A DNA stretch of 64,000 nt from assembly GCA_019753105.1 (NCBI GenBank), contig JAIELJ010000006.1, positions 1 through 64,000 on the forward strand, in the 5' to 3' direction. Positions 1 to 64,000 of this stretch are shown in pieces (within the stretch, counting starts at the first letter, position 1; each line of letters starts with the position of its first letter). A model generated the notes under the pieces. That model was given only the letters and a program-made list of their open reading frames with translations, had not been told where the DNA came from and did not search any database. The position numbers were made by a program, and so were the translations under genes. The DNA is from Hyphomonadaceae bacterium (GTDB lineage: Bacteria > Pseudomonadota > Alphaproteobacteria > Caulobacterales > Aquidulcibacteraceae).

Positions 1-156
1 CATCACGTTCAAACCGCATCTCCGACGCTTCAGGCTTTGGTACCGGAGCCTCCCGTGTTGGAGATGCGTGCATCTTCGCATGACGTGAAGTCGGTCGGAT
101 TGATTTTGGCGCGCGCGAGCGATTTCAGCGCGTTGCGCGCTTTGCTTCATGGATAG
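1..156 (+). CDS. C-terminal fragment of an unidentified protein (5' truncated by window edge)
   Basis: Frame 1 is open from the first base to a TAG at 154-156, giving a 51-residue tail that ends in SDFSALRALLHG. It is convergent with the DUF4167 gene, and a strong palindrome follows 50 bases downstream, as expected for a shared terminator. No domain can be recognised in so short a piece. It could be a chance open frame, because a 150-base GC-rich stretch can stay open by luck; the terminator placement is the main support. Confidence 0.4.
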   Translation, partial: HHVQTASPTLQALVPEPPVLEMRASSHDVKSVGLILARASDFSALRALLHG

Positions 157-207
157 AGCGCCACCCTATCCACCCATCCCGAGAGCCCGGGACCCATAAA
201 CACATCC

Positions 208-240
208 AGTCCCGGACTGCGCTTCGCACATCCGGGACTG
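208..240. terminator. Bidirectional stem-loop between convergent genes
   Basis: A perfect 10-bp inverted repeat (CAGTCCCGGA at 208-217, TCCGGGACTG at 231-240) encloses a loop that itself contains TGCG/CGCA. It lies between the end of the rightward fragment and the end of the leftward DUF4167 gene. There is only a short, broken T-tract on the plus side, so termination efficiency is uncertain. Confidence 0.5.
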
Positions 241-258
241 AGTAGTGTTTCGCTTTGA

Positions 259-1056
259 TTACTCGTCGCCGCCGGTGCGGAGGAAGGCGGGCTTGGGGCC
301 GTCGGAGAAGCCTTCGCGCGGCTCTTCATCGCGGCGCGGGCGCCGCTCACGGCGCGGTTCACCTTCGCTGCGCTCGCTGAACTGACGTTCTGGGCGTTCG
401 GCGCGCTCTGGGCGTTCGGCGCGTTCAGGACGATCCGCGCGTTCCGGACGCTCACTGCGCTGCTCCGGGCGATCGCCGCCGCGCTCTTCGCCGCCTTCGC
501 GGGCTTCCGCGCCCTCGCCGCCTTCAGGGCGGAAGCGGCTGCGGCGGCCACGGCCGCGACGAGCGCCGTCGCGGTCAAAGCCTTGCTGCGGGCGATCTTG
601 CTGGAATTCACCTTCGGGCTGGTCTTCGCCTTCGGCGGCGTTGGCTTGGCCATCACCGCGCTCGCCCTCTTCACGCGCTTCTTCGTCGCCCTCGATCTCG
701 CCGTCATTGAACCGGTCTTGGTGCTGCTGTTGCTGCTGCACGGGCTGGGCCGGCTGCATCGAGCGCACGAGGCGGAAATAGTGATCGGCGTACTGGAGAT
801 AGTTCTCACTCAGAACTCGATCGCCAGAACTCGCGGCATCGCGCGCCAACTGCAGATAGCGCTCGTAAATCACGGCGGCCGGCCCGCGCACTTTCACGTC
901 CGGGCCGTTGCTCTCGAGCGTGCGGTTCGGATTGTTGTTGTTGTGCTGATGATGGCTGCCGCCACCACCGCCGCCGCCACCGCCACCGCCACCACCGCCT
1001 GGTCTGCGATTGCGTCCGCGCTGGCGCTTCATCGAGTTTCCACCGTAATTATTCAT
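259..1056 (-). CDS. DUF4167 domain-containing, RG-rich protein
   Basis: This 265-residue protein carries the alphaproteobacterial DUF4167 domain at about residues 45-100 (TLESNGPDVKVRG...YLQLARDAASSGDRVLSENYLQYADHYFR). Before it lie a basic RGRNRRP segment and a run of 14 glycines followed by His and Asn tracts. After it comes a charged tail with tandem RPERAE repeats and RG clusters, typical of disordered RNA-binding tails. The family has no firmly established function; a nucleic-acid role is inference from composition. It sits directly downstream of prmC and prfA, its common neighbours in alphaproteobacteria. The start could instead be the internal ATG at 1032 (MKRQRGRN); neither start has a strong ribosome binding site. 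Confidence 0.85.
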   Translation of the reverse strand: MNNYGGNSMKRQRGRNRRPGGGGGGGGGGGGGGSHHQHNNNNPNRTLESNGPDVKVRGPAAVIYERYLQLARDAASSGDRVLSENYLQYADHYFRLVRSMQPAQPVQQQQQHQDRFNDGEIEGDEEAREEGERGDGQANAAEGEDQPEGEFQQDRPQQGFDRDGARRGRGRRSRFRPEGGEGAEAREGGEERGGDRPEQRSERPERADRPERAERPERAERPERQFSERSEGEPRRERRPRRDEEPREGFSDGPKPAFLRTGGDE

Positions 1057-1338
1057 GTGCGTTGGGATTGCTCACGTCGTGTGCGCCGCGACGATGCGTG
1101 GTTCTGTTTCAGAGCCATTCGCCCGAGCCTTTAAGCTCATGGGCCTTGTCAGCTGGCGATCATCCGCCGCGTTCGATCCTGACCTCGTGCTGAGGAAGCT
1201 TGCGGCGGCGTTTGGGAGCGCGCTCGCCTTACTGGAGCCGTAGCCGGTTCAGCCCCTGAACCTTGGGTGGCCATCGATTCCGATCCCTAACTTAATGCGT
1301 CCCTCCTCCAGCTCCAAGCCAAATCTCCAGCCCCGCAA

Positions 1339-2190
1339 TCATGCCGCACGGCGGCCGACGACAACCCTGGGGATACCCGCCAAGTCGCGGTGTGGCTGTT
1401 CCATGACGAAACCTTTGGCGGCTGCAAGGGCGGTCACCGGCTCCGCTTGGCCTTGCCCCACTTCGAACGCGAAAACGCCGTCGGGTTTCAACAGGCGCGG
1501 GAGCGCATCGATAATGGCGCGGTAAGCATCGAGGCCATCGGCGCCGCCATCTAGCGCGAGACGCGGCTCGTACCGGGCGACTTCCGGTGCAAGGCCAGGA
1601 ATATCGGCCGACGCGATGTAAGGCGGATTGGAGAGGATGAGATCGAAGGTCTCGCTGATCCCTTCGGCCCAATCGCCTTGGCGCAGTTCTATGCGATCGG
1701 CCAGTCCAAGATTTTGTGCGTTCATGGCGGCGATCGTGAGCGCACGCTCGCTCTTGTCGATGCCGATACCCCGCGCGAGTGGCCGCTCTTTGAGCACGGT
1801 AAGGAGGATCGCACCGGAGCCGATTCCGAGATCGAGGACGTCGGCGACTTTGTTCGGGTGCAGCTCTTTAAGCGCAACCTCAACGACGAACTCGGTCTCG
1901 GGGCGCGGCGTCAGCACATCCGGCGTGACGTGGAAATCGAGCGTCCAGAAATGGCGTTGCCCAATGATGTGCGACACAGGCTCGCGCGCTTCGCGGCGGC
2001 GCGTGAGTGCATCAACAGCTGCGACCTGTTCAGACGTAACGGGCCGGCGCGGATCGGTGATGATGTCGAGACGCGACACACCAGCGCCGGCCTCAAGCAG
2101 GAGACGCGCATCGAGCACTGGTGAGTCCACGCCCGCGGCTTCGAGGCGGCGGCGGACGTCGGTCCAGAGCGAGACGAGCGTTTCGCTCAT
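1339..2190 (-). CDS. prmC: Peptide chain release factor N5-glutamine methyltransferase PrmC
   Basis: PrmC methylates the glutamine of the GGQ motif in release factors RF1 and RF2, using S-adenosylmethionine. The 283-residue protein has the N-terminal helical domain, an SAM-binding motif I ([13 protein letters not shown]) and the diagnostic NPPY catalytic motif ([12 protein letters not shown]) that holds the target glutamine amide. The start codon overlaps the stop of prfA by 4 bp (ATGA), so enzyme and substrate are translationally coupled. The pairing with prfA is the usual bacterial arrangement and confirms the call over other HemK-like methyltransferases. Confidence 0.96.
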
Positions 2191-3266
2191 GCGTCGCCAT
2201 CTTCGAGCGCGGCGAGCTTGCGCGCCTGATCTTCCGCCGCGAGCGCATCGAGCACAGGATCGAGAGCGCCTTCGATCACTTCGCTCAGATTGTAGAGCGT
2301 CAGATTGATGCGGTGGTCGGTGATGCGGCCTTGCGGGAAATTGTAGGTACGGATGCGCTCACTGCGGTCGCCGGAGCCGATCTGACCTTTGCGCTCAGCG
2401 GCGCGTTCGCTGGCCTGCCGCTCGCGCTCGGCGTCGTAGAGCTTGGCTTTCAACACTTTCATCGCGTTGGCGCGGTTTTGGTGCTGCGATTTCTCCTGCG
2501 CGACGACGACAATGCCCGACGGCATGTGCGTGATGCGCACGGCCGAGTCAGTCTTGTTGACGTGCTGACCGCCGGCGCCTGAAGCGCGCATGGTGTCGAT
2601 GCGGATGTCTTTATCATCGATGACGATATCGACGTCGCCTTCGGGCTGCGGCAGCACAGCGACTGTGGCGGCGGAGGTATGAATACGCCCGCCCGCTTCG
2701 GTTTCCGGCACACGCTGCACGCGGTGAACGCCGCTTTCCCAGCGCAAACGGCCGAACACGCCAGCGCCCGTGATGCTGGCGACCGCTTCTTTCAGACCGC
2801 CAATGCCGGTTTCGGAGAGGCTCTCGATCTCGAAGCGCCAACGGCGTGACGAGGCGTACTTTTGGTACATGCGGAAAAGATCAGCCGCGAAGAGCGCGGC
2901 TTCTTCTCCGCCGGTGCCGGCGCGGACTTCGAGGATGGCGCTAGCGCTTTCGTCTTTGTCCCTCGGCGCGAGCAACAGCAACGCGGCTTGCTGCAGTTCA
3001 GGCAACGCGTTCTTCACAGCTTTCAGTTCATCGGCAGCGAGCTCGGCCATTTCGGGATCGTTGGCCATCGCTTCGAGATTGCCGATCTCGGCGCGCGCGG
3101 CTTTGACTGCGTTGAACGCGTCAATCAACGGCTTCAGATCAGAATGTTCTTGGCCAAGTTTGACGATCTCGGCGCCATCAGTCGCGGCGGCGAGGCGCGC
3201 TTCGACGCGCTCGAAGCGATCCACCGCCTGCTCAAGGCGGCGTTCCAGACGCGCAAACTCGATCAT
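2187..3266 (-). CDS. prfA: Peptide chain release factor 1
   Basis: RF1 recognises UAA and UAG in the ribosomal A site and triggers peptide release. The 359-residue length is standard. The PCRF domain covers roughly the first 200 residues ([22 protein letters not shown]) and the catalytic domain carries the GGQ loop ([16 protein letters not shown]). The C-terminal [18 protein letters not shown] segment is typical of RF1. The ATG directly abuts the stop codon of the upstream small gene (0 bp gap), and its own stop overlaps prmC, so all three are probably cotranscribed. Confidence 0.97.
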
Positions 3267-3686
3267 CTACTGAACGTCGACGAAAATCTCGGCCGCCACC
3301 GGCGTAATCTGCGGTTCGTCGAACGCAAGCTCGCCGGCGCCTTCGCGGCGCGCATACGGCACGATCACTTCAACGGCGTTGCCGTTGGCGCCTTCCATAT
3401 GAAAGCACAATGCAGCTGCGCCATCGCTCGACGCGCGACCGTCAAACACAAGACCGGCGGCGATGAGGCCGTTCTCTTGATCATCTTGGCGGAAGCCGGC
3501 GATAAGCCCGGAGATGTGATCGGCGGGCGTAGAGGTATCGATGGCAAGATCACAATTGGTGTGAATTTTCTCGCCGGTTTTGCGAATGCCGGCGCCGAAC
3601 GGCGCGAATGAGGCGCCGCCCTTCAGCACATCGTGCGCTGTGTCGAAGAGATATTCGTATGTCTCTTGCAGATGCCGCTGCAGCAT
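3267..3686 (-). CDS. Conserved hypothetical protein between ispG and prfA
   Basis: I do not recognise this 139-residue protein. It begins MLQRHLQETYEYLFDTAHDVLKGG and is acidic, without a signal peptide or membrane segment. It is predicted to be a small soluble alpha/beta protein. The gene sits 3 bp after ispG and its TAG abuts the ATG of prfA, so it is cotranscribed with both. That spacing, the lack of any competing frame with better coding character and its even codon use support it as a real gene. Function cannot be assigned from sequence. Confidence 0.75.
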   Translation of the reverse strand: MLQRHLQETYEYLFDTAHDVLKGGASFAPFGAGIRKTGEKIHTNCDLAIDTSTPADHISGLIAGFRQDDQENGLIAAGLVFDGRASSDGAAALCFHMEGANGNAVEVIVPYARREGAGELAFDEPQITPVAAEIFVDVQ

Positions 3687-3689
3687 CGC

Positions 3690-4823
3690 TCAATCCTTCT
3701 TGGCTTCGCGCAGCGTCCGCGCCCGTTCTTCAACCAGATCAACGATATGGTCGATCATGGCGCCATTGTCGACCTTGTGATCTGCCTTGCCCGCGACATA
3801 GACCATGCCCGAGCCCTTGCCACCGCCAGTAAAGCCGAGATCGGTCATCAGCGCTTCGCCCGGCCCGTTCACGACGCAACCGATGATCGAAAGCGTGATC
3901 GGCTCTGGAATGTGTGCGAGCCGCTGTTCCAGCGCGTCGACGGTTTCGATCACGTTGAAACCCTGCCGCGCGCACGACGGGCACGCGATGATGCTGACGC
4001 CGCGATGGCGCAGGCCGAGTGATTTCAGCAGATCATTGCCGACTTTGATCTCTTCAACCGGGTCAGCGGCGAGCGAGACGCGGATCGTGTCGCCGATGCC
4101 GGCCCACAGAAGCGAGCCCATCGCGATGGACGATTTCACCGTGCCCGTGCGCAGCGCGCCTGCTTCCGTGACGCCGAGGTGTAACGGCGCGTCGGTCGCT
4201 TCGGCGAGCGCGTGGTAAGCTGCTGCCGTGAGAAACGGGTCAGAGGCTTTGACGCTGACCTTGTATTCGCGAAAATCGTGCTCTTCGAGCAGCGCGATGT
4301 GACCGAGCGCACTCTCCACCATCGCTTCGGGGCATGGCTCGCCGTATTTCTCGAGCAGGTGCTGCTCGAGTGAGCCAGCGTTCACACCAATGCGGATCGA
4401 GCAACCGTGATCCTTCGCCGCTTGCACAACTTCTTTCACGCGCGACGCGTTGCCGATATTGCCGGGATTGATGCGCAAGCATGCAGCGCCCGCCGCAGCC
4501 GCTTCGATGGCGCGGCGATAGTGGAAGTGAATGTCGGCGACGAGCGGCACTTTGGCCTCACGCGCAATCTTGGCGAACGCCGCAGTGGAGTCTTCGTCAG
4601 GGCAAGAGATGCGGACGATATCCGCGCCGGCTTCTTCGAGGCGGCGGATCTGATCGATGGTGGCCGCCGCATCCGAAGTCGGCGTGTTGGTCATCGACTG
4701 GACGCTGATCGGCGCATCGCCGCCGACCTCGACTTTGCCCACGCGAATTTTGCGCGACTTTCGGCGCTCGATCCGCCGCCAGGGGCGGATGTGGTGCAGG
4801 TCAGCGTGTGCGCCGTCCATCAA
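3690..4823 (-). CDS. ispG: 4-hydroxy-3-methylbut-2-en-1-yl diphosphate synthase IspG (GcpE)
   Basis: IspG is the penultimate enzyme of the MEP isoprenoid pathway, reductively opening the cyclic diphosphate MEcPP to HMBPP with a [4Fe-4S] cluster. The 377-residue length fits the compact bacterial form. The TIM-barrel part starts with [19 protein letters not shown]. The cluster ligands are the cysteines of CPSCARQGF and of CVVNGPGEA in the C-terminal domain, followed by the family glutamate. It reads straight into the small gene upstream of prfA (3 bp). Isoprenoid supply would feed the quinone chemistry encoded by ubiG and coq7 elsewhere in the window. Confidence 0.97.
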
Positions 4824-4889
4824 ACGCGCTTCCTTTCAGGAGCTTCAGATAGCGTGCCCGGCGCGGAGCTAACAGCCCCGTTGGATGCG

Positions 4890-5738
4890 TCAGGTGCGCG
4901 GCTGGGCGAGCTGCGCTTGCGCCAGAGGCTGGATGTCATCGATCGAGCGGCCGAGAACAGGCATCCCCGCAGTGCCGAGCGGCCCCGCCGGCATGCCATC
5001 GACGTAAAGCTCAAAGGCGCCGCCGTCTCGAGCATGGAGGGTCCAGCCTGGGCTGGAATCAGGCCGGTAAACGTCGCCGGCGCGGAGTGTGCGGGATAGG
5101 AATACTGTCCCATCCGGGCCGCGCGTCTCAAGCCACCCATCCGTGACGGCGCGAACCTCGACAACGCGCCGTGCGAGCGGCGCCTCCAAGCCAGGCGCAG
5201 CCGCTGAACCGCCCGAGGCTGGGGCCGAGGCGACGACTTCTGGGGCCGGTTCGCGATTAGCTTCCCAGGCGCGCCAGCCGACAAAAGCCGATGCCGCCAA
5301 AACCACAATCGCCGCACCCATCCAAGGCCGCTGGCTCCGCGGCTTCGAGGTTGGCATGCGCATTTGCTTGACCGACGCGTCGCGGGTAAGCGCGTTCTCG
5401 TCCTGGAATTGTTCGACGATGGCCTTTTCGTCGATGCCGAGCTCTTTGGCGTACGAGCGCAGGAATGCCAGCGTGTACGCCTTACCCGGCAACACCTTAA
5501 CGTTCATCTCTTCGAGCGCGGCCAGAAAATCGCGGCGGATGCGGATCCGGTCTGCGACCTCTTCCAGCGTCCAACCGCGCTGACGCCGCGCTTCGGCCAG
5601 CTTGCGCCCTGCCCGCCAGGTCGGATCAAGGTCCGGCGCAACTGCAGACGACACCTCAGGCGCAGCGACGCGACGTTGCACGCGCGCTTCTGCCTGTTCA
5701 GGCTCGCCTTGCGGCTCGTTGGGCGAGGGGTTGAGCAT
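4890..5738 (-). CDS. RodZ-like membrane protein with N-terminal HTH and DUF4115 domain
   Basis: The 282-residue protein has a disordered N-terminus and a RodZ-type helix-turn-helix at about residues 40-105 (GRKLAEARRQRGWTLEEVADRIRIRRDFLAALEE). One transmembrane helix follows at about 139-158 (MGAAIVVLAASAFVGWRAW), then a periplasmic DUF4115-type beta domain (VRAVTDGWLETRGPDGTVFLSRTLRAGD). RodZ proteins tie the MreB cytoskeleton to the cell-wall elongation machinery. This family is often found next to ispG in alphaproteobacteria, as here (66 bp upstream). The RodZ role is inferred from architecture, because sequence identity is concentrated in the HTH. Confidence 0.85.
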   Translation of the reverse strand: MLNPSPNEPQGEPEQAEARVQRRVAAPEVSSAVAPDLDPTWRAGRKLAEARRQRGWTLEEVADRIRIRRDFLAALEEMNVKVLPGKAYTLAFLRSYAKELGIDEKAIVEQFQDENALTRDASVKQMRMPTSKPRSQRPWMGAAIVVLAASAFVGWRAWEANREPAPEVVASAPASGGSAAAPGLEAPLARRVVEVRAVTDGWLETRGPDGTVFLSRTLRAGDVYRPDSSPGWTLHARDGGAFELYVDGMPAGPLGTAGMPVLGRSIDDIQPLAQAQLAQPRT

Positions 5739-5857
5739 TGTCAGGTCAGGTCCCTCCTACGAGACCAATCGTTTACGTCCATTTACGAACGCAAATTTTG
5801 CGCCACCCAATGACGTAACCACGAATCGGGCGCACCTCAACGCACAGGATTGCTTGG

Positions 5858-8116
5858 CTACAGTGCGTAACCGCGGATACGTGCGAATTCAGTGAGTTCC
5901 GGGCGAATTGTTGGGCCATCGGAACGCAGCATGCGCGCCATCGCGGTAGCCGCTTCGCGCGCATCCATCGAAAGAATGAGCCGCTTCACCGGGCCGATGC
6001 CGGAGGCCGGCATGGAGAGGCGCCGGAAACCAAGCGCAGCGAAGGCGATGGCTTCCAAAGGCCGCCCCGCTGCTTCGCCGCAAATGGACACTTGCAAACC
6101 TGCGGCGTCGGCGTCGTCGCGTATACGTTTGAGGAAACGCAGCGCCGGCGCCGAGAGTATATCGTAGCGCTCGGACACGCGCTGGTTGCCGCGATCAGCG
6201 GCGAAGAAATACTGCATCAGGTCGTTCGTGCCGATGGAGATGAAATCGGCGCGGCCCTTGAGATCGGGAATGCTCCAGGCCAGCGCCGGCGCTTCAACCA
6301 TAACGCCAACTTCGATCAGCGTCGGCAACTTGCCGCCACGATCGCGCTTCCAGGCGACCTCACGGTCGAGCAGCGCGCGCGCGGCATCGAATTCGGCGAC
6401 GGTGGTGACGAGCGGAAACATCACCCGCAGACGCCGGCCGGCGGCAGCGCCGATCAGCGCACGGAGCTGGTAGCGAAGCAAGCCCGGGCGATCGAGGCCG
6501 ATGCGCACCGCGCGCCAACCCAGGGCGGGGTTCTCTTCGCGCTCAGCGGCGACGTACGGGAGCACCTTATCGCTGCCGAGATCGAGCGTGCGGAAGGTGA
6601 CGGGCCGCGAGCCTGCGGCTTCGAGTACGTCGCGATAAAGCAGCGTCTGGCTTTCGAGGCGCGGCAGCGTCTCGGAGACCATGAACTGAAACTCGGTGCG
6701 GAAGAGGCCGATACCCTCGGCGCCGGTGTCATCCAGATGGTGAACATCGAGCGCGAGCCCTGCATTGAGCAGCAAAGTCATACGCTCGCCGTCTTGCGTG
6801 ACGGGCGGGATGTGTCGCAGACGCGCGAACTCAGCAGCGCGTGCGGTTCGTAAGGAAAGCCGCTCTTGGTACGAGGTGATGACTTGGGGTTCGGGGCGTA
6901 GGCGCACCTCACCGCTTTCACCGTCGAGCACAAGCGGATCGCCATCTTCGACGCGAGAAAGCAGACGCGAGAGCGAGCCAACCATCGGGATACCGAGCGC
7001 ACGCGCGACGATTGCGGCATGCGCTGTGTTGGCGCCCTCTTCGAGAGCCACGCCCTTTAAGCGTTCGCCGTAGTCCAGCAATTCCGCGGGGCCGAGTTCG
7101 CGGGCAACGAGGATGGCGTCCTCCGGCAAGGTGCGCGCGCCAGCATCGACGCCAGCAAGTGCACGCAGCAAGCGGTTATCGAGGTCTTCGAAATCATGAA
7201 GGCGTTCGCGCAAATACTGATCGCGCGTGGCGTTGAACTTGGCGCGGTGTTCGCCGCGCACGCGCTCGACAGCGGCGTCAGCGGAAAGGCCGGCGCGGAC
7301 GCCGTGCTTGAGCTTCTGCTCCCAGCTGGGGTCTGAGGCCAGCATGATGAAAGTTTCAAGCACGTCGCGCGAAACGCCAGAGATGCGGCCTGGATCGCCT
7401 TCAAGCATATCGTTCAACGCGCCGCGCACTTGCGCCAGCGCATCATCAAGACGCGTTTCTTCCTTCACCGGATCGTCAGCGATGACACGCCCGAGCGGTG
7501 CGTGCGGTTCGTGCAGCACGACTGTGCCGATGGCGATGCCGTCAGAGAACGCACGGCCTTGCATGGATTCCGGGCGGCTCGCGCGAGCTTCCACATCCGC
7601 AAGGCCCGAGAGATCGCCGAAAGCGCCGGAGGCGACCATTTCAGCAAGCACCATGGCGATCGTCTGCAACGCCTCGACTTCCTCTTCGCCGTACACGCGC
7701 TGCACGCGGTTCTGCACGACGAGCACGCCAAAGACGCGCTCTGAGCGCACAATCGGCACGCCGAGGAATGAGTTGAACGGTTCTTCGCCGGTTTCCGGGC
7801 GATAAGCGAAGCGTTCGTGGTGTTGGGCGTCGGCGATGTTGAGCGGTTGCTTGGTTTCAGCGACGAGGCCGACGAGGCCCTCGCCTTCTTTCAGCCGCGT
7901 GCGGTGAACGGCGCCGGGCGCGAGACCCTGCGTCGCGAAGAGTTCATGCACCGCGCCGCGTGTCAGATAGATCGAGCAAACGTCGGCCACCATTGTCGAG
8001 GCGACCATCGCCACGAGCCGATCGAGGCGCACTTGCGCCTCTTCGTCCGTGCCCATGATCTCCCGCAGCTTGCGCAGGAGCACCCTGGACCCGCCGATGC
8101 TCGACGGTACGACCAT
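5858..8116 (-). CDS. ptsP: Phosphoenolpyruvate-protein phosphotransferase PtsP (enzyme I Ntr)
   Basis: PtsP is the first enzyme of the nitrogen-related phosphotransfer system, passing phosphate from PEP to NPr. The 752-residue protein has a GAF domain at about 25-160 and then the enzyme I domains. The phospho-accepting histidine is His366 in GANTAHAAIVARALG, followed by a C-terminal PEP-binding TIM barrel (ENPALGWRAVRIGLDRPGLLRYQLRAL cannot be mistaken for sugar-specific forms because of the GAF domain). It lies 31 bp after lysC, a common alphaproteobacterial pairing, so the two are likely cotranscribed. The GAF domain would sense a small ligand, glutamine in studied homologues. Confidence 0.95.
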   Translation of the reverse strand: MVVPSSIGGSRVLLRKLREIMGTDEEAQVRLDRLVAMVASTMVADVCSIYLTRGAVHELFATQGLAPGAVHRTRLKEGEGLVGLVAETKQPLNIADAQHHERFAYRPETGEEPFNSFLGVPIVRSERVFGVLVVQNRVQRVYGEEEVEALQTIAMVLAEMVASGAFGDLSGLADVEARASRPESMQGRAFSDGIAIGTVVLHEPHAPLGRVIADDPVKEETRLDDALAQVRGALNDMLEGDPGRISGVSRDVLETFIMLASDPSWEQKLKHGVRAGLSADAAVERVRGEHRAKFNATRDQYLRERLHDFEDLDNRLLRALAGVDAGARTLPEDAILVARELGPAELLDYGERLKGVALEEGANTAHAAIVARALGIPMVGSLSRLLSRVEDGDPLVLDGESGEVRLRPEPQVITSYQERLSLRTARAAEFARLRHIPPVTQDGERMTLLLNAGLALDVHHLDDTGAEGIGLFRTEFQFMVSETLPRLESQTLLYRDVLEAAGSRPVTFRTLDLGSDKVLPYVAAEREENPALGWRAVRIGLDRPGLLRYQLRALIGAAAGRRLRVMFPLVTTVAEFDAARALLDREVAWKRDRGGKLPTLIEVGVMVEAPALAWSIPDLKGRADFISIGTNDLMQYFFAADRGNQRVSERYDILSAPALRFLKRIRDDADAAGLQVSICGEAAGRPLEAIAFAALGFRRLSMPASGIGPVKRLILSMDAREAATAMARMLRSDGPTIRPELTEFARIRGYAL

Positions 8117-8147
8117 CGCTGGCGACGCTGCTCCTCTTCATGGCCGC

Positions 8148-9410
8148 TTAAGCGGCGTCCAAACCATAAGCCGTGTGCAGCGCCCGCACCGCAAGTTCGG
8201 TGTAGGCCGCGTCGATCAACACCGAGATTTTGATCTCGGAAGTGGCGATCGCTTCTATGCTGATGCTCTTTTGCGCAAGCGCTGTGAACATCGTGCGGGC
8301 GACGCCGACCTGGCTCTTCATGCCAATGCCTATGACGGAGACTTTGGCCACATCGCGGCGAATGTGGATTTCCTCCACGCCAATCTTCTCGCGCGCGCCT
8401 TCGATGATCTCAGCGGCGCGCGGGGCTTCCCGATCCGGGCAGGTGAAAACAATGTTGCGCTTGTTGGCTTGGCGCGCTTCGGTTTGGACGATCATGTCCA
8501 CGTTGACGTTGGCGTCAGCGAGGCGGCCGAAGATTTCGGCGGCGCTGCCGACGTCATCGTTGACGCCGAGCAGCGTGATCTTGGCTTCATCGCGCGAATA
8601 CGCGACGCCGGAGACAACTTGCTTTTCCACGATCTGATCCTCGGGACAAACGAGAGTGCCAGGGTTGGGCGCGCCCGGCTCGACAAAACTTGAAAGCACC
8701 CGCACCGGCACGCCCTTAGCGAAGGCGAGTTCGACGGAGCGCGTTTGTAAAACCTTCGCGCCGAGCGAGGCCATCTCCAGCATTTCCTCGTAGGAGATTT
8801 TTTCGAGGCGCCGGGCTTTAGAAACGATGCGCGGGTCGGTCGTGTAGACGCCGTCAACGTCCGTGTAGATGTCGCAACGCTCAGCCTTGAGAGCTGCGGC
8901 AAGTGCTACGGCTGAGGTATCCGAGCCGCCGCGGCCGAGTGTGGTGATGCGGTTTTCGTCGGTGACGCCTTGGAAGCCTGGAACAATGGCGACTGTGCCG
9001 GCGTCGATCGAGGCGCCGATCTCTTCTGTCGGGAAATCGGCGACGCGGGCTTTGGAGTGCGCGGCGTCGGTGCGGAACGGGATCTGCCAGTTTTGCCACG
9101 AGCGCGCGGGCACGCCGATGCGGCGGAGCGCGAGCGCGAGCAGGCCTGTCGTTACCTGTTCGCCGGAGGAGACGATGACGTCGTATTCGTCGTTGAAGTC
9201 TTCGGCCGAAAGCACCGGCCCGTTGCCACCCTCACCGGCCGCGCCGCGCGCGAGGCCGACCAGGCGGTCGGTTTCACCGGACATGGCGGAGACGACGATG
9301 GCGAGGCCGCGGCCCTTTTTGAGTTCAGTCGCGACGATGCGGGCGACGCGGGCGATGCGCTCCACGTCGCCGACCGACGTGCCGCCAAATTTCATCACCA
9401 AACGCGACAT
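8148..9410 (-). CDS. lysC: Aspartate kinase
   Basis: Aspartate kinase phosphorylates L-aspartate, the first step toward lysine, threonine, methionine and diaminopimelate. The N-terminus carries the MKFGGTSVGD motif and the kinase core covers about 245 residues. Two ACT domains follow (KITLLGVNDDVGSAAEIFGRLADANVNVD and a second repeat) for feedback control. I chose the ATG at 9410, giving MSRLVMKFGG and 420 residues, because the longer frame begins at a GTG and adds 16 residues absent from the family. The gene is divergent from ubiG and precedes ptsP by 31 bp. Confidence 0.95.
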   Translation of the reverse strand: MSRLVMKFGGTSVGDVERIARVARIVATELKKGRGLAIVVSAMSGETDRLVGLARGAAGEGGNGPVLSAEDFNDEYDVIVSSGEQVTTGLLALALRRIGVPARSWQNWQIPFRTDAAHSKARVADFPTEEIGASIDAGTVAIVPGFQGVTDENRITTLGRGGSDTSAVALAAALKAERCDIYTDVDGVYTTDPRIVSKARRLEKISYEEMLEMASLGAKVLQTRSVELAFAKGVPVRVLSSFVEPGAPNPGTLVCPEDQIVEKQVVSGVAYSRDEAKITLLGVNDDVGSAAEIFGRLADANVNVDMIVQTEARQANKRNIVFTCPDREAPRAAEIIEGAREKIGVEEIHIRRDVAKVSVIGIGMKSQVGVARTMFTALAQKSISIEAIATSEIKISVLIDAAYTELAVRALHTAYGLDAA

Positions 9411-9514
9411 GGGGATCGTTGAGCCGTCAAACCGAAGCGATGTGGAAGCGGTTAGCACACGCTTTGCTGCGGCGCGATAGGTGCTTGACCGGCCTTGTTT
9501 CCGGGCCGATCTGA

Positions 9515-10240
9515 ATGCCCATGAGCACCACCCTCGACCCCGCCGAGATCGCCAAATTCAGTGCGCTTGCGGCTGAATGGTGGAATCCGAATGGGCCGTT
9601 TGGCGGCCTGCATCGGATGAACCCGGTGCGGCTCCAATACGTGCGTGAACTTGCGGAGCGGCACTTCGGCGGACGTGGACGCTCTCCGCTGAAGGGCGTG
9701 CGGACTTTGGACCTGGGTTGCGGCGGCGGCTTGGTCTCGGCGCCGCTGGCGCGCATGGGCGCGGATCTGACCGCGATCGATGCTTCGGAAGAAGCGATCG
9801 GCGCGGCGCGCACGTACGCAGAGCAAGCCGGGCTGGACATTCACTTTGAGTGCACGACGGCGGAAGCGCTGGCCGCGCGGGGCGAGATGTTCCAGTTGGT
9901 GACGGCGCTGGAGATCATCGAGCACGTCGCCGATGTGCGTGCTTTCTTGGAAGCGGCGACGGCGTTGGTAGCGCCGGGCGGGCTGATCGTGCTCTCCACC
10001 ATCAACCGCACGCAAAAAGCGCGCGCACTGGCGATCGTTGGCGCGGAGCGGATTTTGAAATGGGCGCCGGAGGGTGCACATGATTACGACAAGCTCGTCA
10101 CGCCGGACGAAATCCGCTCGGGCGCGCCGTCGATCAAATGGTACGAGCCGATTGGCGTGACCTACCAGCCGCTCGGCCAAGGCTGGGCGCTCTCGCACGA
10201 TGTTGATGTGAACTACATGATGGCGGGGGAGCGGGGCTGA
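9515..10240 (+). CDS. ubiG: Ubiquinone biosynthesis O-methyltransferase UbiG
   Basis: UbiG performs both O-methylation steps of ubiquinone synthesis using SAM. The 241-residue protein starts with the typical DPAEIAKFSALAAEWWNPNGPFGGLHRMNPVR segment of this family. Motif I follows (LDLGCGGGLVSAPLARMGA), then the acidic loop IDASEEAIGAA and the post-I region (EIIEHVADVRAFLEAA). A second ATG six bases downstream (MSTTLDP) is an equally good start. It is transcribed alone, divergent from lysC, and ends 13 bp from the convergent cupin gene. Together with coq7 at 14782 it covers late ubiquinone synthesis. Confidence 0.95.
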   Translation: MPMSTTLDPAEIAKFSALAAEWWNPNGPFGGLHRMNPVRLQYVRELAERHFGGRGRSPLKGVRTLDLGCGGGLVSAPLARMGADLTAIDASEEAIGAARTYAEQAGLDIHFECTTAEALAARGEMFQLVTALEIIEHVADVRAFLEAATALVAPGGLIVLSTINRTQKARALAIVGAERILKWAPEGAHDYDKLVTPDEIRSGAPSIKWYEPIGVTYQPLGQGWALSHDVDVNYMMAGERG

Positions 10241-10253
10241 ACACGCCGCTCCG

Positions 10254-10991
10254 CTATTTCAGCTCAATCTCTACCAGTTCGATCGTTTCCGTTCCGCTGT
10301 TGCGGAGCGCGCGCGTTGAGCCGCTGCTCTGCATCGCGAAATCCCCCGCTTGCACCAACAATGTTTGATCGGGCACGCCCGCCGTTGTTGTCGTCAGCAA
10401 ACCACCGCGCACGACAACACGGAGACCTTCGCCTCCTTGCGAAATACTGGGAACGAATTGGCCCGGCGCCAGGATCAGCCTCCATGCACGCATGCGCTCA
10501 TTATCCACGATCTGCTCGTACTGCGGCGCGGCCTCGCGCGATGAGACTGCGTCGCCCGCAGGATTGGCTCGGCGAAGCTCTACGACGATGAAATGGGATG
10601 GACCTTCATCGCCATTGACTATGCGATGCACGCGAGGCTCTGCGCCAATTGCGTTGTAACCGGCAGTTCCAACCGCAACTGACGGTGTCGCGGTGAGTGG
10701 TTGACCCGGCCTCTGGCAACTCGATGACGCGGACTGAATAACAACATAGAAGATGTCGCGGTAATGCGTATGAAATCCCGAATCTCCGCCTGGTGGATAT
10801 CGATTGCTCAGCACCGCGAAGTCTTCGTTGGCGAACATGAGTTGGTGAAAGGACGCCTGCTCAACGGGCGGCGCCGTTATGTCCGCGTTTTCTCTTGGCA
10901 CCTGTTGGGCATACGCACAGGCTGAAAACACCAGGATCAGCGGGAGCGCCCAGAACTTCTTGAAAACGCCTGATCCCATTTTCGCCCCCAA
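10254..10991 (-). CDS. Secreted double-cupin-like protein of unknown function
   Basis: The 245-residue protein begins with a basic stretch and a hydrophobic signal segment (FKKFWALPLILVFSACAYA), probably cleaved after ACAYA; a lipobox reading at FSAC is possible but imperfect. Two beta-rich, cupin-like halves follow. The first contains GGDSGFHTHYRDIFYVVI with candidate metal-binding histidines. The second (LAPGQFVPSISQGGEGLRVVV) has lost them. It is probably periplasmic. No substrate can be proposed. It is separated from DUF1178 by 10 bp and may be the last gene of that run. Confidence 0.7.
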   Translation of the reverse strand: MGAKMGSGVFKKFWALPLILVFSACAYAQQVPRENADITAPPVEQASFHQLMFANEDFAVLSNRYPPGGDSGFHTHYRDIFYVVIQSASSSCQRPGQPLTATPSVAVGTAGYNAIGAEPRVHRIVNGDEGPSHFIVVELRRANPAGDAVSSREAAPQYEQIVDNERMRAWRLILAPGQFVPSISQGGEGLRVVVRGGLLTTTTAGVPDQTLLVQAGDFAMQSSGSTRALRNSGTETIELVEIELK

Positions 10992-11001
10992 TGTGTTCCG
11001 A

Positions 11002-11427
11002 CTAATTCAGCTTCTTCGGCGGGGTCGGCGCGAGCACTGGCGGCAGCGGTGAGGCTGGCACGCCCTCTTCTTCCAAAGCTTTCGCTTCTTCCGGCGTTGT
11101 CTCGCCCCAGATCGCGCGTTCTTCGGTTTCGCCGGCGTGCATTTTGCGGGCTTCGTCGGCGAACTTGTCGCCGACATAGTCGAAATTGTCCTTGATGTGC
11201 TCGCGTACTTTCGCTGCCATCGCCATGGCGATGGCGCGTTCCTTGCGCGCTTCGGTTTTGCGGCTGGTGCGCACGGCGGGTGCCATCGGCGCTTTCTCGA
11301 CGTGCTTGGAGCCGCAATGCGGGCATTCGACTAAGCCGGCTTCGGCTTGCTTGTCGTAATCGGCGATCGAACCGAACCAGGCTTCGAACTCATCGCCATT
11401 ATCGCAGCGCAAATCGTAGCGGATCAT
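11002..11427 (-). CDS. DUF1178 family zinc-ribbon protein
   Basis: The 141-residue protein starts MIRYDLRCDNGDEFEAWFGS and carries CPHCGSKHVEK, the zinc-ribbon-like pair of the DUF1178 family, followed by a charged helical tail (ERAIWGETTPEEAKALEEEG). The family is common in proteobacteria and has no assigned function. I chose the ATG at 11427 because it overlaps the stop of the upstream nitrilase gene in an ATGA arrangement; the longer frame adds ten residues without homology character. This gene, the amidase and grxC form one coupled string. Confidence 0.88.
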   Translation of the reverse strand: MIRYDLRCDNGDEFEAWFGSIADYDKQAEAGLVECPHCGSKHVEKAPMAPAVRTSRKTEARKERAIAMAMAAKVREHIKDNFDYVGDKFADEARKMHAGETEERAIWGETTPEEAKALEEEGVPASPLPPVLAPTPPKKLN

Positions 11428-12254
11428 GGCGCTTCGAACGGATTGCCGCCGGCCCAAGCGGGGATTTTCGCGCGCGCATCGGCGACTTGATCGAGATCGA
11501 GATCGGCGACGATGTAGCCCGGCTCATCGTGATCTAGCTTCGCGAGCACCTTACCCCACGGATCGATGATCACCGAGTGGCCCCACGTGGCGCGGCCATC
11601 TTCGTGGCGGCCGCCTTGTGCGGGCGCGATGACGAAGCAATGCGTTTCGATCGCGCGCGCGCGCAGCAGCGTTTCCCAATGCGCTTGGCCGGTCGTCACC
11701 GTGAACGCGGCGGGCACCGCGATGATCTCGGCCCCGGCGCGAGCGAGCGTGCTGTAAAGTGGCGGGAAGCGCACGTCATAGCAGATGGTGAGGCCGAGCT
11801 TGGCGCCCATTGGTCCTTCGACGATGACGGCTTTGTGCCCACCCTCGAACGTATCGCTTTCACGGTATTGCTCGGCGCCGCTCAGCGTCACGTCGAAGAG
11901 ATTGATCTTGTCGTAAGTGGCGACGACTTTGCCGTCCGGCGAAAACAAGAATGAGCGGTTGAACACTTTGCCTGTCGGTGCGCCGACAGAGCCTGAGCCA
12001 AGCAACAGCCACACGCCGAGTTCGGAAGCCGCCGCCCCCCATGCTTTGATCTCGCGCTCAATCTCGGCGGAGCTGATCGTCTTCAGCATCCGCTCTTTAT
12101 CGCGATCGAGCACCATTGTGCATTCGGGCGTGGCGATCAGGCGCGCGCCGGCGGATGCGGCTTCGCGCAGAAACGGCATCGCATGCGCGCGGTTGGCGGC
12201 CGGCTCGATGCCAGAGCGCAGTTGAACAGCAGCAGCGCGGAGCTTCCGCATCAC
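11424..12254 (-). CDS. Carbon-nitrogen hydrolase (Nit1-like amidase)
   Basis: This 276-residue nitrilase-superfamily enzyme has the Glu-Lys-Cys triad: Glu in IATPECTMVLDRD, Lys in ATYDKINLFDV and Cys in LTICYDVRFPPLYS. The pattern resembles the Nit1/Nit2 branch, whose studied members hydrolyse deaminated glutathione or omega-amides, so a repair role is plausible but inferred. Linkage to glutaredoxin is consistent with glutathione-related housekeeping. The translation may begin at GTG 12254 or at the adjacent ATG 12251; both overlap the grxC stop codon. The 3' end overlaps the DUF1178 start. Confidence 0.92.
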   Translation of the reverse strand: MMRKLRAAAVQLRSGIEPAANRAHAMPFLREAASAGARLIATPECTMVLDRDKERMLKTISSAEIEREIKAWGAAASELGVWLLLGSGSVGAPTGKVFNRSFLFSPDGKVVATYDKINLFDVTLSGAEQYRESDTFEGGHKAVIVEGPMGAKLGLTICYDVRFPPLYSTLARAGAEIIAVPAAFTVTTGQAHWETLLRARAIETHCFVIAPAQGGRHEDGRATWGHSVIIDPWGKVLAKLDHDEPGYIVADLDLDQVADARAKIPAWAGGNPFEAP

Positions 12255-12508
12255 GTCCCCATCAGCAGCGGATCGAGGCCGCCGCGTTGTTCGAGCGCGT
12301 GCAGGTCGTCACAGCCCCCGACATGTACGTCGCCCACGAAAATCTGCGGAAACGTCCAACGCCCTGAGCGCTGTACCATTTCCTGGCGTTTGTCCGGACA
12401 GCCGGTGGCGTCGATCTCCACCACCTTAGCGCCTTTGCGCTCAAGCAGAGAGATCGCCCGGGTGCAGTACGGGCAGAAGGCACGGGTGTAGACGGTTACA
12501 GGCGCCAT
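12251..12508 (-). CDS. grxC: Glutaredoxin 3
   Basis: This 85-residue dithiol glutaredoxin carries the CPYC active site at residues 12-15 (YTRAFCPYCTRAISLLERKG). The cis-proline TFPQIFVGDVHVGGCDDL segment binds glutathione. It reduces protein disulfides and glutathione mixed disulfides in the cytoplasm. The length and motif match the GrxC class rather than monothiol glutaredoxins (CGFS). The stop overlaps the amidase start, and the start is 15 bp after comF, giving an apparent comF-grxC-nit-DUF1178 operon. Confidence 0.95.
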   Translation of the reverse strand: MAPVTVYTRAFCPYCTRAISLLERKGAKVVEIDATGCPDKRQEMVQRSGRWTFPQIFVGDVHVGGCDDLHALEQRGGLDPLLMGT

Positions 12509-12523
12509 ATCCGACTCATGATG

Positions 12524-13285
12524 TCAGATAGAAATATCAACGGGTCGGACAACACGCGCCAGGGTCACTGCATGCACTTCTGCAGCGCCAGCTTTACGCA
12601 ATGCACGGGCGCACGCTTCGAGAGTCGCCCCGGTGGTGAAAACATCATCCACAACAAGGATGATTTTGCCCTCGAACCGGCCTGTCGCCTTGATCGCGCC
12701 GCCGACGTTCCGGCGACGTTCCGAGGCTGAGAGCCCAGCCTGGCTCTTGCGGCGCTTCACGCGGGCAAGCGCGCCCGGTTTCCAGCGTTTGCCGTGGGCC
12801 TCCGCAATGGCTTGGGTTAGCCAGGCGGCTTGGTTGAAGCTGCGGACGGCTAGGCGCGTCCAGTGCATCGGAGCGGGTGTGAGGAAGTCGGCTCTGACCA
12901 AATTCTCGCCCGTGGCGGCAGCCATCCAGCGGGCAAAGACTGGGAGGCCATCGCGGCGGCCGCCCCGCTTTAGATCGAGGATGAGGCGGCGGGCGTGGTC
13001 ATCGTAGGCCAGTGCAGCGCGCGCAGTATCGTAAGCCGGTTTGCGACCGGCGCAGGCGCCGCAGACCATGCCGGGCCCGGCGTCATCCGGTAGCGGGAAG
13101 CCGCAGCGGCTGCATTGGGGATCGGAAAGGAATTTGAGGTCGTTCCAGAGCGCCGGTTCGATGACGCCGGGCCGGTCGACGATCTCCTCAGAGAGCAAGG
13201 AGCGCGGCGGCCAGATGATGTCGGACAGGCGCGAGATCACGCCACGTTTCCGAAACGCCCCTGTCACGCGATAGGATGAGTTCAT
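12524..13285 (-). CDS. ComF family phosphoribosyltransferase-like protein
   Basis: ComF-family proteins combine a zinc-finger-like N-terminus with a type I phosphoribosyltransferase fold. Here the finger is CSRCGFPLPDDAGPGMVCGAC, and the PRPP-binding loop is IILVVDDVFTTGATLEACARAL near the C-terminus. The enzyme reaction of the family is not settled; Gram-positive members act in DNA uptake. The ATG at 13285 overlaps the start codon of the divergent methyltransferase (shared CATG). The frame stays open upstream, but only as the antisense of that gene. About 253 residues. Confidence 0.88.
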   Translation of the reverse strand: MNSSYRVTGAFRKRGVISRLSDIIWPPRSLLSEEIVDRPGVIEPALWNDLKFLSDPQCSRCGFPLPDDAGPGMVCGACAGRKPAYDTARAALAYDDHARRLILDLKRGGRRDGLPVFARWMAAATGENLVRADFLTPAPMHWTRLAVRSFNQAAWLTQAIAEAHGKRWKPGALARVKRRKSQAGLSASERRRNVGGAIKATGRFEGKIILVVDDVFTTGATLEACARALRKAGAAEVHAVTLARVVRPVDISI

Positions 13286-14174
13286 GGCGTCCAACCCCAG
13301 ATTGATCGAGCCACGACTAGTGCGTGCGCGCAAGCGCCGGGCGGCGGCGGAGTTTCGCGACACGGCGTTTCTAGTGGCGCGGGTTGCGGCGGACTTGGCG
13401 GATCGGCTGGAGGCGATCCCGCGGCGGTTTGAGCGCGTGTTAGTGCTGGGCGGCGGCGGATTGTTTGGCGATGAGCTGCGCGGGCGACCAGAATTGGCGG
13501 CGCGGATTGGCGAGGTGATTGAGGCGGACGTCGCTAGTGGCGGCGTTGTCGTTGATCCGGAGCTCTTGCCGTTTGGCGATGGCGCGCTTGATCTGATCAT
13601 CTCGCCGCTTGTGCTGCACGCGGTGAATGATGTGCCGGGCGTGCTTGTGCAGATGCGGCTGGCGCTGCGACCGGACGGCTTGCTGCTGGCGTCGCTGTTT
13701 GGCGGCGAGACGTTGAACGAGCTGCGGCTCTCTCTGCTTGAGGCTGAGGAAGAATTGCTGGGCGGGGCCGGCGCGCGGGTTTTGCCGTTTGCGGATTTGC
13801 AGGCCGCAGCTGGGCTGTTGCAGCGGACTGGCTTTGCGTTGCCAGCGGCGGATCGCGATGTCGTGACAGTGCGCTATGGCGAGCCGATGCGGCTACTGGC
13901 GGATCTGCGCGGCATGGGCGAGACGGCGGCGCTGGCGGAGCGGCATCCTCGCAATTTGAGCCGGCGCATTTTGGCCAGGGCGTTTGAAATTTATCGCGCG
14001 CGGTTCTCGGATGAGGAAGGTCGCCTGCGCGCAACGTTTGAAATCATCACGCTGACCGGCTGGGCGCCACATGAGAGCCAGCAGAAACCGCTGAAGCCTG
14101 GAAGCGCCAAGACGCGGTTGGCGGATGCATTGGGCGTGACTGAAAAAAGCGCTGGCGAAAAAGCTGGCGACTAG
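13284..14174 (+). CDS. SAM-dependent methyltransferase, NDUFAF5/BioC-like
   Basis: The 296-residue protein begins PRLIEPRLVRARKRRAAAEF and has an SAM-binding core (RVLVLGGGGLFGDELRG, then LPFGDGALDLIISPLVLHAVND). This arrangement matches alphaproteobacterial relatives of mitochondrial NDUFAF5, which hydroxylates or modifies an arginine of complex I; the same fold occurs in BioC. The actual reaction here is not provable from sequence. The gene is packed between two opposing genes: its ATG lies in a CATG that is also the comF start, and its TAG lies in a CTAG that is also the stop of the GNAT gene. Confidence 0.82.
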   Translation: MASNPRLIEPRLVRARKRRAAAEFRDTAFLVARVAADLADRLEAIPRRFERVLVLGGGGLFGDELRGRPELAARIGEVIEADVASGGVVVDPELLPFGDGALDLIISPLVLHAVNDVPGVLVQMRLALRPDGLLLASLFGGETLNELRLSLLEAEEELLGGAGARVLPFADLQAAAGLLQRTGFALPAADRDVVTVRYGEPMRLLADLRGMGETAALAERHPRNLSRRILARAFEIYRARFSDEEGRLRATFEIITLTGWAPHESQQKPLKPGSAKTRLADALGVTEKSAGEKAGD

Positions 14175-14785
14175 CGTGGTTCGCGGAACATCGTACGCAT
14201 ATGCAAGCCAGAAAGCTTGAACTCGCCGCTGATCCCGAAGCCGTAGCGTTGGTAAAGCGCAACATTGCGTTCGGTGGACGCCTCCAAATAGGCGGGGATA
14301 CCGGCCGCATCGAGCGGCGCGAGCGTGTGTTTCAAAATCGCCGAACCAACGCCGCGGCCTTGTGCTTCTGGCGCTACGCCCAGAAAGACCAGATGCGCAT
14401 GCGGCACGCTTGGGTGCAGCGTGGCGAGTTGGCGGCCAAGTGCGGTCGCTCTGCGCATGCCTTTTACGCCGGCTACGCCGAACAAAAGCGGCGTCAGCAT
14501 CAACTCACGCAACGGCGGCAGATCGAAAGCTTTGTCGCCCGGATTGAGCCAGATCGCTGCGCCGAGCGGCGCGGCGCCATCTTCAGCGAGATAAAGCTGG
14601 CGGTTGGCATGGACGACGTCGCGGACGGCGGCGTCAAAAAAGCTTTTGCGCGCGCGGGTCTTTGAAGCGCCCTGCTTTAGCCAGTAGTTGAGGCCGTCTT
14701 CATCTACGAATGCATCGGTCAGGACACGCGACGCGATGTCTTTCTCGTCGTCACGCGCTAAGCGCACGCCGGGCGGCGCGCTCAT
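14171..14785 (-). CDS. GNAT family N-acetyltransferase
   Basis: The 204-residue protein has a GNAT fold with the acetyl-CoA pyrophosphate-binding segment LVFLGVAPEAQGRGVGSAILKHTL (Q/RxxGxG/A motif) and the C-terminal NVALYQRYGFGISGEFKL strand. Substrate unknown. I chose the ATG at 14785 (MSAPPGVRLARDDEKD) because it overlaps the coq7 stop in an ATGA arrangement; the longer frame runs into coq7. The stop codon overlaps that of the convergent methyltransferase in a CTAG. It is the last gene of the dsbB-coq7-GNAT string. Confidence 0.9.
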   Translation of the reverse strand: MSAPPGVRLARDDEKDIASRVLTDAFVDEDGLNYWLKQGASKTRARKSFFDAAVRDVVHANRQLYLAEDGAAPLGAAIWLNPGDKAFDLPPLRELMLTPLLFGVAGVKGMRRATALGRQLATLHPSVPHAHLVFLGVAPEAQGRGVGSAILKHTLAPLDAAGIPAYLEASTERNVALYQRYGFGISGEFKLSGLHMRTMFREPR

Positions 14786-15342
14786 ATTTTTTCCGAGATA
14801 CGGATCGCGGCGCGGCAACCAAACTTGATCACCGCCGATAGCACTGGGTAGCCCGGCGCACTACGCGCGCCTTCGCTGATCGCGGTCTCTTTGTGCGCGA
14901 TTTCTTCTTCACGGAAGCGATCGACGATGTGCTTCAGTTCGTTGTCAACGCTGCGCAATTCTTCGCCCTGCTGGCCGTAATGCTCTTCGATGACGTCCTC
15001 TACGGCTTCGGTGCAGGCGTGTGCTGCTTTTTCGCCGAGCAATGCTGTGGCCGCGCCTAACCCAAAACCAGCCACACGCCAGACAGGCGCCATGAGCGTC
15101 GGACGGACTTGGCGTTCGGCGATGAGGCGATCGAAGGTCGCGAGGTGTTCCTGCTCGCCCTCTTCCATCTCGGCGATCAATCGCGCCGCATGCGCCTTGC
15201 CTTCGATGCGATCGAACACGGCGCGCTGACCGCGATAGATTTGCACCGCGCCGTATTCGCCGGCGTGATCGACGCGGATCATTTCAGCTAAGCGGCGCTC
15301 GCTGACGGTGACGCCCGGCATTGGCGGCGTGGTGCGGCTCAT
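14782..15342 (-). CDS. coq7: 3-demethoxyubiquinol 3-hydroxylase (COQ7 family)
   Basis: This 186-residue di-iron monooxygenase performs the C5/C6 ring hydroxylation late in ubiquinone synthesis. The carboxylate-bridged iron ligands are visible in EMIRVDHAGEYGAVQIYRGQ, in EMEEGEQEHLATF and in the C-terminal FREEEIAHKETA. COQ7 replaces the flavin enzyme UbiF in most alphaproteobacteria. Its stop overlaps the GNAT start and its own start overlaps the dsbB stop (both ATGA), so dsbB, coq7 and the GNAT are translationally linked. ubiG, 4.5 kb away, acts immediately after it. Confidence 0.96.
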   Translation of the reverse strand: MSRTTPPMPGVTVSERRLAEMIRVDHAGEYGAVQIYRGQRAVFDRIEGKAHAARLIAEMEEGEQEHLATFDRLIAERQVRPTLMAPVWRVAGFGLGAATALLGEKAAHACTEAVEDVIEEHYGQQGEELRSVDNELKHIVDRFREEEIAHKETAISEGARSAPGYPVLSAVIKFGCRAAIRISEKI

Positions 15343-15824
15343 GATTTACGCTCCGGCCAAAGCGCCACTGCGAAACTCGCCAGCGCCAATGCTAAAGAGA
15401 TAAGTGCGTTGTAGCCCGCCATCGAGATGCCGAGCAGCGTCCAGGCGGGATTGTCGCAGCTTGGGACTTCGAGTGGAGCGTTCACGTCGAAAGCGATGTC
15501 ATTCAGATCAACGTCGGCGGCTGCGCAGACATAATCGAATATGCCCTGCTCTACCCCCACATGGAACGCGGCCCGCGCGAAGCTGCCCAGCAGGATTAGA
15601 CCGAGAGCGATCGCGACAAGACGCGGGCGGTTGAACGGCGTGCGCTGGAGGATGAGAGCCAGCACCGACGCGCCGACGACGCCCCAATGCCAGTCGCGCT
15701 GCATCAGGCAGAGCGGGCAAGGCGCCAGGCCGCCGAAGCGCTCAAACGCGTGCGCCCCCGCAAGCAGCGCGCCGGAGGCGAGAAGCGTCAGGACTGGCCA
15801 GAAAGAGCGCAGGCGCGAAATCAT
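15339..15824 (-). CDS. dsbB: Disulfide bond formation protein B
   Basis: DsbB is an inner-membrane quinone reductase that reoxidises periplasmic DsbA. The 161-residue protein has four predicted membrane helices. The quinone-proximal CPLC pair is at residues 36-39 (GGLAPCPLCLMQRDWHW). The second periplasmic pair is formed by the cysteines in YVCAAADVDL and VPSCDNPAW. It is coupled to the ubiquinone gene coq7 by a 4-bp overlap, a sensible association because ubiquinone is the electron acceptor of DsbB. Confidence 0.92.
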   Translation of the reverse strand: MISRLRSFWPVLTLLASGALLAGAHAFERFGGLAPCPLCLMQRDWHWGVVGASVLALILQRTPFNRPRLVAIALGLILLGSFARAAFHVGVEQGIFDYVCAAADVDLNDIAFDVNAPLEVPSCDNPAWTLLGISMAGYNALISLALALASFAVALWPERKS

Positions 15825-15883
15825 GGAGGCATCCTAGCGCAGAAACTCAGGGCCGTTCTGCGGCAGCCCGCCGCGCCGGGAGC

Positions 15884-16546
15884 TTAGCCTTGGAAGAGAT
15901 TGAGCAGCCAGGGCGCGTGTTCGCTCAGCAAATCGACCGCGAACCCAGCGCCCATCACCAGGCCTGTGATCAAGACGCCGAGCGCCGTGAGCCATCCAAG
16001 AGCTATAAGGCTACCCAAAAGTGTGAGGAGCCCGTCGCGCTGGATGAGGCCGATTGAAGCCAGTGTCAGCGCAACCGAAGGGATAGTGTTGGTGATGGGC
16101 AGCATCACCGTGACTGCCGCTAACGCCATGATCAGACCGACCAGCCGTTCACCGATACCGGTCGCTAGCCAGCGCCAACGTGGGCGGGCGAATGTTTCGG
16201 TCCAACGCAAGCGCTTATCGGCGAAGCGGGCGATCGAAGAGATCCAACTCTTCTTCACGCGCGCGCGCATGAACCAGCCTGGCAGCCAGGGTTCGGAGCG
16301 ATTGATCACGACCTGGAGCGCGAGCAAGAAAATCGGGATCGCAATGATCTGCGCACCGGGCAAACCCGGCACCAAACATGGCAGCGCGAACAACAGAATG
16401 AGCAAGCCAAACGCGCGCTCGTCCAGCTGATCCACGATCTCGCTGACTGTCAGCCCGTCTGCGCCGGCTGCATCATCGATCTTTTGGAGAACGCCGATGA
16501 AACTCCGGCCAGGGTCGTCACGGACTTGATCGCTCGCCTGCGCCAC
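15884..16546 (-). CDS. ExoD family exopolysaccharide synthesis protein
   Basis: The 220-residue integral membrane protein matches the ExoD family: LTVSEIVDQLDERAFGLLILLFALPCLVPGLPGAQIIAIPIFLLALQ contains the conserved FxLLLLFALPNxxPxPPG-like signature and hydrophobic hairpins follow. ExoD was described in rhizobial exopolysaccharide production and alkali tolerance; its molecular activity is unknown. It is monocistronic here, with the tRNA-Leu gene 32 bp upstream on the same strand. Confidence 0.88.
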   Translation of the reverse strand: MAQASDQVRDDPGRSFIGVLQKIDDAAGADGLTVSEIVDQLDERAFGLLILLFALPCLVPGLPGAQIIAIPIFLLALQVVINRSEPWLPGWFMRARVKKSWISSIARFADKRLRWTETFARPRWRWLATGIGERLVGLIMALAAVTVMLPITNTIPSVALTLASIGLIQRDGLLTLLGSLIALGWLTALGVLITGLVMGAGFAVDLLSEHAPWLLNLFQG

Positions 16547-16578
16547 TCTGCACCCACTCTACTCTGCGCAGCGAAGGA

Positions 16579-16663
16579 TGGTGCCCCCGGTCGGAGTCGA
16601 ACCGACACACCTTGCGGTACCGGATTTTGAGTCCGGCGCGTCTACCAATTCCACCACAGGGGC
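16579..16663 (-). tRNA. tRNA-Leu(CAA)
   Basis: The reverse strand folds as a class II tRNA: 7-bp acceptor stem GCCCCTG/CGGGGGC, anticodon stem CCGGA/TCCGG with loop CTCAAAA (anticodon CAA), a long variable arm, T-arm GTCGG-TTCGACT-CCGAC, discriminator A and an encoded CCA at 16579-16581. The variable arm and discriminator fit leucine. It decodes UUG. Confidence 0.97.
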
Positions 16664-16824
16664 AACGAACACAATTTAGCGCGACAGCCTTGGCCTCTTC
16701 AAGGTTGGCGCGCCGACCGTGCAAGTCGATTTCGCCGCCGGAGGCCCCGTGGGGCTTCCAAAGACGAGGCGCTCAGGTATGAGGCGACGAAGCCGGTGTC
16801 AAATCGGTAGAGGGGGAAAAGCCG

Positions 16825-18267
16825 ATGAGCGAGGCGGCTATTGCAGCCGAGGAGAGCGGCTTCGGGCGCATAGGGCGCTGGGTCGGTCTCATTCTGGGCC
16901 CGGCGCTGGCGCTCGGTCTGCAAGCTTTTCCGCCGCCCGAAGGTCTCTCGCCCGAAGCGTGGCGAGTCGTGTCGCTGGCGGCGTTGATGGTCGTCTGGTG
17001 GGTGACCGAGGCGATCCCGATTTCAGCCACTGCGCTTTTGCCGATCGCCGCGTTGCCGCTGATTGGCGCGGCGACCATCGGCGAGGCCACCGCGCCCTAC
17101 GCCGACCCGATCGTGTTTCTGTTTATCGGCGGCTTCATCTTGGCGGCGTGCGTGGAACGCTGGCGGCTGCATGAACGGATCGCGCTGTCGATCGCGTCGA
17201 TCGCCGGCGGACGGCCGGTTGCGCTCGTGGCCGGTTTCATGATCGCCTCGGCGCTGATCTCGATGTGGATCTCGAACACGGCGACGACGCTGATGTTGGT
17301 TCCCATCGCAATCGGCGCTGCGCGCGCATTGGCGGTTGATGGCAAACCGGACTTGGCGCTGGGCGGCGCACTGACGCTGGGCGTGGCGCACGCCGCATCG
17401 ATCGCGGGCATCGGCACGCCGGTTGGATCGCCGACCAATCTCATCGCGGTCGCATTCTTCGAACGCGCGGGTGAGCCGATTGCGTTCATCGACTGGATGG
17501 CGCGCGCCTTGCCGCTGATGCTGATCATGCTGCCGATCGCATGGGTTTTGTTGTGTTTACCGTTGTTCGGTCGCAAGGCGCATTCGCGCTTCGATGCGAT
17601 TGGCGCTGTCGTGCGCGAAGCGTTGGCCAAACTCGGGAAGATCAGCGCTGCTGAGGCGCGCATCGGGATTGTGTTTGCGTTGGTGGCGCTTGCGTGGATG
17701 ACGCGGACCGAATTGGTGAAGGTGCCGTTTCTCTCGGCGCTCACCGACACCGGCATCGCGATCATCGGCGCGCTGTTGCTGTTCTTCATACCCTCCGGCC
17801 GCCCGGGGGGCGAAAAGCTGATGGATTGGAAGACGGCGGAACGCATTCCTTGGGGCATTGCCGTGCTCTTCGGTGGCGGATTGTCACTTGCAGCAGGCAT
17901 GGAAAGCACTGGGCTTGCGGCTTGGATCGGCGATTGGATTGGCGGGCTGGACGGCGTGTCCACACTCGGGCTTGTCGCCATTCTGGTCGTCGCGACGATC
18001 CTGATCTCAGAGCTTGCGAGCAATGTCGCGACGTTGACGTCGATGCTGCCGGTCGTCGCGGCTGTCGCGATGGCGACAGATACGCCGTTGCAGCAACTGG
18101 CGTTCCCTGTGGCGATTGCCGCGAGCTTTGCGTTCATGTTGCCCGTGGCGACGGCGCCGAATGCGATCGCTTACTCGTCGGGGCTGCTGACGTTGAAGCG
18201 GATGCTGACGGTGGGATTCGGGCTGAATATCGCGGCAGCGGTCGCGATTATCGCGTTTGCGGCGTGA
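16825..18267 (+). CDS. SLC13 (DASS) family anion/sodium symporter
   Basis: The 480-residue protein has about twelve hydrophobic segments and the two SNT/SNx signatures of divalent anion:sodium symporters (MWISNTATTLMLVPIAIGAA and SELASNVATLTSMLPVVAAVA). It also carries GTPVGSPTNLIAVAFF and PVATAPNAIAYSSG, which form sodium and carboxylate sites in VcINDY. The likely substrate is a dicarboxylate such as succinate or malate, but sulfate-type members exist. Transcribed alone, convergent with gshB. Confidence 0.92.
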   Translation: MSEAAIAAEESGFGRIGRWVGLILGPALALGLQAFPPPEGLSPEAWRVVSLAALMVVWWVTEAIPISATALLPIAALPLIGAATIGEATAPYADPIVFLFIGGFILAACVERWRLHERIALSIASIAGGRPVALVAGFMIASALISMWISNTATTLMLVPIAIGAARALAVDGKPDLALGGALTLGVAHAASIAGIGTPVGSPTNLIAVAFFERAGEPIAFIDWMARALPLMLIMLPIAWVLLCLPLFGRKAHSRFDAIGAVVREALAKLGKISAAEARIGIVFALVALAWMTRTELVKVPFLSALTDTGIAIIGALLLFFIPSGRPGGEKLMDWKTAERIPWGIAVLFGGGLSLAAGMESTGLAAWIGDWIGGLDGVSTLGLVAILVVATILISELASNVATLTSMLPVVAAVAMATDTPLQQLAFPVAIAASFAFMLPVATAPNAIAYSSGLLTLKRMLTVGFGLNIAAAVAIIAFAA

Positions 18268-18275
18268 GTGCGTGG

Positions 18276-18370
18276 CGTCGCGTTTCGACAGGCTCAACGT
18301 GACGCCATAGCAGGCAGCGAGTTTTTGTTTAGCACCCTCTAGCGTCAGCCTGAGCTTGCCGAAGGCGAAG
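18276..18370. repeat. Inverted pair of REP-like elements between convergent genes
   Basis: Two imperfect copies face each other: GTTTCGACAGGCTCAACGTGACG (18281-18303, split here only by notation) and the inverse of GCGTCAGCCTGAGCTTGCCG (18342-18361). They resemble the dispersed TTCGACAAGCTCAGG-type extragenic repeats seen in many alphaproteobacteria. Paired they form a long stem with a loop of about 36 bases between SLC13 and gshB, possibly acting as a bidirectional terminator. Confidence 0.55.
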
Positions 18371-18384
18371 CGGGCCGCGTTCGC

Positions 18385-19326
18385 TCAGAACAGCGCTTCC
18401 ACCTTCTCCCAAAACGCCTTCGGCAGATCGAAACCCGACAGCCGCTTCAGCTCCTGCGCAAGCGTCGGCGAAGTCACGTTGATCTCAATCAGCTTGCCGG
18501 CGATGACATCGAGGCCGGCGAAGACGATGCCTTCACGCTTCAGCAATGGCGCCACCGCTTCAGTAATGGCGCGATCTTCTTCATCGAGTTCGCCTGCGAC
18601 GGCGACGCCGCCAACGTGGAGATTGGCGCGGAAGTCGCCCTCTTTCGGCATGCGGCGGAGTGCAGCGAAGGGATCGCCGTTGAGGACGAAGACACGTTTA
18701 TCGCCGCCGCTGACAGCGGGCAGAAACTCTTGCGCGAGGATCGGTTCGCGGCCGGAGGCGGCTATGAAGGCGCTCGCTTTCTCGCGGAAATCGGGCGCGT
18801 CGCTCTTCAGCTTGATCACGCCGTCGCCGCCCATGAGGTAGAGCACTTTCAGCACGAGTTGATCGAACTGGCGCGCGAAGGCTTCGAGCGCATCGATGTC
18901 CTTGCCGACCCAGGTCTTCGGCGTCAGTTCAGGAAACTGTAGGATCGACATCTTCTCGGAGATGTTGCGGATCGCGCGTGGCGGATTGATCACCAGCGCT
19001 TTCTTGGCCAGTTCGAGCAGATACGTGTTGGTGACGTAACCCATATCGAAGGGCGGATCCTGACGCACGAGAACGATGTCGAAATCGTCGACGGCGCGGA
19101 TGGCTTCTTCGTGCGTCTCGTAGTGCTTGCCTTGTTCAAAGCTCACCGACACACGGCGCGCGCGGGCTTTCACCGTGCCTGTTTCGTAGAAGAGATCGTT
19201 CGGCGAGAACCACCAAAGCTCATGTCCGCGCCCCTGCGCTTCGACCATGAGTGCCAGCGACGTATCGTGGTTCACGATCATCGTCTCGATAGGGTCCATC
19301 TGGACAGCGATGCGTAGGGATTTCAT
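18385..19326 (-). CDS. gshB: Glutathione synthase
   Basis: GshB ligates glycine to gamma-glutamylcysteine with ATP. The 313-residue protein shows the N-terminal RIAVQMDPIETMIVNHDTSLALMVEAQGRGH segment, the LVRQDPPFDMGYVTNTYLLE signature and an ATP-grasp domain (LKVLYLMGGDGVIKL, FAGLDVIAGKLIEINVTSPT). The ATG at 19326 overlaps the stop of the DAHP synthase gene by one base (TAATG). The longer frame is antisense to nothing but lies inside that gene and lacks homology. Glutathione connects it with grxC and the amidase. Confidence 0.96.
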   Translation of the reverse strand: MKSLRIAVQMDPIETMIVNHDTSLALMVEAQGRGHELWWFSPNDLFYETGTVKARARRVSVSFEQGKHYETHEEAIRAVDDFDIVLVRQDPPFDMGYVTNTYLLELAKKALVINPPRAIRNISEKMSILQFPELTPKTWVGKDIDALEAFARQFDQLVLKVLYLMGGDGVIKLKSDAPDFREKASAFIAASGREPILAQEFLPAVSGGDKRVFVLNGDPFAALRRMPKEGDFRANLHVGGVAVAGELDEEDRAITEAVAPLLKREGIVFAGLDVIAGKLIEINVTSPTLAQELKRLSGFDLPKAFWEKVEALF

Positions 19327-20702
19327 TAGCCGGCTTTGCTCCGGCGCGTGTCGCGCGCGGCGCGGAGTTGTTCGGCGATGAGGAACGCCAAGTCGATCGC
19401 TTGCGCGCCGTTGAGGCGCGGGTCGCAGTGGGTGTGATAGCGGCTCGACAAGTCTTGCTCGGTCAGCGCCGAGGCGCCGCCGATGCATTCGGTGACTTGT
19501 TGGCCGGTCATCTCGACGTGGACGCCGCCGGGATACGCGTTTTCTGCCGGCAGAATGCTGGTGAAGGCACGGACTTCCGCCAGGATGCGATCGAACGGAC
19601 GCGTCTTGTAGCCGCTCTCGGTCTTTAGCGTATTGCCGTGCATCGGGTCGCAGGACCACACGACGTTGCGGCCTTCGCTCACGACCTTGCGCACGAGCTT
19701 CGGCAGACCGGCTTCGACTTTATCCGAACCGAAGCGCGCGATGAGCGTGAGACGTCCGGCTTCGTTGTTTGGGTTCAGGATGTCGATCAAACGGATGAGC
19801 TCGTCAGGCTCAAGCGACGGGCCGCATTTCATGCCGATCGGGTTTTTGATGCCGCGCGCGAACTCGATGTGGGCGCCATCGGGTTGGCGGGTGCGGTCGC
19901 CGATCCAGAGGAAGTGGGCGCTTGTGTCGTACGGATCGCCGCTGGTTGAATCGATGCGCGTCATCGCTTCTTCGTAGCCGAGCAGCAATGCTTCGTGGCT
20001 CGTATAGACGTCCACTTGCTTCATTTGCGGCACGCTGGTCGGCGTGATGCCGCAGGCTTCCATGAAGTCGATGGCTTCGGAGATGCGATCGGCGATCTCG
20101 CGATAGCGTTTGCCTTGCGGACTATCGGCGACGAAGCCGACCATCCAGCGATGCACGTTATGCAGATCAGCGTAACCGCCATTGGCGAAGGCGCGGATCA
20201 GGTTCAGCGTGGCGGCCGATTGCGCGTACGCCTTCATCAGGCGCTCGGGATCGGGCGCACGTGCTTCGGGCGTGAACTCCATGCCGTTGATATTGTCGCC
20301 GCGATAGGAGGGCAGCGTGACGCCGCCTTGCGTCTCTGTTTGCTCAGAACGCGGCTTGCCGAATTGACCGGCCAGTCGGCCGATCTTCACCACCGGGCGA
20401 GATGCGGCGAACGTCAGCACAACGCTCATCGCCATCAGCGTGCGAAAGGTGTCGCGGATGTTGTCGGGATGAAATTCTTTGAAGCTCTCGGCGCAATCGC
20501 CGCCCTGCAACAGGAAAGCGTTGCCGGCAGCGACGTCGGCCAGCCGCGCTTTCAGATTGCGCGCTTCGCCGGCGAAGACGAGCGGCGGATACGAGCGCAG
20601 CTGTTGCTCGACGCGCGTCAGCGCATCCGGATCGGGGTAATCCGTCGGGATGTGCTTGGCGGGTTTGAGGCGCCAGCTATTCGGGGACCATTTGTTGACC
20701 AT
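19326..20702 (-). CDS. Class II 3-deoxy-7-phosphoheptulonate synthase
   Basis: This enzyme condenses PEP and erythrose 4-phosphate, the entry step of the shikimate pathway. Class II (plant/actinobacterial type) features are clear: [39 protein letters not shown], a [21 protein letters not shown] segment and [20 protein letters not shown] near the C-terminus. From the ATG at 20702 ([11 protein letters not shown]) it is 458 residues, the usual size; the longer frame adds 49 residues without family support. No convincing ribosome binding site precedes this ATG. Confidence 0.95.
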
Positions 20703-20725
20703 TGGGGAGGTTTCTAGCCGATCAA

Positions 20726-22036
20726 TCAGGGCGCTTGCGAGGCCCCTTCCAACATGGGCGCAATCAGCGGCGTGACCAAGAACCAAACCGCCGCAGCGGC
20801 AAGGGTCGCGGCTAGCGCCGCTGAAAAATAGAGCGCCGCATAGCGCCACCCGCCGGTCATGTAGGCGATGACGCCCTTAGCAAGCGTGTTCATCATGACC
20901 GCCACCATAACGGCGTGCGCGCCGACCGCAGCTTCGAGGCCGTTGCCGACGAGACTGGCAGCGGCGAGCGTCACAGCGTCGACATCCGCCAGCCCAGCTG
21001 TTGCGGCGAACGGCAAGAGCCCCGCTTGGCCGTACATATCAGACACAATGCGGCCAACGATGATCACGCCGCCCAACAGCAAGACGAATTGCCCCACTGA
21101 GATGAGGTCAAGCGGGCTCTTCAAATTCTGGCCGCTATCGCCCTTGGCTTTTTCCTTGTCGAAGAAGCGCATGACGAAGGCAGCGGCGGCGAAAGTGATC
21201 GCAGCGGCGATGAGCGCGGGGCCTGCTTCGAGCAGGATCGGTGCAGCGGCGACCGCAAGCAGCGCGATAACGCGGCTGACGCTGATCGCGGCGGCAAGAG
21301 ACGCGGCAGCGCCGCCGACGAGCGCGTGTGCTTGGCCTGTCTTCACCTGGCGGCCGACCTCTGCCGTGACCACGGTCGAGGAAACGAGCGAGCCTGCAGC
21401 GGCGCCGGCGAGTACGCCGACATCGCCACCGAGCGTTTTCACCGCCACGTAGCCTGCGAAAGAGGCGCCGGCGACGAGGATGGTGAGCATCCAGAGTTCG
21501 CGCGGATTTATAGCGTCCCACGGATCAATGGTCCGGTCCGGCAAAAGCGGCAGCGCGATAGCGGTGGCCGCGAGAATGAGCAGCGCGGAGCGCAACTCCT
21601 TCCACGTGACCTTATCGAGCCAGCCGTGCAGCGCTTCCTTGAAGGCGAGCAGACCAACGAGCGCAACTCCGACGGCGGCGACCACGCGCAGATCGCCCCA
21701 CATGGCGTAGGCGCCCAAAGCGAAGACCAAGAGCCCAGCGATCGTGCCGGTGACGGAGAGATCGTCGTCCTTCTGGCTTTCGCGGACCTTGAACAGGATG
21801 AAGGCGCCGGCAAACGCCAGCGTAAGCGCTGCGAAACCAAGTTGTCCGATCACCGGCAACATGGCGCCCGCGACGCCACCGCTGAGGCCGACCACAGCAT
21901 GCGTGCGCAAGCCCGCCGCGCGCGTGCCGTCGGGCGCGTCGCGGTGCTTCCAGCCGCGCTCAACGCCGACCAGAAAGCCGACGCCCAAAGCGACCGCCAG
22001 GCGCTGGAAAATTTCGATCAGAAGGGCGTCAGGCAT
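20726..22036 (-). CDS. MgtC/SapB-DUF4010 family membrane protein
   Basis: The 436-residue polytopic protein joins an N-terminal MgtC/SapB-type segment ([36 protein letters not shown]) to a C-terminal DUF4010 domain, with about a dozen hydrophobic helices. Proteins of this layout are common in bacteria and have no proven activity; MgtC itself modulates ATP synthase and magnesium homeostasis in Salmonella. It is divergent from the TIR-ParA gene (154 bp between starts), which may be coincidental. Confidence 0.85.
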
Positions 22037-22190
22037 CGGTCAAATAAGTGTCGGTAAGGTCACAGGTTCCGGAGAGTGCGCGGCGCGTCCAGCGCGGGCC
22101 AGAAGCCGCATCCCTGAGGCGAGCGCGCGCCATTGCCAAGCCTTAATGTGCCCGACTAGGTTCCCCTGCGAGGGGTGGGGCAGTTTTTAA

Positions 22191-23462
22191 ATGTCGATAG
22201 CGGCGTACCTGGCGTTTGAACCAGCCGACGAAGAAGCGGCTCGTCAAATCGCCGCTGAGCTTGAGCGCTATGAATGGACCGTCGCCCGGTCCAGTCCGGA
22301 ATTGCGTCAGAGCGACCGGCTTGCCGCGCTGGTTCAAACTGTCGGCGAGGCGGCAGTCGTAGTCGTGCTGGCCTCAAACGCGGCGCAGGACAGCACGTGG
22401 ATGCAGCGCGAGGTCGCTGCGGCGCTGAACAACGGCCGGCCGATGATCGTGGTGATCACAGGGCCGCTTGCGCCGGATTCGTGGATCACAGCTACGCTCG
22501 ACACCGCCACCGCGATTGATCTCACGCGCGGCGCGCGCTCGGAGGCGCTCTCACAGATCAGCGATCGCGCGCGCACGGCGTCAGGACGCGGACGCGTGAT
22601 CGCGATGCTCAACATCAAGGGCGGCGTCGGCAAGACAGTGCTGGCGGCGAACCTGTTCGCGGCGGCGCATCTAGCGGACAAACGCTCGGTCAGCTTCATC
22701 GACCTCGATCCGCAACACAATTTGACGCAGTATTTTCTCTCGCCCGGCGAGCGTCACCGTATCCGCGACCGCAATCACACGATCTACAACGTGCTTAATC
22801 CGCGTGGCGACAGCAGCCTCTCGCGCAACGATTTCGGCGCGATCTCCGTCCCGCTCAATCGCGCGCGCGGCAAACAACCGAATTTCGAATTGGTTGCCGG
22901 CGACGAGCGCTTGTTCGAGTTCACGCTCGATACGCGCTCGGACCGCGACAAAGCCGAGGCGTTCACCAGGTTTCGCGCGCTCATTGCCTCCCTGCGCGCG
23001 CGTTCGGACGCCGTCGTGATTGACTCCAATCCATGCGCCACCTTCCTCACCCGATTGGCGATTACGTGCGCCGACCACATCGTCGCCCCGGTGCGTCCGG
23101 AGAAATACTCGCTCACCGGTTTGAACATGCTGGAGCATGTGGTGCGCGAAGTGAGAGGTAGAGCCTTGCGACCGAGTGAGTTCTCGGTGCTTCTAAACGG
23201 CGTGAACGACCGCACCCGATCCAGCGAAACTGGCGATGCCGACAGCCTGACCCGCAACGAAATTGCGGCAGCGCCCTTCTTTGCCTCGGCATTATTGCAG
23301 GATGAGGTGCCTTACTCGGCTGTGCTGCGCTCGGCCCCGAGCGAGCGGATCGCCGCCAACCCCATTAACGTCACAGCGATGATGCGGGTGGGCGGAAGAC
23401 CGGCCAAGGAATCGCTTGCCCGGGCGGCGGCAGCGATTTTGCGTCGGGCAGCGCCGCAATGA
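22191..23462 (+). CDS. TIR-domain / ParA-MinD-type ATPase fusion protein
   Basis: The 423-residue protein has two parts. Residues 1-115 read as a TIR domain: AAYLAFEPADEEAARQIAAEL, the hydrophobic strand AAVVVVLASN and W70-MQR-E74, where Glu74 falls at the place of the catalytic glutamate of NAD-cleaving TIRs, then GRPMIVVITGP. Residues 134-423 are a deviant-Walker-A ATPase: NIKGGVGKT (signature Lys143, P-loop Lys148), FIDLDPQHNLTQYF (Walker A', Asp171/Asp173) and VVIDSNP (Walker B). A classical ParA would bind DNA and a partner protein. It starts at ATG 22191 without a clear Shine-Dalgarno, and its stop overlaps the next start (ATGA). Function unknown; signalling, defence or positioning are all possible. 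Confidence 0.85.
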   Translation: MSIAAYLAFEPADEEAARQIAAELERYEWTVARSSPELRQSDRLAALVQTVGEAAVVVVLASNAAQDSTWMQREVAAALNNGRPMIVVITGPLAPDSWITATLDTATAIDLTRGARSEALSQISDRARTASGRGRVIAMLNIKGGVGKTVLAANLFAAAHLADKRSVSFIDLDPQHNLTQYFLSPGERHRIRDRNHTIYNVLNPRGDSSLSRNDFGAISVPLNRARGKQPNFELVAGDERLFEFTLDTRSDRDKAEAFTRFRALIASLRARSDAVVIDSNPCATFLTRLAITCADHIVAPVRPEKYSLTGLNMLEHVVREVRGRALRPSEFSVLLNGVNDRTRSSETGDADSLTRNEIAAAPFFASALLQDEVPYSAVLRSAPSERIAANPINVTAMMRVGGRPAKESLARAAAAILRRAAPQ

Positions 23463-23869
23463 AGCTCACGGCTGAACAGACGAAGGCGCTGAAGACGCTG
23501 GCGAAGGGGCGAAAGCCCGCCGAGTTGAAGAAGCTTTTTGCCGCCATCCGCAAAATCGAGGACCGCGCCCTGCTCGCCGCGATCGCCCCGGCGAAAAAGA
23601 AGGCCGCGAAGCGCAAAGCCGATCCGCTGGTGCGGGAATTGGAGCAGACGCTGAAGCCGATCATGGGGCCAGCGGCCGAGAAGGCCGACATGCTGGTCGA
23701 GCACATCGCCAAGAAGCACAAGCGCAAGCTTGGCATAGCGCCGAAGGGTATCGCGGATGCGGCCAAGCAACTGCGCGCCAAATTCTCAGACGATCAGATT
23801 CGTGCTGGCGCGCAGAGCCTGATGAGCCACCTCGCTAAACTCTATGGCGACCGCGAAACTGTCGTGTAA
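23459..23869 (+). CDS. Small basic protein coupled to the TIR-ParA gene
   Basis: I do not recognise this 136-residue protein. It is rich in Lys, Ala and Leu, predicted all-helical, with a strongly basic centre (APAKKKAAKRKADPLVREL) and a second basic patch (EHIAKKHKRKLGIAPKGIADAAKQL). No signal or membrane segment is present. The ATG lies in an ATGA overlap with the stop of the TIR-ParA gene, so the products are made together in a fixed ratio. By analogy with ParA partners it may be a DNA-binding or ATPase-stimulating protein, but this is inference. No other function can be suggested. Confidence 0.82.
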   Translation: MKLTAEQTKALKTLAKGRKPAELKKLFAAIRKIEDRALLAAIAPAKKKAAKRKADPLVRELEQTLKPIMGPAAEKADMLVEHIAKKHKRKLGIAPKGIADAAKQLRAKFSDDQIRAGAQSLMSHLAKLYGDRETVV

Positions 23870-23919
23870 CTGGCCAGCATGGGTGGACGAATGTGTCTTC
23901 GCCTCCCAGGTTTAGCCCC

Positions 23920-24387
23920 ATGACAATCTCCCAACTCGGTTTCGACCTTACCCCACCTAACGACGACGAACGCGAGCGCCTCGAAGCGTCGCTGAATGAC
24001 GAAGAGCGCCGCGTGCTGCTGCATCACGGCACGGAAGCGCCGTTCTGTGGCGGTTTGTTGGGCGAGAAAAAATCGGGCGCCTATTGCTGCCGCCTCTGCG
24101 GCCTGCCGCTTTTCCGCTGGGACACCAAGTTCGACAGCGGCACCGGCTGGCCGAGCTTTAACGCGCCGATCGATCCCAAACACGTCGTTGGGATCGAGGA
24201 TAATGCCTACGGCATGCGCCGTATCGAAACCCGCTGCGCCCGCTGCGACAGCCACCAGGGCCACGTCTTTCCGGACGGCCCGCGACCGACGGGGCTGCGC
24301 TATTGCATCAACTCAGTTTCGCTGAGCTTCGTCCCTGACGGGGAGCCTCTGCCGGATCCGCTCAGCCGTGGCGAGGCGCTGGCCTAA
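23920..24387 (+). CDS. msrB: Peptide-methionine (R)-S-oxide reductase MsrB
   Basis: MsrB repairs the R epimer of oxidised methionine. From ATG 23920 it has 155 residues. The zinc-binding pairs are C57/C60 (CRLCG) and C106/C109 (CARCDSHQGH), the GTGWPSF substrate loop is present, and the catalytic Cys129 lies in RYCINSVSL. A longer GTG-start version (23893) adds nine residues without family support. The stop codon overlaps the stop of the convergent small gene. Confidence 0.95.
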   Translation: MTISQLGFDLTPPNDDERERLEASLNDEERRVLLHHGTEAPFCGGLLGEKKSGAYCCRLCGLPLFRWDTKFDSGTGWPSFNAPIDPKHVVGIEDNAYGMRRIETRCARCDSHQGHVFPDGPRPTGLRYCINSVSLSFVPDGEPLPDPLSRGEALA

Positions 24388-24608
24388 AGCTTTGCGCTGC
24401 GTAGCTGATCGATGAGCCGATCCAGGTCGCGCCGCATGGAATGGAGCACGACATCGTCGGCCGGGGCGGTATCGCGATAGGCGCAAAACGCCTTCGACAT
24501 CACCTTCCCGACCAACAGATTGGCTTCGTTGGTATCGTTGGTGAACTGCTTCGCCTTGGCGGCAAGCTCGCCCTGGTTCTGCAGTATGGCCATTACAGGT
24601 TGCGCCAT
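24384..24608 (-). CDS. Small conserved hypothetical protein (74 aa)
   Basis: The protein starts MAQPVMAILQNQGELAAKAKQF and ends VLHSMRRDLDRLIDQLRSAKL, and is predicted to be two amphipathic helices. The ATG at 24608 has an excellent ribosome binding site, GGAGG seven bases upstream, which decides this start over the longer frame. It is convergent with msrB, with overlapping stop codons. I cannot assign a family; size and helical nature would fit a small regulator or phasin-like coat protein, but nothing in the sequence proves it. Confidence 0.75.
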   Translation of the reverse strand: MAQPVMAILQNQGELAAKAKQFTNDTNEANLLVGKVMSKAFCAYRDTAPADDVVLHSMRRDLDRLIDQLRSAKL

Positions 24609-24848
24609 GACGCGCCTCCGCTCTGCTATCCGGGCCGTACGTTCCCCCAGTCCGCGCGGCAGAGACCAAAACGATAGCAGACTTTTCCCCAAATAAGAGC
24701 GGAAAGTGATTTTCGGGGATTACTTTTTCTCAAAATCGTTCCGGCACACCCTGCGCTCAAGCCTTTGTTAAGCGCGTTCGCGCGCAATGAATGCCGATCA
24801 GCAGCGCGAGCTTGACGTTCTGAAAGGTTCGGCGACCATGAGCGCCTC

Positions 24849-25592
24849 GTGACGAAACCCTTTCCGACCAAGAACCTGCGGTTCTTCCTGACGGCGCCTT
24901 CGCCCTGCCCGTATCTGCCGGGCAAGCGCGAGCGCAAGGTTTTCACCGCGCTCGACGGGATGGAGTCCGAGGGCCTCCATGACGTGCTGACCCATGCCGG
25001 GTTCCGGCGGTCGCAAGGCATTGCGTATCGGCCTGCCTGCGATGCGTGCGAGGCGTGCATCTCGGCGCGCGTACCGGTGGAGCGGTTCGAGTTCAGCCGC
25101 CGCTGGCGCAAAATCATGGCGCGCAACGCCGACCTGACGCGCGCCCTAAAGCCCGCCGACGCGACCCCGGAGCAGTTTGCGTTGCTGCGCCGGTATTTGA
25201 ACTCGCGCCACGCCGAGGGCGGCATGGCCGATATGACTTATAATGATTACGCCGCCATGGTCGAAGAAACGGCGGTGCGTACGCATATCGTGGAGTATCG
25301 CTATTCGAGCGGCCCCGAGCGCGGCCGGCTTGCCGCGGCGGCTCTGATTGACGTGCTCGCTGACGGCCTTTCCATGGTCTATTCGTTCTTCGATCCGAAC
25401 GAGAACCGTCGCAGCCTCGGCGTCTACACGATCCTCGATCACATCCAGCAGGCGCGCGCGGCGGGCTTTGCGCATCTCTATCTCGGCTACTGGATCTCCG
25501 GCTCCGAGAAGATGGAATACAAGGCTCAATTCCGCCCGCTCGAATTGCTGCTGGCTGGCGAATGGCGACCTTACGAGCCGGTGCAATTCTGA
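24849..25592 (+). CDS. bpt: Aminoacyl-tRNA-protein transferase (Bpt/Ate family)
   Basis: The 247-residue enzyme attaches an amino acid from a charged tRNA to N-terminal residues of proteins, making them N-degrons for ClpAP. The N-terminal cysteine-rich part (FFLTAPSPCPYLPGKRERKVFT, then YRPACDACEACISARVPVERF) and the C-terminal GNAT-like part (LSMVYSFFDPNENRRSLGVYTILDHI, YLGYWISGSEKMEYKAQFRPLE) match Bpt/Ate. Bacterial Bpt enzymes transfer leucine. The GTG start is chosen because the upstream in-frame region contains a stop; it overlaps the stop of a possible 21-codon upstream frame. Confidence 0.93.
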   Translation: MTKPFPTKNLRFFLTAPSPCPYLPGKRERKVFTALDGMESEGLHDVLTHAGFRRSQGIAYRPACDACEACISARVPVERFEFSRRWRKIMARNADLTRALKPADATPEQFALLRRYLNSRHAEGGMADMTYNDYAAMVEETAVRTHIVEYRYSSGPERGRLAAAALIDVLADGLSMVYSFFDPNENRRSLGVYTILDHIQQARAAGFAHLYLGYWISGSEKMEYKAQFRPLELLLAGEWRPYEPVQF

Positions 25593-25606
25593 CCTAAGCT
25601 TAGGCT

Positions 25607-26095
25607 ATGCCTGAGTCCAAAAAGCCCCTGTGGCGCGCGTCCGAACAGCAAGCGGCGTTTCGCCCGTTCACGCAAAAGCTCAATCCCAATTCGCTCTTCC
25701 GCGCCGCTGGGCTTTCGCGCATGGCCGGCATGAGCCGTTCGCATGTGACCTTGGTACGCCTGCCGCCGGGCAAGGATAGCTTCGCCTATCATGCGCACAT
25801 GCTCGAAGAAGAATGGATCTACATCATCTCCGGGCGCGCGATCGCGGAGATCGACGGCAAGAGCGCTGAAGTTGGCCCCGGCGATTTCATGGGCTTTGCG
25901 ACGCCATCCGTGCCGCACGTTTTGCGCAATACGTTCGAGGACGAGTGCACTTATTTGATGGGCGGCGAAGATCGGCCGATTGATGTCGTCTCCTATCCCG
26001 AACTCGATAAGCGCTTCCTGCTGATGCAAACTGATAAAGGCACCGAGTTTTACGAGCTTGGTGAACCGATAAAGCCTATCGGCAAACCGGACTAG
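25607..26095 (+). CDS. Cupin domain-containing protein
   Basis: This 162-residue single-cupin protein has the two conserved motifs: PGKDSFAYHAHMLEEEWIYIISGRAIAEIDG (histidines and glutamate of motif 1) and GPGDFMGFATPSVPHVLRNTF (motif 2 His). A metal site is therefore likely. The C-terminus (DVVSYPELDKRFLLMQTDKGTEFYEL) resembles the DUF861/YP-type cupins often linked to sugar or amino-acid metabolism. It starts 14 bp after bpt and is probably cotranscribed. The reaction is unknown. Confidence 0.85.
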   Translation: MPESKKPLWRASEQQAAFRPFTQKLNPNSLFRAAGLSRMAGMSRSHVTLVRLPPGKDSFAYHAHMLEEEWIYIISGRAIAEIDGKSAEVGPGDFMGFATPSVPHVLRNTFEDECTYLMGGEDRPIDVVSYPELDKRFLLMQTDKGTEFYELGEPIKPIGKPD

Positions 26096-26100
26096 TTTTT

Positions 26101-26236
26101 CCCTCCCTGGAAGGGAGGGTGTCGCGCAGCGACGGGTGGGATGACGGCGCTGTTGTTTGCTGACATTGGCGCCACCGCCCCACCCGTCATCGCGCCGCTT
26201 TGCGTCACGACGACACCCTCCCCTTCGCGGGGAGGG
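26101..26236. repeat. Extragenic inverted repeat with terminal hairpins
   Basis: Two hairpins, CCCTCCCT-GGA-AGGGAGGG (26101-26119) and CCCTCCCC-TTCGC-GGGGAGGG (26216-26236), bound a segment whose ends also pair (GACGGGTGGG at 26131-26140 with CCCACCCGTC at 26179-26188, and GGGTGTCG near 26117 with CGACACCC near 26211). This is the form of dispersed palindromic elements found throughout many alphaproteobacterial genomes. It lies between the convergent cupin and lipoprotein genes. Confidence 0.65.
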
Positions 26237-26248
26237 ATCGATCCGCGA

Positions 26249-26767
26249 TCACGCCGGAAAATAATTGTAGATGCCGCAGAGCTGCGTGTCGTGCGCGTTC
26301 GGGCCCGGCGCATCGGCGCCGGAAAACACCAGCACCGAAAGCGCTTCGGCGCCGCGCGCGAGGATGACGTGCGTGACGGTTTCTCCGCCGCAGAAAGTGG
26401 GATCGCGCGCGTCAGCGGCGACGCGCACGTTTTCGACGCGGCGCAGCTCAACGTCTGTGACGCTGGTGTTGCCGCTGCCATCCGCGATCGTGCCGCCACC
26501 GGCGGAGAGATCGGTGTTGGGGCCGAGGCTCGCATCGATGCGACCGCCTTCGATGCGGAAACCCTTCGCGAACGAGAGCACATCCGGCGTCACGTCGAGA
26601 TCGCCGGTCACGCCCATGGCTGTGGTCGACATCGCCGTGAACGCGCCGATGATAGCGGGCGGCGCGGGCGCTGCCGCTTCCGGCGCGGGCGACGCTTCGG
26701 GCTGCGGGGCGGGAGGCTCGGCGCACGCCGCGAGCGTGAGCGCCAAAGCCAAAATCAAAACTCTCAT
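26249..26767 (-). CDS. Predicted lipoprotein of unknown function
   Basis: From ATG 26767 the 172-residue protein has a lipoprotein signal (MRVLILALALTLAACAEP, lipid-modified Cys15), a Pro/Ala linker and a beta-rich body resembling META/HslJ-type heat-shock lipoproteins only loosely (FRIEGGRIDASLGPNTDLSAGGGTI, then RDPTFCGGETVTHVILARG). Two further cysteines (FCGG and LCGIYNYF) could form a disulfide. AGGGAG eight bases upstream of 26767 supports the start; the longer frame has no such site. Function unknown. Confidence 0.78.
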   Translation of the reverse strand: MRVLILALALTLAACAEPPAPQPEASPAPEAAAPAPPAIIGAFTAMSTTAMGVTGDLDVTPDVLSFAKGFRIEGGRIDASLGPNTDLSAGGGTIADGSGNTSVTDVELRRVENVRVAADARDPTFCGGETVTHVILARGAEALSVLVFSGADAPGPNAHDTQLCGIYNYFPA

Positions 26768-26856
26768 CGCATTGCTCCCTAAGACACGCACGCGAACCTT
26801 TGTTCCACCGATAGCGCGCATCGCTTTTCGCCACACCACCAGCACTTAGGCCGAAC

Positions 26857-28560
26857 TTACGGCTGCACGATGATCCACCGGTAAGCGACAATCGCGCGCG
26901 TTGGATCACCACGCTCGACTTGCCTCAGGAGTCGATGCGTCAAGAGACAGCGCACACGGGGGTCGTGGTCATAGCGCGCATTGTCAATGCCAACACGCGC
27001 GGCGTCAGCCAGTGTCACATCGATCATATCTTGGCCAGCACTCGCCGCCCAACTCGGAAGCGGCCGCAACACCCAGCTCGCAGCGTCCGCCGAACGGATA
27101 GCGGCCGCTAGCGCTATCAGTTCGGTGCGGATCAGGGACGCGGGTATCGAGTTATCAGGCGCCCCTCGACCATCCACGATGCCAGCACACGCCGTCCACT
27201 GCTCCATCGATACAAGGTATTCGAGACTTGCTCGCGAGGCCGACAAATACGTACGCAGCGCCTCGGGATCGGCACTTTCTAGGATACGAGGCAACAACGC
27301 GGGCAATAAACCCGCCACCGAAGCGCGGATTGCTTCTCGGTCGTCAGCTCGAGCCGCGACGAAGATTGGCCCCGCCGCCGCCTGCACCTCTGGTTCATTA
27401 GAGTCTGCAAATGCTCTTGCTAACTCTGAAAATCCATCTCCCGCGCTCATCGCCATGGCCGAAATCCAGAGCCATTTTGCTTGGGTCGATGAAACGGGCG
27501 CGCCCTCGCCGACCAACTGGCCGATTATGCCTATGTCACTCAGCTCGATCGCGCTGACAGCCACCAATTCCTGTGAGATCGCCCACCGGTCATAAAGCTC
27601 CGCGCGCAGCCCTCGCTCAATCAGGTAGCCGCGAAATTCGCGTTCGCTCTCATCCGCGGCGCTCTGCACAAACGCCGGAATGTCCGTGATCTGGGAGCTA
27701 CGGTGGAAACCAAACTCGGCGAGGTAGGACGCCCGGCGGTTGTTGGCTGCTACGAACAACGCAAAGCACGCGCTATTGCACTCAGTGAGCACCTCGACCG
27801 AAAGGTTCGGATAAGCCTCTATGTGTTGGGCAGCCGCCATCGCCTCGTCTATGAGACCGCCCGGGCTGTTCACGATCTGAAACACGCTGACGCCGGCATT
27901 TGCGTCCAACAACGCGTCGAGCCGATCGGCAAAACCGGGACCGATTGTGCCTTCGAATGCGATGGTCCGTGTCGTTGGATCATAAACCAACTCGTAGTCG
28001 TCAAAGGTGCTCCGCGCGGCAGAGGTGCTGTAGAGTGTGTCCGTCACCCGCACGAACGTCACCGTGAACGCCAGAGCACCCAGCACCGCGATTGCGCTCA
28101 GTGCTTTGCCTGCCTGCCAAAACCATCCGCCGCTATTGGCGGCGCGCCGCCACATGAGAATGGCAATGGTTGCGACCATGAGTACGGCCGAAATCCAAAC
28201 GCCCGCGTACACAAACGCAGCCGCGCTCCCTAGGCGCACAAAGTTCACGCCACCGAAGAGCAAGACGCTGAGGCCCGTCGCGCCGAGGATCAACAGAACG
28301 AGCGCAACGGTCACAGCTGCGCTTCGCGGGCGCTGCACTTGGGTTTGCTCTGGCTCCGCCGACAGGATCGCTGTTCCCGCAGCGCTCGTGAAATGTTTGC
28401 TTAGCGGCTCCCACGCCGTCCACGTCGGGCGCCACACTAACGCATTTTGAAAGCGACCATCGGCCAGGCGCGCCTCTACTTCGGCCCGGGTAAATGGTCC
28501 GGTGGATGCACCGGCGTCGGCGACAAACCAAAGATCATCCAGCATCGCGACCAGCCGCAT
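26857..28560 (-). CDS. GYF_2 - transmembrane - ClpP-like domain protein
   Basis: The 567-residue protein begins with a GYF_2/DUF4339 domain (residues 9-56, LWFVADAGASTGPFTRAEVEARLADGR...WRPTWTAWEPL). Three predicted membrane helices follow at about 82-103, 112-137 and 150-171. Then comes a ClpP/crotonase-like fold: FQIVNSPGGLIDEAMAAAQHI, CNSACFALFVAA with candidate nucleophile Ser263, and FGFHRSS with candidate His286. This core resembles COG3904-type predicted periplasmic proteins. The long helical C-terminus has no recognisable domain. It overlaps the upstream GYF_2-RDD gene by up to 26 bp. Another start is ATG 28545. Confidence 0.8.
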   Translation of the reverse strand: MRLVAMLDDLWFVADAGASTGPFTRAEVEARLADGRFQNALVWRPTWTAWEPLSKHFTSAAGTAILSAEPEQTQVQRPRSAAVTVALVLLILGATGLSVLLFGGVNFVRLGSAAAFVYAGVWISAVLMVATIAILMWRRAANSGGWFWQAGKALSAIAVLGALAFTVTFVRVTDTLYSTSAARSTFDDYELVYDPTTRTIAFEGTIGPGFADRLDALLDANAGVSVFQIVNSPGGLIDEAMAAAQHIEAYPNLSVEVLTECNSACFALFVAANNRRASYLAEFGFHRSSQITDIPAFVQSAADESEREFRGYLIERGLRAELYDRWAISQELVAVSAIELSDIGIIGQLVGEGAPVSSTQAKWLWISAMAMSAGDGFSELARAFADSNEPEVQAAAGPIFVAARADDREAIRASVAGLLPALLPRILESADPEALRTYLSASRASLEYLVSMEQWTACAGIVDGRGAPDNSIPASLIRTELIALAAAIRSADAASWVLRPLPSWAASAGQDMIDVTLADAARVGIDNARYDHDPRVRCLLTHRLLRQVERGDPTRAIVAYRWIIVQP

Positions 28561-29308
28561 AAAAGGTCACGACAATGCCTAGCCAGAGCGCAATGCCGCC
28601 CAACATCAGAACCCAATGGACGAACGTCGGACGCCTATACCACGCAACAAGCTCGTTGCTCTTGTCCCAATCGGTGCGCCCGTGCTTTTGCAACGCGTTG
28701 TAGCCGCCGATGAACGTAAACAGCGTGACCAGCGGAATGCCTAGTGCGAGCCCCTGCAACAGCACTTGCAGTTCGCGCTTCAGCGCCCTGAACATGCCCG
28801 GCGGTTTGCCGCGAGTGTTCAGAATCTTGACGCCAAATATCAGTTTCCCGACAGTCCGTCCGGTCACACCAAGCAAGATTGCGCCAGGAATGATGGAGAG
28901 CATCACGCCGATGATGTTCAGCACGATCTGGTTGTCCAAGCCGGTGACAGCGAGATACGCACCATCGTGCCCTGCAAGCACGGCACCCAAAAAAACAAAC
29001 ATGATCAAGGCATGGATTATTGTGTCGAGTTGCCGTGCGAAATAGCGGCGCCACGCATAGGGCGTATCGCGGGTCCAGGTCTGCGCCTCTAGCGGATGAG
29101 CCGCCGCTGTCCATTCCGCGGGAAGCGGCGGCGGCGTCAGCTGTTCGCGCGGGAAAACACTACTCAGGCTCCGCCATTCGCCGTCTTGGCCGCTACGCAC
29201 CATCGTCTCGGCGTCATAGCGACCTAGCAAATGGGCACGCAGCACTTCAGCGCCACTCGCCGGCCCAACAGGCTTCTTGCCTATCAGCACGTACCAATCG
29301 CCAGACAT
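28535..29308 (-). CDS. GYF_2 - RDD family membrane protein
   Basis: From ATG 29308 the 257-residue protein has an N-terminal GYF_2/DUF4339 domain (MSGDWYVLIGKKPVGPASGAEV...SLSSVFPREQ). An RDD domain with several membrane helices follows (RRYFARQLDTIIHALIMFVFLG, GRTVGKLIFGVKILNTRGKPP). The start is set by GGGAGAGGGG just upstream and by the beginning of the GYF domain; the longer frame adds 59 residues of no family character. RDD proteins are of unclear function, some linked to transport. It is coupled to the ClpP-like gene, which carries the same N-terminal domain. Confidence 0.85.
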   Translation of the reverse strand: MSGDWYVLIGKKPVGPASGAEVLRAHLLGRYDAETMVRSGQDGEWRSLSSVFPREQLTPPPLPAEWTAAAHPLEAQTWTRDTPYAWRRYFARQLDTIIHALIMFVFLGAVLAGHDGAYLAVTGLDNQIVLNIIGVMLSIIPGAILLGVTGRTVGKLIFGVKILNTRGKPPGMFRALKRELQVLLQGLALGIPLVTLFTFIGGYNALQKHGRTDWDKSNELVAWYRRPTFVHWVLMLGGIALWLGIVVTFYAAGRDAG

Positions 29309-29850
29309 GCCCCTCTCCCGGGCATAGCTAATGCACGGTTGTAGCCGATCGTAAAGCAGTCGCGCGGGCGTGGGACGCGAGGAGTTGTAGAACGCCAGCA
29401 ACAGCTGGCTTGCCTCCTGCACGGTTCGCTTCCGGCGCCAACCATCAGCGAAGGGTCTCGCCCTGGGGCTTAGCTCCATGCCCAATTCGCCGGTTCTGTG
29501 CGCAAGGTTTCGGAGACCTTGGACTTCGCGGTTTCACTCCCCGCGAACTGAATTTCAGCTTCGCGAAACATCGCTACGCTTACTCCGCACCGATCATGTC
29601 CCTGACATTGCGTAGCTTCGGAGCTCCTCGAAATCCTCCCGTGTCAGGGCGTGCGCATTATGCGGAGGTTTGGAGGTGTGGGATCGATTTTGTTGCGGGT
29701 GTTGGTTCTCGACGGAATTTGTGTCGCTGCGTGTTGGATAGATTGCGCGCGACTTAGCCGCATAGAACGCTGGCGATGCGTTGAGAGCATGAAACAGTAC
29801 TGATTGATACGCCCATGTGTTGCCCGCACTCAAGGCGTCGGGATCGACGC
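29309..29850. other. Intergenic region without a convincing gene
   Basis: About 540 bases separate the GYF_2-RDD start from the end of the J-like gene on the same strand. A 79-codon minus frame (29594-29833) begins at TTG and has no family resemblance. I see no RNA gene or repeat. The right half is more AT-rich than the surroundings. The left end should contain the promoter of the GYF_2 pair. Confidence 0.5.
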
Positions 29851-30675
29851 TTAGTCCGGCTCACGACCGCGGCTAACACTTATCCCGCCGTCGACACCCG
29901 AGCTAAGTTGCACATCACCGGTCTCTATGAGGTAGTCCTCAAAATCTGCGGCCAACCCGTCCGCCACCGCGTCTGGCTCTGGAATCCTGTTATGCCTTAG
30001 CTGCAAAACCAATTCGCCAACCAGACTTTCCCGAAAATCCTCAGCCCACAGGGATTCGCGTTCGCGGAAAATACGCCCTAAAATTTGCCGTCGATTAGTC
30101 ACACGGCGCAGTTGACGTGAAACGTCCTCGCGCGAGTTCTCGACACGCTCGACGCGCCTATGCGCAAGAAACGCCATCATTCCCAACGCGGCCGTCATAA
30201 TCCAGAACATTAGTTGAAAGACAACCGGCAGTATCTGCCTGTTAAGTGCGTTGGATGGCTCTAATGTGTTCGCCAATATCTCTGACAAATTGACGTTTGA
30301 GACCAGAAAGGCGAACGCTCCACTGAGCAGACCCATGAACGCGGCACTCTCGCGGAGGTGCCTGTCGCGTCGGCTGAGCCTCACAAAAGCACTCCGGACG
30401 CCCGCGGACAGCTTTTCGGACGCCGCCTGCTCCAGCAATGCTTTCGCCTGCGACCGCACAAGCGCCACTAAGGCCGTATTTGAATCAACCACAGCAGGAA
30501 GGCGGTTACGGGCGAGCGCGTCGTCCAATATGTCTCTGGCTATGTTGAGCGAAGTGAGATCGCCCTGCGACGCATGCACCTCGCGCGCCTTCGCCCTATA
30601 TGCTTCTCGCAGTTCGGCGTCGCTGAAATGTGGTGACTCGAGGCCCAGTATCTCGCGCGCTTCTTCTTCATTCAT
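29851..30675 (-). CDS. Membrane protein with degenerate N-terminal J-like domain
   Basis: I do not recognise the whole protein. Its first 55 residues follow the J-domain pattern (EEEAREILGLESPHFSDAELREAYRAKAREVHASQG...LNIARDILDDA), but the HPD tripeptide needed to stimulate DnaK is replaced by His34-Ala-Ser. Two predicted membrane helices lie at about 111-130 and 149-171. The remainder is charged and helical (ERVENSREDVSRQLRRV). The C-terminus GGISVSRGREPD looks disordered. It is isolated on both sides, though oriented like the GYF_2 pair downstream. Confidence 0.72.
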   Translation of the reverse strand: MNEEEAREILGLESPHFSDAELREAYRAKAREVHASQGDLTSLNIARDILDDALARNRLPAVVDSNTALVALVRSQAKALLEQAASEKLSAGVRSAFVRLSRRDRHLRESAAFMGLLSGAFAFLVSNVNLSEILANTLEPSNALNRQILPVVFQLMFWIMTAALGMMAFLAHRRVERVENSREDVSRQLRRVTNRRQILGRIFRERESLWAEDFRESLVGELVLQLRHNRIPEPDAVADGLAADFEDYLIETGDVQLSSGVDGGISVSRGREPD

Positions 30676-30730
30676 GCTCAGCTCCCGTGAGAAAGAAATT
30701 AGCCTCTTTCCCGCACAAGTTGAACAGGCC

Positions 30731-32263
30731 TCACAACGGAATATTGTCGTGCTTCTTCCAAGGGTTCTCTAGTTTCTTGGTCTTCAACGTCCCCAACGCT
30801 CGGATGATGCGCTTTCTCGTTTCGCGCGGCATGATGACGTCGTCGATGTAGCCGCGCGAGGCCGCCACGAACGGGTTGGCGAAGCGGTCGGAATATTCGG
30901 CGGTGCGGGCGGCAATCTTTTCGGGATCGCCCAAGTCGGCGCGGAAGATGATTTCGACGGCGCCTTTGGCGCCCATCACCGCGATTTCGGCTGAGGGCCA
31001 GGCGTAGTTCACGTCGCCGCGCAGGTGCTTCGAGCTCATGACGTCATAGGCGCCGCCATAAGCTTTGCGCGTGATCACCGTGACTTTCGGCACCGTCGCT
31101 TCGCCATAGGCAAACAAGAGTTTGGCGCCATGCTTGATGAGGCCGCCGAGTTCTTGCCGCGTGCCCGGCAGGAAGCCCGGCACGTCCACGAACGTGACGA
31201 TCGGAATGTTGAACGCATCACAAAAACGAACGAAGCGCGCGGCTTTGCGCGAGGCGTCGATGTCGAGCACGCCCGCCAGCACCATAGGCTGGTTGGCGAC
31301 GATGCCGACGGTTGAGCCGTCGAGGCGCACGAAGCCGGTCAAGATGTTCTTGCCGAACTCGGTGCCGATCTCGAAGAAATCGCCCTCGTCGGCGACTTTC
31401 TCGATTAGCTCCTTCATGTCGTAGGGCTTGTTCGGATTGTCGGGGATCAGGCGATCGAGCGAGGTATCCTCGCGCGTGACATCGTCATAATGCGGGCGCG
31501 TCGGCGGCTTTTCACGGTTGGAGAGCGGTAGGAAATCGATGAGGCGGCGCATCTGCGTCAGCGTCTCGAAATCGTTTTCATAAGCGCCGTCGACAACGCC
31601 GGATTTGCTCGCATGCACGCGCGCGCCGCCGAGTTCTTCGTGGGTGACGATCTCGTTCGTCACCGTTTTCACGACCTCGGGGCCGGTGACGTACATGTAG
31701 CTCGTATCCTTCACCATGAAGATGAAGTCGGTCATCGCCGGCGAATAGACGTCGCCGCCCGCGCACGGGCCCATGATCACGCTGATCTGCGGCACGACGC
31801 CGGAGCCCAGAATGTTGCGCATGAAAATGTCGGCGTAGCCCGCGAGCGATTCCACGCCCTCTTGAATGCGCGCCCCGCCCGCATCGAAGAGCCCGACGAT
31901 CGGCGCGCCGTTCTTGATCGCCATATCCTGGACCTTGACGATCTTGGCCGCGTGCGCGCCCGAGAGCGAACCGCCGAAGACGGTGAAGTCCTTGGAGAAG
32001 ACATAGACGAGCCGGCCATTGATCGTGCCCCAGCCGGTGACGACGCCATCGCCGGGGATTTTGGTTTTCTCCATGCCGAATTCGTGGCTGCGGTGTTCGA
32101 CGAACATGTCGAACTCCTCGAACGAGCCTTCGTCGAGCAGAAGCTCGATGCGTTCGCGCGCGGTCAGCTTGCCCTTGGCATGCTGCGCCGCATGGCGCTT
32201 CTCACCCCCGCCAAGACGGGCAGCTTCGCGCTTGGCTTCGAGCGTGGCGATGATGTCTTTCAT
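30731..32263 (-). CDS. pccB: Acyl-CoA carboxylase beta subunit (propionyl-CoA carboxylase type)
   Basis: The 510-residue carboxyltransferase subunit moves CO2 from biotin to propionyl-CoA (or a related acyl-CoA), making methylmalonyl-CoA. Characteristic segments are [32 protein letters not shown] at the N-terminus, [47 protein letters not shown] and the C-terminal oxyanion segment [40 protein letters not shown]. The length is standard for PccB. The alpha (biotin) subunit is not in the window. It starts 12 bp after atp12 and is last in a long minus-strand run. Confidence 0.93.
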
Positions 32264-32275
32264 GAAGTCCCCGGC

Positions 32276-32977
32276 TTAGGCATTCAGCAGTGCGATGAAT
32301 CTGGCTGTGTTTTCGAACTCCGCACGCAGCCTGTCCAGTCTGGCGCGGGCTTCGGCGTCTTCGCCCCAGGTCTCTAGGCTGTAGAGATCGTCCAAGGCGG
32401 CGGCGGCGAAGGCGGTTTCGCCGTTGAGGCGTCCGTGCAGCATGGCGAGCGCCACGATCGCGGAGCCTGCCGCACCAGCGGCTTGGGCCAGCGCGGTCAG
32501 CTGAAAATCGTCCGCTGCGGCGGCGTGAGCGCGCAATGTTTCGAGCGCTTCTGGATCATGGGGCGCCGGAAGGACGCCGGTGACGACAGGCAAGACCACG
32601 CCAAGATCGTGCGCGCTCCACGCAACCAGCGGATTCCAGAGCATGGTCTGGCGCGTCACCAGAGCTGGCGGCGAGGCCGCGCGATGGCAAACCAGATCAG
32701 TCTCGCCGAACTTGGCGACGTAATCCGCCAATTCATCGCGACGATGCGGCGTGTGATCAATCGCGGCGAAGGCGAACTGTGAGAGCGGCATGCTTGATGG
32801 GCTGATATACTCGCCCTGCGCGCTCCACTCAGCGGCGATAGCTTCCGCAAGCGTTTGCGTAGGTGCTGCGAACATTGCGCCGCGCGGCGTGCGCAGGCGG
32901 CGCTCGTCGAGCATGACGCCAGCGCCGTCATCTGCGACGCTCGCTTGCTTCCAGAAACGGCGGGCGGCTTCAGTCAC
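32276..32977 (-). CDS. ATP12 family F1-ATPase assembly chaperone
   Basis: ATP12 binds the F1 alpha subunit before assembly of ATP synthase; it occurs in mitochondria and alphaproteobacteria. The 233-residue protein shows the family order: RFWKQASVADDGAGVMLDERRLRTPRG, the AEWSAQGEYISPSSMPLSQFAFAAID segment, TDLVCHRAASPPALV and WNPLVAW. An ATG at 32977 and a 12-bp gap to pccB are clear. This gene is a good lineage marker. Confidence 0.93.
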   Translation of the reverse strand: MTEAARRFWKQASVADDGAGVMLDERRLRTPRGAMFAAPTQTLAEAIAAEWSAQGEYISPSSMPLSQFAFAAIDHTPHRRDELADYVAKFGETDLVCHRAASPPALVTRQTMLWNPLVAWSAHDLGVVLPVVTGVLPAPHDPEALETLRAHAAAADDFQLTALAQAAGAAGSAIVALAMLHGRLNGETAFAAAALDDLYSLETWGEDAEARARLDRLRAEFENTARFIALLNA

Positions 32978-32988
32978 GCTTTCACTCT

Positions 32989-34794
32989 TTAGGCCGGTAC
33001 GATGTCGAACGTCGCGGTGAGCCGCTCGCTACCTTCAAACGCAATAACGCCATGCCACATGTAGGAAGGGAACAGAACCAGCGTTCCGACTTTCGGCTCG
33101 ATGACACGTTCGGCGAAACAGTTATCGACAGTGCGATTGGGTTCACCCAGCTTCATCCAGCCCGCATGCGGGTTGGCGGGACGTTCCGCCGGCGCGTAGG
33201 CGACGAAATAAATGCCTGTGATCCAGCCATTATCGTGCACCTGGTTCGGCTGGGCGCCGCCGTTCTCGAGCCGGGTTGACCATAAGCCCGCGAAACGATA
33301 GCGATCGCGCTTCCTGCGTCCGACCGGATCATCCTCTTCAGCGCGAAGCCGCGAGATGTAATCGCGCACTGTGAGATCCATCGACCCTTTGAAGGCGGCA
33401 ACGGCCGGATCGTCCAGCCCCAGGAGCGTGCGCGGCGTTTGGCTGCCGTTATGGAGCGTCTGATCGAAAGGATGCGCTGTGATGCGATGCTGCCGGCGCA
33501 GCACGTTGGCGAAGGCGGCGTTGAAGTTTTCAACGGTGAAGAAGTTGCGCGGCGCGGGGATATCGTAGCGGCGCACGTAACGATCGTAGTCGTAGAGCGT
33601 TCGATAGGCAGGATCGCGCAACACACGCAGCGCCAACGCTTCGGTGGCGACGAGGTATTGCTCGTCGGGCTGCTTTTGCAGCAGCGCGCGCGTGATGCGC
33701 AGCGCCTCCTCGGCTTGGCCAGCGCGGATGAGCGTCGAGAGCATGTTGCGCAAAGACGCGGGCGTATGCCCTGCCAACTCGGCGACGCGCCGGAGAGAGA
33801 CAAGACCCTGCGCCGGCTGGTTCAGTTCGTCGAGCACCACGCCGTGCGCGGTGAGCAGCGCTTGGTGATCGGGCGCGAGCGCCAGCGCGTTATTGGTCAC
33901 TTCGAGCGCCTTATCGTAGCGGCCAGCCCGATGCAGCGCGTCAATGCAGGCAAGACGCAAGCCCATATCTTGCGGGCGCGCCGCGATCTGCTCCTCCAAG
34001 CGCGCCGTGGCGTTATCGCCATCGCCCCGCAACGTTCGCGCGCGCGCCAGTGCTGTATGCAGCGCTGACGAATTGGGCCATTTCTCAAGCCCCGCTTCCA
34101 ATGCGGCTTCAGCTTCCTTGTGCTGACCCTCGGCGTAATGAGCGCGCGCCAAATTGAGGGCGAGTTCGATGCTATCGAGACTTTGGTTCGCGAGCTTTTT
34201 GTAAAACTCGAGCGATTCACGCGTACGGCCGAGCTTGTCGAGCCCGATCGCGTAGTTGAATTGTACGCCGCGCATGCGCGGTCCGATCTTCAGCGCCTCA
34301 TTGGCGGAGGTCAGCGCCTCCTCGTGTCGCTCCAGGCTGCGATGCACCTGGCTGAGCAGCAGCCAGGATTCCGGGCCCGGTTGCGCGGCGACGAACGCTA
34401 GCGCTTCGCGCTCGGCGCCCTCGAGATCGTCGCTCTCCTCAAGACAACGGATCATGTTGACGCGCACGGAGCTCGCTTGCGGCGTGAGCGCGAGCGCGGC
34501 CCGATAGAGACGCATCGCTTCGTCACGCTGACCAAGCGCCTGCAGGACGACAGCGAGATCATTGTAATAACCGCCATCGTTGAGCGAATACGCGACGGCG
34601 CTGCGAAAATAGCGTTCTGCTTCGAGCAAATGGCCGGTCGTGCGCTTGATCAGCCCCATCAGGTGCAGCGCTTCTGCATCGCTCCGGAGGCGCGGCATGA
34701 TGGGCCCGAGCACCCGCTCGGCCCCGACAGGATCGTTTTTGCCGAGAAGTTCGCGGCTCGCATTGACGAGCGCGGACGCATCGGCGGCTCTCAT
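32989..34794 (-). CDS. TPR repeat protein with C-terminal 2OG-Fe(II) oxygenase domain
   Basis: The 601-residue protein has about ten tetratricopeptide repeats over residues 1-370 (for example AEALHLMGLIKRTTGHLLEAERYFRSAVAYSLNDGG and ALEVTNNALALAPDHQALLTAHGVVL). A putative 2-oxoglutarate/Fe(II) dioxygenase follows (GWITGIYFVAYAPAERPANPHAGWMKLGEP, VGTLVLFPSYMWHGVIAFEGSERLTATFDI), giving the distal His and Arg of the iron and 2OG sites. Substrate unknown; proteins of this layout may hydroxylate a peptide bound by the TPR arm. The start overlaps the rluC stop (ATGA). Confidence 0.85.
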   Translation of the reverse strand: MRAADASALVNASRELLGKNDPVGAERVLGPIMPRLRSDAEALHLMGLIKRTTGHLLEAERYFRSAVAYSLNDGGYYNDLAVVLQALGQRDEAMRLYRAALALTPQASSVRVNMIRCLEESDDLEGAEREALAFVAAQPGPESWLLLSQVHRSLERHEEALTSANEALKIGPRMRGVQFNYAIGLDKLGRTRESLEFYKKLANQSLDSIELALNLARAHYAEGQHKEAEAALEAGLEKWPNSSALHTALARARTLRGDGDNATARLEEQIAARPQDMGLRLACIDALHRAGRYDKALEVTNNALALAPDHQALLTAHGVVLDELNQPAQGLVSLRRVAELAGHTPASLRNMLSTLIRAGQAEEALRITRALLQKQPDEQYLVATEALALRVLRDPAYRTLYDYDRYVRRYDIPAPRNFFTVENFNAAFANVLRRQHRITAHPFDQTLHNGSQTPRTLLGLDDPAVAAFKGSMDLTVRDYISRLRAEEDDPVGRRKRDRYRFAGLWSTRLENGGAQPNQVHDNGWITGIYFVAYAPAERPANPHAGWMKLGEPNRTVDNCFAERVIEPKVGTLVLFPSYMWHGVIAFEGSERLTATFDIVPA

Positions 34795-35795
34795 TTGCGA
34801 TTGCCTTCAAAAGGCTCGAACGGATCGCGCGCTTCGCTCTCTTCGAAGCCAAGCGCCTCAAACGCCTTGCGCATGTGCGGCGGCATCTTTGCGGTGACGT
34901 TCAACTCACCGCCAGATGGATGCGGCAGGCGCAATGCGCGCGCATGCAACAGCAGCATGTTCTGGAAGTTATTGGGCGTCTCGCGGTCACACTTGTATTT
35001 CGGGTCGCCGGCGATGGCGTGCCCGAATTCGGCCATGTGAAAGCGCAGCTGATGGGTGCGGCCGGTGACAGGCCGGAGCGCGACCCAAGCCGCACTTTGC
35101 GCAGCCTCCGAGATCACGGCGTATTGCGTGACGGCGTGAACGGCGCCGTCTTCGTTTTGCTTGGCCGAGATCATCATCTCACGATCGGCATCGCGCGGGC
35201 CTGGCGCCTTGCGCATCCAGGAGCGCAACTCGCCTACCTTCGGACGCGGCGCGCCGACAACGATGGCCCAATAGATCTTGTCTGTGTCGCGATCGCGGAA
35301 TGCGTCACCGAGGAACGCGGCAGCGCGTGGGTGCCGCGCGAGGACGAGGCAGCCGGATGTGTCGCGGTCCAGCCGGTGGACGAGCTTTGGCCGCTTCTCG
35401 GCATCGAAGATGAGCCCATCGAGCATCCCATCGACATGGCGCGTCGTGTTGGTGCCGCCCTGTACGGCAAGGCCCGGCGGCTTGTTGAGGACGATGACGT
35501 CATTGTCGCGATGGATGACGAGCGAGCGGATGAACTCGGCATCTTTCAGGCTGATGCCTTCAGGCACGCGCAACACCGCGGTTTGCGCGTCCGGGATCGG
35601 CGGGATGCGTACGCTTTGGCCGGGCGAGACGCGGTCAGACGCTTTCACGCGCGCGCCATCGATGCGCACTTGGCCGGTGCGCAGGAGCTTTTCGACTTGG
35701 CCTTGTGTCAAATGCGGGTAGCGGCGGCGTAGCCAGCGGTCGATCCGCGCCACACCGTCATCATCGCCAACCACGACGGTTTCAACCGCCTTCAT
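34791..35795 (-). CDS. RluC-type 23S rRNA pseudouridine synthase
   Basis: RluA-family enzyme with an N-terminal S4 domain (RIDRWLRRRYPHLTQGQVEKLLRTGQVRIDGARVKASDRVSPGQ) and the catalytic RLDRDTSG motif (LVHRLDRDTSGCLVL). RPVTGRTHQLRFHMAEFGHAIAGDPKY is the second family motif. Layout and length (334 residues from ATG 35795) fit RluC, which modifies 23S rRNA positions 955/2504/2580 in E. coli; the exact sites here are inferred. I chose 35795 because it overlaps the crcB stop; the longer frame extends into crcB. Confidence 0.92.
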   Translation of the reverse strand: MKAVETVVVGDDDGVARIDRWLRRRYPHLTQGQVEKLLRTGQVRIDGARVKASDRVSPGQSVRIPPIPDAQTAVLRVPEGISLKDAEFIRSLVIHRDNDVIVLNKPPGLAVQGGTNTTRHVDGMLDGLIFDAEKRPKLVHRLDRDTSGCLVLARHPRAAAFLGDAFRDRDTDKIYWAIVVGAPRPKVGELRSWMRKAPGPRDADREMMISAKQNEDGAVHAVTQYAVISEAAQSAAWVALRPVTGRTHQLRFHMAEFGHAIAGDPKYKCDRETPNNFQNMLLLHARALRLPHPSGGELNVTAKMPPHMRKAFEALGFEESEARDPFEPFEGNRK

Positions 35796-36151
35796 ACGCG
35801 CCCCAACATCAGCCCCAGCCAGCATGCGCCAACTGACAGAATAAGCGAAGCGCCCGCATAGAGCGCCGCAAGGCCGGGTTGGTGCTCCATCAGCCGCACC
35901 GTCTCCAGCGAAAACGCCGAAAAGGTGGTGAAGCCGCCCAGGAGGCCGACGCCGAGCAGCAGTCTCATCTGCTCATGTTCAGGTCCGAGACGGGCGGCGA
36001 GGATCCCCATCGCCAGACCACCGATGACGTTGACCGCCAGCGTCCCCCACGGAAATGCCAGCCCGAACCAGCGCGCGGCGGCAAAACCGACGCCATAGCG
36101 GGCTACTGAGCCGAGCGCCCCGCCAAGCGCGACCCAGAGCACGGCCATCAT
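35792..36151 (-). CDS. crcB: Fluoride ion channel CrcB/Fluc
   Basis: CrcB exports fluoride through a dual-topology dimer. The 119-residue protein has four helices and the family signatures GGALGSVARYGVG, WGTLAVNVIGGLAMGIL (with the conserved Asn) and GLLGGFTTFSAFSLETV, where the Phe box lines the pore. There is no upstream crcB riboswitch. Its start overlaps the lipoprotein stop and its stop overlaps rluC. Confidence 0.95.
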   Translation of the reverse strand: MMAVLWVALGGALGSVARYGVGFAAARWFGLAFPWGTLAVNVIGGLAMGILAARLGPEHEQMRLLLGVGLLGGFTTFSAFSLETVRLMEHQPGLAALYAGASLILSVGACWLGLMLGRV

Positions 36152-36648
36152 TGCTGCAGCCGCGACCGCAGGTTCGTGCTGATCGAGCGCGCGTCATAAG
36201 CGTTCGGCTCGTCAGGCTTGGGACCCTCGCCGAAGCGGATTTCCAGTGTCGCGGCGCGCGCGCGTTCACCGCGATTGCCGAGCGGAACGCTCAAGCCGAC
36301 GCTGCCGCCGACACCGCCGCGCCCGCCATAGCTGCCGCCACCGACGCCAATGCCGATGCTCGGCCCCCGGCTTTGGCCTTGACCGTCGAGCGAACGACGA
36401 TCGACCCAAAACCATTCACGGCCGTTTTGCAGCGTTAGATCAGCGGCGCGCAGCAGCGCGTAGTCTTGGATGAGCGCAGCATCTGCTGAACTCGGCGCGC
36501 GATAGGTCACGAAATAGCGGTTCGATTCGATCTGCGTCTCGGAATAGCCGGCGGCGTTAGCGGACGGCGCGGCCGTGTAGCTCGGTGGCGTCGTGGCGCA
36601 GGCGGAGAGCGCGAACGCGGCGGCGACGAAAGCGAGTGTTCGGAGCAT
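36148..36648 (-). CDS. Predicted lipoprotein, DUF4136-like/CC0125-type
   Basis: The 166-residue protein has a lipoprotein signal (MLRTLAFVAAAFALSACATTP, Cys17). SETQIESNRYFVTYRAPSSADAALIQDYALLRAADLTLQNGREWFWV follows, a pattern of small caulobacterial outer-membrane lipoproteins. A glycine-rich stretch (GIGVGGGSYGGRGGVGGSVGLS) and a charged end complete it. Function unknown. The stop codon overlaps the crcB start by 4 bp, making it the first gene of the lipoprotein-crcB-rluC-TPR string. Confidence 0.85.
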   Translation of the reverse strand: MLRTLAFVAAAFALSACATTPPSYTAAPSANAAGYSETQIESNRYFVTYRAPSSADAALIQDYALLRAADLTLQNGREWFWVDRRSLDGQGQSRGPSIGIGVGGGSYGGRGGVGGSVGLSVPLGNRGERARAATLEIRFGEGPKPDEPNAYDARSISTNLRSRLQQ

Positions 36649-36683
36649 GGGTGTGATCCTTGGAATCCCTCAGGGGCACTCTA

Positions 36684-37406
36684 TCAGGTATCTCCGCCGC
36701 GCGGGGTCTCAAGCCCGAGTGATCCCAGCGTTTTGACGAAGGCTTCGGGCGGCGCCGCCTCGTACCGGCGTCGGCCGCCCTCCGGGTGGGGGAGATCGAG
36801 AGCGGCGGCGTGGAGCATCAGGCCCGCAATTTCGGTCCCGGCAAGATGGAACAAGCCGCCATACTTAGCGTCACCGGCTATCGGGCGGCCAATGGCGGCA
36901 AGATGCGCACGGAGTTGGTGCATGCGGCCGGTCTCGGGGCTGAGTTCTACAAGGGCCGCTTCGGGCGTTGCCGCGAGCGTCTTGTAGCGCGTGAGCGCGG
37001 CTTGGGCGCCCGCTTCGCCCGGACGTGCGATCTCCATTATGTCGAGACCCTTACGTGAGGACTTTTTCAGCGCGTGCGCAATCTCACCGTCACGCGGTTC
37101 AGGCGCGCCGCCACAGGTAATGGCGAGATAGATCTTGCGCGCGTCACGGCTGGCGAAGGCTTCTGAATAAAACGCGGCTGCGGGCTTGGTGCGCGCTGCG
37201 ATGATCACGCCGGAGGTATCGCGGTCGAGGCGGTGGACGAGACGCGGGCGCTTGCCGTTGGACTTGGCGAAAACAGCGAGAAGATCCTCAAGGCTCTTGG
37301 TGACGCCCGAGCCGCCCTGCACAGCAAGGCCGGCAGGCTTATTGAAGACGAGCGTGTGCGCGTCTTCGCTGATCAGCAATGAGCGAGCGTAGTCAGCGTC
37401 GCTCAT
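36684..37406 (-). CDS. RluA family pseudouridine synthase without S4 domain
   Basis: The 240-residue enzyme keeps the catalytic RLDRDTSG motif (LVHRLDRDTSGVIIAARTKPAA) and the ELSPETGRMHQLRAHLAAIGRPIAGDAKYGG motif but lacks the N-terminal S4 domain seen in rluC 2 kb away. S4-less RluA-type enzymes modify tRNA or a few rRNA sites in other bacteria. The target here is unknown. Its start overlaps the sirtuin stop (ATGA). Confidence 0.92.
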   Translation of the reverse strand: MSDADYARSLLISEDAHTLVFNKPAGLAVQGGSGVTKSLEDLLAVFAKSNGKRPRLVHRLDRDTSGVIIAARTKPAAAFYSEAFASRDARKIYLAITCGGAPEPRDGEIAHALKKSSRKGLDIMEIARPGEAGAQAALTRYKTLAATPEAALVELSPETGRMHQLRAHLAAIGRPIAGDAKYGGLFHLAGTEIAGLMLHAAALDLPHPEGGRRRYEAAPPEAFVKTLGSLGLETPRGGDT

Positions 37407-38149
37407 GTGAGATGTCTTAGCGTGTCAGTGAGCAGTGGTCCGATCTCTTCATTGAGGACGAGGTCGGCATAGTTATCGAGATCGGTCGGCTCGCGGTTGA
37501 CGATGATGAGCTTTGCGCCGTGGCGCTTTGCTTCGATCGGCAGACCGGCGGCGGGGAAAACAACCAGCGATGAGCCGAGCACGAGGAAGAGATCGCAGGC
37601 GCGTGACTCTTCGGTGGCGCGGATCATCTCAGCTTCCGGCATGGATTGGCCGAACGAGATGGTCGCGGTTTTGAGCAGGCCCGCGCAATACGTGCAGACG
37701 ATTTCCTCGCCGCGTTCATAGGGCAGTTGCAGATCGTCGAGTTCGTGGCGCTGGCCGCAATCGAGGCACTTGGCGTAGGACGCGTTGCCGTGGAGTTCGA
37801 TGATCTTCTCCAGCGCAGCACCCGAGTCTTGGTGCAGGTTATCGACATTCTGCGTGATGATGGCGGCGACCTTGCCGGCGTTCGCGAGTGCTGCGACAGC
37901 CTCGTGTCCGGCGTTCGGCTTCGCGCCTGTCCAGCCTGCTGTTTTGTTGAACACACGCGTCCACGCTTCGCGGCGCACGCCGGGCGACGCGACGAAATCC
38001 TGAAACATGATCGGCTTCATCTTGCTCCAGACCCCGCCTGGCGAGCGGAAGTCCGGGATGCCGCTCTCAGTCGAGATACCCGCGCCGGTAAACACAACGA
38101 CGCGCTGCGCGGCGCTGAGATAGCGCGCCAAAGCCACTGCTGATGTCAT
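37403..38149 (-). CDS. Sir2-family NAD-dependent protein deacylase
   Basis: The 248-residue sirtuin uses NAD+ to remove acyl groups from lysine. The NAD-binding signature GAGISTESGIPDFRSPGGVW, the QNVDNLHQDSG loop with the catalytic His in ELHGNASYAKC, and two zinc Cys pairs (AKCLDCGQ, CTYCAG) are present. It belongs to the compact bacterial CobB-like class. The start overlaps the rarA stop and the stop overlaps the RluA-like gene, so the three are coupled. Target proteins cannot be predicted. Confidence 0.94.
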   Translation of the reverse strand: MTSAVALARYLSAAQRVVVFTGAGISTESGIPDFRSPGGVWSKMKPIMFQDFVASPGVRREAWTRVFNKTAGWTGAKPNAGHEAVAALANAGKVAAIITQNVDNLHQDSGAALEKIIELHGNASYAKCLDCGQRHELDDLQLPYERGEEIVCTYCAGLLKTATISFGQSMPEAEMIRATEESRACDLFLVLGSSLVVFPAAGLPIEAKRHGAKLIIVNREPTDLDNYADLVLNEEIGPLLTDTLRHLT

Positions 38150-39450
38150 TCACGCTCCGCTCGTAGTTTCGCCCAATGATCGAGACGTTCCTTGATCGGC
38201 GCTTCGCGGCCTTTGCCTTCGGGCGCGTAGAAGCGGCGACGGGCCATGCCATCGGGAAAGTAGTTTTGGCCGGAGAAGCCGCCTTCGGCATCGTGGTCGT
38301 AGGCGTAGCCTGAGCCGTAGCCGAGGTCTTTCATGAGCTTTGTCGGCGCATTGCGGATGTGCATCGGTGGCCCGAGCGCGCCGGTTTCTTGCGCGGCTTG
38401 TTTGGCCGCCTTCCACGCCGTGTAAGCGGCGTTGGATTTGGGCGCTGTGGCGAGATGGATCACGGTTTGCGCTAGGTGCAGCTCCGCTTCCGGCGGGCCG
38501 ATGAAGTGCACTGCGTCCTTCGCGGCGTTTGCGATGAGGAGCGCCGTGGGATCGGCGAGGCCGATATCCTCCGCCGCCGCGCGCACGAGACGGCGCGCGA
38601 TGAAGAGCAAGTCTTCGCCGCCGACAACCATGCGCGCGAGCCAATAGAGCGCCGCATCCGGGTCTGAGCCGCGGATCGATTTATGCAGCGCGGAGATTAG
38701 ATTGTAGTGCTCTTCGCGATCCTTGTCGTAAGCGGGCGCGCGCTTCTGCAGGAGTTCGCCCAGCGCTTTGGCGTCGAGCGGCTGCAAGGTTTTCAGCGCG
38801 AACAATTCCTCCGCGAGCGTCAGCATGTAGCGGCCGTCGCCATCGGCGAGATTGGTGAAGGCGATGCGCGCGTCCGGCGTCAGCGGCAGCGGCGCGCCAA
38901 GCAGCGTTTCGGCCCGTTGTAGGAGTTGTTCGAGCGCGGGTTCGTCGAGGCGCTTCAGCACGAACACTTGTGCACGCGAAAGCAACGCCGCGTTAATCTC
39001 GAAGCTTGGATTTTCGGTAGTGGCGCCAACCAGCGTCACAACGCCCTGTTCGACATACGGCAAGAAGCCGTCCTGCTGGGCGCGGTTGAAGCGGTGGATC
39101 TCGTCCACGAAGAGCAACGTCGCTTTGCCGGAAGCGCGGCGGCCGCGGGCGGTTTCGAACGCCTTCTTCAGATCGGCGACGCCGGAGAAGACAGCGCTGA
39201 TTTGCTGAAACTCGTGACCGGTCTCTTCGGCCAGCAACCGCGCGATCGTCGTTTTGCCGACTCCGGGCGGGCCCCAGAGGATCATCGACGCCAGCCGTTT
39301 CTGCGCCACCATCCGCCCAATGGGGCCTTCGGCCTTGAGCAGATGGTCCTGGCCAACCACCTCATCGAGCTTGCGCGGTCGCAGGCGCTCCGCCAGAGGC
39401 GTAGGCGCGCCCTGGTCCATGCCGGCTGCTTCGAACAAATCGCTCACCAC
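38146..39450 (-). CDS. rarA: Replication-associated recombination protein A (RarA/MgsA AAA+ ATPase)
   Basis: RarA acts at stalled replication forks and interacts with SSB. The 434-residue AAA+ protein has PLAERLRPRKLDEVVGQDHLL, Walker A GPPGVGKTTIARLLAE, Walker B LLFVDEIHRFN and sensor 1 VGATTENPSFEIN. The C-terminal tetramerisation part (ALYWLARMVVGGEDLLFIARRLVRAAAEDIGLADP) is diagnostic. Length and motifs are standard. It lies 42 bp after degP and its stop overlaps the sirtuin gene. Confidence 0.95.
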   Translation of the reverse strand: MVSDLFEAAGMDQGAPTPLAERLRPRKLDEVVGQDHLLKAEGPIGRMVAQKRLASMILWGPPGVGKTTIARLLAEETGHEFQQISAVFSGVADLKKAFETARGRRASGKATLLFVDEIHRFNRAQQDGFLPYVEQGVVTLVGATTENPSFEINAALLSRAQVFVLKRLDEPALEQLLQRAETLLGAPLPLTPDARIAFTNLADGDGRYMLTLAEELFALKTLQPLDAKALGELLQKRAPAYDKDREEHYNLISALHKSIRGSDPDAALYWLARMVVGGEDLLFIARRLVRAAAEDIGLADPTALLIANAAKDAVHFIGPPEAELHLAQTVIHLATAPKSNAAYTAWKAAKQAAQETGALGPPMHIRNAPTKLMKDLGYGSGYAYDHDAEGGFSGQNYFPDGMARRRFYAPEGKGREAPIKERLDHWAKLRAERE

Positions 39451-39492
39451 GCCAACATAGGGCGTTCAGCGATCAGGCGTGAGTCCCGGGCC

Positions 39493-40944
<1,452 letters not shown>

Positions 40945-41107
40945 GGCTGTCCTCGCCCTGCTTCCGATGAGGGCTTTCGCGCCACGACTGGGCCAAAAAA
41001 TGGCGTGTTCCAGGCGGGTTTCTGCGGATCATGTAGTTCGCGCTACGTTTTCGCTGGAAAGTTGTGGAGGGCTTTGGCAGCGTCGGCCACCTCGAAGGGG
41101 AGACCTT

Positions 41108-41407
41108 ATGTTCGATTTTATTTTGATCGCCCTGTTGCAGACCGTGGCCGGCGATCCCGCGCAAACCACGCCGCCCGCGCCGGCCGCCGTTGAAGCGCCA
41201 GCCAGCGCCGGCGAAGCGCCCGCAGCGGACGCGCCAGCCGCCACGGAAGCCCCCGCTGCTCCGCCTGCTCAGCAATTTCGCGAAGAGCGCGTTTGCGAGC
41301 GTCTCGAAGTGGCCACTGGCGAGCGCATGCCGCGACGCCGCTGCCGCACGATCCAGGTGCCGATCGAACCTGAAGAGACGCCGGCCGAGCAACCTGCTCC
41401 GCAATAA
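41108..41407 (+). CDS. Small secreted Pro/Ala-rich protein with paired cysteines
   Basis: The 99-residue protein begins with a hydrophobic segment (MFDFILIALLQTVAGDP) that could be a signal peptide, followed by a Pro/Ala-rich linker and the end motif REERVCERLEVATGERMPRRRCRTIQVP. The spacing C-x5-TG-x2-M...C-RT recalls the small caulobacterial and sphingomonad proteins with VCR...TGSR...CRT ends, of unknown role. Start 41108 is preceded by AAGGGGAG. A perfect hairpin follows the stop codon. Confidence 0.7.
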   Translation: MFDFILIALLQTVAGDPAQTTPPAPAAVEAPASAGEAPAADAPAATEAPAAPPAQQFREERVCERLEVATGERMPRRRCRTIQVPIEPEETPAEQPAPQ

Positions 41408-41416
41408 GCGCCAGAA

Positions 41417-42667
41417 TTACTCTGCTAGACCCAGGGCGACATCATCGATGTCGCCCTGGTTTGTTTCTGGCGTGATGCCGATGAGGCGCGCGAGCAGCGG
41501 ATAAACGGAGACGTTGTCAAACGTCTCCAACGTGACGCCCGAGCGGAAAGCCGGGCCGTAGGCGATGAATGTCGCCGCCATCTCTGGTGCTTCTGGATCA
41601 TAGCCGTGGGCGCCGAGTGCGACGCTCGAATACTGCTGCAACTGTGTGCTGCGGTAGCGCCAGCCAAGATCGGCCATACAGACGATCGCCGGGATGCGCG
41701 GGTGCGTGCTGAAATCGAAGCGCGCCGGCACTTCGCTCTTGCGCCAACATTCGCCGTGCTCGCTTCGACCCAGGAGCGCGGCTTCCACTGCCTGCTCTTG
41801 ACCCGCGATCGGCGCGATGCCGGTGAATTGGCCGTCCCAAATGACGCGAGCTTGCTGCGGCGTGATGCGTGTATCGAGATCGATGATGGCGTCAGCAGCT
41901 TGCGGCGCCATGCCGTGATCGGCGGCGATGACGAAGTTCACACGCCCCGCATAACCGCGCGCGTTCAAGCCTTCGACGAGACGCGCGATGGCGGCATCAA
42001 CTTCTGCCGAAGCAGCGTTGGTTTCGAGCGCGTCGGGGCCATAGCGGTGGCCTGCTGTGTCCACGAGATCAAAATACAGCGTGTAGAAGCTCGGGCGCTC
42101 TGCTTCCGGCAGATCGAGCCATGAGAGCAGGATATCGACGCGCGCGAAGCCTGGCAGCGATTGATCGAACGTGCGCCAGCGTGACGGGCGGCGGCCGTGG
42201 AGTTCGTAGTCGCTGCCTGGCCAGAACATCGTGCCGGTGCGCACGCCTTGGTTCTCGGCCGTCACCCAGATCGGCACGCCATCGCGCCACCAGATCGGAT
42301 CAGACGCTACGGCGCGATCCGGCAGCGTGAAGACCACGCCCGGACGGTCGGGATCTTCCATGCGGTTGTTGATGACGCCATGGCGTCCCGGGCGAAGGCC
42401 GGTGACGAGCGTGTAGTGGTTCGGGAATGTCACCGACGGAAAGCTCGGGCGCATCGATGCGCGCACGCCTTCGGTTGCAAGCCGCGTCAGTGTCGGCGTC
42501 TCGCCGCGTTCCAGATAGTCGGGGCGGAAACCGTCCAGCGAAATCAGGATTGTGATGGGCGGGCCTTCAGCCTGCGGGGTCGTGGGCGCTCGCGTGTCGC
42601 TGTGGGCGCAGGCAGCGAGGCCTAGAGCGAGAAGAGCAGAGAGGACGAGGCGGCGCGTGTGTGTCAT
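41417..42667 (-). CDS. Alkaline phosphatase superfamily lipoprotein (NPP-like pyrophosphatase/phosphodiesterase)
   Basis: The 416-residue protein has a lipoprotein signal (SALLALGLAACAHSD, Cys20). The catalytic core of nucleotide pyrophosphatases follows: metal-binding Asp45 in LISLDGFRPDY, nucleophile Thr80 in FPSVTFPNHYTLVTGLRPGRHG and the second metal sites in IAADHGMAPQ. Residues after that, including the DLVDTAGHRYGPD segment, complete the two-zinc site. Substrates may be nucleotides or phospholipid head groups; the family is broad. It probably sits in the periplasm or outer membrane. The last codons overlap a hairpin of the convergent gene. Confidence 0.92.
   Translation of the reverse strand: MTHTRRLVLSALLALGLAACAHSDTRAPTTPQAEGPPITILISLDGFRPDYLERGETPTLTRLATEGVRASMRPSFPSVTFPNHYTLVTGLRPGRHGVINNRMEDPDRPGVVFTLPDRAVASDPIWWRDGVPIWVTAENQGVRTGTMFWPGSDYELHGRRPSRWRTFDQSLPGFARVDILLSWLDLPEAERPSFYTLYFDLVDTAGHRYGPDALETNAASAEVDAAIARLVEGLNARGYAGRVNFVIAADHGMAPQAADAIIDLDTRITPQQARVIWDGQFTGIAPIAGQEQAVEAALLGRSEHGECWRKSEVPARFDFSTHPRIPAIVCMADLGWRYRSTQLQQYSSVALGAHGYDPEAPEMAATFIAYGPAFRSGVTLETFDNVSVYPLLARLIGITPETNQGDIDDVALGLAE
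41431..41463 (+). terminator. Perfect 13-bp terminator hairpin inside a convergent coding region
   Basis: CCAGGGCGACATC (41431-41443), loop ATC, GATGTCGCCCTGG (41447-41459) and then TTTGTTTC. On the plus strand it ends the small secreted-protein transcript. On the minus strand the same bases encode the last residues (around QGDIDDVALG) of the NPP-like phosphatase. Confidence 0.7.
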
Positions 42668-42716
42668 GGCGCGGCTTTAGTAGGCCGATATGACAGTTAC
42701 ACGAAGCCTCTGTGCG

Positions 42717-43187
42717 TCATCTCGCGCCGACTTGGCCAGCCATAGAGGCAAGAAGCGCGCGCCAGTGCTCGCCCTGGCGCATCTGGAAGACATTGAGCGG
42801 AAAGCCATGGCGGGCGGCGTGCTCCACCGGGATGGCGTCCCAGCCGCGATGCTCGACGGTCACACGCGTGCCGCCGTCTACCGGCTCAAAACGGACTTCG
42901 ACGGTGGTTTGCTGCTCGGCGCTGAAGGTGGCTTGGCGCCACGTAAAGGCGAGGCGCTTGCCGGGCGCCCACGCCGTGATGCGGCCGATCTCGAAAACAT
43001 GGCCGTTGGGCAGCGTCGTAATGAGCCGGCCGGTCTCGCCGGGCTCGAAGCTGAGTACGCCATCGCCACGCGGCGTGAGCTGAAAGAGGCCGTTGGGCTT
43101 CCACCAAGCGCCGATCTCCTGCGTGAACACGTCGAACGCCTCTTCCGGCGTGGCTTCCACACGCAGCGAGACAATGACGGCGCTCAC
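42717..43187 (-). CDS. SRPBCC (AHSA1/START-like) domain protein
   Basis: The 156-residue protein has the AHSA1-type fold: VSLRVEATPEEAFDVFTQEIGAWWKPNGLFQLTP, then RLITTLPNGHVFEIGRITAWAPGKRLAFTWRQ and TRVTVEHRGWDAIP. Such proteins bind hydrophobic ligands and are typically encoded next to an ArsR regulator, as here. The ATG overlaps the ArsR stop codon (ATGA). Ligand unknown. Confidence 0.9.
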   Translation of the reverse strand: MSAVIVSLRVEATPEEAFDVFTQEIGAWWKPNGLFQLTPRGDGVLSFEPGETGRLITTLPNGHVFEIGRITAWAPGKRLAFTWRQATFSAEQQTTVEVRFEPVDGGTRVTVEHRGWDAIPVEHAARHGFPLNVFQMRQGEHWRALLASMAGQVGAR

Positions 43188-43519
43188 TTACGCTTCTTCT
43201 CGACGTGCGTTTTGAACGAGGCGAGTTGATCGGCCCACATCGCTTCGGTCTTGGCGAGCCAAGCTTTGAGGTCGGCCATCGCGCCCTCTTTCAACGTGTA
43301 AATCCGCACGCGCGCGTCGAACGGCGGATGCGTTTCTTCAACAAGCCCGCTTTGCTTCAGCGCACGCAGATGACGGCTCATCGCCGGCGCTGGGAGATCG
43401 AGCGCTTCCGCCAGTTCACCCGCCCTCAGCGGCTTTTGCCCGAGCAACTCCACAGCACGCCGCCGATGCGGATCGGCGAGTGCTGCGAACGTCGCGTCGA
43501 TGTTGCGCTTGGCGCTCAC
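43184..43519 (-). CDS. ArsR family transcriptional regulator
   Basis: This winged-helix regulator (111 residues from GTG 43519) has NIDATFAALADPHRRRAVELLGQKPLRAGELAEALDLPAPAMSRHLRALKQSGLVEE. No metal-binding CxC motif is visible, so it likely belongs to the ArsR subgroup that partners SRPBCC proteins. The GTG overlaps the VOC stop codon (GTGA). An ATG at 43558 would give a 124-residue version with an uncharacteristic N-terminus inside the VOC gene. It may autoregulate the VOC-ArsR-SRPBCC unit. Confidence 0.88.
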   Translation of the reverse strand: MSAKRNIDATFAALADPHRRRAVELLGQKPLRAGELAEALDLPAPAMSRHLRALKQSGLVEETHPPFDARVRIYTLKEGAMADLKAWLAKTEAMWADQLASFKTHVEKKRK

Positions 43520-43983
43520 AGCCGGGCTTGCGTTTTGAGGCCGGTGGCTTTGTCCCATTCGGCGGGGGTCATTTCTTGAACGGTTACGCCGAACGTCCAG
43601 ATATGGCCTTCGGGGTCGCGCGCTCGATAGGTGCGATCGCCGTAGAACTGAGTGTCAGGCGCCTGCAATATCTCAGCGCCCGCTTTGCGCGCCTTTTCGC
43701 AATGCGCGTCGATGTCCTCGCCGCGCGCCAGCTGAACGTGCACGGTTTGCGTGTTCTTGCCGCCCATCGATTTCGGGCTCTTGTGATCGGCGCTCCATTC
43801 GTTGCCGACCATGACGACGCTGTCGCCGTACATCATCTCGGAGTGCGCGATGTTATCGTTCTCATCGAGCAGCACCATGAGCGGCTCAAAACCAAACGCC
43901 TCTTCCAGCCAGCGGAATGCTGCTTTGGGATCGACGTAACAGATAGCGCTTGAAAGGCCCTTGGGGCGATAGAACTCAGACAT
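43516..43983 (-). CDS. VOC superfamily (glyoxalase/bleomycin-resistance-like) protein
   Basis: The 155-residue protein carries paired beta-alpha-beta-beta-beta modules: AICYVDPKAAFRWLEEAFGFEP, HSEMMYGDSVVMVG, and TYRARDPEGHIWTFGVTVQEM with the typical terminal Glu/His positions. Substrate unknown. The start at ATG 43983 is decided by AAGGAG about eight bases upstream; the longer frame reaches through the ribosome binding site. It is first in a coupled VOC-ArsR-SRPBCC operon. Confidence 0.92.
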   Translation of the reverse strand: MSEFYRPKGLSSAICYVDPKAAFRWLEEAFGFEPLMVLLDENDNIAHSEMMYGDSVVMVGNEWSADHKSPKSMGGKNTQTVHVQLARGEDIDAHCEKARKAGAEILQAPDTQFYGDRTYRARDPEGHIWTFGVTVQEMTPAEWDKATGLKTQARL

Positions 43984-44011
43984 CTCGATCTCCTTTCCCC
44001 ATCCTACAATA

Positions 44012-44040
44012 TTTCTATTTTCTGCCAACTATCGAGTCAA
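44012..44040 (-). promoter_or_regulatory. Putative promoter of the VOC-ArsR-SRPBCC operon
   Basis: On the minus strand TTGACT (44040-44035), 17 bases, TAGAAA (44017-44012), in a locally AT-rich stretch directly upstream of the VOC ribosome binding site. The spacing and -35 are good; the -10 is only a partial match. Confidence 0.5.
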
Positions 44041-44042
44041 AC

Positions 44043-44072
44043 AAAAATGGGCCGCCCGGTGAAGGACGGCCC
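44043..44072 (-). terminator. Rho-independent terminator after rplQ
   Basis: On the minus strand GGGCCG (44072-44067) pairs with CGGCCC (44054-44049), followed by ATTTTTGTTT. It ends the alpha ribosomal operon 24 bp beyond the rplQ stop codon. Confidence 0.8.
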
Positions 44073-44096
44073 GCTTAAGCTGTTCCCAGCGAAGGC

Positions 44097-44516
44097 TTAG
44101 CCTTCGTCGGTGTAGATTGCTTCCGGGCGCGGGCCGCTATCTTGGCCGCGAGCGCTTTCGTCGCGATCGACGAACTCGATCACTGCGAGCGGGGCGTTGT
44201 CGCCATAGCGGAAGCCCGCCTTCAGCACGCGGGTGTAGCCGCCGGCGCGGGCCTTGTAGCGCGGCGCGAGCGTCTCGAAGAGCTTCTTGGTTTGCGTCTC
44301 GTCGCGCATGCGCGAGAGCACAACGCGACGGGCGCTGAGATCACCCTTCTTCGCCAGCGTCACCAAACGCTCGACGACCGGGCGCAGAGCCTTGGCCTTC
44401 GGCAGCGTGGTCACGATTTGCTCGTGCTTGATCAACGAGGCAGCCATGTTCGCGAACATCGCCTGACGGTGGCTGGCCGTGCGGTTGAGCTTCTTGTGTC
44501 CTGTGCCGTGACGCAT
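44097..44516 (-). CDS. rplQ: 50S ribosomal protein L17
   Basis: The 139-residue protein starts [29 protein letters not shown], the canonical L17 signature, and contains [11 protein letters not shown]-like positions ([25 protein letters not shown]). L17 contacts 23S rRNA near the exit tunnel. The C-terminal end is slightly extended ([18 protein letters not shown]). It is the last gene of the alpha block, 37 bp after rpoA, with a terminator beyond. Confidence 0.97.
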
Positions 44517-44553
44517 GGTCTTTCCCTGACCGGGCTAGCCGCCCGGCTCTCCG

Positions 44554-45576
44554 TTAGATTTGGTCTTCGTACTTCTTGGCGAGATCTTCGATGTTGTCCG
44601 GCGGCCAATTCTCGACCGCCATGCCGAGATGGAGGCCCATCGAGGCGAGGACTTCCTTGATCTCGTTCAGCGACTTGCGGCCGAAGTTCGGGGTGCGAAG
44701 CATTTCGCCTTCCGACTTCTGGATCAGATCGCCGATGTAAACGATGTTGTCGTTCTTCAAGCAATTGGCCGAACGAACGCTGAGTTCGAGCTCGTCGACC
44801 TTCTTGAGCAGAGCCGGATTGAAGGGGAGGTCCGGCTTGTCGCCGCCTTCCTTCTTCTGCTTGGGCTCTTCGAACGTGATGAAGACTTGCAGCTGGTCTT
44901 GCAGAATGCGCGCGGCGTACGCGATCGCATCTTCCGGACGGATCGAGCCGTTGGTTTCAACTTCGATGATCAGCTTATCGTAATCGAGCACCTGACCTTC
45001 GCGGGTGTTGTCGACGCGATAAGCGACGCGGCGCACCGGCGAGTAGATCGAGTCGATCGCGATCAAACCGATCGGCGCATCGTCAGGACGGTTCTGTTCG
45101 GCCGGGACGTAGCCCTTGCCGTTATTGACCGTGAGCTCCATGCGGATCGAAGCGCCGTCATCGAGCGTGCAGATGACGAGATCGGGATTCAGGATTTCCA
45201 TGTCGGAAACCGTCTGAATGTCGCCGGCCTTCACTTCGCCTGGGCCCGTCTTCGTCAGCATGACGCGCTTGGGGCCTTCGCCGCGCATGCGGATGGCGGT
45301 TTGCTTTAGGTTCAGCACGATGTCGGTGACGTCTTCGCGGACACCTTGGATCGAGCTGAACTCGTGGACGACGCCGTCGATTTGCACCGACGTGATTGCA
45401 GCACCCTGCAGCGAGGAGAGGAGAACGCGACGCAGCGCGTTGCCGAGCGTCAGGCCAAAGCCACGCTCCAGCGGCTCCGCAATCAAAGTCGCGCGCTTGG
45501 CCGCGTCGTACGCGTGCTCAATCACCGGCTTCTTCGGGCGGATCAGTTCAAGCCAATTCTTTTCGATCGATTGCAT
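44554..45576 (-). CDS. rpoA: DNA-directed RNA polymerase alpha subunit
   Basis: The 340-residue alpha subunit has the assembly domain ([27 protein letters not shown]), a linker ([15 protein letters not shown]) and the C-terminal DNA/activator-binding domain ([47 protein letters not shown]). Length and domains are standard. It lies between rpsK and rplQ, its usual place. Confidence 0.98.
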
Positions 45577-45639
45577 TCATCTATCCAATCATCGGCGCTA
45601 GCGAACCACGCGCGCCATTGAGGTATTTTCGAACGAACT

Positions 45640-46029
45640 TTAGACGCGGCGGCGCTTCGGCGGGCGGCAGCCATTGTGCGGAATCGGCGTCACGTCGCGG
45701 ATCGACGTCACGGTGAAGCCAACAGCTTGCAGCGCGCGCAGTGCGCTTTCGCGGCCAGAGCCCGGACCAGACACGTTCACTTCGAGCGTGCGCATACCGT
45801 GCTCCATCGCCTTGCGGCCCGCATCTTCAGCGGCGACCTGCGCGGCGTACGGCGTCGACTTACGCGAGCCCTTGAAGCCCATCGTGCCGGCGCTCGACCA
45901 CGAGATCGTGTTGCCTTGCGCATCGGCGATGGTGATCATCGTGTTGTTGAACGACGCGTTCACGTGTGCAACGCCCGTCACGATGTTCTTGCGCTCGCGC
46001 TTCTTAACGCGCGTGGATTCCTTAGCCAT
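45640..46029 (-). CDS. rpsK: 30S ribosomal protein S11
   Basis: The 129-residue protein shows the S11 core ([30 protein letters not shown], then [42 protein letters not shown]). S11 lies on the platform of the small subunit. It follows rpsM by 12 bp. Confidence 0.98.
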
Positions 46030-46041
46030 TGCGGCGTGTCC

Positions 46042-46422
46042 TTACTTCTTTGTCGCTTGTTTCTTACCGGCGATCGGCTTCGCCGGGCCTTTGCGCGTGC
46101 GCGCGTTCGTGTGCGTACGCTGACCGCGAACCGGGAGGCCGCGGCGGTGACGCAGGCCGCGATAGCAGCCGAGATCCATGAGGCGCTTGATGTTCGTCGC
46201 GGTCTCGCGGCGAAGATCGCCCTCAACCGTGTAGTCACGGTCGATCGCTTCGCGGATTTGGAGAACTTCCGCGTCCGTCAGTTCAGCAACGCGACGTTCG
46301 GCGCCAATGCCGACCTTGTCGCAGATTTCCTTGGCGTAGTGACCGCCGATCCCGTGAATGTACTGCAGCGCGATGACGACGCGCTTCTGGGTCGGAATAT
46401 TTACGCCGGCGATACGAGCCAT
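46042..46422 (-). CDS. rpsM: 30S ribosomal protein S13
   Basis: From ATG 46422 ([26 protein letters not shown]) the protein has 126 residues, as usual for S13. The longer frame adds 40 residues that run back over the alpha promoter and are rejected. The C-terminal [19 protein letters not shown] segment reaches into the intersubunit bridge. First gene of the alpha block and preceded by its own promoter at 46514-46542. Confidence 0.97.
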
Positions 46423-46513
46423 TGTGGACGTGCTCCAAAACGCAATAGGCGCGACGCCGCCCAGCCGCATGGCTGGTGGTGGCATCGCGCGTTGGGTGTT
46501 CGCGAAGGGCGTG

Positions 46514-46542
46514 GTCTTAAACGGGGCGAAATGCCGCGTCAA
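46514..46542 (-). promoter_or_regulatory. Promoter of the alpha ribosomal operon
   Basis: Minus strand TTGACG (46542-46537), 17-base spacer, TAAGAC (46519-46514), about 90 bp ahead of rpsM. The -35 hexamer contains the TGA stop codon of the HxlR gene (46541-46539). Same layout as the promoter upstream of rpsJ. Confidence 0.7.
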
Positions 46543-46982
46543 CCAGCCGAAACGCGCTCCTGTTGCGGCGTTTGCGCCGCCTCGGCCGCGTCAAATCGGG
46601 CGCGGGCGGCCTCAATACAAGGGGTGTGCTGGATCGCCCATGCGCCGAGGGCGGAAACGGGGACCAAAAGGTCGCGGCCGAGTTCGGTTAGAGCGTAATC
46701 GACCCGCGGCGGGACGGTGGGGGTCACGGTGCGGCTAACCAAGCCGTCGCGCTCCAGATTGCGGAGCGTCAGCGTCAGCATACGCTGCGAGATGCCACCG
46801 GTCATACGCTTGATTTCGTTGAACCTTCTGGGGCCCTCGCCGAGGCGCTGAATGATCAGGACGCTCCACTTATCGCCGATCCGCGAAAGTATCCCTGAGA
46901 CGGCGCGACAGTCGGTGGAGTGGATGTCGGACACACGCGTGTGCCCTGGTAAGCCATTTGTGCGTTCTTGAGCGTCTTTCAT
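46539..46982 (-). CDS. HxlR family transcriptional regulator
   Basis: The winged-helix domain is [61 protein letters not shown], with the conserved DC of redox- or ligand-sensing HxlR proteins. I chose ATG 46982; a GTG two codons upstream is possible. It is divergent from the FMN reductase gene with 47 bp between starts and a palindrome in the gap, so it probably represses its neighbour in response to electrophiles or redox stress. It is an insertion within the ribosomal supercluster. Confidence 0.92.
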
Positions 46983-46996
46983 GGGCACTCATATAG

Positions 46997-47021
46997 CCCT
47001 AGTTACCAACCGTTACTAGGG
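46997..47021. promoter_or_regulatory. Candidate HxlR operator
   Basis: Inverted repeat CCCTAGT (46997-47003) and ACTAGGG (47015-47021) in the 47-bp gap between divergent starts. The TAGT...ACTA-type palindrome with an 11-base centre fits HxlR/YodB-like operators. The right arm also holds the ribosome binding site (AGGGG) of the reductase. Confidence 0.5.
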
Positions 47022-47029
47022 GATCGAAA

Positions 47030-47593
47030 ATGACCACCAAAGTCGCCGTCGTCGTAGGCTCGCTGCGCAAGGCCTCCATAAACAGGCAGTTCGCAGAGGC
47101 GCTGGCGAAGATCGCGCGCCCGAAGCTCGACCTTCAGATCGTCGAGATCGGCGACCTGCCGCTCTATGACCAGGACCTGGAAGGCGAGCTGCCGGCAACG
47201 GTTCAGCGCTTCAAACAGCAGATTGAAAGCGCCGATGCGGTTCTCTTCATCACGCCTGAGTTCAACCGCACCTTCTCCGCCGCCATCAAGAACGCGATCG
47301 AATGGGGCTCACGGCCGTGGGGCCGCAACTCCTGGGCTGGCAAGCCGACCGCCATCGCCGGCGCGACGCTGGGCGCCGTTGGCACCGCAGCGGCGCAGTC
47401 GCAGCTGCGCTCTGTTGTCAGCGCGGTTGGGGCTGCACTCACGGTTCAGCCTGAGATTTATCTCAACTACCGCGATGGCCTTATCGTGAACGGCGAGATC
47501 ACCGACGCCAGCTTTGTCGGCTTGCTCGAAGACTTCGTCGCGAAGTTTGCCGATTGGATCGCGCGTCTGCGCGCACCTGCGCTGACGTTCTAA
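47030..47593 (+). CDS. NAD(P)H-dependent FMN reductase
   Basis: The 187-residue flavodoxin-like reductase has the family motifs VAVVVGSLRKASINRQFAEAL (FMN phosphate loop), LPLYDQDLEGELPATVQRFKQQIESADAVLFITPEFNRTFSAAIKNAIEWGSRPWG and a GATLGAVGTAAAQSQLRSVVSAVGA segment. It would reduce FMN, quinones or azo/chromate compounds. AGGGG precedes the ATG at 47030. The HxlR gene and palindrome next door suggest induction by reactive compounds. Confidence 0.92.
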   Translation: MTTKVAVVVGSLRKASINRQFAEALAKIARPKLDLQIVEIGDLPLYDQDLEGELPATVQRFKQQIESADAVLFITPEFNRTFSAAIKNAIEWGSRPWGRNSWAGKPTAIAGATLGAVGTAAAQSQLRSVVSAVGAALTVQPEIYLNYRDGLIVNGEITDASFVGLLEDFVAKFADWIARLRAPALTF

Positions 47594-47616
47594 CAGGGCT
47601 CAAGACGTGAGAGACG

Positions 47617-47650
47617 AAACCGCCGAGCGCAAAGCGCGCTTGGCGGTTTT
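47617..47650. terminator. Bidirectional terminator between FMN reductase and adk
   Basis: AAACCGCCGAGCGC (47617-47630) pairs with GCGCTTGGCGGTTT (47636-47649, one G-T pair) around loop AAAGC; TTTTGC follows on the plus strand and short T-runs on the minus strand. It insulates the inserted reductase gene from the secY-adk transcript. Confidence 0.8.
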
Positions 47651-47653
47651 GCT

Positions 47654-48217
47654 TTAGGCGTCGAGCGTTTTCGCGATTACATTCGCGACGGCTTCGACAT
47701 CGGCCATGCCGTCGACACTGTGCATTTTCCCCTGGCCTTCATAGTAAGGCACGAGCGGGGCGGTTTGAGCGAAATACGCGTCCAGGCGCACTTTGTAGGC
47801 GTCGGGATTGTCGTCCGCCCTGCCCTCTTCCGCGAAGCGCTTGGCGATACGATCCATCAACTTTTGTGAATCGACTTCCAACTTCACGACGCGATCGATT
47901 TGCTTGCCGTGACGCGCAAGCATCGCGTCGAGCGCTTCTGCTTGCGCGACGGTGCGCGGGAAACCGTCAAAGATGAAACCCGGAGCGGTCTTGTTTTGCG
48001 CGAGCGCGTCCTCGATCAAGGCAATCACGATTTCATCGGAAACGAGCGAACCCGAGTCCATAATTGCAGCGACCTTCTGGCCGAGCTCCGAGCCGGATTT
48101 GCGCGCAGCGCGCAGCATGTCGCCGGTAGAGAGTTGAACGTAACCCCGTTCGGCGGTCAGCCGCTTGGCTTGTGTGCCTTTGCCGGCGGCCGGCGGACCG
48201 AACAGGATCAAGTTCAT
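47654..48217 (-). CDS. adk: Adenylate kinase
   Basis: The 187-residue short-type kinase interconverts ATP, ADP and AMP. P-loop GPPAAGKGTQ (residues 7-16), STGDMLRAARKSGSELGQKV, FDGFPRTVAQAEALD and RFAEEGRADDNPDAYKVRLDAYFAQTAPLVPYY are diagnostic. The lid is short and lacks zinc cysteines. The start overlaps the secY stop (ATGA). It ends the spc block. Confidence 0.97.
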   Translation of the reverse strand: MNLILFGPPAAGKGTQAKRLTAERGYVQLSTGDMLRAARKSGSELGQKVAAIMDSGSLVSDEIVIALIEDALAQNKTAPGFIFDGFPRTVAQAEALDAMLARHGKQIDRVVKLEVDSQKLMDRIAKRFAEEGRADDNPDAYKVRLDAYFAQTAPLVPYYEGQGKMHSVDGMADVEAVANVIAKTLDA

Positions 48218-49569
48218 TTCTTGACGGGTCCGCCACTGGCGCCACGGAGTTTCGAACGCTTGATCAGGCCCTCGTATTGGTGCGCGACCAGATGCGACTG
48301 GATCTGTGCGACGGTATCGAGAGTGACCGACACTACAATCAATAGCGATGTACCGCCGAGATAGAACGGCACGCTGTAAGCGCTCGCTAATATCTCGGGA
48401 AATAAGCAGACCGCGGTGATGTAGGCGGCGCCTATCACGGTTAGGCGCGTCAGCACGTAATCGAGATACTCCGCCGTCTTTTTGCCCGGACGGATGCCAG
48501 GCAGGAAGCCGCCGTACTTACGCAGATTGTCAGCCGTTTCTTCCGGATTGAACACGATCGACGTGTAGAAGAAGCAGAAGAAGATGATGCCGACGGCGTA
48601 GAGGATCATGTGACCCGGGCGCCCGTAGGCGAAATAGGTCTCGAAGGTCTGCATCCAATCGGGCGGATTGGTTTGCATGCCCATGAAGCTGATGACCGTC
48701 GTAGGCAGCAAGAGCAGTGAAGAGGCGAAGATCGGCGGGATAACGCCCGCGGTGTTGATCTTCAGCGGCAAGAACGAGCGTTCGCCCATCGATATGCCGC
48801 CGCCTGCCACTTGGCGCTTCGGATACTGCACCACGAGCCGGCGCAGCGAGCGCTCGATGAACACGACAAAGATGATGACACCCAGCAGCACCGCGCCGAG
48901 CAGGAAGATCGCGAACGGGTTGATGTCACCAGTGCGCGCTAACGCCAGCGTCTGGAAAAGGACGCGCGGTAATTCCGCGATAATGCCGGCGAAGATGATG
49001 AGCGAGATGCCGTTGCCGACGCCGCGCGCCGTCACTTGTTCACCGAGCCACATCAGGAACATCGTGCCGCCGGTGAGTGTGATCACCGTCGATGCGACGA
49101 AGAAGAGGCCAGGATTGGTGACGATGCCCGCGCTGGATTGCAGGCCGATCGCAATGCCATACGACTGGAAGATCGCCAGAACGAGCGTCAGGTAACGCGT
49201 GTACTGGTTCAGCTGCTTGCGGCCGACTTCGCCCTCTTTCTTCAAGCGCTCAAGTGACGGCACTGACGTCGCCATGAGCTGAATGATGATCGAGGCCGAG
49301 ATGTACGGCATCACGTTGAGTGCAAAGACGGCCATACGCTCGATGGCGCCGCCGCCCAGCGTATTCATCATGCCAAGGATGCCGCCCGCCTGTTGTTGGA
49401 AGGCATTGGCGAACGCGGCCGGGTCGATGCCCGGGATCGGGATGAATGTGCCGACGCGATAAACGACGAGCGCGATCAGGGTGAACCAGATGCGCTTCTG
49501 AAGATCGGTGGCCTTTGCGAACGCCGCAAAGTTGATGTTCGCGGCTAGTTGTTCTGCGGCTGATGCCAT
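48214..49569 (-). CDS. secY: Preprotein translocase subunit SecY
   Basis: The 451-residue channel protein has ten predicted helices and canonical segments (RIWFTLIALVVYRVGTFIPIPGIDP, GGGAIERMAVFALNVMPYISASIIIQL, GFLPGIRPGKKTAEYLDYVLTRLT). It forms the core of the Sec translocon. Coupled to adk by a 4-bp overlap and preceded by rplO, its usual position. Confidence 0.97.
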   Translation of the reverse strand: MASAAEQLAANINFAAFAKATDLQKRIWFTLIALVVYRVGTFIPIPGIDPAAFANAFQQQAGGILGMMNTLGGGAIERMAVFALNVMPYISASIIIQLMATSVPSLERLKKEGEVGRKQLNQYTRYLTLVLAIFQSYGIAIGLQSSAGIVTNPGLFFVASTVITLTGGTMFLMWLGEQVTARGVGNGISLIIFAGIIAELPRVLFQTLALARTGDINPFAIFLLGAVLLGVIIFVVFIERSLRRLVVQYPKRQVAGGGISMGERSFLPLKINTAGVIPPIFASSLLLLPTTVISFMGMQTNPPDWMQTFETYFAYGRPGHMILYAVGIIFFCFFYTSIVFNPEETADNLRKYGGFLPGIRPGKKTAEYLDYVLTRLTVIGAAYITAVCLFPEILASAYSVPFYLGGTSLLIVVSVTLDTVAQIQSHLVAHQYEGLIKRSKLRGASGGPVKK

Positions 49570-49635
49570 GTGGGCGCGCTGCTCCGAATGTGAACCCGCC
49601 GAGGGCGGGCAAACTCCCCGTCCGGAGAGCGAACC

Positions 49636-50121
49636 TTAGGCGGCTGCTTCGTCCGCTGCAGGCGGATTCAGCAGCGTGACCTTGCCACCGGCCTTCTCAA
49701 CAGCGGCAATGGCCGCGGCGGAGGCGCCGGTCACAGTGATGCTCACTTTGGCTTTCAGCTCGCCGCGCGCAAGGAGGCGCACGCCGTCTTTCTTACGGCG
49801 CACCACACCGGCCTCGACCAGTGTGTCTTCGGTAATGTCCTTCGACGCGTCGATCTTCTTGTTATCGATCGCGTTTTGCAGGGTCGTCAGGTTGATCCAC
49901 TGCGTCTTCTTGCTGTTCAGCGCGTTAAAGCCGCGCTTCGGCATACGCATGTGCAGCGGCATCTGACCGCCTTCGAAACCATTGATCGAGACGCCACGAC
50001 GGGACTTTTGTCCCTTCACGCCGCGTCCGCCGGTCTTGCCCTTGCCCGAGCCGACGCCGCGGCCAACGCGCATCAGCTTCTTGGTTGAGCCGGGATTATC
50101 GGCCAGTTCGTTCAGTTTCAT
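49636..50121 (-). CDS. rplO: 50S ribosomal protein L15
   Basis: The 161-residue protein starts [41 protein letters not shown] with the L15 signature, and continues [21 protein letters not shown]. Standard size; sits between rpmD and secY. Confidence 0.97.
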
Positions 50122-50151
50122 CGTACTTGCTCCGACGGCGAGGCCGTCTCG

Positions 50152-50352
50152 TTATTTCACGACTTCGACGAGGTGGGCGACTTTGCGGATCATGCCTTGG
50201 ACCGAAGGCGTGTCTTCGAGTTCGACCACTTGATTGGCGCGCTTCAGGCCAAGACCGACGAGCGTTTCGCGCTGCGACGACTCACGGCGGATCGGGCTGC
50301 CAATGCGGCGCACTTTAACAGTGGCGCCAGCGGTTTTTTTCTTCGTGGCCAT
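50152..50352 (-). CDS. rpmD: 50S ribosomal protein L30
   Basis: The 66-residue protein matches L30: [55 protein letters not shown]. It lies between rpsE and rplO as usual, 3 bp after rpsE. Confidence 0.96.
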
Positions 50353-50355
50353 CTA

Positions 50356-51033
50356 TCAACCCTCCGCAGCGACTTCGCCGAGGCTCGCGCCGTCCTTACG
50401 ACGGTTGACGATGTCGGACACTTTGAGACCGCGGCGGTTCGCGACCTGACGCGGTGAGCTTTGCAGCTTCAGTGCGTCAAACGTGGCGCGCACCATGTTG
50501 TACGGGTTCGACGAACCCGCCGACTTGGCGACGACGTCGGAGACGCCCAGCACTTCGAGAACGGCGCGCATCGGACCGCCTGCGATCAAGCCGGTACCGG
50601 CCGGCGCTGCGCGCAGCATGACTTTGCCCGCGCCCCAGTGACCGCGGCCGTCATGATGCAGCGTACGGCCTTCGCGCAGCGGAACGCGGATCATCGACTT
50701 CTTGGCTTCTTCCGTCGCCTTGCGGATCGCTTCCGGCACTTCGCGCGCCTTGCCGTGGCCGAAGCCGACCCGGCCCTTTTTGTCGCCGACAACGACGAGT
50801 GCAGCGAACGCGAAGTTCTTGCCGCCCTTGACGACCTTGGCGACGCGATTGATCGCGACGAGCTTATCGACCAGCTCGCCTTCGGCGCGCTCTTCGCTGG
50901 ACTGCTGATCGCGCTGACCGCGGCGCGGGCCACGCTCGCCGCCCGGGCCGCCACGACGCGGACCGCGGGGGCCACGGCTGCGGGGCTGTTCAGTGCTTTC
51001 GGCGCCAGAGCCGGCTGCGGTTTCGTCAGTCAT
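50356..51033 (-). CDS. rpsE: 30S ribosomal protein S5 with RG-rich N-terminal extension
   Basis: The conserved S5 core begins at about residue 52 ([51 protein letters not shown]) and contains the dsRBD-like fold. It is preceded by about 50 disordered residues ([22 protein letters not shown]) that canonical S5 lacks. 225 residues in total, compared with about 165 in E. coli. S5 guards decoding accuracy. Confidence 0.97.
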
Positions 51034-51045
51034 CTCTTTGCGTCC

Positions 51046-51402
51046 TTAGAATTCAAGACCGCCTTCGCGGGCGGCGTCGGCCAGCGCTTTGACGCGGCCG
51101 TGGAAAATGTAGCGGCCGCGGTCGAACACGACCTTCTTGCTGCCAGCCTTCAGCGCACGCTCGGCAAGGAGCTTGCCGACAGCAGCGGCGCCGTCCTTGT
51201 TCGACCCCTTGGCGCCTACGCCTTCTTCTTGCGAAGACGCGGAAGCGACAGTCACGCCCTTCAAATCGTCAATCAGCTGCGCCGAGATATTCTTCGACGA
51301 GCGATAGACCGAAAGGCGCAGGCGGCCCTCGCCAGCGTTCTTCTTGAGCTGGGTGCGATTGCGCCGCGCGCGGCGCTCGATCGGGGAAAGCTTGCGGACC
51401 AT
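51046..51402 (-). CDS. rplR: 50S ribosomal protein L18
   Basis: The 118-residue protein shows [42 protein letters not shown] and [26 protein letters not shown], the L18 signatures; it binds 5S rRNA. Located between rplF and rpsE. Confidence 0.97.
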
Positions 51403-51405
51403 GAC

Positions 51406-51939
51406 TTACTTCTTCTTGCCTTCCTTGCGGCGGATGAACTCGCCGACATAACGCACGCCCTTGCCCTTATAGGGCTCCGGCGGACGATAGGAGCGGATTT
51501 CCGACGCGGCCTGGCCGACAGCTTGCGGATCGATGCCGCTGACCTTGATTTCTGTCGGCTTCGGCACCGCAATCGTGATGCCTTCCGGCGGCTGATAGAT
51601 GATCTCGTGGCTGTAGCCCAAGTTCATCTGCAGGTTCTTGCCTTGCATCGCGGCGCGATAGCCGACGCCCGTCATTTCCAGGTTCTTCTCAAACCCTTCG
51701 GTGACGCCCTTGACGTTGTTCGCGAGCACAGCGCGGGTCGTGCCCCAAAGCGCGCGAGCGCGCGGGGTTTCGTGACGCGGCTTCACCGAGAGCTCGCCGT
51801 TTCCGAACGCGACTTCGACATCGTCGTGCGCGCGGAACTCAAGCGTGCCCTTCGGACCCTTCACGCTCACGTCCTGGCCCTTCACCGTCACGGTGACGCC
51901 ATTAGGAGCGGGGATCGCTTTTTTTCCGAGGCGGGACAT
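51406..51939 (-). CDS. rplF: 50S ribosomal protein L6
   Basis: From ATG 51939 ([22 protein letters not shown]) the protein has 177 residues with two L6 domains and the closing [34 protein letters not shown]. The longer frame starts inside rpsH and adds 19 unrelated residues, so it is rejected. One base separates it from the rpsH stop. Confidence 0.97.
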
Positions 51940-51940
51940 C

Positions 51941-52336
51941 TTAGTAGACCTCGCAGAGGACTTCGCCGCCGACGTTCGCGTCACGTGCAGCGGCATCGCT
52001 CATCACGCCCTTCGGGGTCGAGATGATCGAGATGCCGAGGCCGTTGCGGACCAGGCGGAGGTCTTTGATCGACGAATAGACGCGTCGGCCGGGCTTCGAC
52101 ACGCGCTGGATCTGGTGGATCGCCGGCGAGCCTTCGAAATACTTCAGCTCGACCTCCAACTCCTTGTGGGCGCCGTTATCGACCACGCGGAAGTCGCGGA
52201 TATAGCCTTCGTCCTTCAGCACTTGCAGAACGCGCGCGCGCAGCGTCGAGGCCGGCGAAAGCAGCTTCGAACGGCCGCGCATCTGCGCGTTGCGGATGCG
52301 GGTGATCAGATCGCCAACGGGATCATTCAGGTTCAT
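51941..52336 (-). CDS. rpsH: 30S ribosomal protein S8
   Basis: 131 residues; [30 protein letters not shown] at the start and the C-terminal [33 protein letters not shown] are typical. In E. coli S8 represses the spc operon; I cannot confirm a binding site here. Confidence 0.97.
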
Positions 52337-52348
52337 CTGATGTCTCCC

Positions 52349-52654
52349 TTACCAGCTCGACTTGACCATGCCGGGGATCTGGCCTTTGGAGGCGAGATCA
52401 CGCAGCGCGATACGGCTGAGCTTCAGCTTGCGATAGAAGGCGCGCGGACGGCCTGTCAGTTCGCAGCGGTTACGAACGCGCGTCGCCGAGGAATTGCGCG
52501 GCAGCTGCGCCAGCTTAAGGCGGGCAGCGAAACGCTCTTCCAGCGGAAGGTCTTCGTTCAACGCAGCAGCGCGCAGCTTCGCGCGGCGAGCAGCATACTG
52601 CTTCGCAAGGCGCTCGCGCTTCTTGTTGCGTTCGATTGAACTCGTCTTTGCCAT
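52349..52654 (-). CDS. rpsN: 30S ribosomal protein S14
   Basis: 101 residues, the long zinc-free S14 type (no CxxC pairs): [32 protein letters not shown] and [43 protein letters not shown]. Confidence 0.97.
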
Positions 52655-52700
52655 TCTCTCACTCTCTCCCGGTGCGTTCTGGGGTGGATCGCTTTCGCGA

Positions 52701-53366
52701 TCAGTTCCGGAACGGGAAATCGAACTCTTTCAACAAGGCCTTGGCTTCAGCGTCGGTGCGCGCAGTGGTGCAGACGACGATGTCCATGCCCCAGATCTGA
52801 TCGATCTGGTCGTAATTAATTTCAGGGAACACGATGTGCTCCTTGATGCCCATGGCGTAGTTGCCGCGGCCGTCGAAGCTCTTGCCGTTCAAGCCACGGA
52901 AGTCCTTCACGCGCGGCAGCGCGATGGTCACCAGACGGTCGAGAAACTCGTACATCTGGTCCTTGCGGAGCGTAACCTTGGCGCCGATGCTCATGCCTTC
53001 ACGCAGCTTGAACGCCGCGATCGACTTGCGCGCCTTCGTCGCGATCGGCTTTTGACCGGCGATCGCCGTCAACGCTTCGATCGCCGAGGTCAGCTTCTTG
53101 GAGTCAGCGGTCGCTTCGCCGACGCCCATGTTGATCACGATCTTCTCAAGACGCGGGATCTGCATCTCGTTCGTGTAGTTGAACTGCTCACGCAGACGGC
53201 CACGAATCTCGCCCGTGTAACGCTGCTTCATGCGCGGCGTGTAATCGGCGGGCTTCGGCGCGCGCGGCTTTGCGTCGGCCGCAGCCTTCTTGCCGGCGGC
53301 AGCTTTGCGCGCAGCCTTCGCTGCCATGTTGTCTGCCTTTTGGGCCTCTCTCGGGTCCTTAGACAT
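52701..53366 (-). CDS. rplE: 50S ribosomal protein L5 with Ala/Lys-rich N-terminal extension
   Basis: The conserved L5 region starts at about residue 42 ([52 protein letters not shown]) and ends [42 protein letters not shown]. Before it lie about 40 residues rich in Ala and Lys ([20 protein letters not shown]). 221 residues compared with about 180. The start at 53366 overlaps rplX by 8 bp; ATG 53327 would shorten it. L5 binds 5S rRNA. Confidence 0.96.
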
Positions 53367-53679
53367 CGATCTCTACTCCGGAACCCTTAGCGACACGGAC
53401 CTTGCGACCCTTGTCGTTGACTTTGAAACCGACGCGGGTCGGCTTGCCCGTCTTAGGATCGCGCAGCGCCACGTTCGAAACATGGATCGAGGCTTCCTTC
53501 GAGATGACGCCGCCTTGCGGGTTCGCCATGTCGGGCTTGGTGTGACGCTTGGCCAAGTTCAGGCCTTCGACGATCACGCGCTCTTCTTGCGTCAGCACTT
53601 TCAGAACACGGCCCGAGCGGCCTTTGTCCTTGCCAGCGATGACGACCACGGTGTCGTCCTTGCGAATGCGGGCGGCCAT
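53359..53679 (-). CDS. rplX: 50S ribosomal protein L24
   Basis: 106 residues; KOW motif [42 protein letters not shown] and [33 protein letters not shown]. An assembly initiator of the large subunit. Directly follows rplN. Confidence 0.97.
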
Positions 53680-54048
53680 TTAGAGAACCTCCGGCGCGAG
53701 CGAGATGATCTTCATCTGGTTGCGGGCGCGCAGTTCGCGCGGCACCGGTCCGAAGATACGCGTGCCGATCGGCTCGCCTTGGTTATTGATGAGCACCGCG
53801 GCGTTGGAATCGAAGCGGATGGTGGAGCCATCCTTGCGCTTGATGTCCTTGGCCGTGCGCACGACGATCGCCTTGCGGACGTCGCCCTTTTTCACGCGGC
53901 CGCGCGGCATCGCTTCCTTGATGGACACGACGATGATGTCGCCCACCGTGGCGTAGCGGCGCTTCGAGCCGCCGAGCACCTTGATGCACATCACGCGCTT
54001 GGCGCCGCTATTGTCTGCGACGTCCAGATTGGTTTGCATTTGGATCAT
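53680..54048 (-). CDS. rplN: 50S ribosomal protein L14
   Basis: 122 residues; [57 protein letters not shown] is the L14 signature, ending [14 protein letters not shown]. It abuts rplX with no gap. Confidence 0.98.
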
Positions 54049-54052
54049 GGCG

Positions 54053-54292
54053 TTATGCTCCGATCCGTCCGACCACTTCCCAGCGCTTCAGCTTGGACTT
54101 GGGCGGACATTCTTGAATCTCGACCTTCTCGCCGGTCTTGAAAGCGTTGGCTTCGTCATGGGCGTGGAACTTCGCCGAACGACGAACCGTCTTTTTCAGG
54201 AGCGGGTGCAGATAGGTGCGTTCCACCTGCACGACGACAGTCTTGTCGCCTTTGTCGCTCACAATCGTTCCCTGCATCACGCGGCGCGGCAT
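54053..54292 (-). CDS. rpsQ: 30S ribosomal protein S17
   Basis: 79 residues; [45 protein letters not shown], a typical S17 OB-fold. It lies 3 bp after rpmC and 4 bp before rplN. Confidence 0.97.
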
Positions 54293-54295
54293 GGC

Positions 54296-54502
54296 TTACA
54301 CTTTCACTTTCGGCGACTTTTCACGCAGCACGGTCTGAACGCGCGCGATGGAGCGGCGAACTTCGCGAATGCGCGACGACTTCTCGAGCTGACCCGTCGC
54401 TTGCTGGAAGCGCAGGTTGAACTGCTCCTTCTTCAGCGAGGAGAGCTCTTCCTTGAGGCGGGCTTCGTCCATGTCGCGGACGGTTTTGACATCGGCAGCC
54501 AT
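54296..54502 (-). CDS. rpmC: 50S ribosomal protein L29
   Basis: 68 residues; a two-helix protein ([53 protein letters not shown]). It lies near the exit tunnel and is a docking site for trigger factor and SRP in E. coli. 2 bp after rplP. Confidence 0.96.
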
Positions 54503-54504
54503 GA

Positions 54505-54921
54505 TCAGAGACCTTCAATCCGCGAGACGATCTTGGTGCGCACCGAGAGCTTGGCAGCGCCCAGGCGCAGCGACTCACGAGCGACCGCTTCCGGCACGCC
54601 ATCGACTTCAAACATGATCCGGCCCGGTGCTACGCGCGCGGCCCAGAATTCCGGCGCGCCCTTGCCCGAGCCCATGCGGACTTCGATCGGCTTCTTCGAG
54701 ACCGGCAGGTCCGGGAAGATGCGGATCCAGACGCGGCCCTGGCGCTTCATTTCACGCGTGATCGCGCGGCGCGCCGCTTCGATCTCACGTGCATTGACGC
54801 GGTTCGGCTCCAGCGCCTTCAGGCCGAACTGGCCGAAGTTGAGGGCGCTGCCGCCCTTGGTGTTGCCGCTGATGCGACCCTTATGGGCGCGGCGGAACTT
54901 GGTTTTCTTCGGTTGCATCAT
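54505..54921 (-). CDS. rplP: 50S ribosomal protein L16
   Basis: 138 residues; [71 protein letters not shown] is the L16 signature with the ribosomal A-site finger. 6 bp after rpsC. Confidence 0.97.
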
Positions 54922-54927
54922 GATGGG

Positions 54928-55737
54928 TTATGCCTCCGAATCCGGGCTAGCTTCTTCGCCACCGCGCGGCGGACGACGGCCACGGCGCGGACGGTCCGCA
55001 CCCGGGCGATCTTCACGCGGACCACGCGGGCCACGCTCATCGCGATCACGACGTTCACGGCTCTCGCCGCTTTCCATCGAGCGCTTATCTTGCGCCATCG
55101 GATCGTGTTCGAGGATCTCGCCTTTGAAGATCCAGACCTTGATGCCGATCTTGCCGTACGCCGTATCGGCTTCGACGAAGCCGTAATCGATGTCGGCGCG
55201 GAGCGTGTGCAGCGGCACGCGGCCTTCGCGATACCATTCCATGCGCGCGATTTCCGCGCCGCCGAGACGGCCCGAAACGTTGATGCGGATGCCTTGCGCG
55301 CCAAGGCGCATGGCCGACTGCATCGCGCGCTTCATGGCGCGGCGGAACGCAACGCGGCGCTCGAGCTGCTGGGCGATGCCTTCAGCGACGAGGTTCGCGT
55401 CGGTTTCAGGCTTGCGGACTTCGACGAGGTTCAGGTGAACTTCGGCGCCCGGCGCCATGCGCGCGAGTTCCTTGCGGAGCTTCTCGATGTCCGCGCCCTT
55501 CTTGCCGATAACAACGCCGGGCTTTGCGGTGTGAACCGTGACGCGGCACTTCTTCAGCGGGCGCTCGATGATGATCTTCGAGATGCCGGCAGCCTTGAGC
55601 TTTTCGCGCACGAACTGACGGATCTTCAGGTCCTCATGCAGCAAGCGCGCGTAGTCTTTCGTGTTGGCGTACCAACGCGAGTCCCACGTGCGGTTGACGC
55701 CGAGGCGCAGACCGATCGGATTGACTTTCTGACCCAT
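54928..55737 (-). CDS. rpsC: 30S ribosomal protein S3 with RG-rich C-terminal extension
   Basis: 269 residues. The KH domain and S3 core are standard ([62 protein letters not shown]). About 50 extra C-terminal residues are Arg/Gly/Pro-rich ([21 protein letters not shown]). Its ATG overlaps the rplV stop by one base (TAATG). Confidence 0.97.
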
Positions 55738-56135
55738 TACGCGGCCTCAGCGGTTTCGGGCTGCTTCGAGGTATCGCGCAGCACGATGGTAATTTGGGAG
55801 AACAGCTTTTCGATGCGAACGCCACGGCCGCGAGCGCGGGTGTGCATGCGCTTCATGGTGATGTTCTTGCCGACATGCGCTTGAGCGACGACGAGACTGT
55901 CGACGTCCAGGCTGTGATTGTTTTCGGCGTTGTCGATCGCCGACTTCAGGCACTTCAGCACGTCCTTGGCGATGCGCTTCTGGGAGAAGCGCAGCTCGTT
56001 GACGGCCTTTTCAGCCGACAAGCCACGGATCGACTGAGCGACCAGGTTGAGCTTTTGCGGGCTGATACGGAGCGTGCGCAGAACCGCGCGCGACTCGTTC
56101 GATGCCTGCTTCGGAGGAGACTTCGGTTTGCTCAT
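55737..56135 (-). CDS. rplV: 50S ribosomal protein L22
   Basis: 132 residues; [57 protein letters not shown] and the hairpin [39 protein letters not shown] lining the exit tunnel. Slightly extended N- and C-termini. Confidence 0.97.
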
Positions 56136-56136
56136 C

Positions 56137-56415
56137 TCACTTCCTCTTGGCCTTCTTGTCAGCGCCGTGGCCGAAATAGTTCCGCGTCGGCGCGAACTCG
56201 CCGAGCTTGTGGCCGACCATGTCTTCGCTCACGAGCACCGGCGTGAATTGCTTGCCGTTGTGAACCTGGAAGGTGAGGCCAACGAATTGCGGCATGATGG
56301 TCGAGCGGCGCGACCAGGTCTTGATCGTCTCGCGGCGCGAGCTGCCAGAAGCCTTCTCGGCCTTGGCGAGCAAGTAACCATCGACGAACGGACCTTTCCA
56401 AACTGAACGCGGCAT
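56137..56415 (-). CDS. rpsS: 30S ribosomal protein S19
   Basis: From ATG 56415 ([22 protein letters not shown]) it has 92 residues, standard for S19, with [38 protein letters not shown]. The longer frame adds 33 residues from within rplB and is rejected. Confidence 0.97.
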
Positions 56416-56420
56416 CTCGA

Positions 56421-57257
56421 TTAGCTCACTTTCTTCGAGTGACGGCGGCGGATGATCAGACGATCCGACGCTTTGGTTTTGCGGGTCTTCGGACCACGTG
56501 TCTTCTTGCCCCATGGCGTGACCGGGTGACGGCCGCCTGAGGTCTTGCCTTCACCACCGCCGTGCGGGTGGTCGACCGGGTTCATGGCGACGCCGCGAAC
56601 CGAGGGCTTCCGGCCCAACCAGATGCCGCGGCCGGCCTTGCCCCAGACTTCGTTCATGTTGTCAGGGTTCGACACGGCGCCGATCGTGGCCATGCAAATG
56701 TCTTGAACCATGCGCACTTCGCCCGAGACCATGCGGATCTGAGCAAAGCCAGCGTCACGACCGACGACTTGCGCGTAGGTGCCAGCTGAGCGGGCGACCT
56801 GGGCGCCCTTCAGCGGCTTCAGTTCGATATTGTGGATGATCGTGCCGACCGGGATCGCCTTCAGCGGCATCGCGTTGCCCGGCTTCACGTCGACCTTCTC
56901 GCCGGCGATGATGGTGTCGCCCTGCTTCAAGCGTTGCGGCGCGATGATGTAAGCGAGCTCGCCATCGGTATACTTGATCAGCGCGATGAAGGCGGTGCGG
57001 TTCGGGTCGTACTCGAGACGCTCGACCGTCGCTTCCATGCCCCACTTGCGGCGCTTGAAGTCGATCTTGCGGTACGTCTTCTTGTGACCACCACCGTGAC
57101 GGAACGCAGTCACGCGGCCCATATTGTTGCGGCCGCCTGACTTCGTCAGACCTTCAGTCAGCGCCTTGACCGGCTTACCTTTGTGCAGCTCAGCGCGATC
57201 AACGATCACGAGCTGGCGGCGACCAGGCGAGGTCGGGCGGAATTGCTTGAGCGCCAT
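56421..57257 (-). CDS. rplB: 50S ribosomal protein L2
   Basis: 278 residues; [26 protein letters not shown] at the start and the peptidyl-transferase-proximal [41 protein letters not shown] with the conserved histidine near the end. Adjacent to rplW and rpsS. Confidence 0.98.
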
Positions 57258-57258
57258 C

Positions 57259-57555
57259 TCAGAGCCCCGTCGTCACGTCGATTGAGTAACCGTCGAGCAG
57301 GGTCACGACCGCGTTCTTGTGGTCGGAGCGCTTGCCCGGCGTGCCGCGGAAATTCTTCGTCTTGCCTTTGCGGACGATGGTGTTCACCGCGCCCACTTTG
57401 ACGTTGAAGAGCTTTTCAACGGCTTCCTTGATGTCCTTCTTCGTGGCGGTGAGCGGCACGCGGAAGACGACTTTGTTCAGTTCAGATTGAACGGTCGACT
57501 TTTCGGTGATCACCGGCGCAAGGATGGTGTCGTAATGTTTGTTGAGCGCGCTCAT
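57259..57555 (-). CDS. rplW: 50S ribosomal protein L23
   Basis: 98 residues; [61 protein letters not shown] is the L23 signature. It is a docking site for chaperones at the exit tunnel. The ATG overlaps the rplD stop (ATGA). Confidence 0.97.
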
Positions 57556-58241
57556 GCCGCGGCTCCTTCTTCAGTCTTGGCGGCGCGCTTCTTCGGCGCA
57601 GCCTTCGTTTCGCCATCCTTCTTGAAGCGCTCGTGGATGGCGTTCACGGCGTCTTGCGTGAGCACCAGCTTCTGGGCGCGGAGGATGTCATAGACGTTGA
57701 GGCCGGCGTTCGGCAGCACGTCGATGTTCGGAATGTTGCGCGCCGCGCGTGCAACACCGGCGTCAACTTCTGGGCCGGCGATGAACAGCGCCTTCTCAAG
57801 CTTCAGGTTCGAGAGCGTCTTCTTAAGCGCCGCTGTCTTGCCGTCCTTCACCGTGAGCGAGTCGATCACGATGATGTCGCCGGCGTTCGCCTTCGATGAG
57901 AGCGCATGGCGCAGAGCGAGCGCGCGGAACTTCTTCGTCAGGTCATGCGAGTAATCGCGCGGCAGACGATTGTGCGCGTGACCACCGCCACGGAAGATCG
58001 GCGCGTTGCGCGCGCCGTGACGGGCCTGGCCGGTGCCCTTTTGCTTGTAAAGCTTCGAGTGGGTCACCGAGACTTCACCGCGCGACTGCGTCTTGTGCGT
58101 GCCGGCGCGGCGCTTGGCGAGTTGGTACTTCACCATGCGATGCAGAATGTCGGAACGGATTTCCTTGATGCCGAAGATGGCGTCGTCGAGATCGACGGAG
58201 CCGGCCTTCTTGGCGTCGAGGGTTTGAACGTCGAGTTTCAT
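57552..58241 (-). CDS. rplD: 50S ribosomal protein L4
   Basis: From ATG 58241 the protein has 229 residues: [72 protein letters not shown] (tunnel loop) and a Lys/Ala-rich C-terminal tail. GAGGG seven bases upstream supports this ATG; a GTG at 58253 overlapping the rplC stop is the alternative. In E. coli L4 regulates the S10 operon through its leader. Confidence 0.96.
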
Positions 58242-58249
58242 TTCAGCCC

Positions 58250-59056
58250 TCACTGCGCCGCTTCGGCTTGGACGAGGCCAGCCGGCTTCGGAGCTTCCTT
58301 CGGCAGCGCAGCCTTGGCGGCGTCGCGCACTTCAACCCAACCGCCTTCGGCGCCCGGGACGGAGCCCTTAACAAACAAAAGCCCGCGCTTTGCATCAACG
58401 CGGACGATTTGCAGATTTTGAGTCGAGACGCGCTCGTCACCAAGGTGACCGGCCATCTTCTTGCCCTTGAAGACCTTACCCGGGTCTTGGCGTTGGCCGG
58501 TCGAGCCGTGCGAACGGTGCGAAACCGAGACGCCGTGCGTTGCGCGCAGGCCGCCGAAGTTCCAGCGCTTCATCGCGCCGGCGAAGCCTTTACCGATCGT
58601 GATGCCGGCGACGTCGACCTTTTGACCGACAACAAAATGGTCGGCGCTGATGAGATCGCCGACCTTGAGCAGATTGTCTTCGGAAACGCGGAACTCGCGG
58701 ACGATGGCCTTCGGCTCAACGTTGGCGCGCGCGAACTGACCGCGGAGCGCTTGGCTCTTGTTCTTCGCTTTGGCGGCGCCTGCGGCGAGTTGAACGGCGG
58801 TGTAGCCGTCGCCCTTTGCTTCACGCGCGGCCGGAGCGGCTTTGTCGTTCTTGCGCGACTTCTTCGGCTTCAACGCCACGTCTTCGCCGGCTGCGTTCTT
58901 GAACGCTTCGGCGTTTACGGTGCGGCGGCCGACGACTTGGCAACCAGCAAGATCGAGAACCGTGACCGGCGTGTGTGCGCCATCGTCACCGAAGACGCGC
59001 ATCATGCCGACCTTGCGTGCGATCACGCCAGTGCGACGGGAAGCTTCGTTAGCCAT
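58250..59056 (-). CDS. rplC: 50S ribosomal protein L3
   Basis: From ATG 59056 ([26 protein letters not shown]) it has 268 residues. The core is standard ([62 protein letters not shown]). An internal Lys/Ala insertion ([19 protein letters not shown]) and an extended tail make it longer than E. coli L3. The longer frame begins at TTG and is not used. Confidence 0.97.
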
Positions 59057-59061
59057 CGCTA

Positions 59062-59376
59062 TCAACCCAACACTTGGATTTGAACATCGACGCCGGCCGA
59101 CAGATCGAGCTTCATCAGCGCGTCGACGGTTTGCGGAGTCGGCTGAACGATATCGAGCACGCGCTTGAACGTGCGGATCTCGAATTGCTCGCGGCTCTTC
59201 TTATCGACGTGCGGCGAGCGGTTGACGGTGAACTTCTCGATGCGGGTCGGCAGCGGCACCGGACCGATCACGGTCGCGCCCGTGCGCTTCGCAGTCGACA
59301 CGATCTCTTTCGCGGAGAGATCGAGCGTGCGGTGATCAAAGGCTTTGAGCCTGATCCGGATGTTTTGCTGCATCAT
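59062..59376 (-). CDS. rpsJ: 30S ribosomal protein S10
   Basis: About 104 residues; [71 protein letters not shown] is the S10 signature. The 5' end reads GTG-ATG-ATG, so three adjacent starts are possible; AGGG lies about 10 bases upstream of the chosen ATG. First gene of the S10 operon, behind a leader of roughly 240 bases. Confidence 0.97.
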
Positions 59377-59451
59377 CACTCAAATTCCCTAGCGCCGCGA
59401 TCTGCATCGCCGGACGCAAGAACCGCCGGCGCGCCCATTGGAAGCGCCGAC

Positions 59452-59482
59452 GAAAGAAAAACGCCGTTCGAACCGAACGGCG
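59452..59482 (-). terminator. Intrinsic-terminator-like hairpin in the S10 operon leader
   Basis: On the minus strand CGCCGTTCG-GTT-CGAACGGCG (59482-59462, perfect 9-bp stem) is followed directly by TTTTTCTTTC. It lies downstream of the S10 promoter and about 75 bases before rpsJ, so it sits in the 5' leader where it could act as an attenuator. If the true promoter were closer to rpsJ, it would simply end the GIN transcript. Confidence 0.7.
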
Positions 59483-59623
59483 CTTTCAAAGAGTTGGATC
59501 GCAATATCAACACATCACCGGAGCGTTCCGCCCCGGGCGCTCGACCCCGCTTGTCCGAGGAAGCACCTGCGTTGCATGCGAACCGCGTCTAAGCTTGCGC
59601 TTACGGCCGGCTCGAAGGGGCGT

Positions 59624-59652
59624 GTCCTACAGAGGTGAACGGGGGGCGTCAA
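59624..59652 (-). promoter_or_regulatory. Promoter of the S10 ribosomal operon
   Basis: Minus strand TTGACG (59652-59647), 17 bases, TAGGAC (59629-59624). It implies a start near 59617 and a leader of about 240 bases before rpsJ. The layout matches the promoters of the alpha block and tuf. Confidence 0.68.
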
Positions 59653-59681
59653 GGCGCGTTTCGCGCCTTTTCAGCGCATGT

Positions 59682-60707
59682 TTACTCTGCAGTTTCTGAC
59701 GGTGTTGCTGGCGCAGCCCGCCCGCCGACACGCACCTCACCTGAACCCCAGACTTGGCGGCGAACAGTGCCCGTCGCCGAGGCGACCGTTACGTTGCCTG
59801 ACCCTGCGATTTCAGCGTCAACCTCACCAACAGCGGCCGTCACGTCGACATCGCCTGAGCCGACGATGCTCACGTTCAGGCTTTGAACCGCCGCCGCGAT
59901 GGTGACATCGCCGGAGCCGGCCAAATCCACGTCAGCGCTGGTGATGGCGCCACCTTCGACCGTAACCGCGCCTGAACCTGCGCCGTCACTGGAGAATTCG
60001 CCGGCCAGGGAGGCGATCGTAACCGTGCCGGAGCCCGCGATATCAACGCTCGCCCCTTCAGCGACCGCGCCCACGTTAACGTCACCGGAGCCGGCTAAGT
60101 CGACGTTGAGACTGCGCGCGGCGCCTGCATTGATTTCGCCAGAGCCCGCCAGATCGATGGTCAACGCCTCGGCGACATCGCCAATGTTTGCGTCGCCACA
60201 GCCGCTGAAATCGACCGTCAGTTCTTGCGTGGCGCCGATCTCGGTCGTACCCGCGCCGGAGCGGTCGAGGTCGAGATTGCGCGGCGCGCGAATGGTAATG
60301 CGCGGCAGGTCAGCGGCGGCGACATCGCCATAGCCACGGAGCTCGACAACGTCCGGTCCGCAATCAGAGATGCGGTTGCGCAGGCGGCCGTCGATAAGCA
60401 CCCGACCATCCTCGGTGCTGACCAGGGGCATCGGCGCTTGGCCGGCTGAATTGTTGATTTCGATCAGAAAATCAGTCCGGTCCTCCGGAATGATCGTCAC
60501 ATTGGCAGCGGCGCTACGAATGCGGAGACGATCGCCGGCGAAGGCCTGGGCTTCCATCGTGCCCGGCGCGAGCTCCACGATCTCCGAACGGCCACCCTCG
60601 CCGTCCTCATCGAACTCGAAGTGCCAGCTATTGGCGCCGCCGAAGACCGCCCCGATGCCGAAGATGATGGCGATCGTCACCGCGGCGACGAACACAAAAC
60701 GTTCCAT
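59682..60707 (-). CDS. GIN/DUF2807-domain repeat protein
   Basis: The 341-residue protein has one N-terminal signal-anchor (residues 4-24) and then a right-handed beta-helix made of about eight repeats of roughly 20 residues built on LxVDLAGSGDVxVGA (for example SLNVDLAGSGDVNVGA and ADVDLAGSGDVTIAA). These are the hallmark of the GIN/DUF2807 domain. It faces the periplasm. GIN-domain proteins are of unknown function. GAGGGAG precedes the ATG. It lies between tuf and rpsJ, where no such gene is expected. Confidence 0.85.
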   Translation of the reverse strand: MERFVFVAAVTIAIIFGIGAVFGGANSWHFEFDEDGEGGRSEIVELAPGTMEAQAFAGDRLRIRSAAANVTIIPEDRTDFLIEINNSAGQAPMPLVSTEDGRVLIDGRLRNRISDCGPDVVELRGYGDVAAADLPRITIRAPRNLDLDRSGAGTTEIGATQELTVDFSGCGDANIGDVAEALTIDLAGSGEINAGAARSLNVDLAGSGDVNVGAVAEGASVDIAGSGTVTIASLAGEFSSDGAGSGAVTVEGGAITSADVDLAGSGDVTIAAAVQSLNVSIVGSGDVDVTAAVGEVDAEIAGSGNVTVASATGTVRRQVWGSGEVRVGGRAAPATPSETAE

Positions 60708-60808
60708 TGCGTACTCTCCCTCGCGCCCCGGCGCGGACGTGCTCCATCCGTGAGATGCCTAAAGACGCGGTCGTGGATGCGGGGACAGCGAAAATTCCCC
60801 TAACGCAA

Positions 60809-60834
60809 GAGGGCCGCCCCGCAGGACGGCCCTC
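60809..60834 (-). terminator. Stem-loop after the CWVC peptide gene
   Basis: GAGGGCCG (60809-60816) pairs perfectly with CGGCCCTC (60827-60834) across a GC-rich loop. On the minus strand TTGCGTT and a later TTTT follow. It is placed 22 bp after the stop codon of the small peptide gene. Confidence 0.6.
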
Positions 60835-60855
60835 GGAATTCAGTGCGGAACGGCG

Positions 60856-61014
60856 TTATTTTACGTTGCCGCCCGTGTTCCCACCGCTGTTGCCGCCTTG
60901 GCCGCAAACCCAGCACTTGGCGGTTTCGAAGCTGGCCGTCGTCTTCGACAATTCAGCGGCGAAGGCCGTACCACTCATCACGGCGACCACAGCCGCCACA
61001 ACCAACATGCGCAT
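60856..61014 (-). CDS. Small secreted peptide with CWVC motif (52 aa)
   Basis: A 53-codon frame encodes a signal peptide (MRMLVVAAVVAVMSGTAFA, cut before AELSK) and a 33-residue mature peptide with Cys-Trp-Val-Cys followed by a glycine/asparagine tail (GQGGNSGGNTGGNVK). AGGGAGAG lies six bases upstream of the ATG at 61014, a fitting -35/-10 pair lies further upstream and a hairpin follows the stop, so it has every signal of an expressed gene. The CxxC pair suggests metal or redox chemistry; the function is unknown. It was too short for routine gene finding. Confidence 0.75.
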   Translation of the reverse strand: MRMLVVAAVVAVMSGTAFAAELSKTTASFETAKCWVCGQGGNSGGNTGGNVK

Positions 61015-61064
61015 CGTTACTCTCCCTTAGAGCTGCGTGTGGATTGTCCACCAGCGCTGGCACA

Positions 61065-61093
61065 ACCTTAAGAGCGTTAACGATGTTTGGCAA
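61065..61093 (-). promoter_or_regulatory. Putative promoter of the CWVC peptide gene
   Basis: Minus strand TTGCCA (61093-61088), 17 bases, TAAGGT (61070-61065), about 50 bases ahead of the ATG in a locally AT-rich stretch. Confidence 0.45.
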
Positions 61094-61157
61094 AGCTTTG
61101 TTAATAAAGATTACCTGGTGATTATTGGGGATAAATCTGAATACCTGACATCACAGC

Positions 61158-61188
61158 AAAAAGCCCCAGCGCTTCCGCGCCGGGGCTT
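61158..61188 (-). terminator. Rho-independent terminator after tuf
   Basis: AAGCCCCAGCGC (61161-61172) pairs with GCGCCGGGGCTT (61177-61188), one A-C mismatch, loop TTCC; on the minus strand TTTTGC follows. It lies 31 bp beyond the tuf stop codon. Confidence 0.85.
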
Positions 61189-61219
61189 TCGCTTTGTTTC
61201 CTTTGAGGAAAAGCGCCGA

Positions 61220-62410
<1,191 letters not shown>

Positions 62411-62488
62411 TGTGAGGTCCTGTCTCTCCGGCGAATCGAAAATGGTGATGGGCGCTAGGGCCGGGCCGAAGCGCACATAAGGTGCGCG

Positions 62489-62516
62489 TCTTTAGCCGCA
62501 CTTGGGGATACGTCAA
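62489..62516 (-). promoter_or_regulatory. Promoter of tuf
   Basis: Minus strand TTGACG (62516-62511), 16 bases, TAAAGA (62494-62489; TAAAGAC overall), about 80 bases ahead of the tuf ATG. It shares the -35 hexamer with the S10 and alpha promoters. Confidence 0.6.
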
Positions 62517-62584
62517 GCCCCGCATGGGGTTTGTGCGCTTGGCGAAGCCATCCGTCGCAGCTAAGCCACTTCTCGCGACGGTCG

Positions 62585-62763
62585 TTCGAGAGAACGCCAA
62601 GAGGGAACGCGGTGCGGGGCTAACGCCTCTAATCCGCGGCTGTGCCCGCAACTGTCAGCGGCGAGCCGATCCGCCACACGCCACTGGGCCCGGACTTTTT
62701 GTCCTTCGGCTTGGGAAGGCGGCGGAAAAGCGATTGAGCCGTGAGCCAGGAGACCTGCCGCCG
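62585..62763 (+). ncRNA. Cobalamin riboswitch
   Basis: The plus-strand leader carries the conserved cobalamin-aptamer blocks in order: GGGAACGCGGTGCGG (62603-62617), GCCCGCAACTGT (62644-62655), GCCACTG (62680-62686), GGGAAGGCG (62713-62721) and the B12 box GAGCCAGGAGACCTGCC (62743-62759). It ends 150 bases before a BtuB-like receptor, the classic target. High adenosylcobalamin would lower receptor expression. Confidence 0.96.
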
Positions 62764-62914
62764 CACGTCGCTCGTTCGCCCGGCCGGGTCCAGCCGTCGA
62801 ACCGGATCTCTCCGACGCAGCGACGCGGGCGGCCCCGCGCATTCTTGCGCCCCGCTGTCGCTGTTTGGCGCGTCCCATGGGGACGAGGCGCGTCTGCAAA
62901 TCGGGGAAGCTCCC

Positions 62915-64000
62915 ATGCGTTTTGTTTTGAAGGCCGCTCTTCTGGCGGCAACAGCTCTGAGTGCGTCGCCGGCACTTGCGCAGGACGAGGAAACAATTGT
63001 CGTCACCGCCACCCGTCAGCCGGCTGAGGCCGATCGCTTGCCAGCGGACATCGACATTATCGACGTCGACACGGCGATCGTTCGCGGTCAGTCCAATCTG
63101 GCTGACGCGCTCACAGGGACGCCGGGGCTGAATGTCAGCCGTTCGGGCGGCTTTGGTCAGCAGACCAGCCTCTTCTCCGGCGGCAGCAATTCCAACCACA
63201 CGCTCGTCCTGCTCGACGGCATTCGCTTGAACGACGCGGCTTCGCCCGGCTCGGCGTTTGACGCAGGCCAAGACACGCTCGGCGGTCTGTCGCGCATTGA
63301 AGTCGTGCAAGGGCCGATGAGCGCTCTCTATGGCTCTGATGCGTTGGGCGGCGTGATCAACATTCTACCGCGCCGCGGCGGCGAAGGGCCGATCAACGGC
63401 CGCCTCGATGTGTTCGCCGGTTCGTTTGGATCGCTCGGCGGCAGCGCAGGCATTGACGGCGCGGTCGGGCGCTTGCGCTACGCGATCACTGGCGATGCGT
63501 TCGTCACGGACGGTTACGATCTGGTGCCCGAGCGCATGAGCACGCACACCGGCGATGAAGATAGCGCCGAAAGCACGACTCTAACGGGCGTTTTTGACTA
63601 CGCCCTCACGGATGCATTCTCGGTCGATTTGCTTTTGCGCCGCCGTGACGCGCGTGCGGACTATGACTCGTTCATCTACCCACCGCCGACGTTCAACGAG
63701 CAGCGCATTGACGATCCCGATTTGGAGTTCGCACGGAATGATCTCTCCGTAGCTCGTATCGGCGCCCGCTGGGCAATCACCGATGCCCTGTCGCTGCGCG
63801 CGACGACGGGTCAGGTGATCCAAGAACGCGCGGAAACCGATGCGGGGGTCACGACGTCCTCGTATGACGGCGAACGCCGGTTCAGCGATGTCACCGCAGA
63901 CTGGTCGCGCGGCGCGCTTTCACTCAGCGCCGGCTACGAACAGCAAAATGAGAGCGTCGACATCGATCAGGGCTTCGCGACGGTGGTGGCGAGCCAGGAT
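62915..64000 (+). CDS. BtuB-like TonB-dependent receptor (3' truncated by window edge)
   Basis: The frame is open from ATG 62915 to the last base (362 codons). It has a signal peptide (MRFVLKAALLAATALSASPALAQ), a TonB box (EETIVVTATR), a plug domain (LADALTGTPGLNVSRSGGFGQQTSLFSGGSNSNHTLVLLDGIRLND and IEVVQGPMSALYGSDALGGVINI) and the start of the beta-barrel. Cobalamin uptake is inferred from the riboswitch directly upstream. The ribosome binding site GGGGAAG precedes the ATG. Complete members have about 600 residues. Confidence 0.93.
   Translation, partial: MRFVLKAALLAATALSASPALAQDEETIVVTATRQPAEADRLPADIDIIDVDTAIVRGQSNLADALTGTPGLNVSRSGGFGQQTSLFSGGSNSNHTLVLLDGIRLNDAASPGSAFDAGQDTLGGLSRIEVVQGPMSALYGSDALGGVINILPRRGGEGPINGRLDVFAGSFGSLGGSAGIDGAVGRLRYAITGDAFVTDGYDLVPERMSTHTGDEDSAESTTLTGVFDYALTDAFSVDLLLRRRDARADYDSFIYPPPTFNEQRIDDPDLEFARNDLSVARIGARWAITDALSLRATTGQVIQERAETDAGVTTSSYDGERRFSDVTADWSRGALSLSAGYEQQNESVDIDQGFATVVASQD

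Follow-up and report, generated by a model that had tools for sequence, protein, structure and literature searches.

The window that we analysed, a 64,000-nucleotide stretch of a bacterial genome (C1:1-64000), contains two overlapping genes on its forward strand. The first (22191..23462) is an open reading frame of 423 amino acids in which a TIR domain is joined to a ParA/MinD-type ATPase, and the second, which we call P2 (23459..23869), encodes a protein of 136 amino acids and overlaps the stop codon of the fusion by the sequence ATGA. The TIR domain occupies residues 1-122 of the fusion (22191..22556) and includes a WxxxE motif from W70 to E74 (22398..22412). The core of the ATPase spans residues 135-324 (22593..23162), with a deviant Walker A motif, KGGVGKT, at residues 143-149 (22617-22637) and an aspartate, D171, at 22701-22703. 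Both domains score above their Pfam cut-offs (TIR_2 and AAA_31). A sequence-only reading of this DNA had proposed a single polypeptide that combines a TIR domain with a complete ParA ATPase, with W70, E74, K143, K148 and D171 as key residues and a 136-residue gene beginning inside its stop codon, and our analysis bears out each of these points.

A promoter-like block on the forward strand (TTGCCA-N18-TAGGTT, 22133..22162), recognised by its match to the consensus only, lies 28 bases before the start codon of the fusion. Allowing for minor differences in the final hexamer, it is present in 15 of 19 loci tested from the window's own genus and in none of four loci from other genera, as scored with a pattern drawn up after viewing these very sequences. 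A hairpin that we saw by eye in the window, 5' of the start codon, is not conserved among relatives as judged by eye. The coding sequences are under purifying selection: dN was lower than dS for the TIR domain, the ParA domain and P2 in all eight pairs of sequences compared, with dS at about 1 or more in most of them. In these pairs the TIR domain and P2 evolve faster than the ParA domain.

The ATPase half has an AAA_31 match at residues 135-324 (E = 8.7e-24) and CbiA and MipZ matches that also exceed their Pfam cut-offs. When a structural model of the whole fusion was used as a Foldseek query, the top matches were Soj and ParA chains (1wcv, E = 1.2e-12). NCBIfam partition profiles match the ATPase as well, far below their cut-offs. 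The genome has two other ParA-like loci besides the copy in the window, and its ParA/ParB_N pair is located at C1:433006-434472. Within the window there is no match to ParB_N and no parS-like site at up to three mismatches from the consensus, so the locus does not have the adjacent parB and parS of a ParABS partition system. As a member of the ParA/MinD ATPases, this half of the fusion would be expected to bind nucleoid DNA or a membrane as an ATP dimer.

The N-terminal half is a TIR domain by its Pfam profile: TIR_2 matches residues 7-122 with an E-value of 5.5e-11 in the whole protein and 3.9e-12 in the N-terminus alone, its score of 43.4 bits exceeds the curated cut-off of 28, and it was matched at E ≤ 0.01 in all 43 members of an alignment of fusions. 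An AlphaFold2 model of the fusion, made from this alignment of 43 sequences (mean pLDDT 88.5, pTM 0.88), has strands and helices alternating over residues 3-131, in an order that fits the TIR fold, followed by the ParA domain. Since no TIR structure is among the best 50 Foldseek rows for the whole-fusion model, we base the assignment of the fold on the strand-helix order of the model together with the sequence profiles. A profile built from the TIR halves of 15 copies, each with the glutamate at position 74, has 67 matches at E ≤ 0.01 among the sequences of solved structures. The best is SARM1 (1.8e-11), followed by plant resistance proteins, Cat1, AbTIR and SPARTA; Toll-like receptors are matched too. 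In the four SARM1 alignments that we examined, E74 aligns with the glutamate of the motif DWVHKE. We take this glutamate to be E642, the putative catalytic residue of SARM1, on the basis of the alignment, PMC7282519 and the numbering of SARM1. The same source describes TIR NADases as requiring self-association, and Toll-like receptors as not being NADases as far as tested (PMC7282519). The window's genome (G000) is rich in TIR domains, with 16 TIR_2 loci including the copy in the window, 14 of them above the Pfam cut-off.

To survey the distribution of the fusion we used an evenly drawn sample of 299 genomes from the order, in which five candidates were scored per genome, so that all counts of fusions are lower bounds. 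The fusion is present in at least 30 of the 60 genomes sampled from the window's family (the first family, f1) and, at a site linked to aroG, in at least 41 of the 61 genomes of a second family of the same order (f2), which we guess to be near Caulobacter. Among the matches listed for the other 178 genomes of the order there is no full-length fusion. One candidate from another family (G055, f5), with a match over residues 20-343 across a stop, proved on re-inspection to be an ATPase half only. The 30 first-family genomes comprise 23 of the 30 sampled from the window's own genus, including one frameshifted copy and one cut by the end of a contig, and seven of the 30 from other genera. At least six further fusions (L060-L064 and L068) are second-site copies, found in one second-family genome (G110) and five genomes of the window's genus (G122, G226, G033, G102 and G276). 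Eighteen related loci carry the labels Hyphomonadaceae, Terricaulis (which NCBI places in Caulobacterales), Caulobacteraceae, Caulobacterales, or unspecified Alphaproteobacteria or Proteobacteria.

Outside the order, none of the matches listed spans both halves of the protein in samples of 387 genomes from the class and 397 from the phylum, with four candidates scored per genome; the two samples share genomes and partly come from the order itself, whose members in them gave three and four fusions, respectively. Plasmid sequences gave matches in 1283 records, none with a single place that covers 80 percent of the query, and none of the best 80 loci on viral contigs matches from before residue 101. 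Such a fusion is not described in the literature that we searched, which consisted of the titles and abstract openings of open-licence articles and so lay outside most subscription journals. PldP proved to be a false lead.

P2 is a basic protein (pI 10.3, with 32 lysines and arginines vs 15 aspartates and glutamates) and has a basic stretch near residues 43-55. It is predicted to be all-helical, with seven helices in the best model (mean pLDDT 77.6, pTM 0.48), a prediction that is less certain than the model of the fusion; the worst of the five models has a mean pLDDT of only 57.8. In Pfam and NCBIfam nothing matched P2 above the curated cut-offs; we found chance-level matches only in PADLOC, and no match at E ≤ 0.001 among solved structures in the PDB. 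A profile made from P2 (E ≤ 0.01) matches 29 of the 299 genomes of the order, all of them among the 30 first-family genomes that have the fusion; in the 30th (G251) the fusion runs off the end of its contig. One extra weak match (E = 0.0032) is in a genome already counted. The two genes overlap by four bases in all 21 loci from the window's genus. In genus g8 the partner is only 79 amino acids long. The profile matched no second-family genome, and its reach is limited, because the partners of the second-site fusions in G110 and G033 escaped it as well. By reading 12 second-family loci we saw no P2-like open reading frame after the stop codon of the fusion.

Homologues of P2 accompany five second-site fusions (L060-L064): in a profile-profile comparison by hhalign they align with it over 123 columns with a probability of 95.2 (score 52.0, E = 2.8e-8), where the controls gave scores of at most 14.1 when the columns were shuffled (60 times) and 14.4 when the profile was reversed. 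L068 was omitted from this comparison because its downstream open reading frame is uncertain. By these profiles the partner is constant in the first family and in at least five of the six second-site copies. P2 is a genuine co-occurring partner of the fusion. The suggestion that the second gene encodes a basic helical partner is thus upheld by its co-occurrence in 29 of 30 genomes, with the helices resting on prediction. Homologues consistently without P2 and beside parB/parS would have counted against that reading, and they are not what these 29 genomes show. In PMC10241942, the charged N-termini of the partners of ParA-family proteins are reported to mediate their action.

We aligned 75 fusions (21 from the window's genus, seven from other genera of the first family, six second-site copies and 41 from the second family), leaving out the frameshifted copy and the copy cut by a contig end. 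Both lysines of the Walker A motif (K143 and K148) and D171 are present in 75 of 75. The column of E74 keeps glutamate in 29 of them and has D, Q, A or H in the other 46. In the window's genus the glutamate is kept in every copy (21/21) and the tryptophan of the WxxxE motif in 19/21; the other first-family genera have E (g10 and g6), A (g5), H (g8) or D (all three copies of g7). Second-site fusions keep the glutamate in 6/6 copies, and second-family fusions in 0/41, with D in 27 and Q in 14. Counted by partner, the glutamate is kept in 28 of 33 copies with a confirmed partner and lost in five, and it is kept in none of the 41 partnerless second-family copies, which form a single clade and hence provide one contrast. 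Within the window's genus, E74 is among the 25 of 125 TIR positions that are invariant, compared with 160 of 271 positions in the ATPase. NAD signalling cannot be the function common to all of these proteins, since 46/75 copies do not have the glutamate and the ATPase residues never vary. Judged from the aligned residues, the ATPase is the constant part of the family and NAD chemistry is optional. The sequence-only reading had proposed NAD-linked signalling; this fails as a general reading of the family, and for the window's genus, with its 21 conserved glutamates, such signalling is possible.

The genomic location of the fusion is conserved. In the window's genus the gene order is glutathione synthetase, aroG (class II DAHP synthase), a gene for an MgtC-DUF4010 protein, the fusion and P2, msrB, a small gene, ate, and a gene that we named cupin-like by eye. 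The MgtC-DUF4010 gene is present in 20 of the 21 stretches from this genus with a full fusion, being missing in L037, and it is also missing next to L013, L016 and L042. In first-family genera g5, g7, g8 and g10 (six loci) aroG adjoins the fusion without the MgtC-DUF4010 gene, and in the g6 genome (G062), which is one of the seven from outside the window's genus, there is no aroG within the 14 kb that we read. Second-family fusions are divergent from aroG and 75-160 bases from it in 40 of the 41 loci, and the stretch around the remaining one breaks off at a contig edge. Rough gene calls in three second-family loci (L052, L055 and L070) revealed no shared downstream partner, the next gene in L052 being a disulphide oxidoreductase gene on the opposite strand. 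The simplest reading is that the aroG-linked copy has been inherited in place.

Two further observations concern this region. The small gene between msrB and ate (24387-24692, reverse strand) is found in most related loci of the window's genus and has no Pfam match at E ≤ 1e-4. In genome G202 (L018 and L069), aroG, the MgtC-DUF4010 gene, the fusion and msrB are all in pieces, a pattern more suggestive of indels in the assembly than of decay.

Seven genomes of the window's genus have no fusion at the aroG site. All seven have aroG, msrB and ate together on a single contig, and five of them also have the MgtC-DUF4010 gene; aroG is split in G236 and ate is split in G291. Searches at E ≤ 1e-4 found neither the fusion nor P2 at the locus in any of the seven, and the same queries match 21/21 loci of this genus that bear the pair. 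In a tree of aroG sequences (26 rows), six of the seven fall into one clade (support 99/98) and G033 is not placed, so the absences represent one or two events and not seven. G033, which has no aroG-linked pair, carries a second-site pair. The fusion and P2 are therefore absent as a unit, and they are dispensable.

The copies that are not linked to aroG have varied surroundings. L064 is near genes for a tyrosine integrase, an AbiTii protein and another TIR protein, and L061 is followed by family-less genes and has a gene with a pPIWI-associated nuclease domain about 3.4 kb away. The pairs at L062:5405-7118 and L063:4704-6373 occupy an identical position next to dxs in two genomes of the window's genus, of which one is G033, with a flagellar rod protein gene near L063. 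L060 lies between genes for a zinc-binding dehydrogenase and an EamA transporter, L247 lies between genes for a PIF1-like helicase and a Cys/Met PLP enzyme, and L068 is on a 4.2-kb contig. When we scanned ten chosen proteins from the loci other than L064 and L061 with PADLOC, only the helicase was matched, over its generic helicase part. Defence-type surroundings are thus seen for two of the seven non-aroG copies (L064 and L061), and no defence-specific neighbour for the other five. The case for a defence context is weak: it holds for these two copies, whereas the main copy has its conserved place among aroG, msrB and ate. The copy in the window is a chromosomal gene that is syntenic with aroG in two families, and not a defence-island gene.

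Trees of the ATPase domain recover the first family and the second family as groups, with support of 98/96 (g6 included) and 100/99 in a 48-row tree and 100/100 and 100/99 in a 27-row tree, and they do not place the second-site copies firmly. In the 48-row tree the second family joins five of the six second-site copies (82/85). The 27-row tree, from which we dropped L050, L060, L064, L068, L076 and L078 (long branches), both Soj rows and some near-duplicates, is compatible with a grouping of the first and second families (75/65) as well as with one of the second family and second-site copies (AU P-value of 0.46).

Several known systems resemble parts of this locus. SARM1, SPARTA TIR-APAZ and Cat1 are TIR NADases with an oligomerising module, whose structures are matched by our TIR profile, and activation by clustering may serve as an analogy for the fusion. 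Unlike in these proteins, the TIR domain is here combined with a ParA ATPase and a small basic partner, and the glutamate is missing from 46 of the 75 relatives. ParA and Soj share with the fusion the deviant Walker A motif, the signature lysine and the Soj fold, but the fusion has an N-terminal TIR domain, no nearby ParB or parS, and a partner of no known family. Pairs of the McdA/McdB type consist, as here, of a ParA-family ATPase and a small adjacent partner gene (in 29/30 first-family genomes, though not in the second family); they differ in that P2 matches no Pfam or NCBIfam family above its cut-off and there is no cargo candidate at this locus. There is weak similarity to Thoeris ThsB over the catalytic helix (ThsB_TIR, E = 5.8e-5; PADLOC ThsB, E = 0.003-0.03). 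In contrast to a Thoeris system, no ThsA-like effector gene adjoins the fusion, whose neighbours encode MgtC-DUF4010 and SelR proteins. PADLOC's PDC-M28B proteins, which are about 430 amino acids long with a ParA-like half, gave a match with E = 0.02. We rejected this name because the five members that we examined, from seven loci, have KGGVGR and, as judged by eye, an N-terminus unlike a TIR domain, as opposed to the KGGVGKT and TIR domain in the window. No PADLOC or NCBIfam model names a TIR-ParA fusion, and the window protein matches PADLOC models only weakly.

We tentatively favour the interpretation that the two genes form an ATP- and DNA-gated TIR switch that has been domesticated in these bacteria. 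The ParA part would bind ATP, dimerise and sit on nucleoid DNA, and the basic P2 protein would bind the ATP dimer and control how it hydrolyses ATP or attaches to a target. Formation of ParA dimers or filaments would bring TIR domains together and, in the window's genus and the second-site copies, this clustering would switch on NAD cleavage, since the TIR domain keeps its catalytic glutamate there, leading to growth arrest or to a nucleotide signal. The aroG-linked copy would be the domesticated, vertically inherited form of a module, perhaps once mobile and perhaps connected with phage, that is also found at other sites and that became a fixed gene beside aroG in the ancestors of the two families. 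In the second family and some first-family genera, TIR catalysis would have been lost and the domain would serve only for binding. We regard a more specific form of this proposal as doubtful: that a nucleoid-bound ParA dimer or filament, tuned by P2, reads the state of the DNA or nucleoid and converts it into NAD cleavage, in a module that Caulobacterales fixed and whose catalysis several lineages dropped.

Nearly as likely as this switch is ParA-type positioning or scaffolding, in which the ATPase would pattern a cargo on the nucleoid, P2 would link the cargo to it, and the TIR domain would be only a protein-binding module even where the glutamate is kept. Such a role would fit the invariance of the ATPase residues in a family where several lineages have lost the TIR glutamate, the synteny with housekeeping genes in two families, and PMC10241942, according to which partner proteins are usual for positioning ATPases of the ParA family. 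It does less well with the retention of the glutamate in 21/21 copies from the window's genus and 6/6 second-site copies despite the fast change of the TIR domain; nor would it predict a second family that retains the ATPase and in which we found no P2, the absence of the pair from seven genomes of the same genus, or the lack of any candidate for the cargo. The divergent position of the fusion 75-160 bases from aroG in 40 of the 41 second-family loci might instead point to a regulator of aroG or its pathway, but this seems quite improbable: an MgtC-DUF4010 gene adjoins the fusion in 20/21 loci of the window's genus, aroG persists in genomes without the pair, and Pfam matched no DNA-binding domain besides ParA.

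Outright phage defence, by depletion of NAD after infection and with the aroG-linked copy included, is unlikely in our estimation, albeit less so than regulation of aroG. TIR is an effector type, L064 and L061 are near AbiTii, TIR, integrase and nuclease genes, and the genome has its 16 TIR_2 loci, but the chromosomal synteny is fixed, whole clades do not have the glutamate, no PADLOC or NCBIfam model names the fusion, and five of the seven non-aroG copies have no defence-specific neighbour by the scan of ten chosen proteins. Least probable of all, to the point that we would be surprised by it, is a leftover ATPase from plasmid or chromosome partition; the NCBIfam partition profiles that would suggest it match far below their cut-offs, the window has no parS-like site or ParB_N, and the genome has a ParA/ParB_N pair elsewhere.

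If the switch interpretation is true, TIR clustering and ParA ATP dimerisation, two well-known switches, would be coupled within a single protein. With copies that have both the glutamate and a partner, copies with neither, and clean absences, the family lends itself to a natural comparison that could show whether domestication of immune-type enzymes keeps the scaffold and drops the catalysis. Caulobacter vibrioides, our control genome, has a TIR_2 match, and if this is a second-family copy a genetic model is at hand.

A separate arrangement is found in four distant genomes (L140:1498-3527, L141:1399-3533, L076:1510-3624 and L078:1459-3450), where a stand-alone ParA relative, a small protein and a protein of 234-250 amino acids with weak, below-cut-off similarity to DUF5677 are encoded in the same order. 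We rejected these loci as split versions of the fusion with P2; the middle gene compared to P2 and to the second-site partners gave hhalign probabilities of 0.2 and 0.5 percent. They are possibly sister systems with a separate third component.
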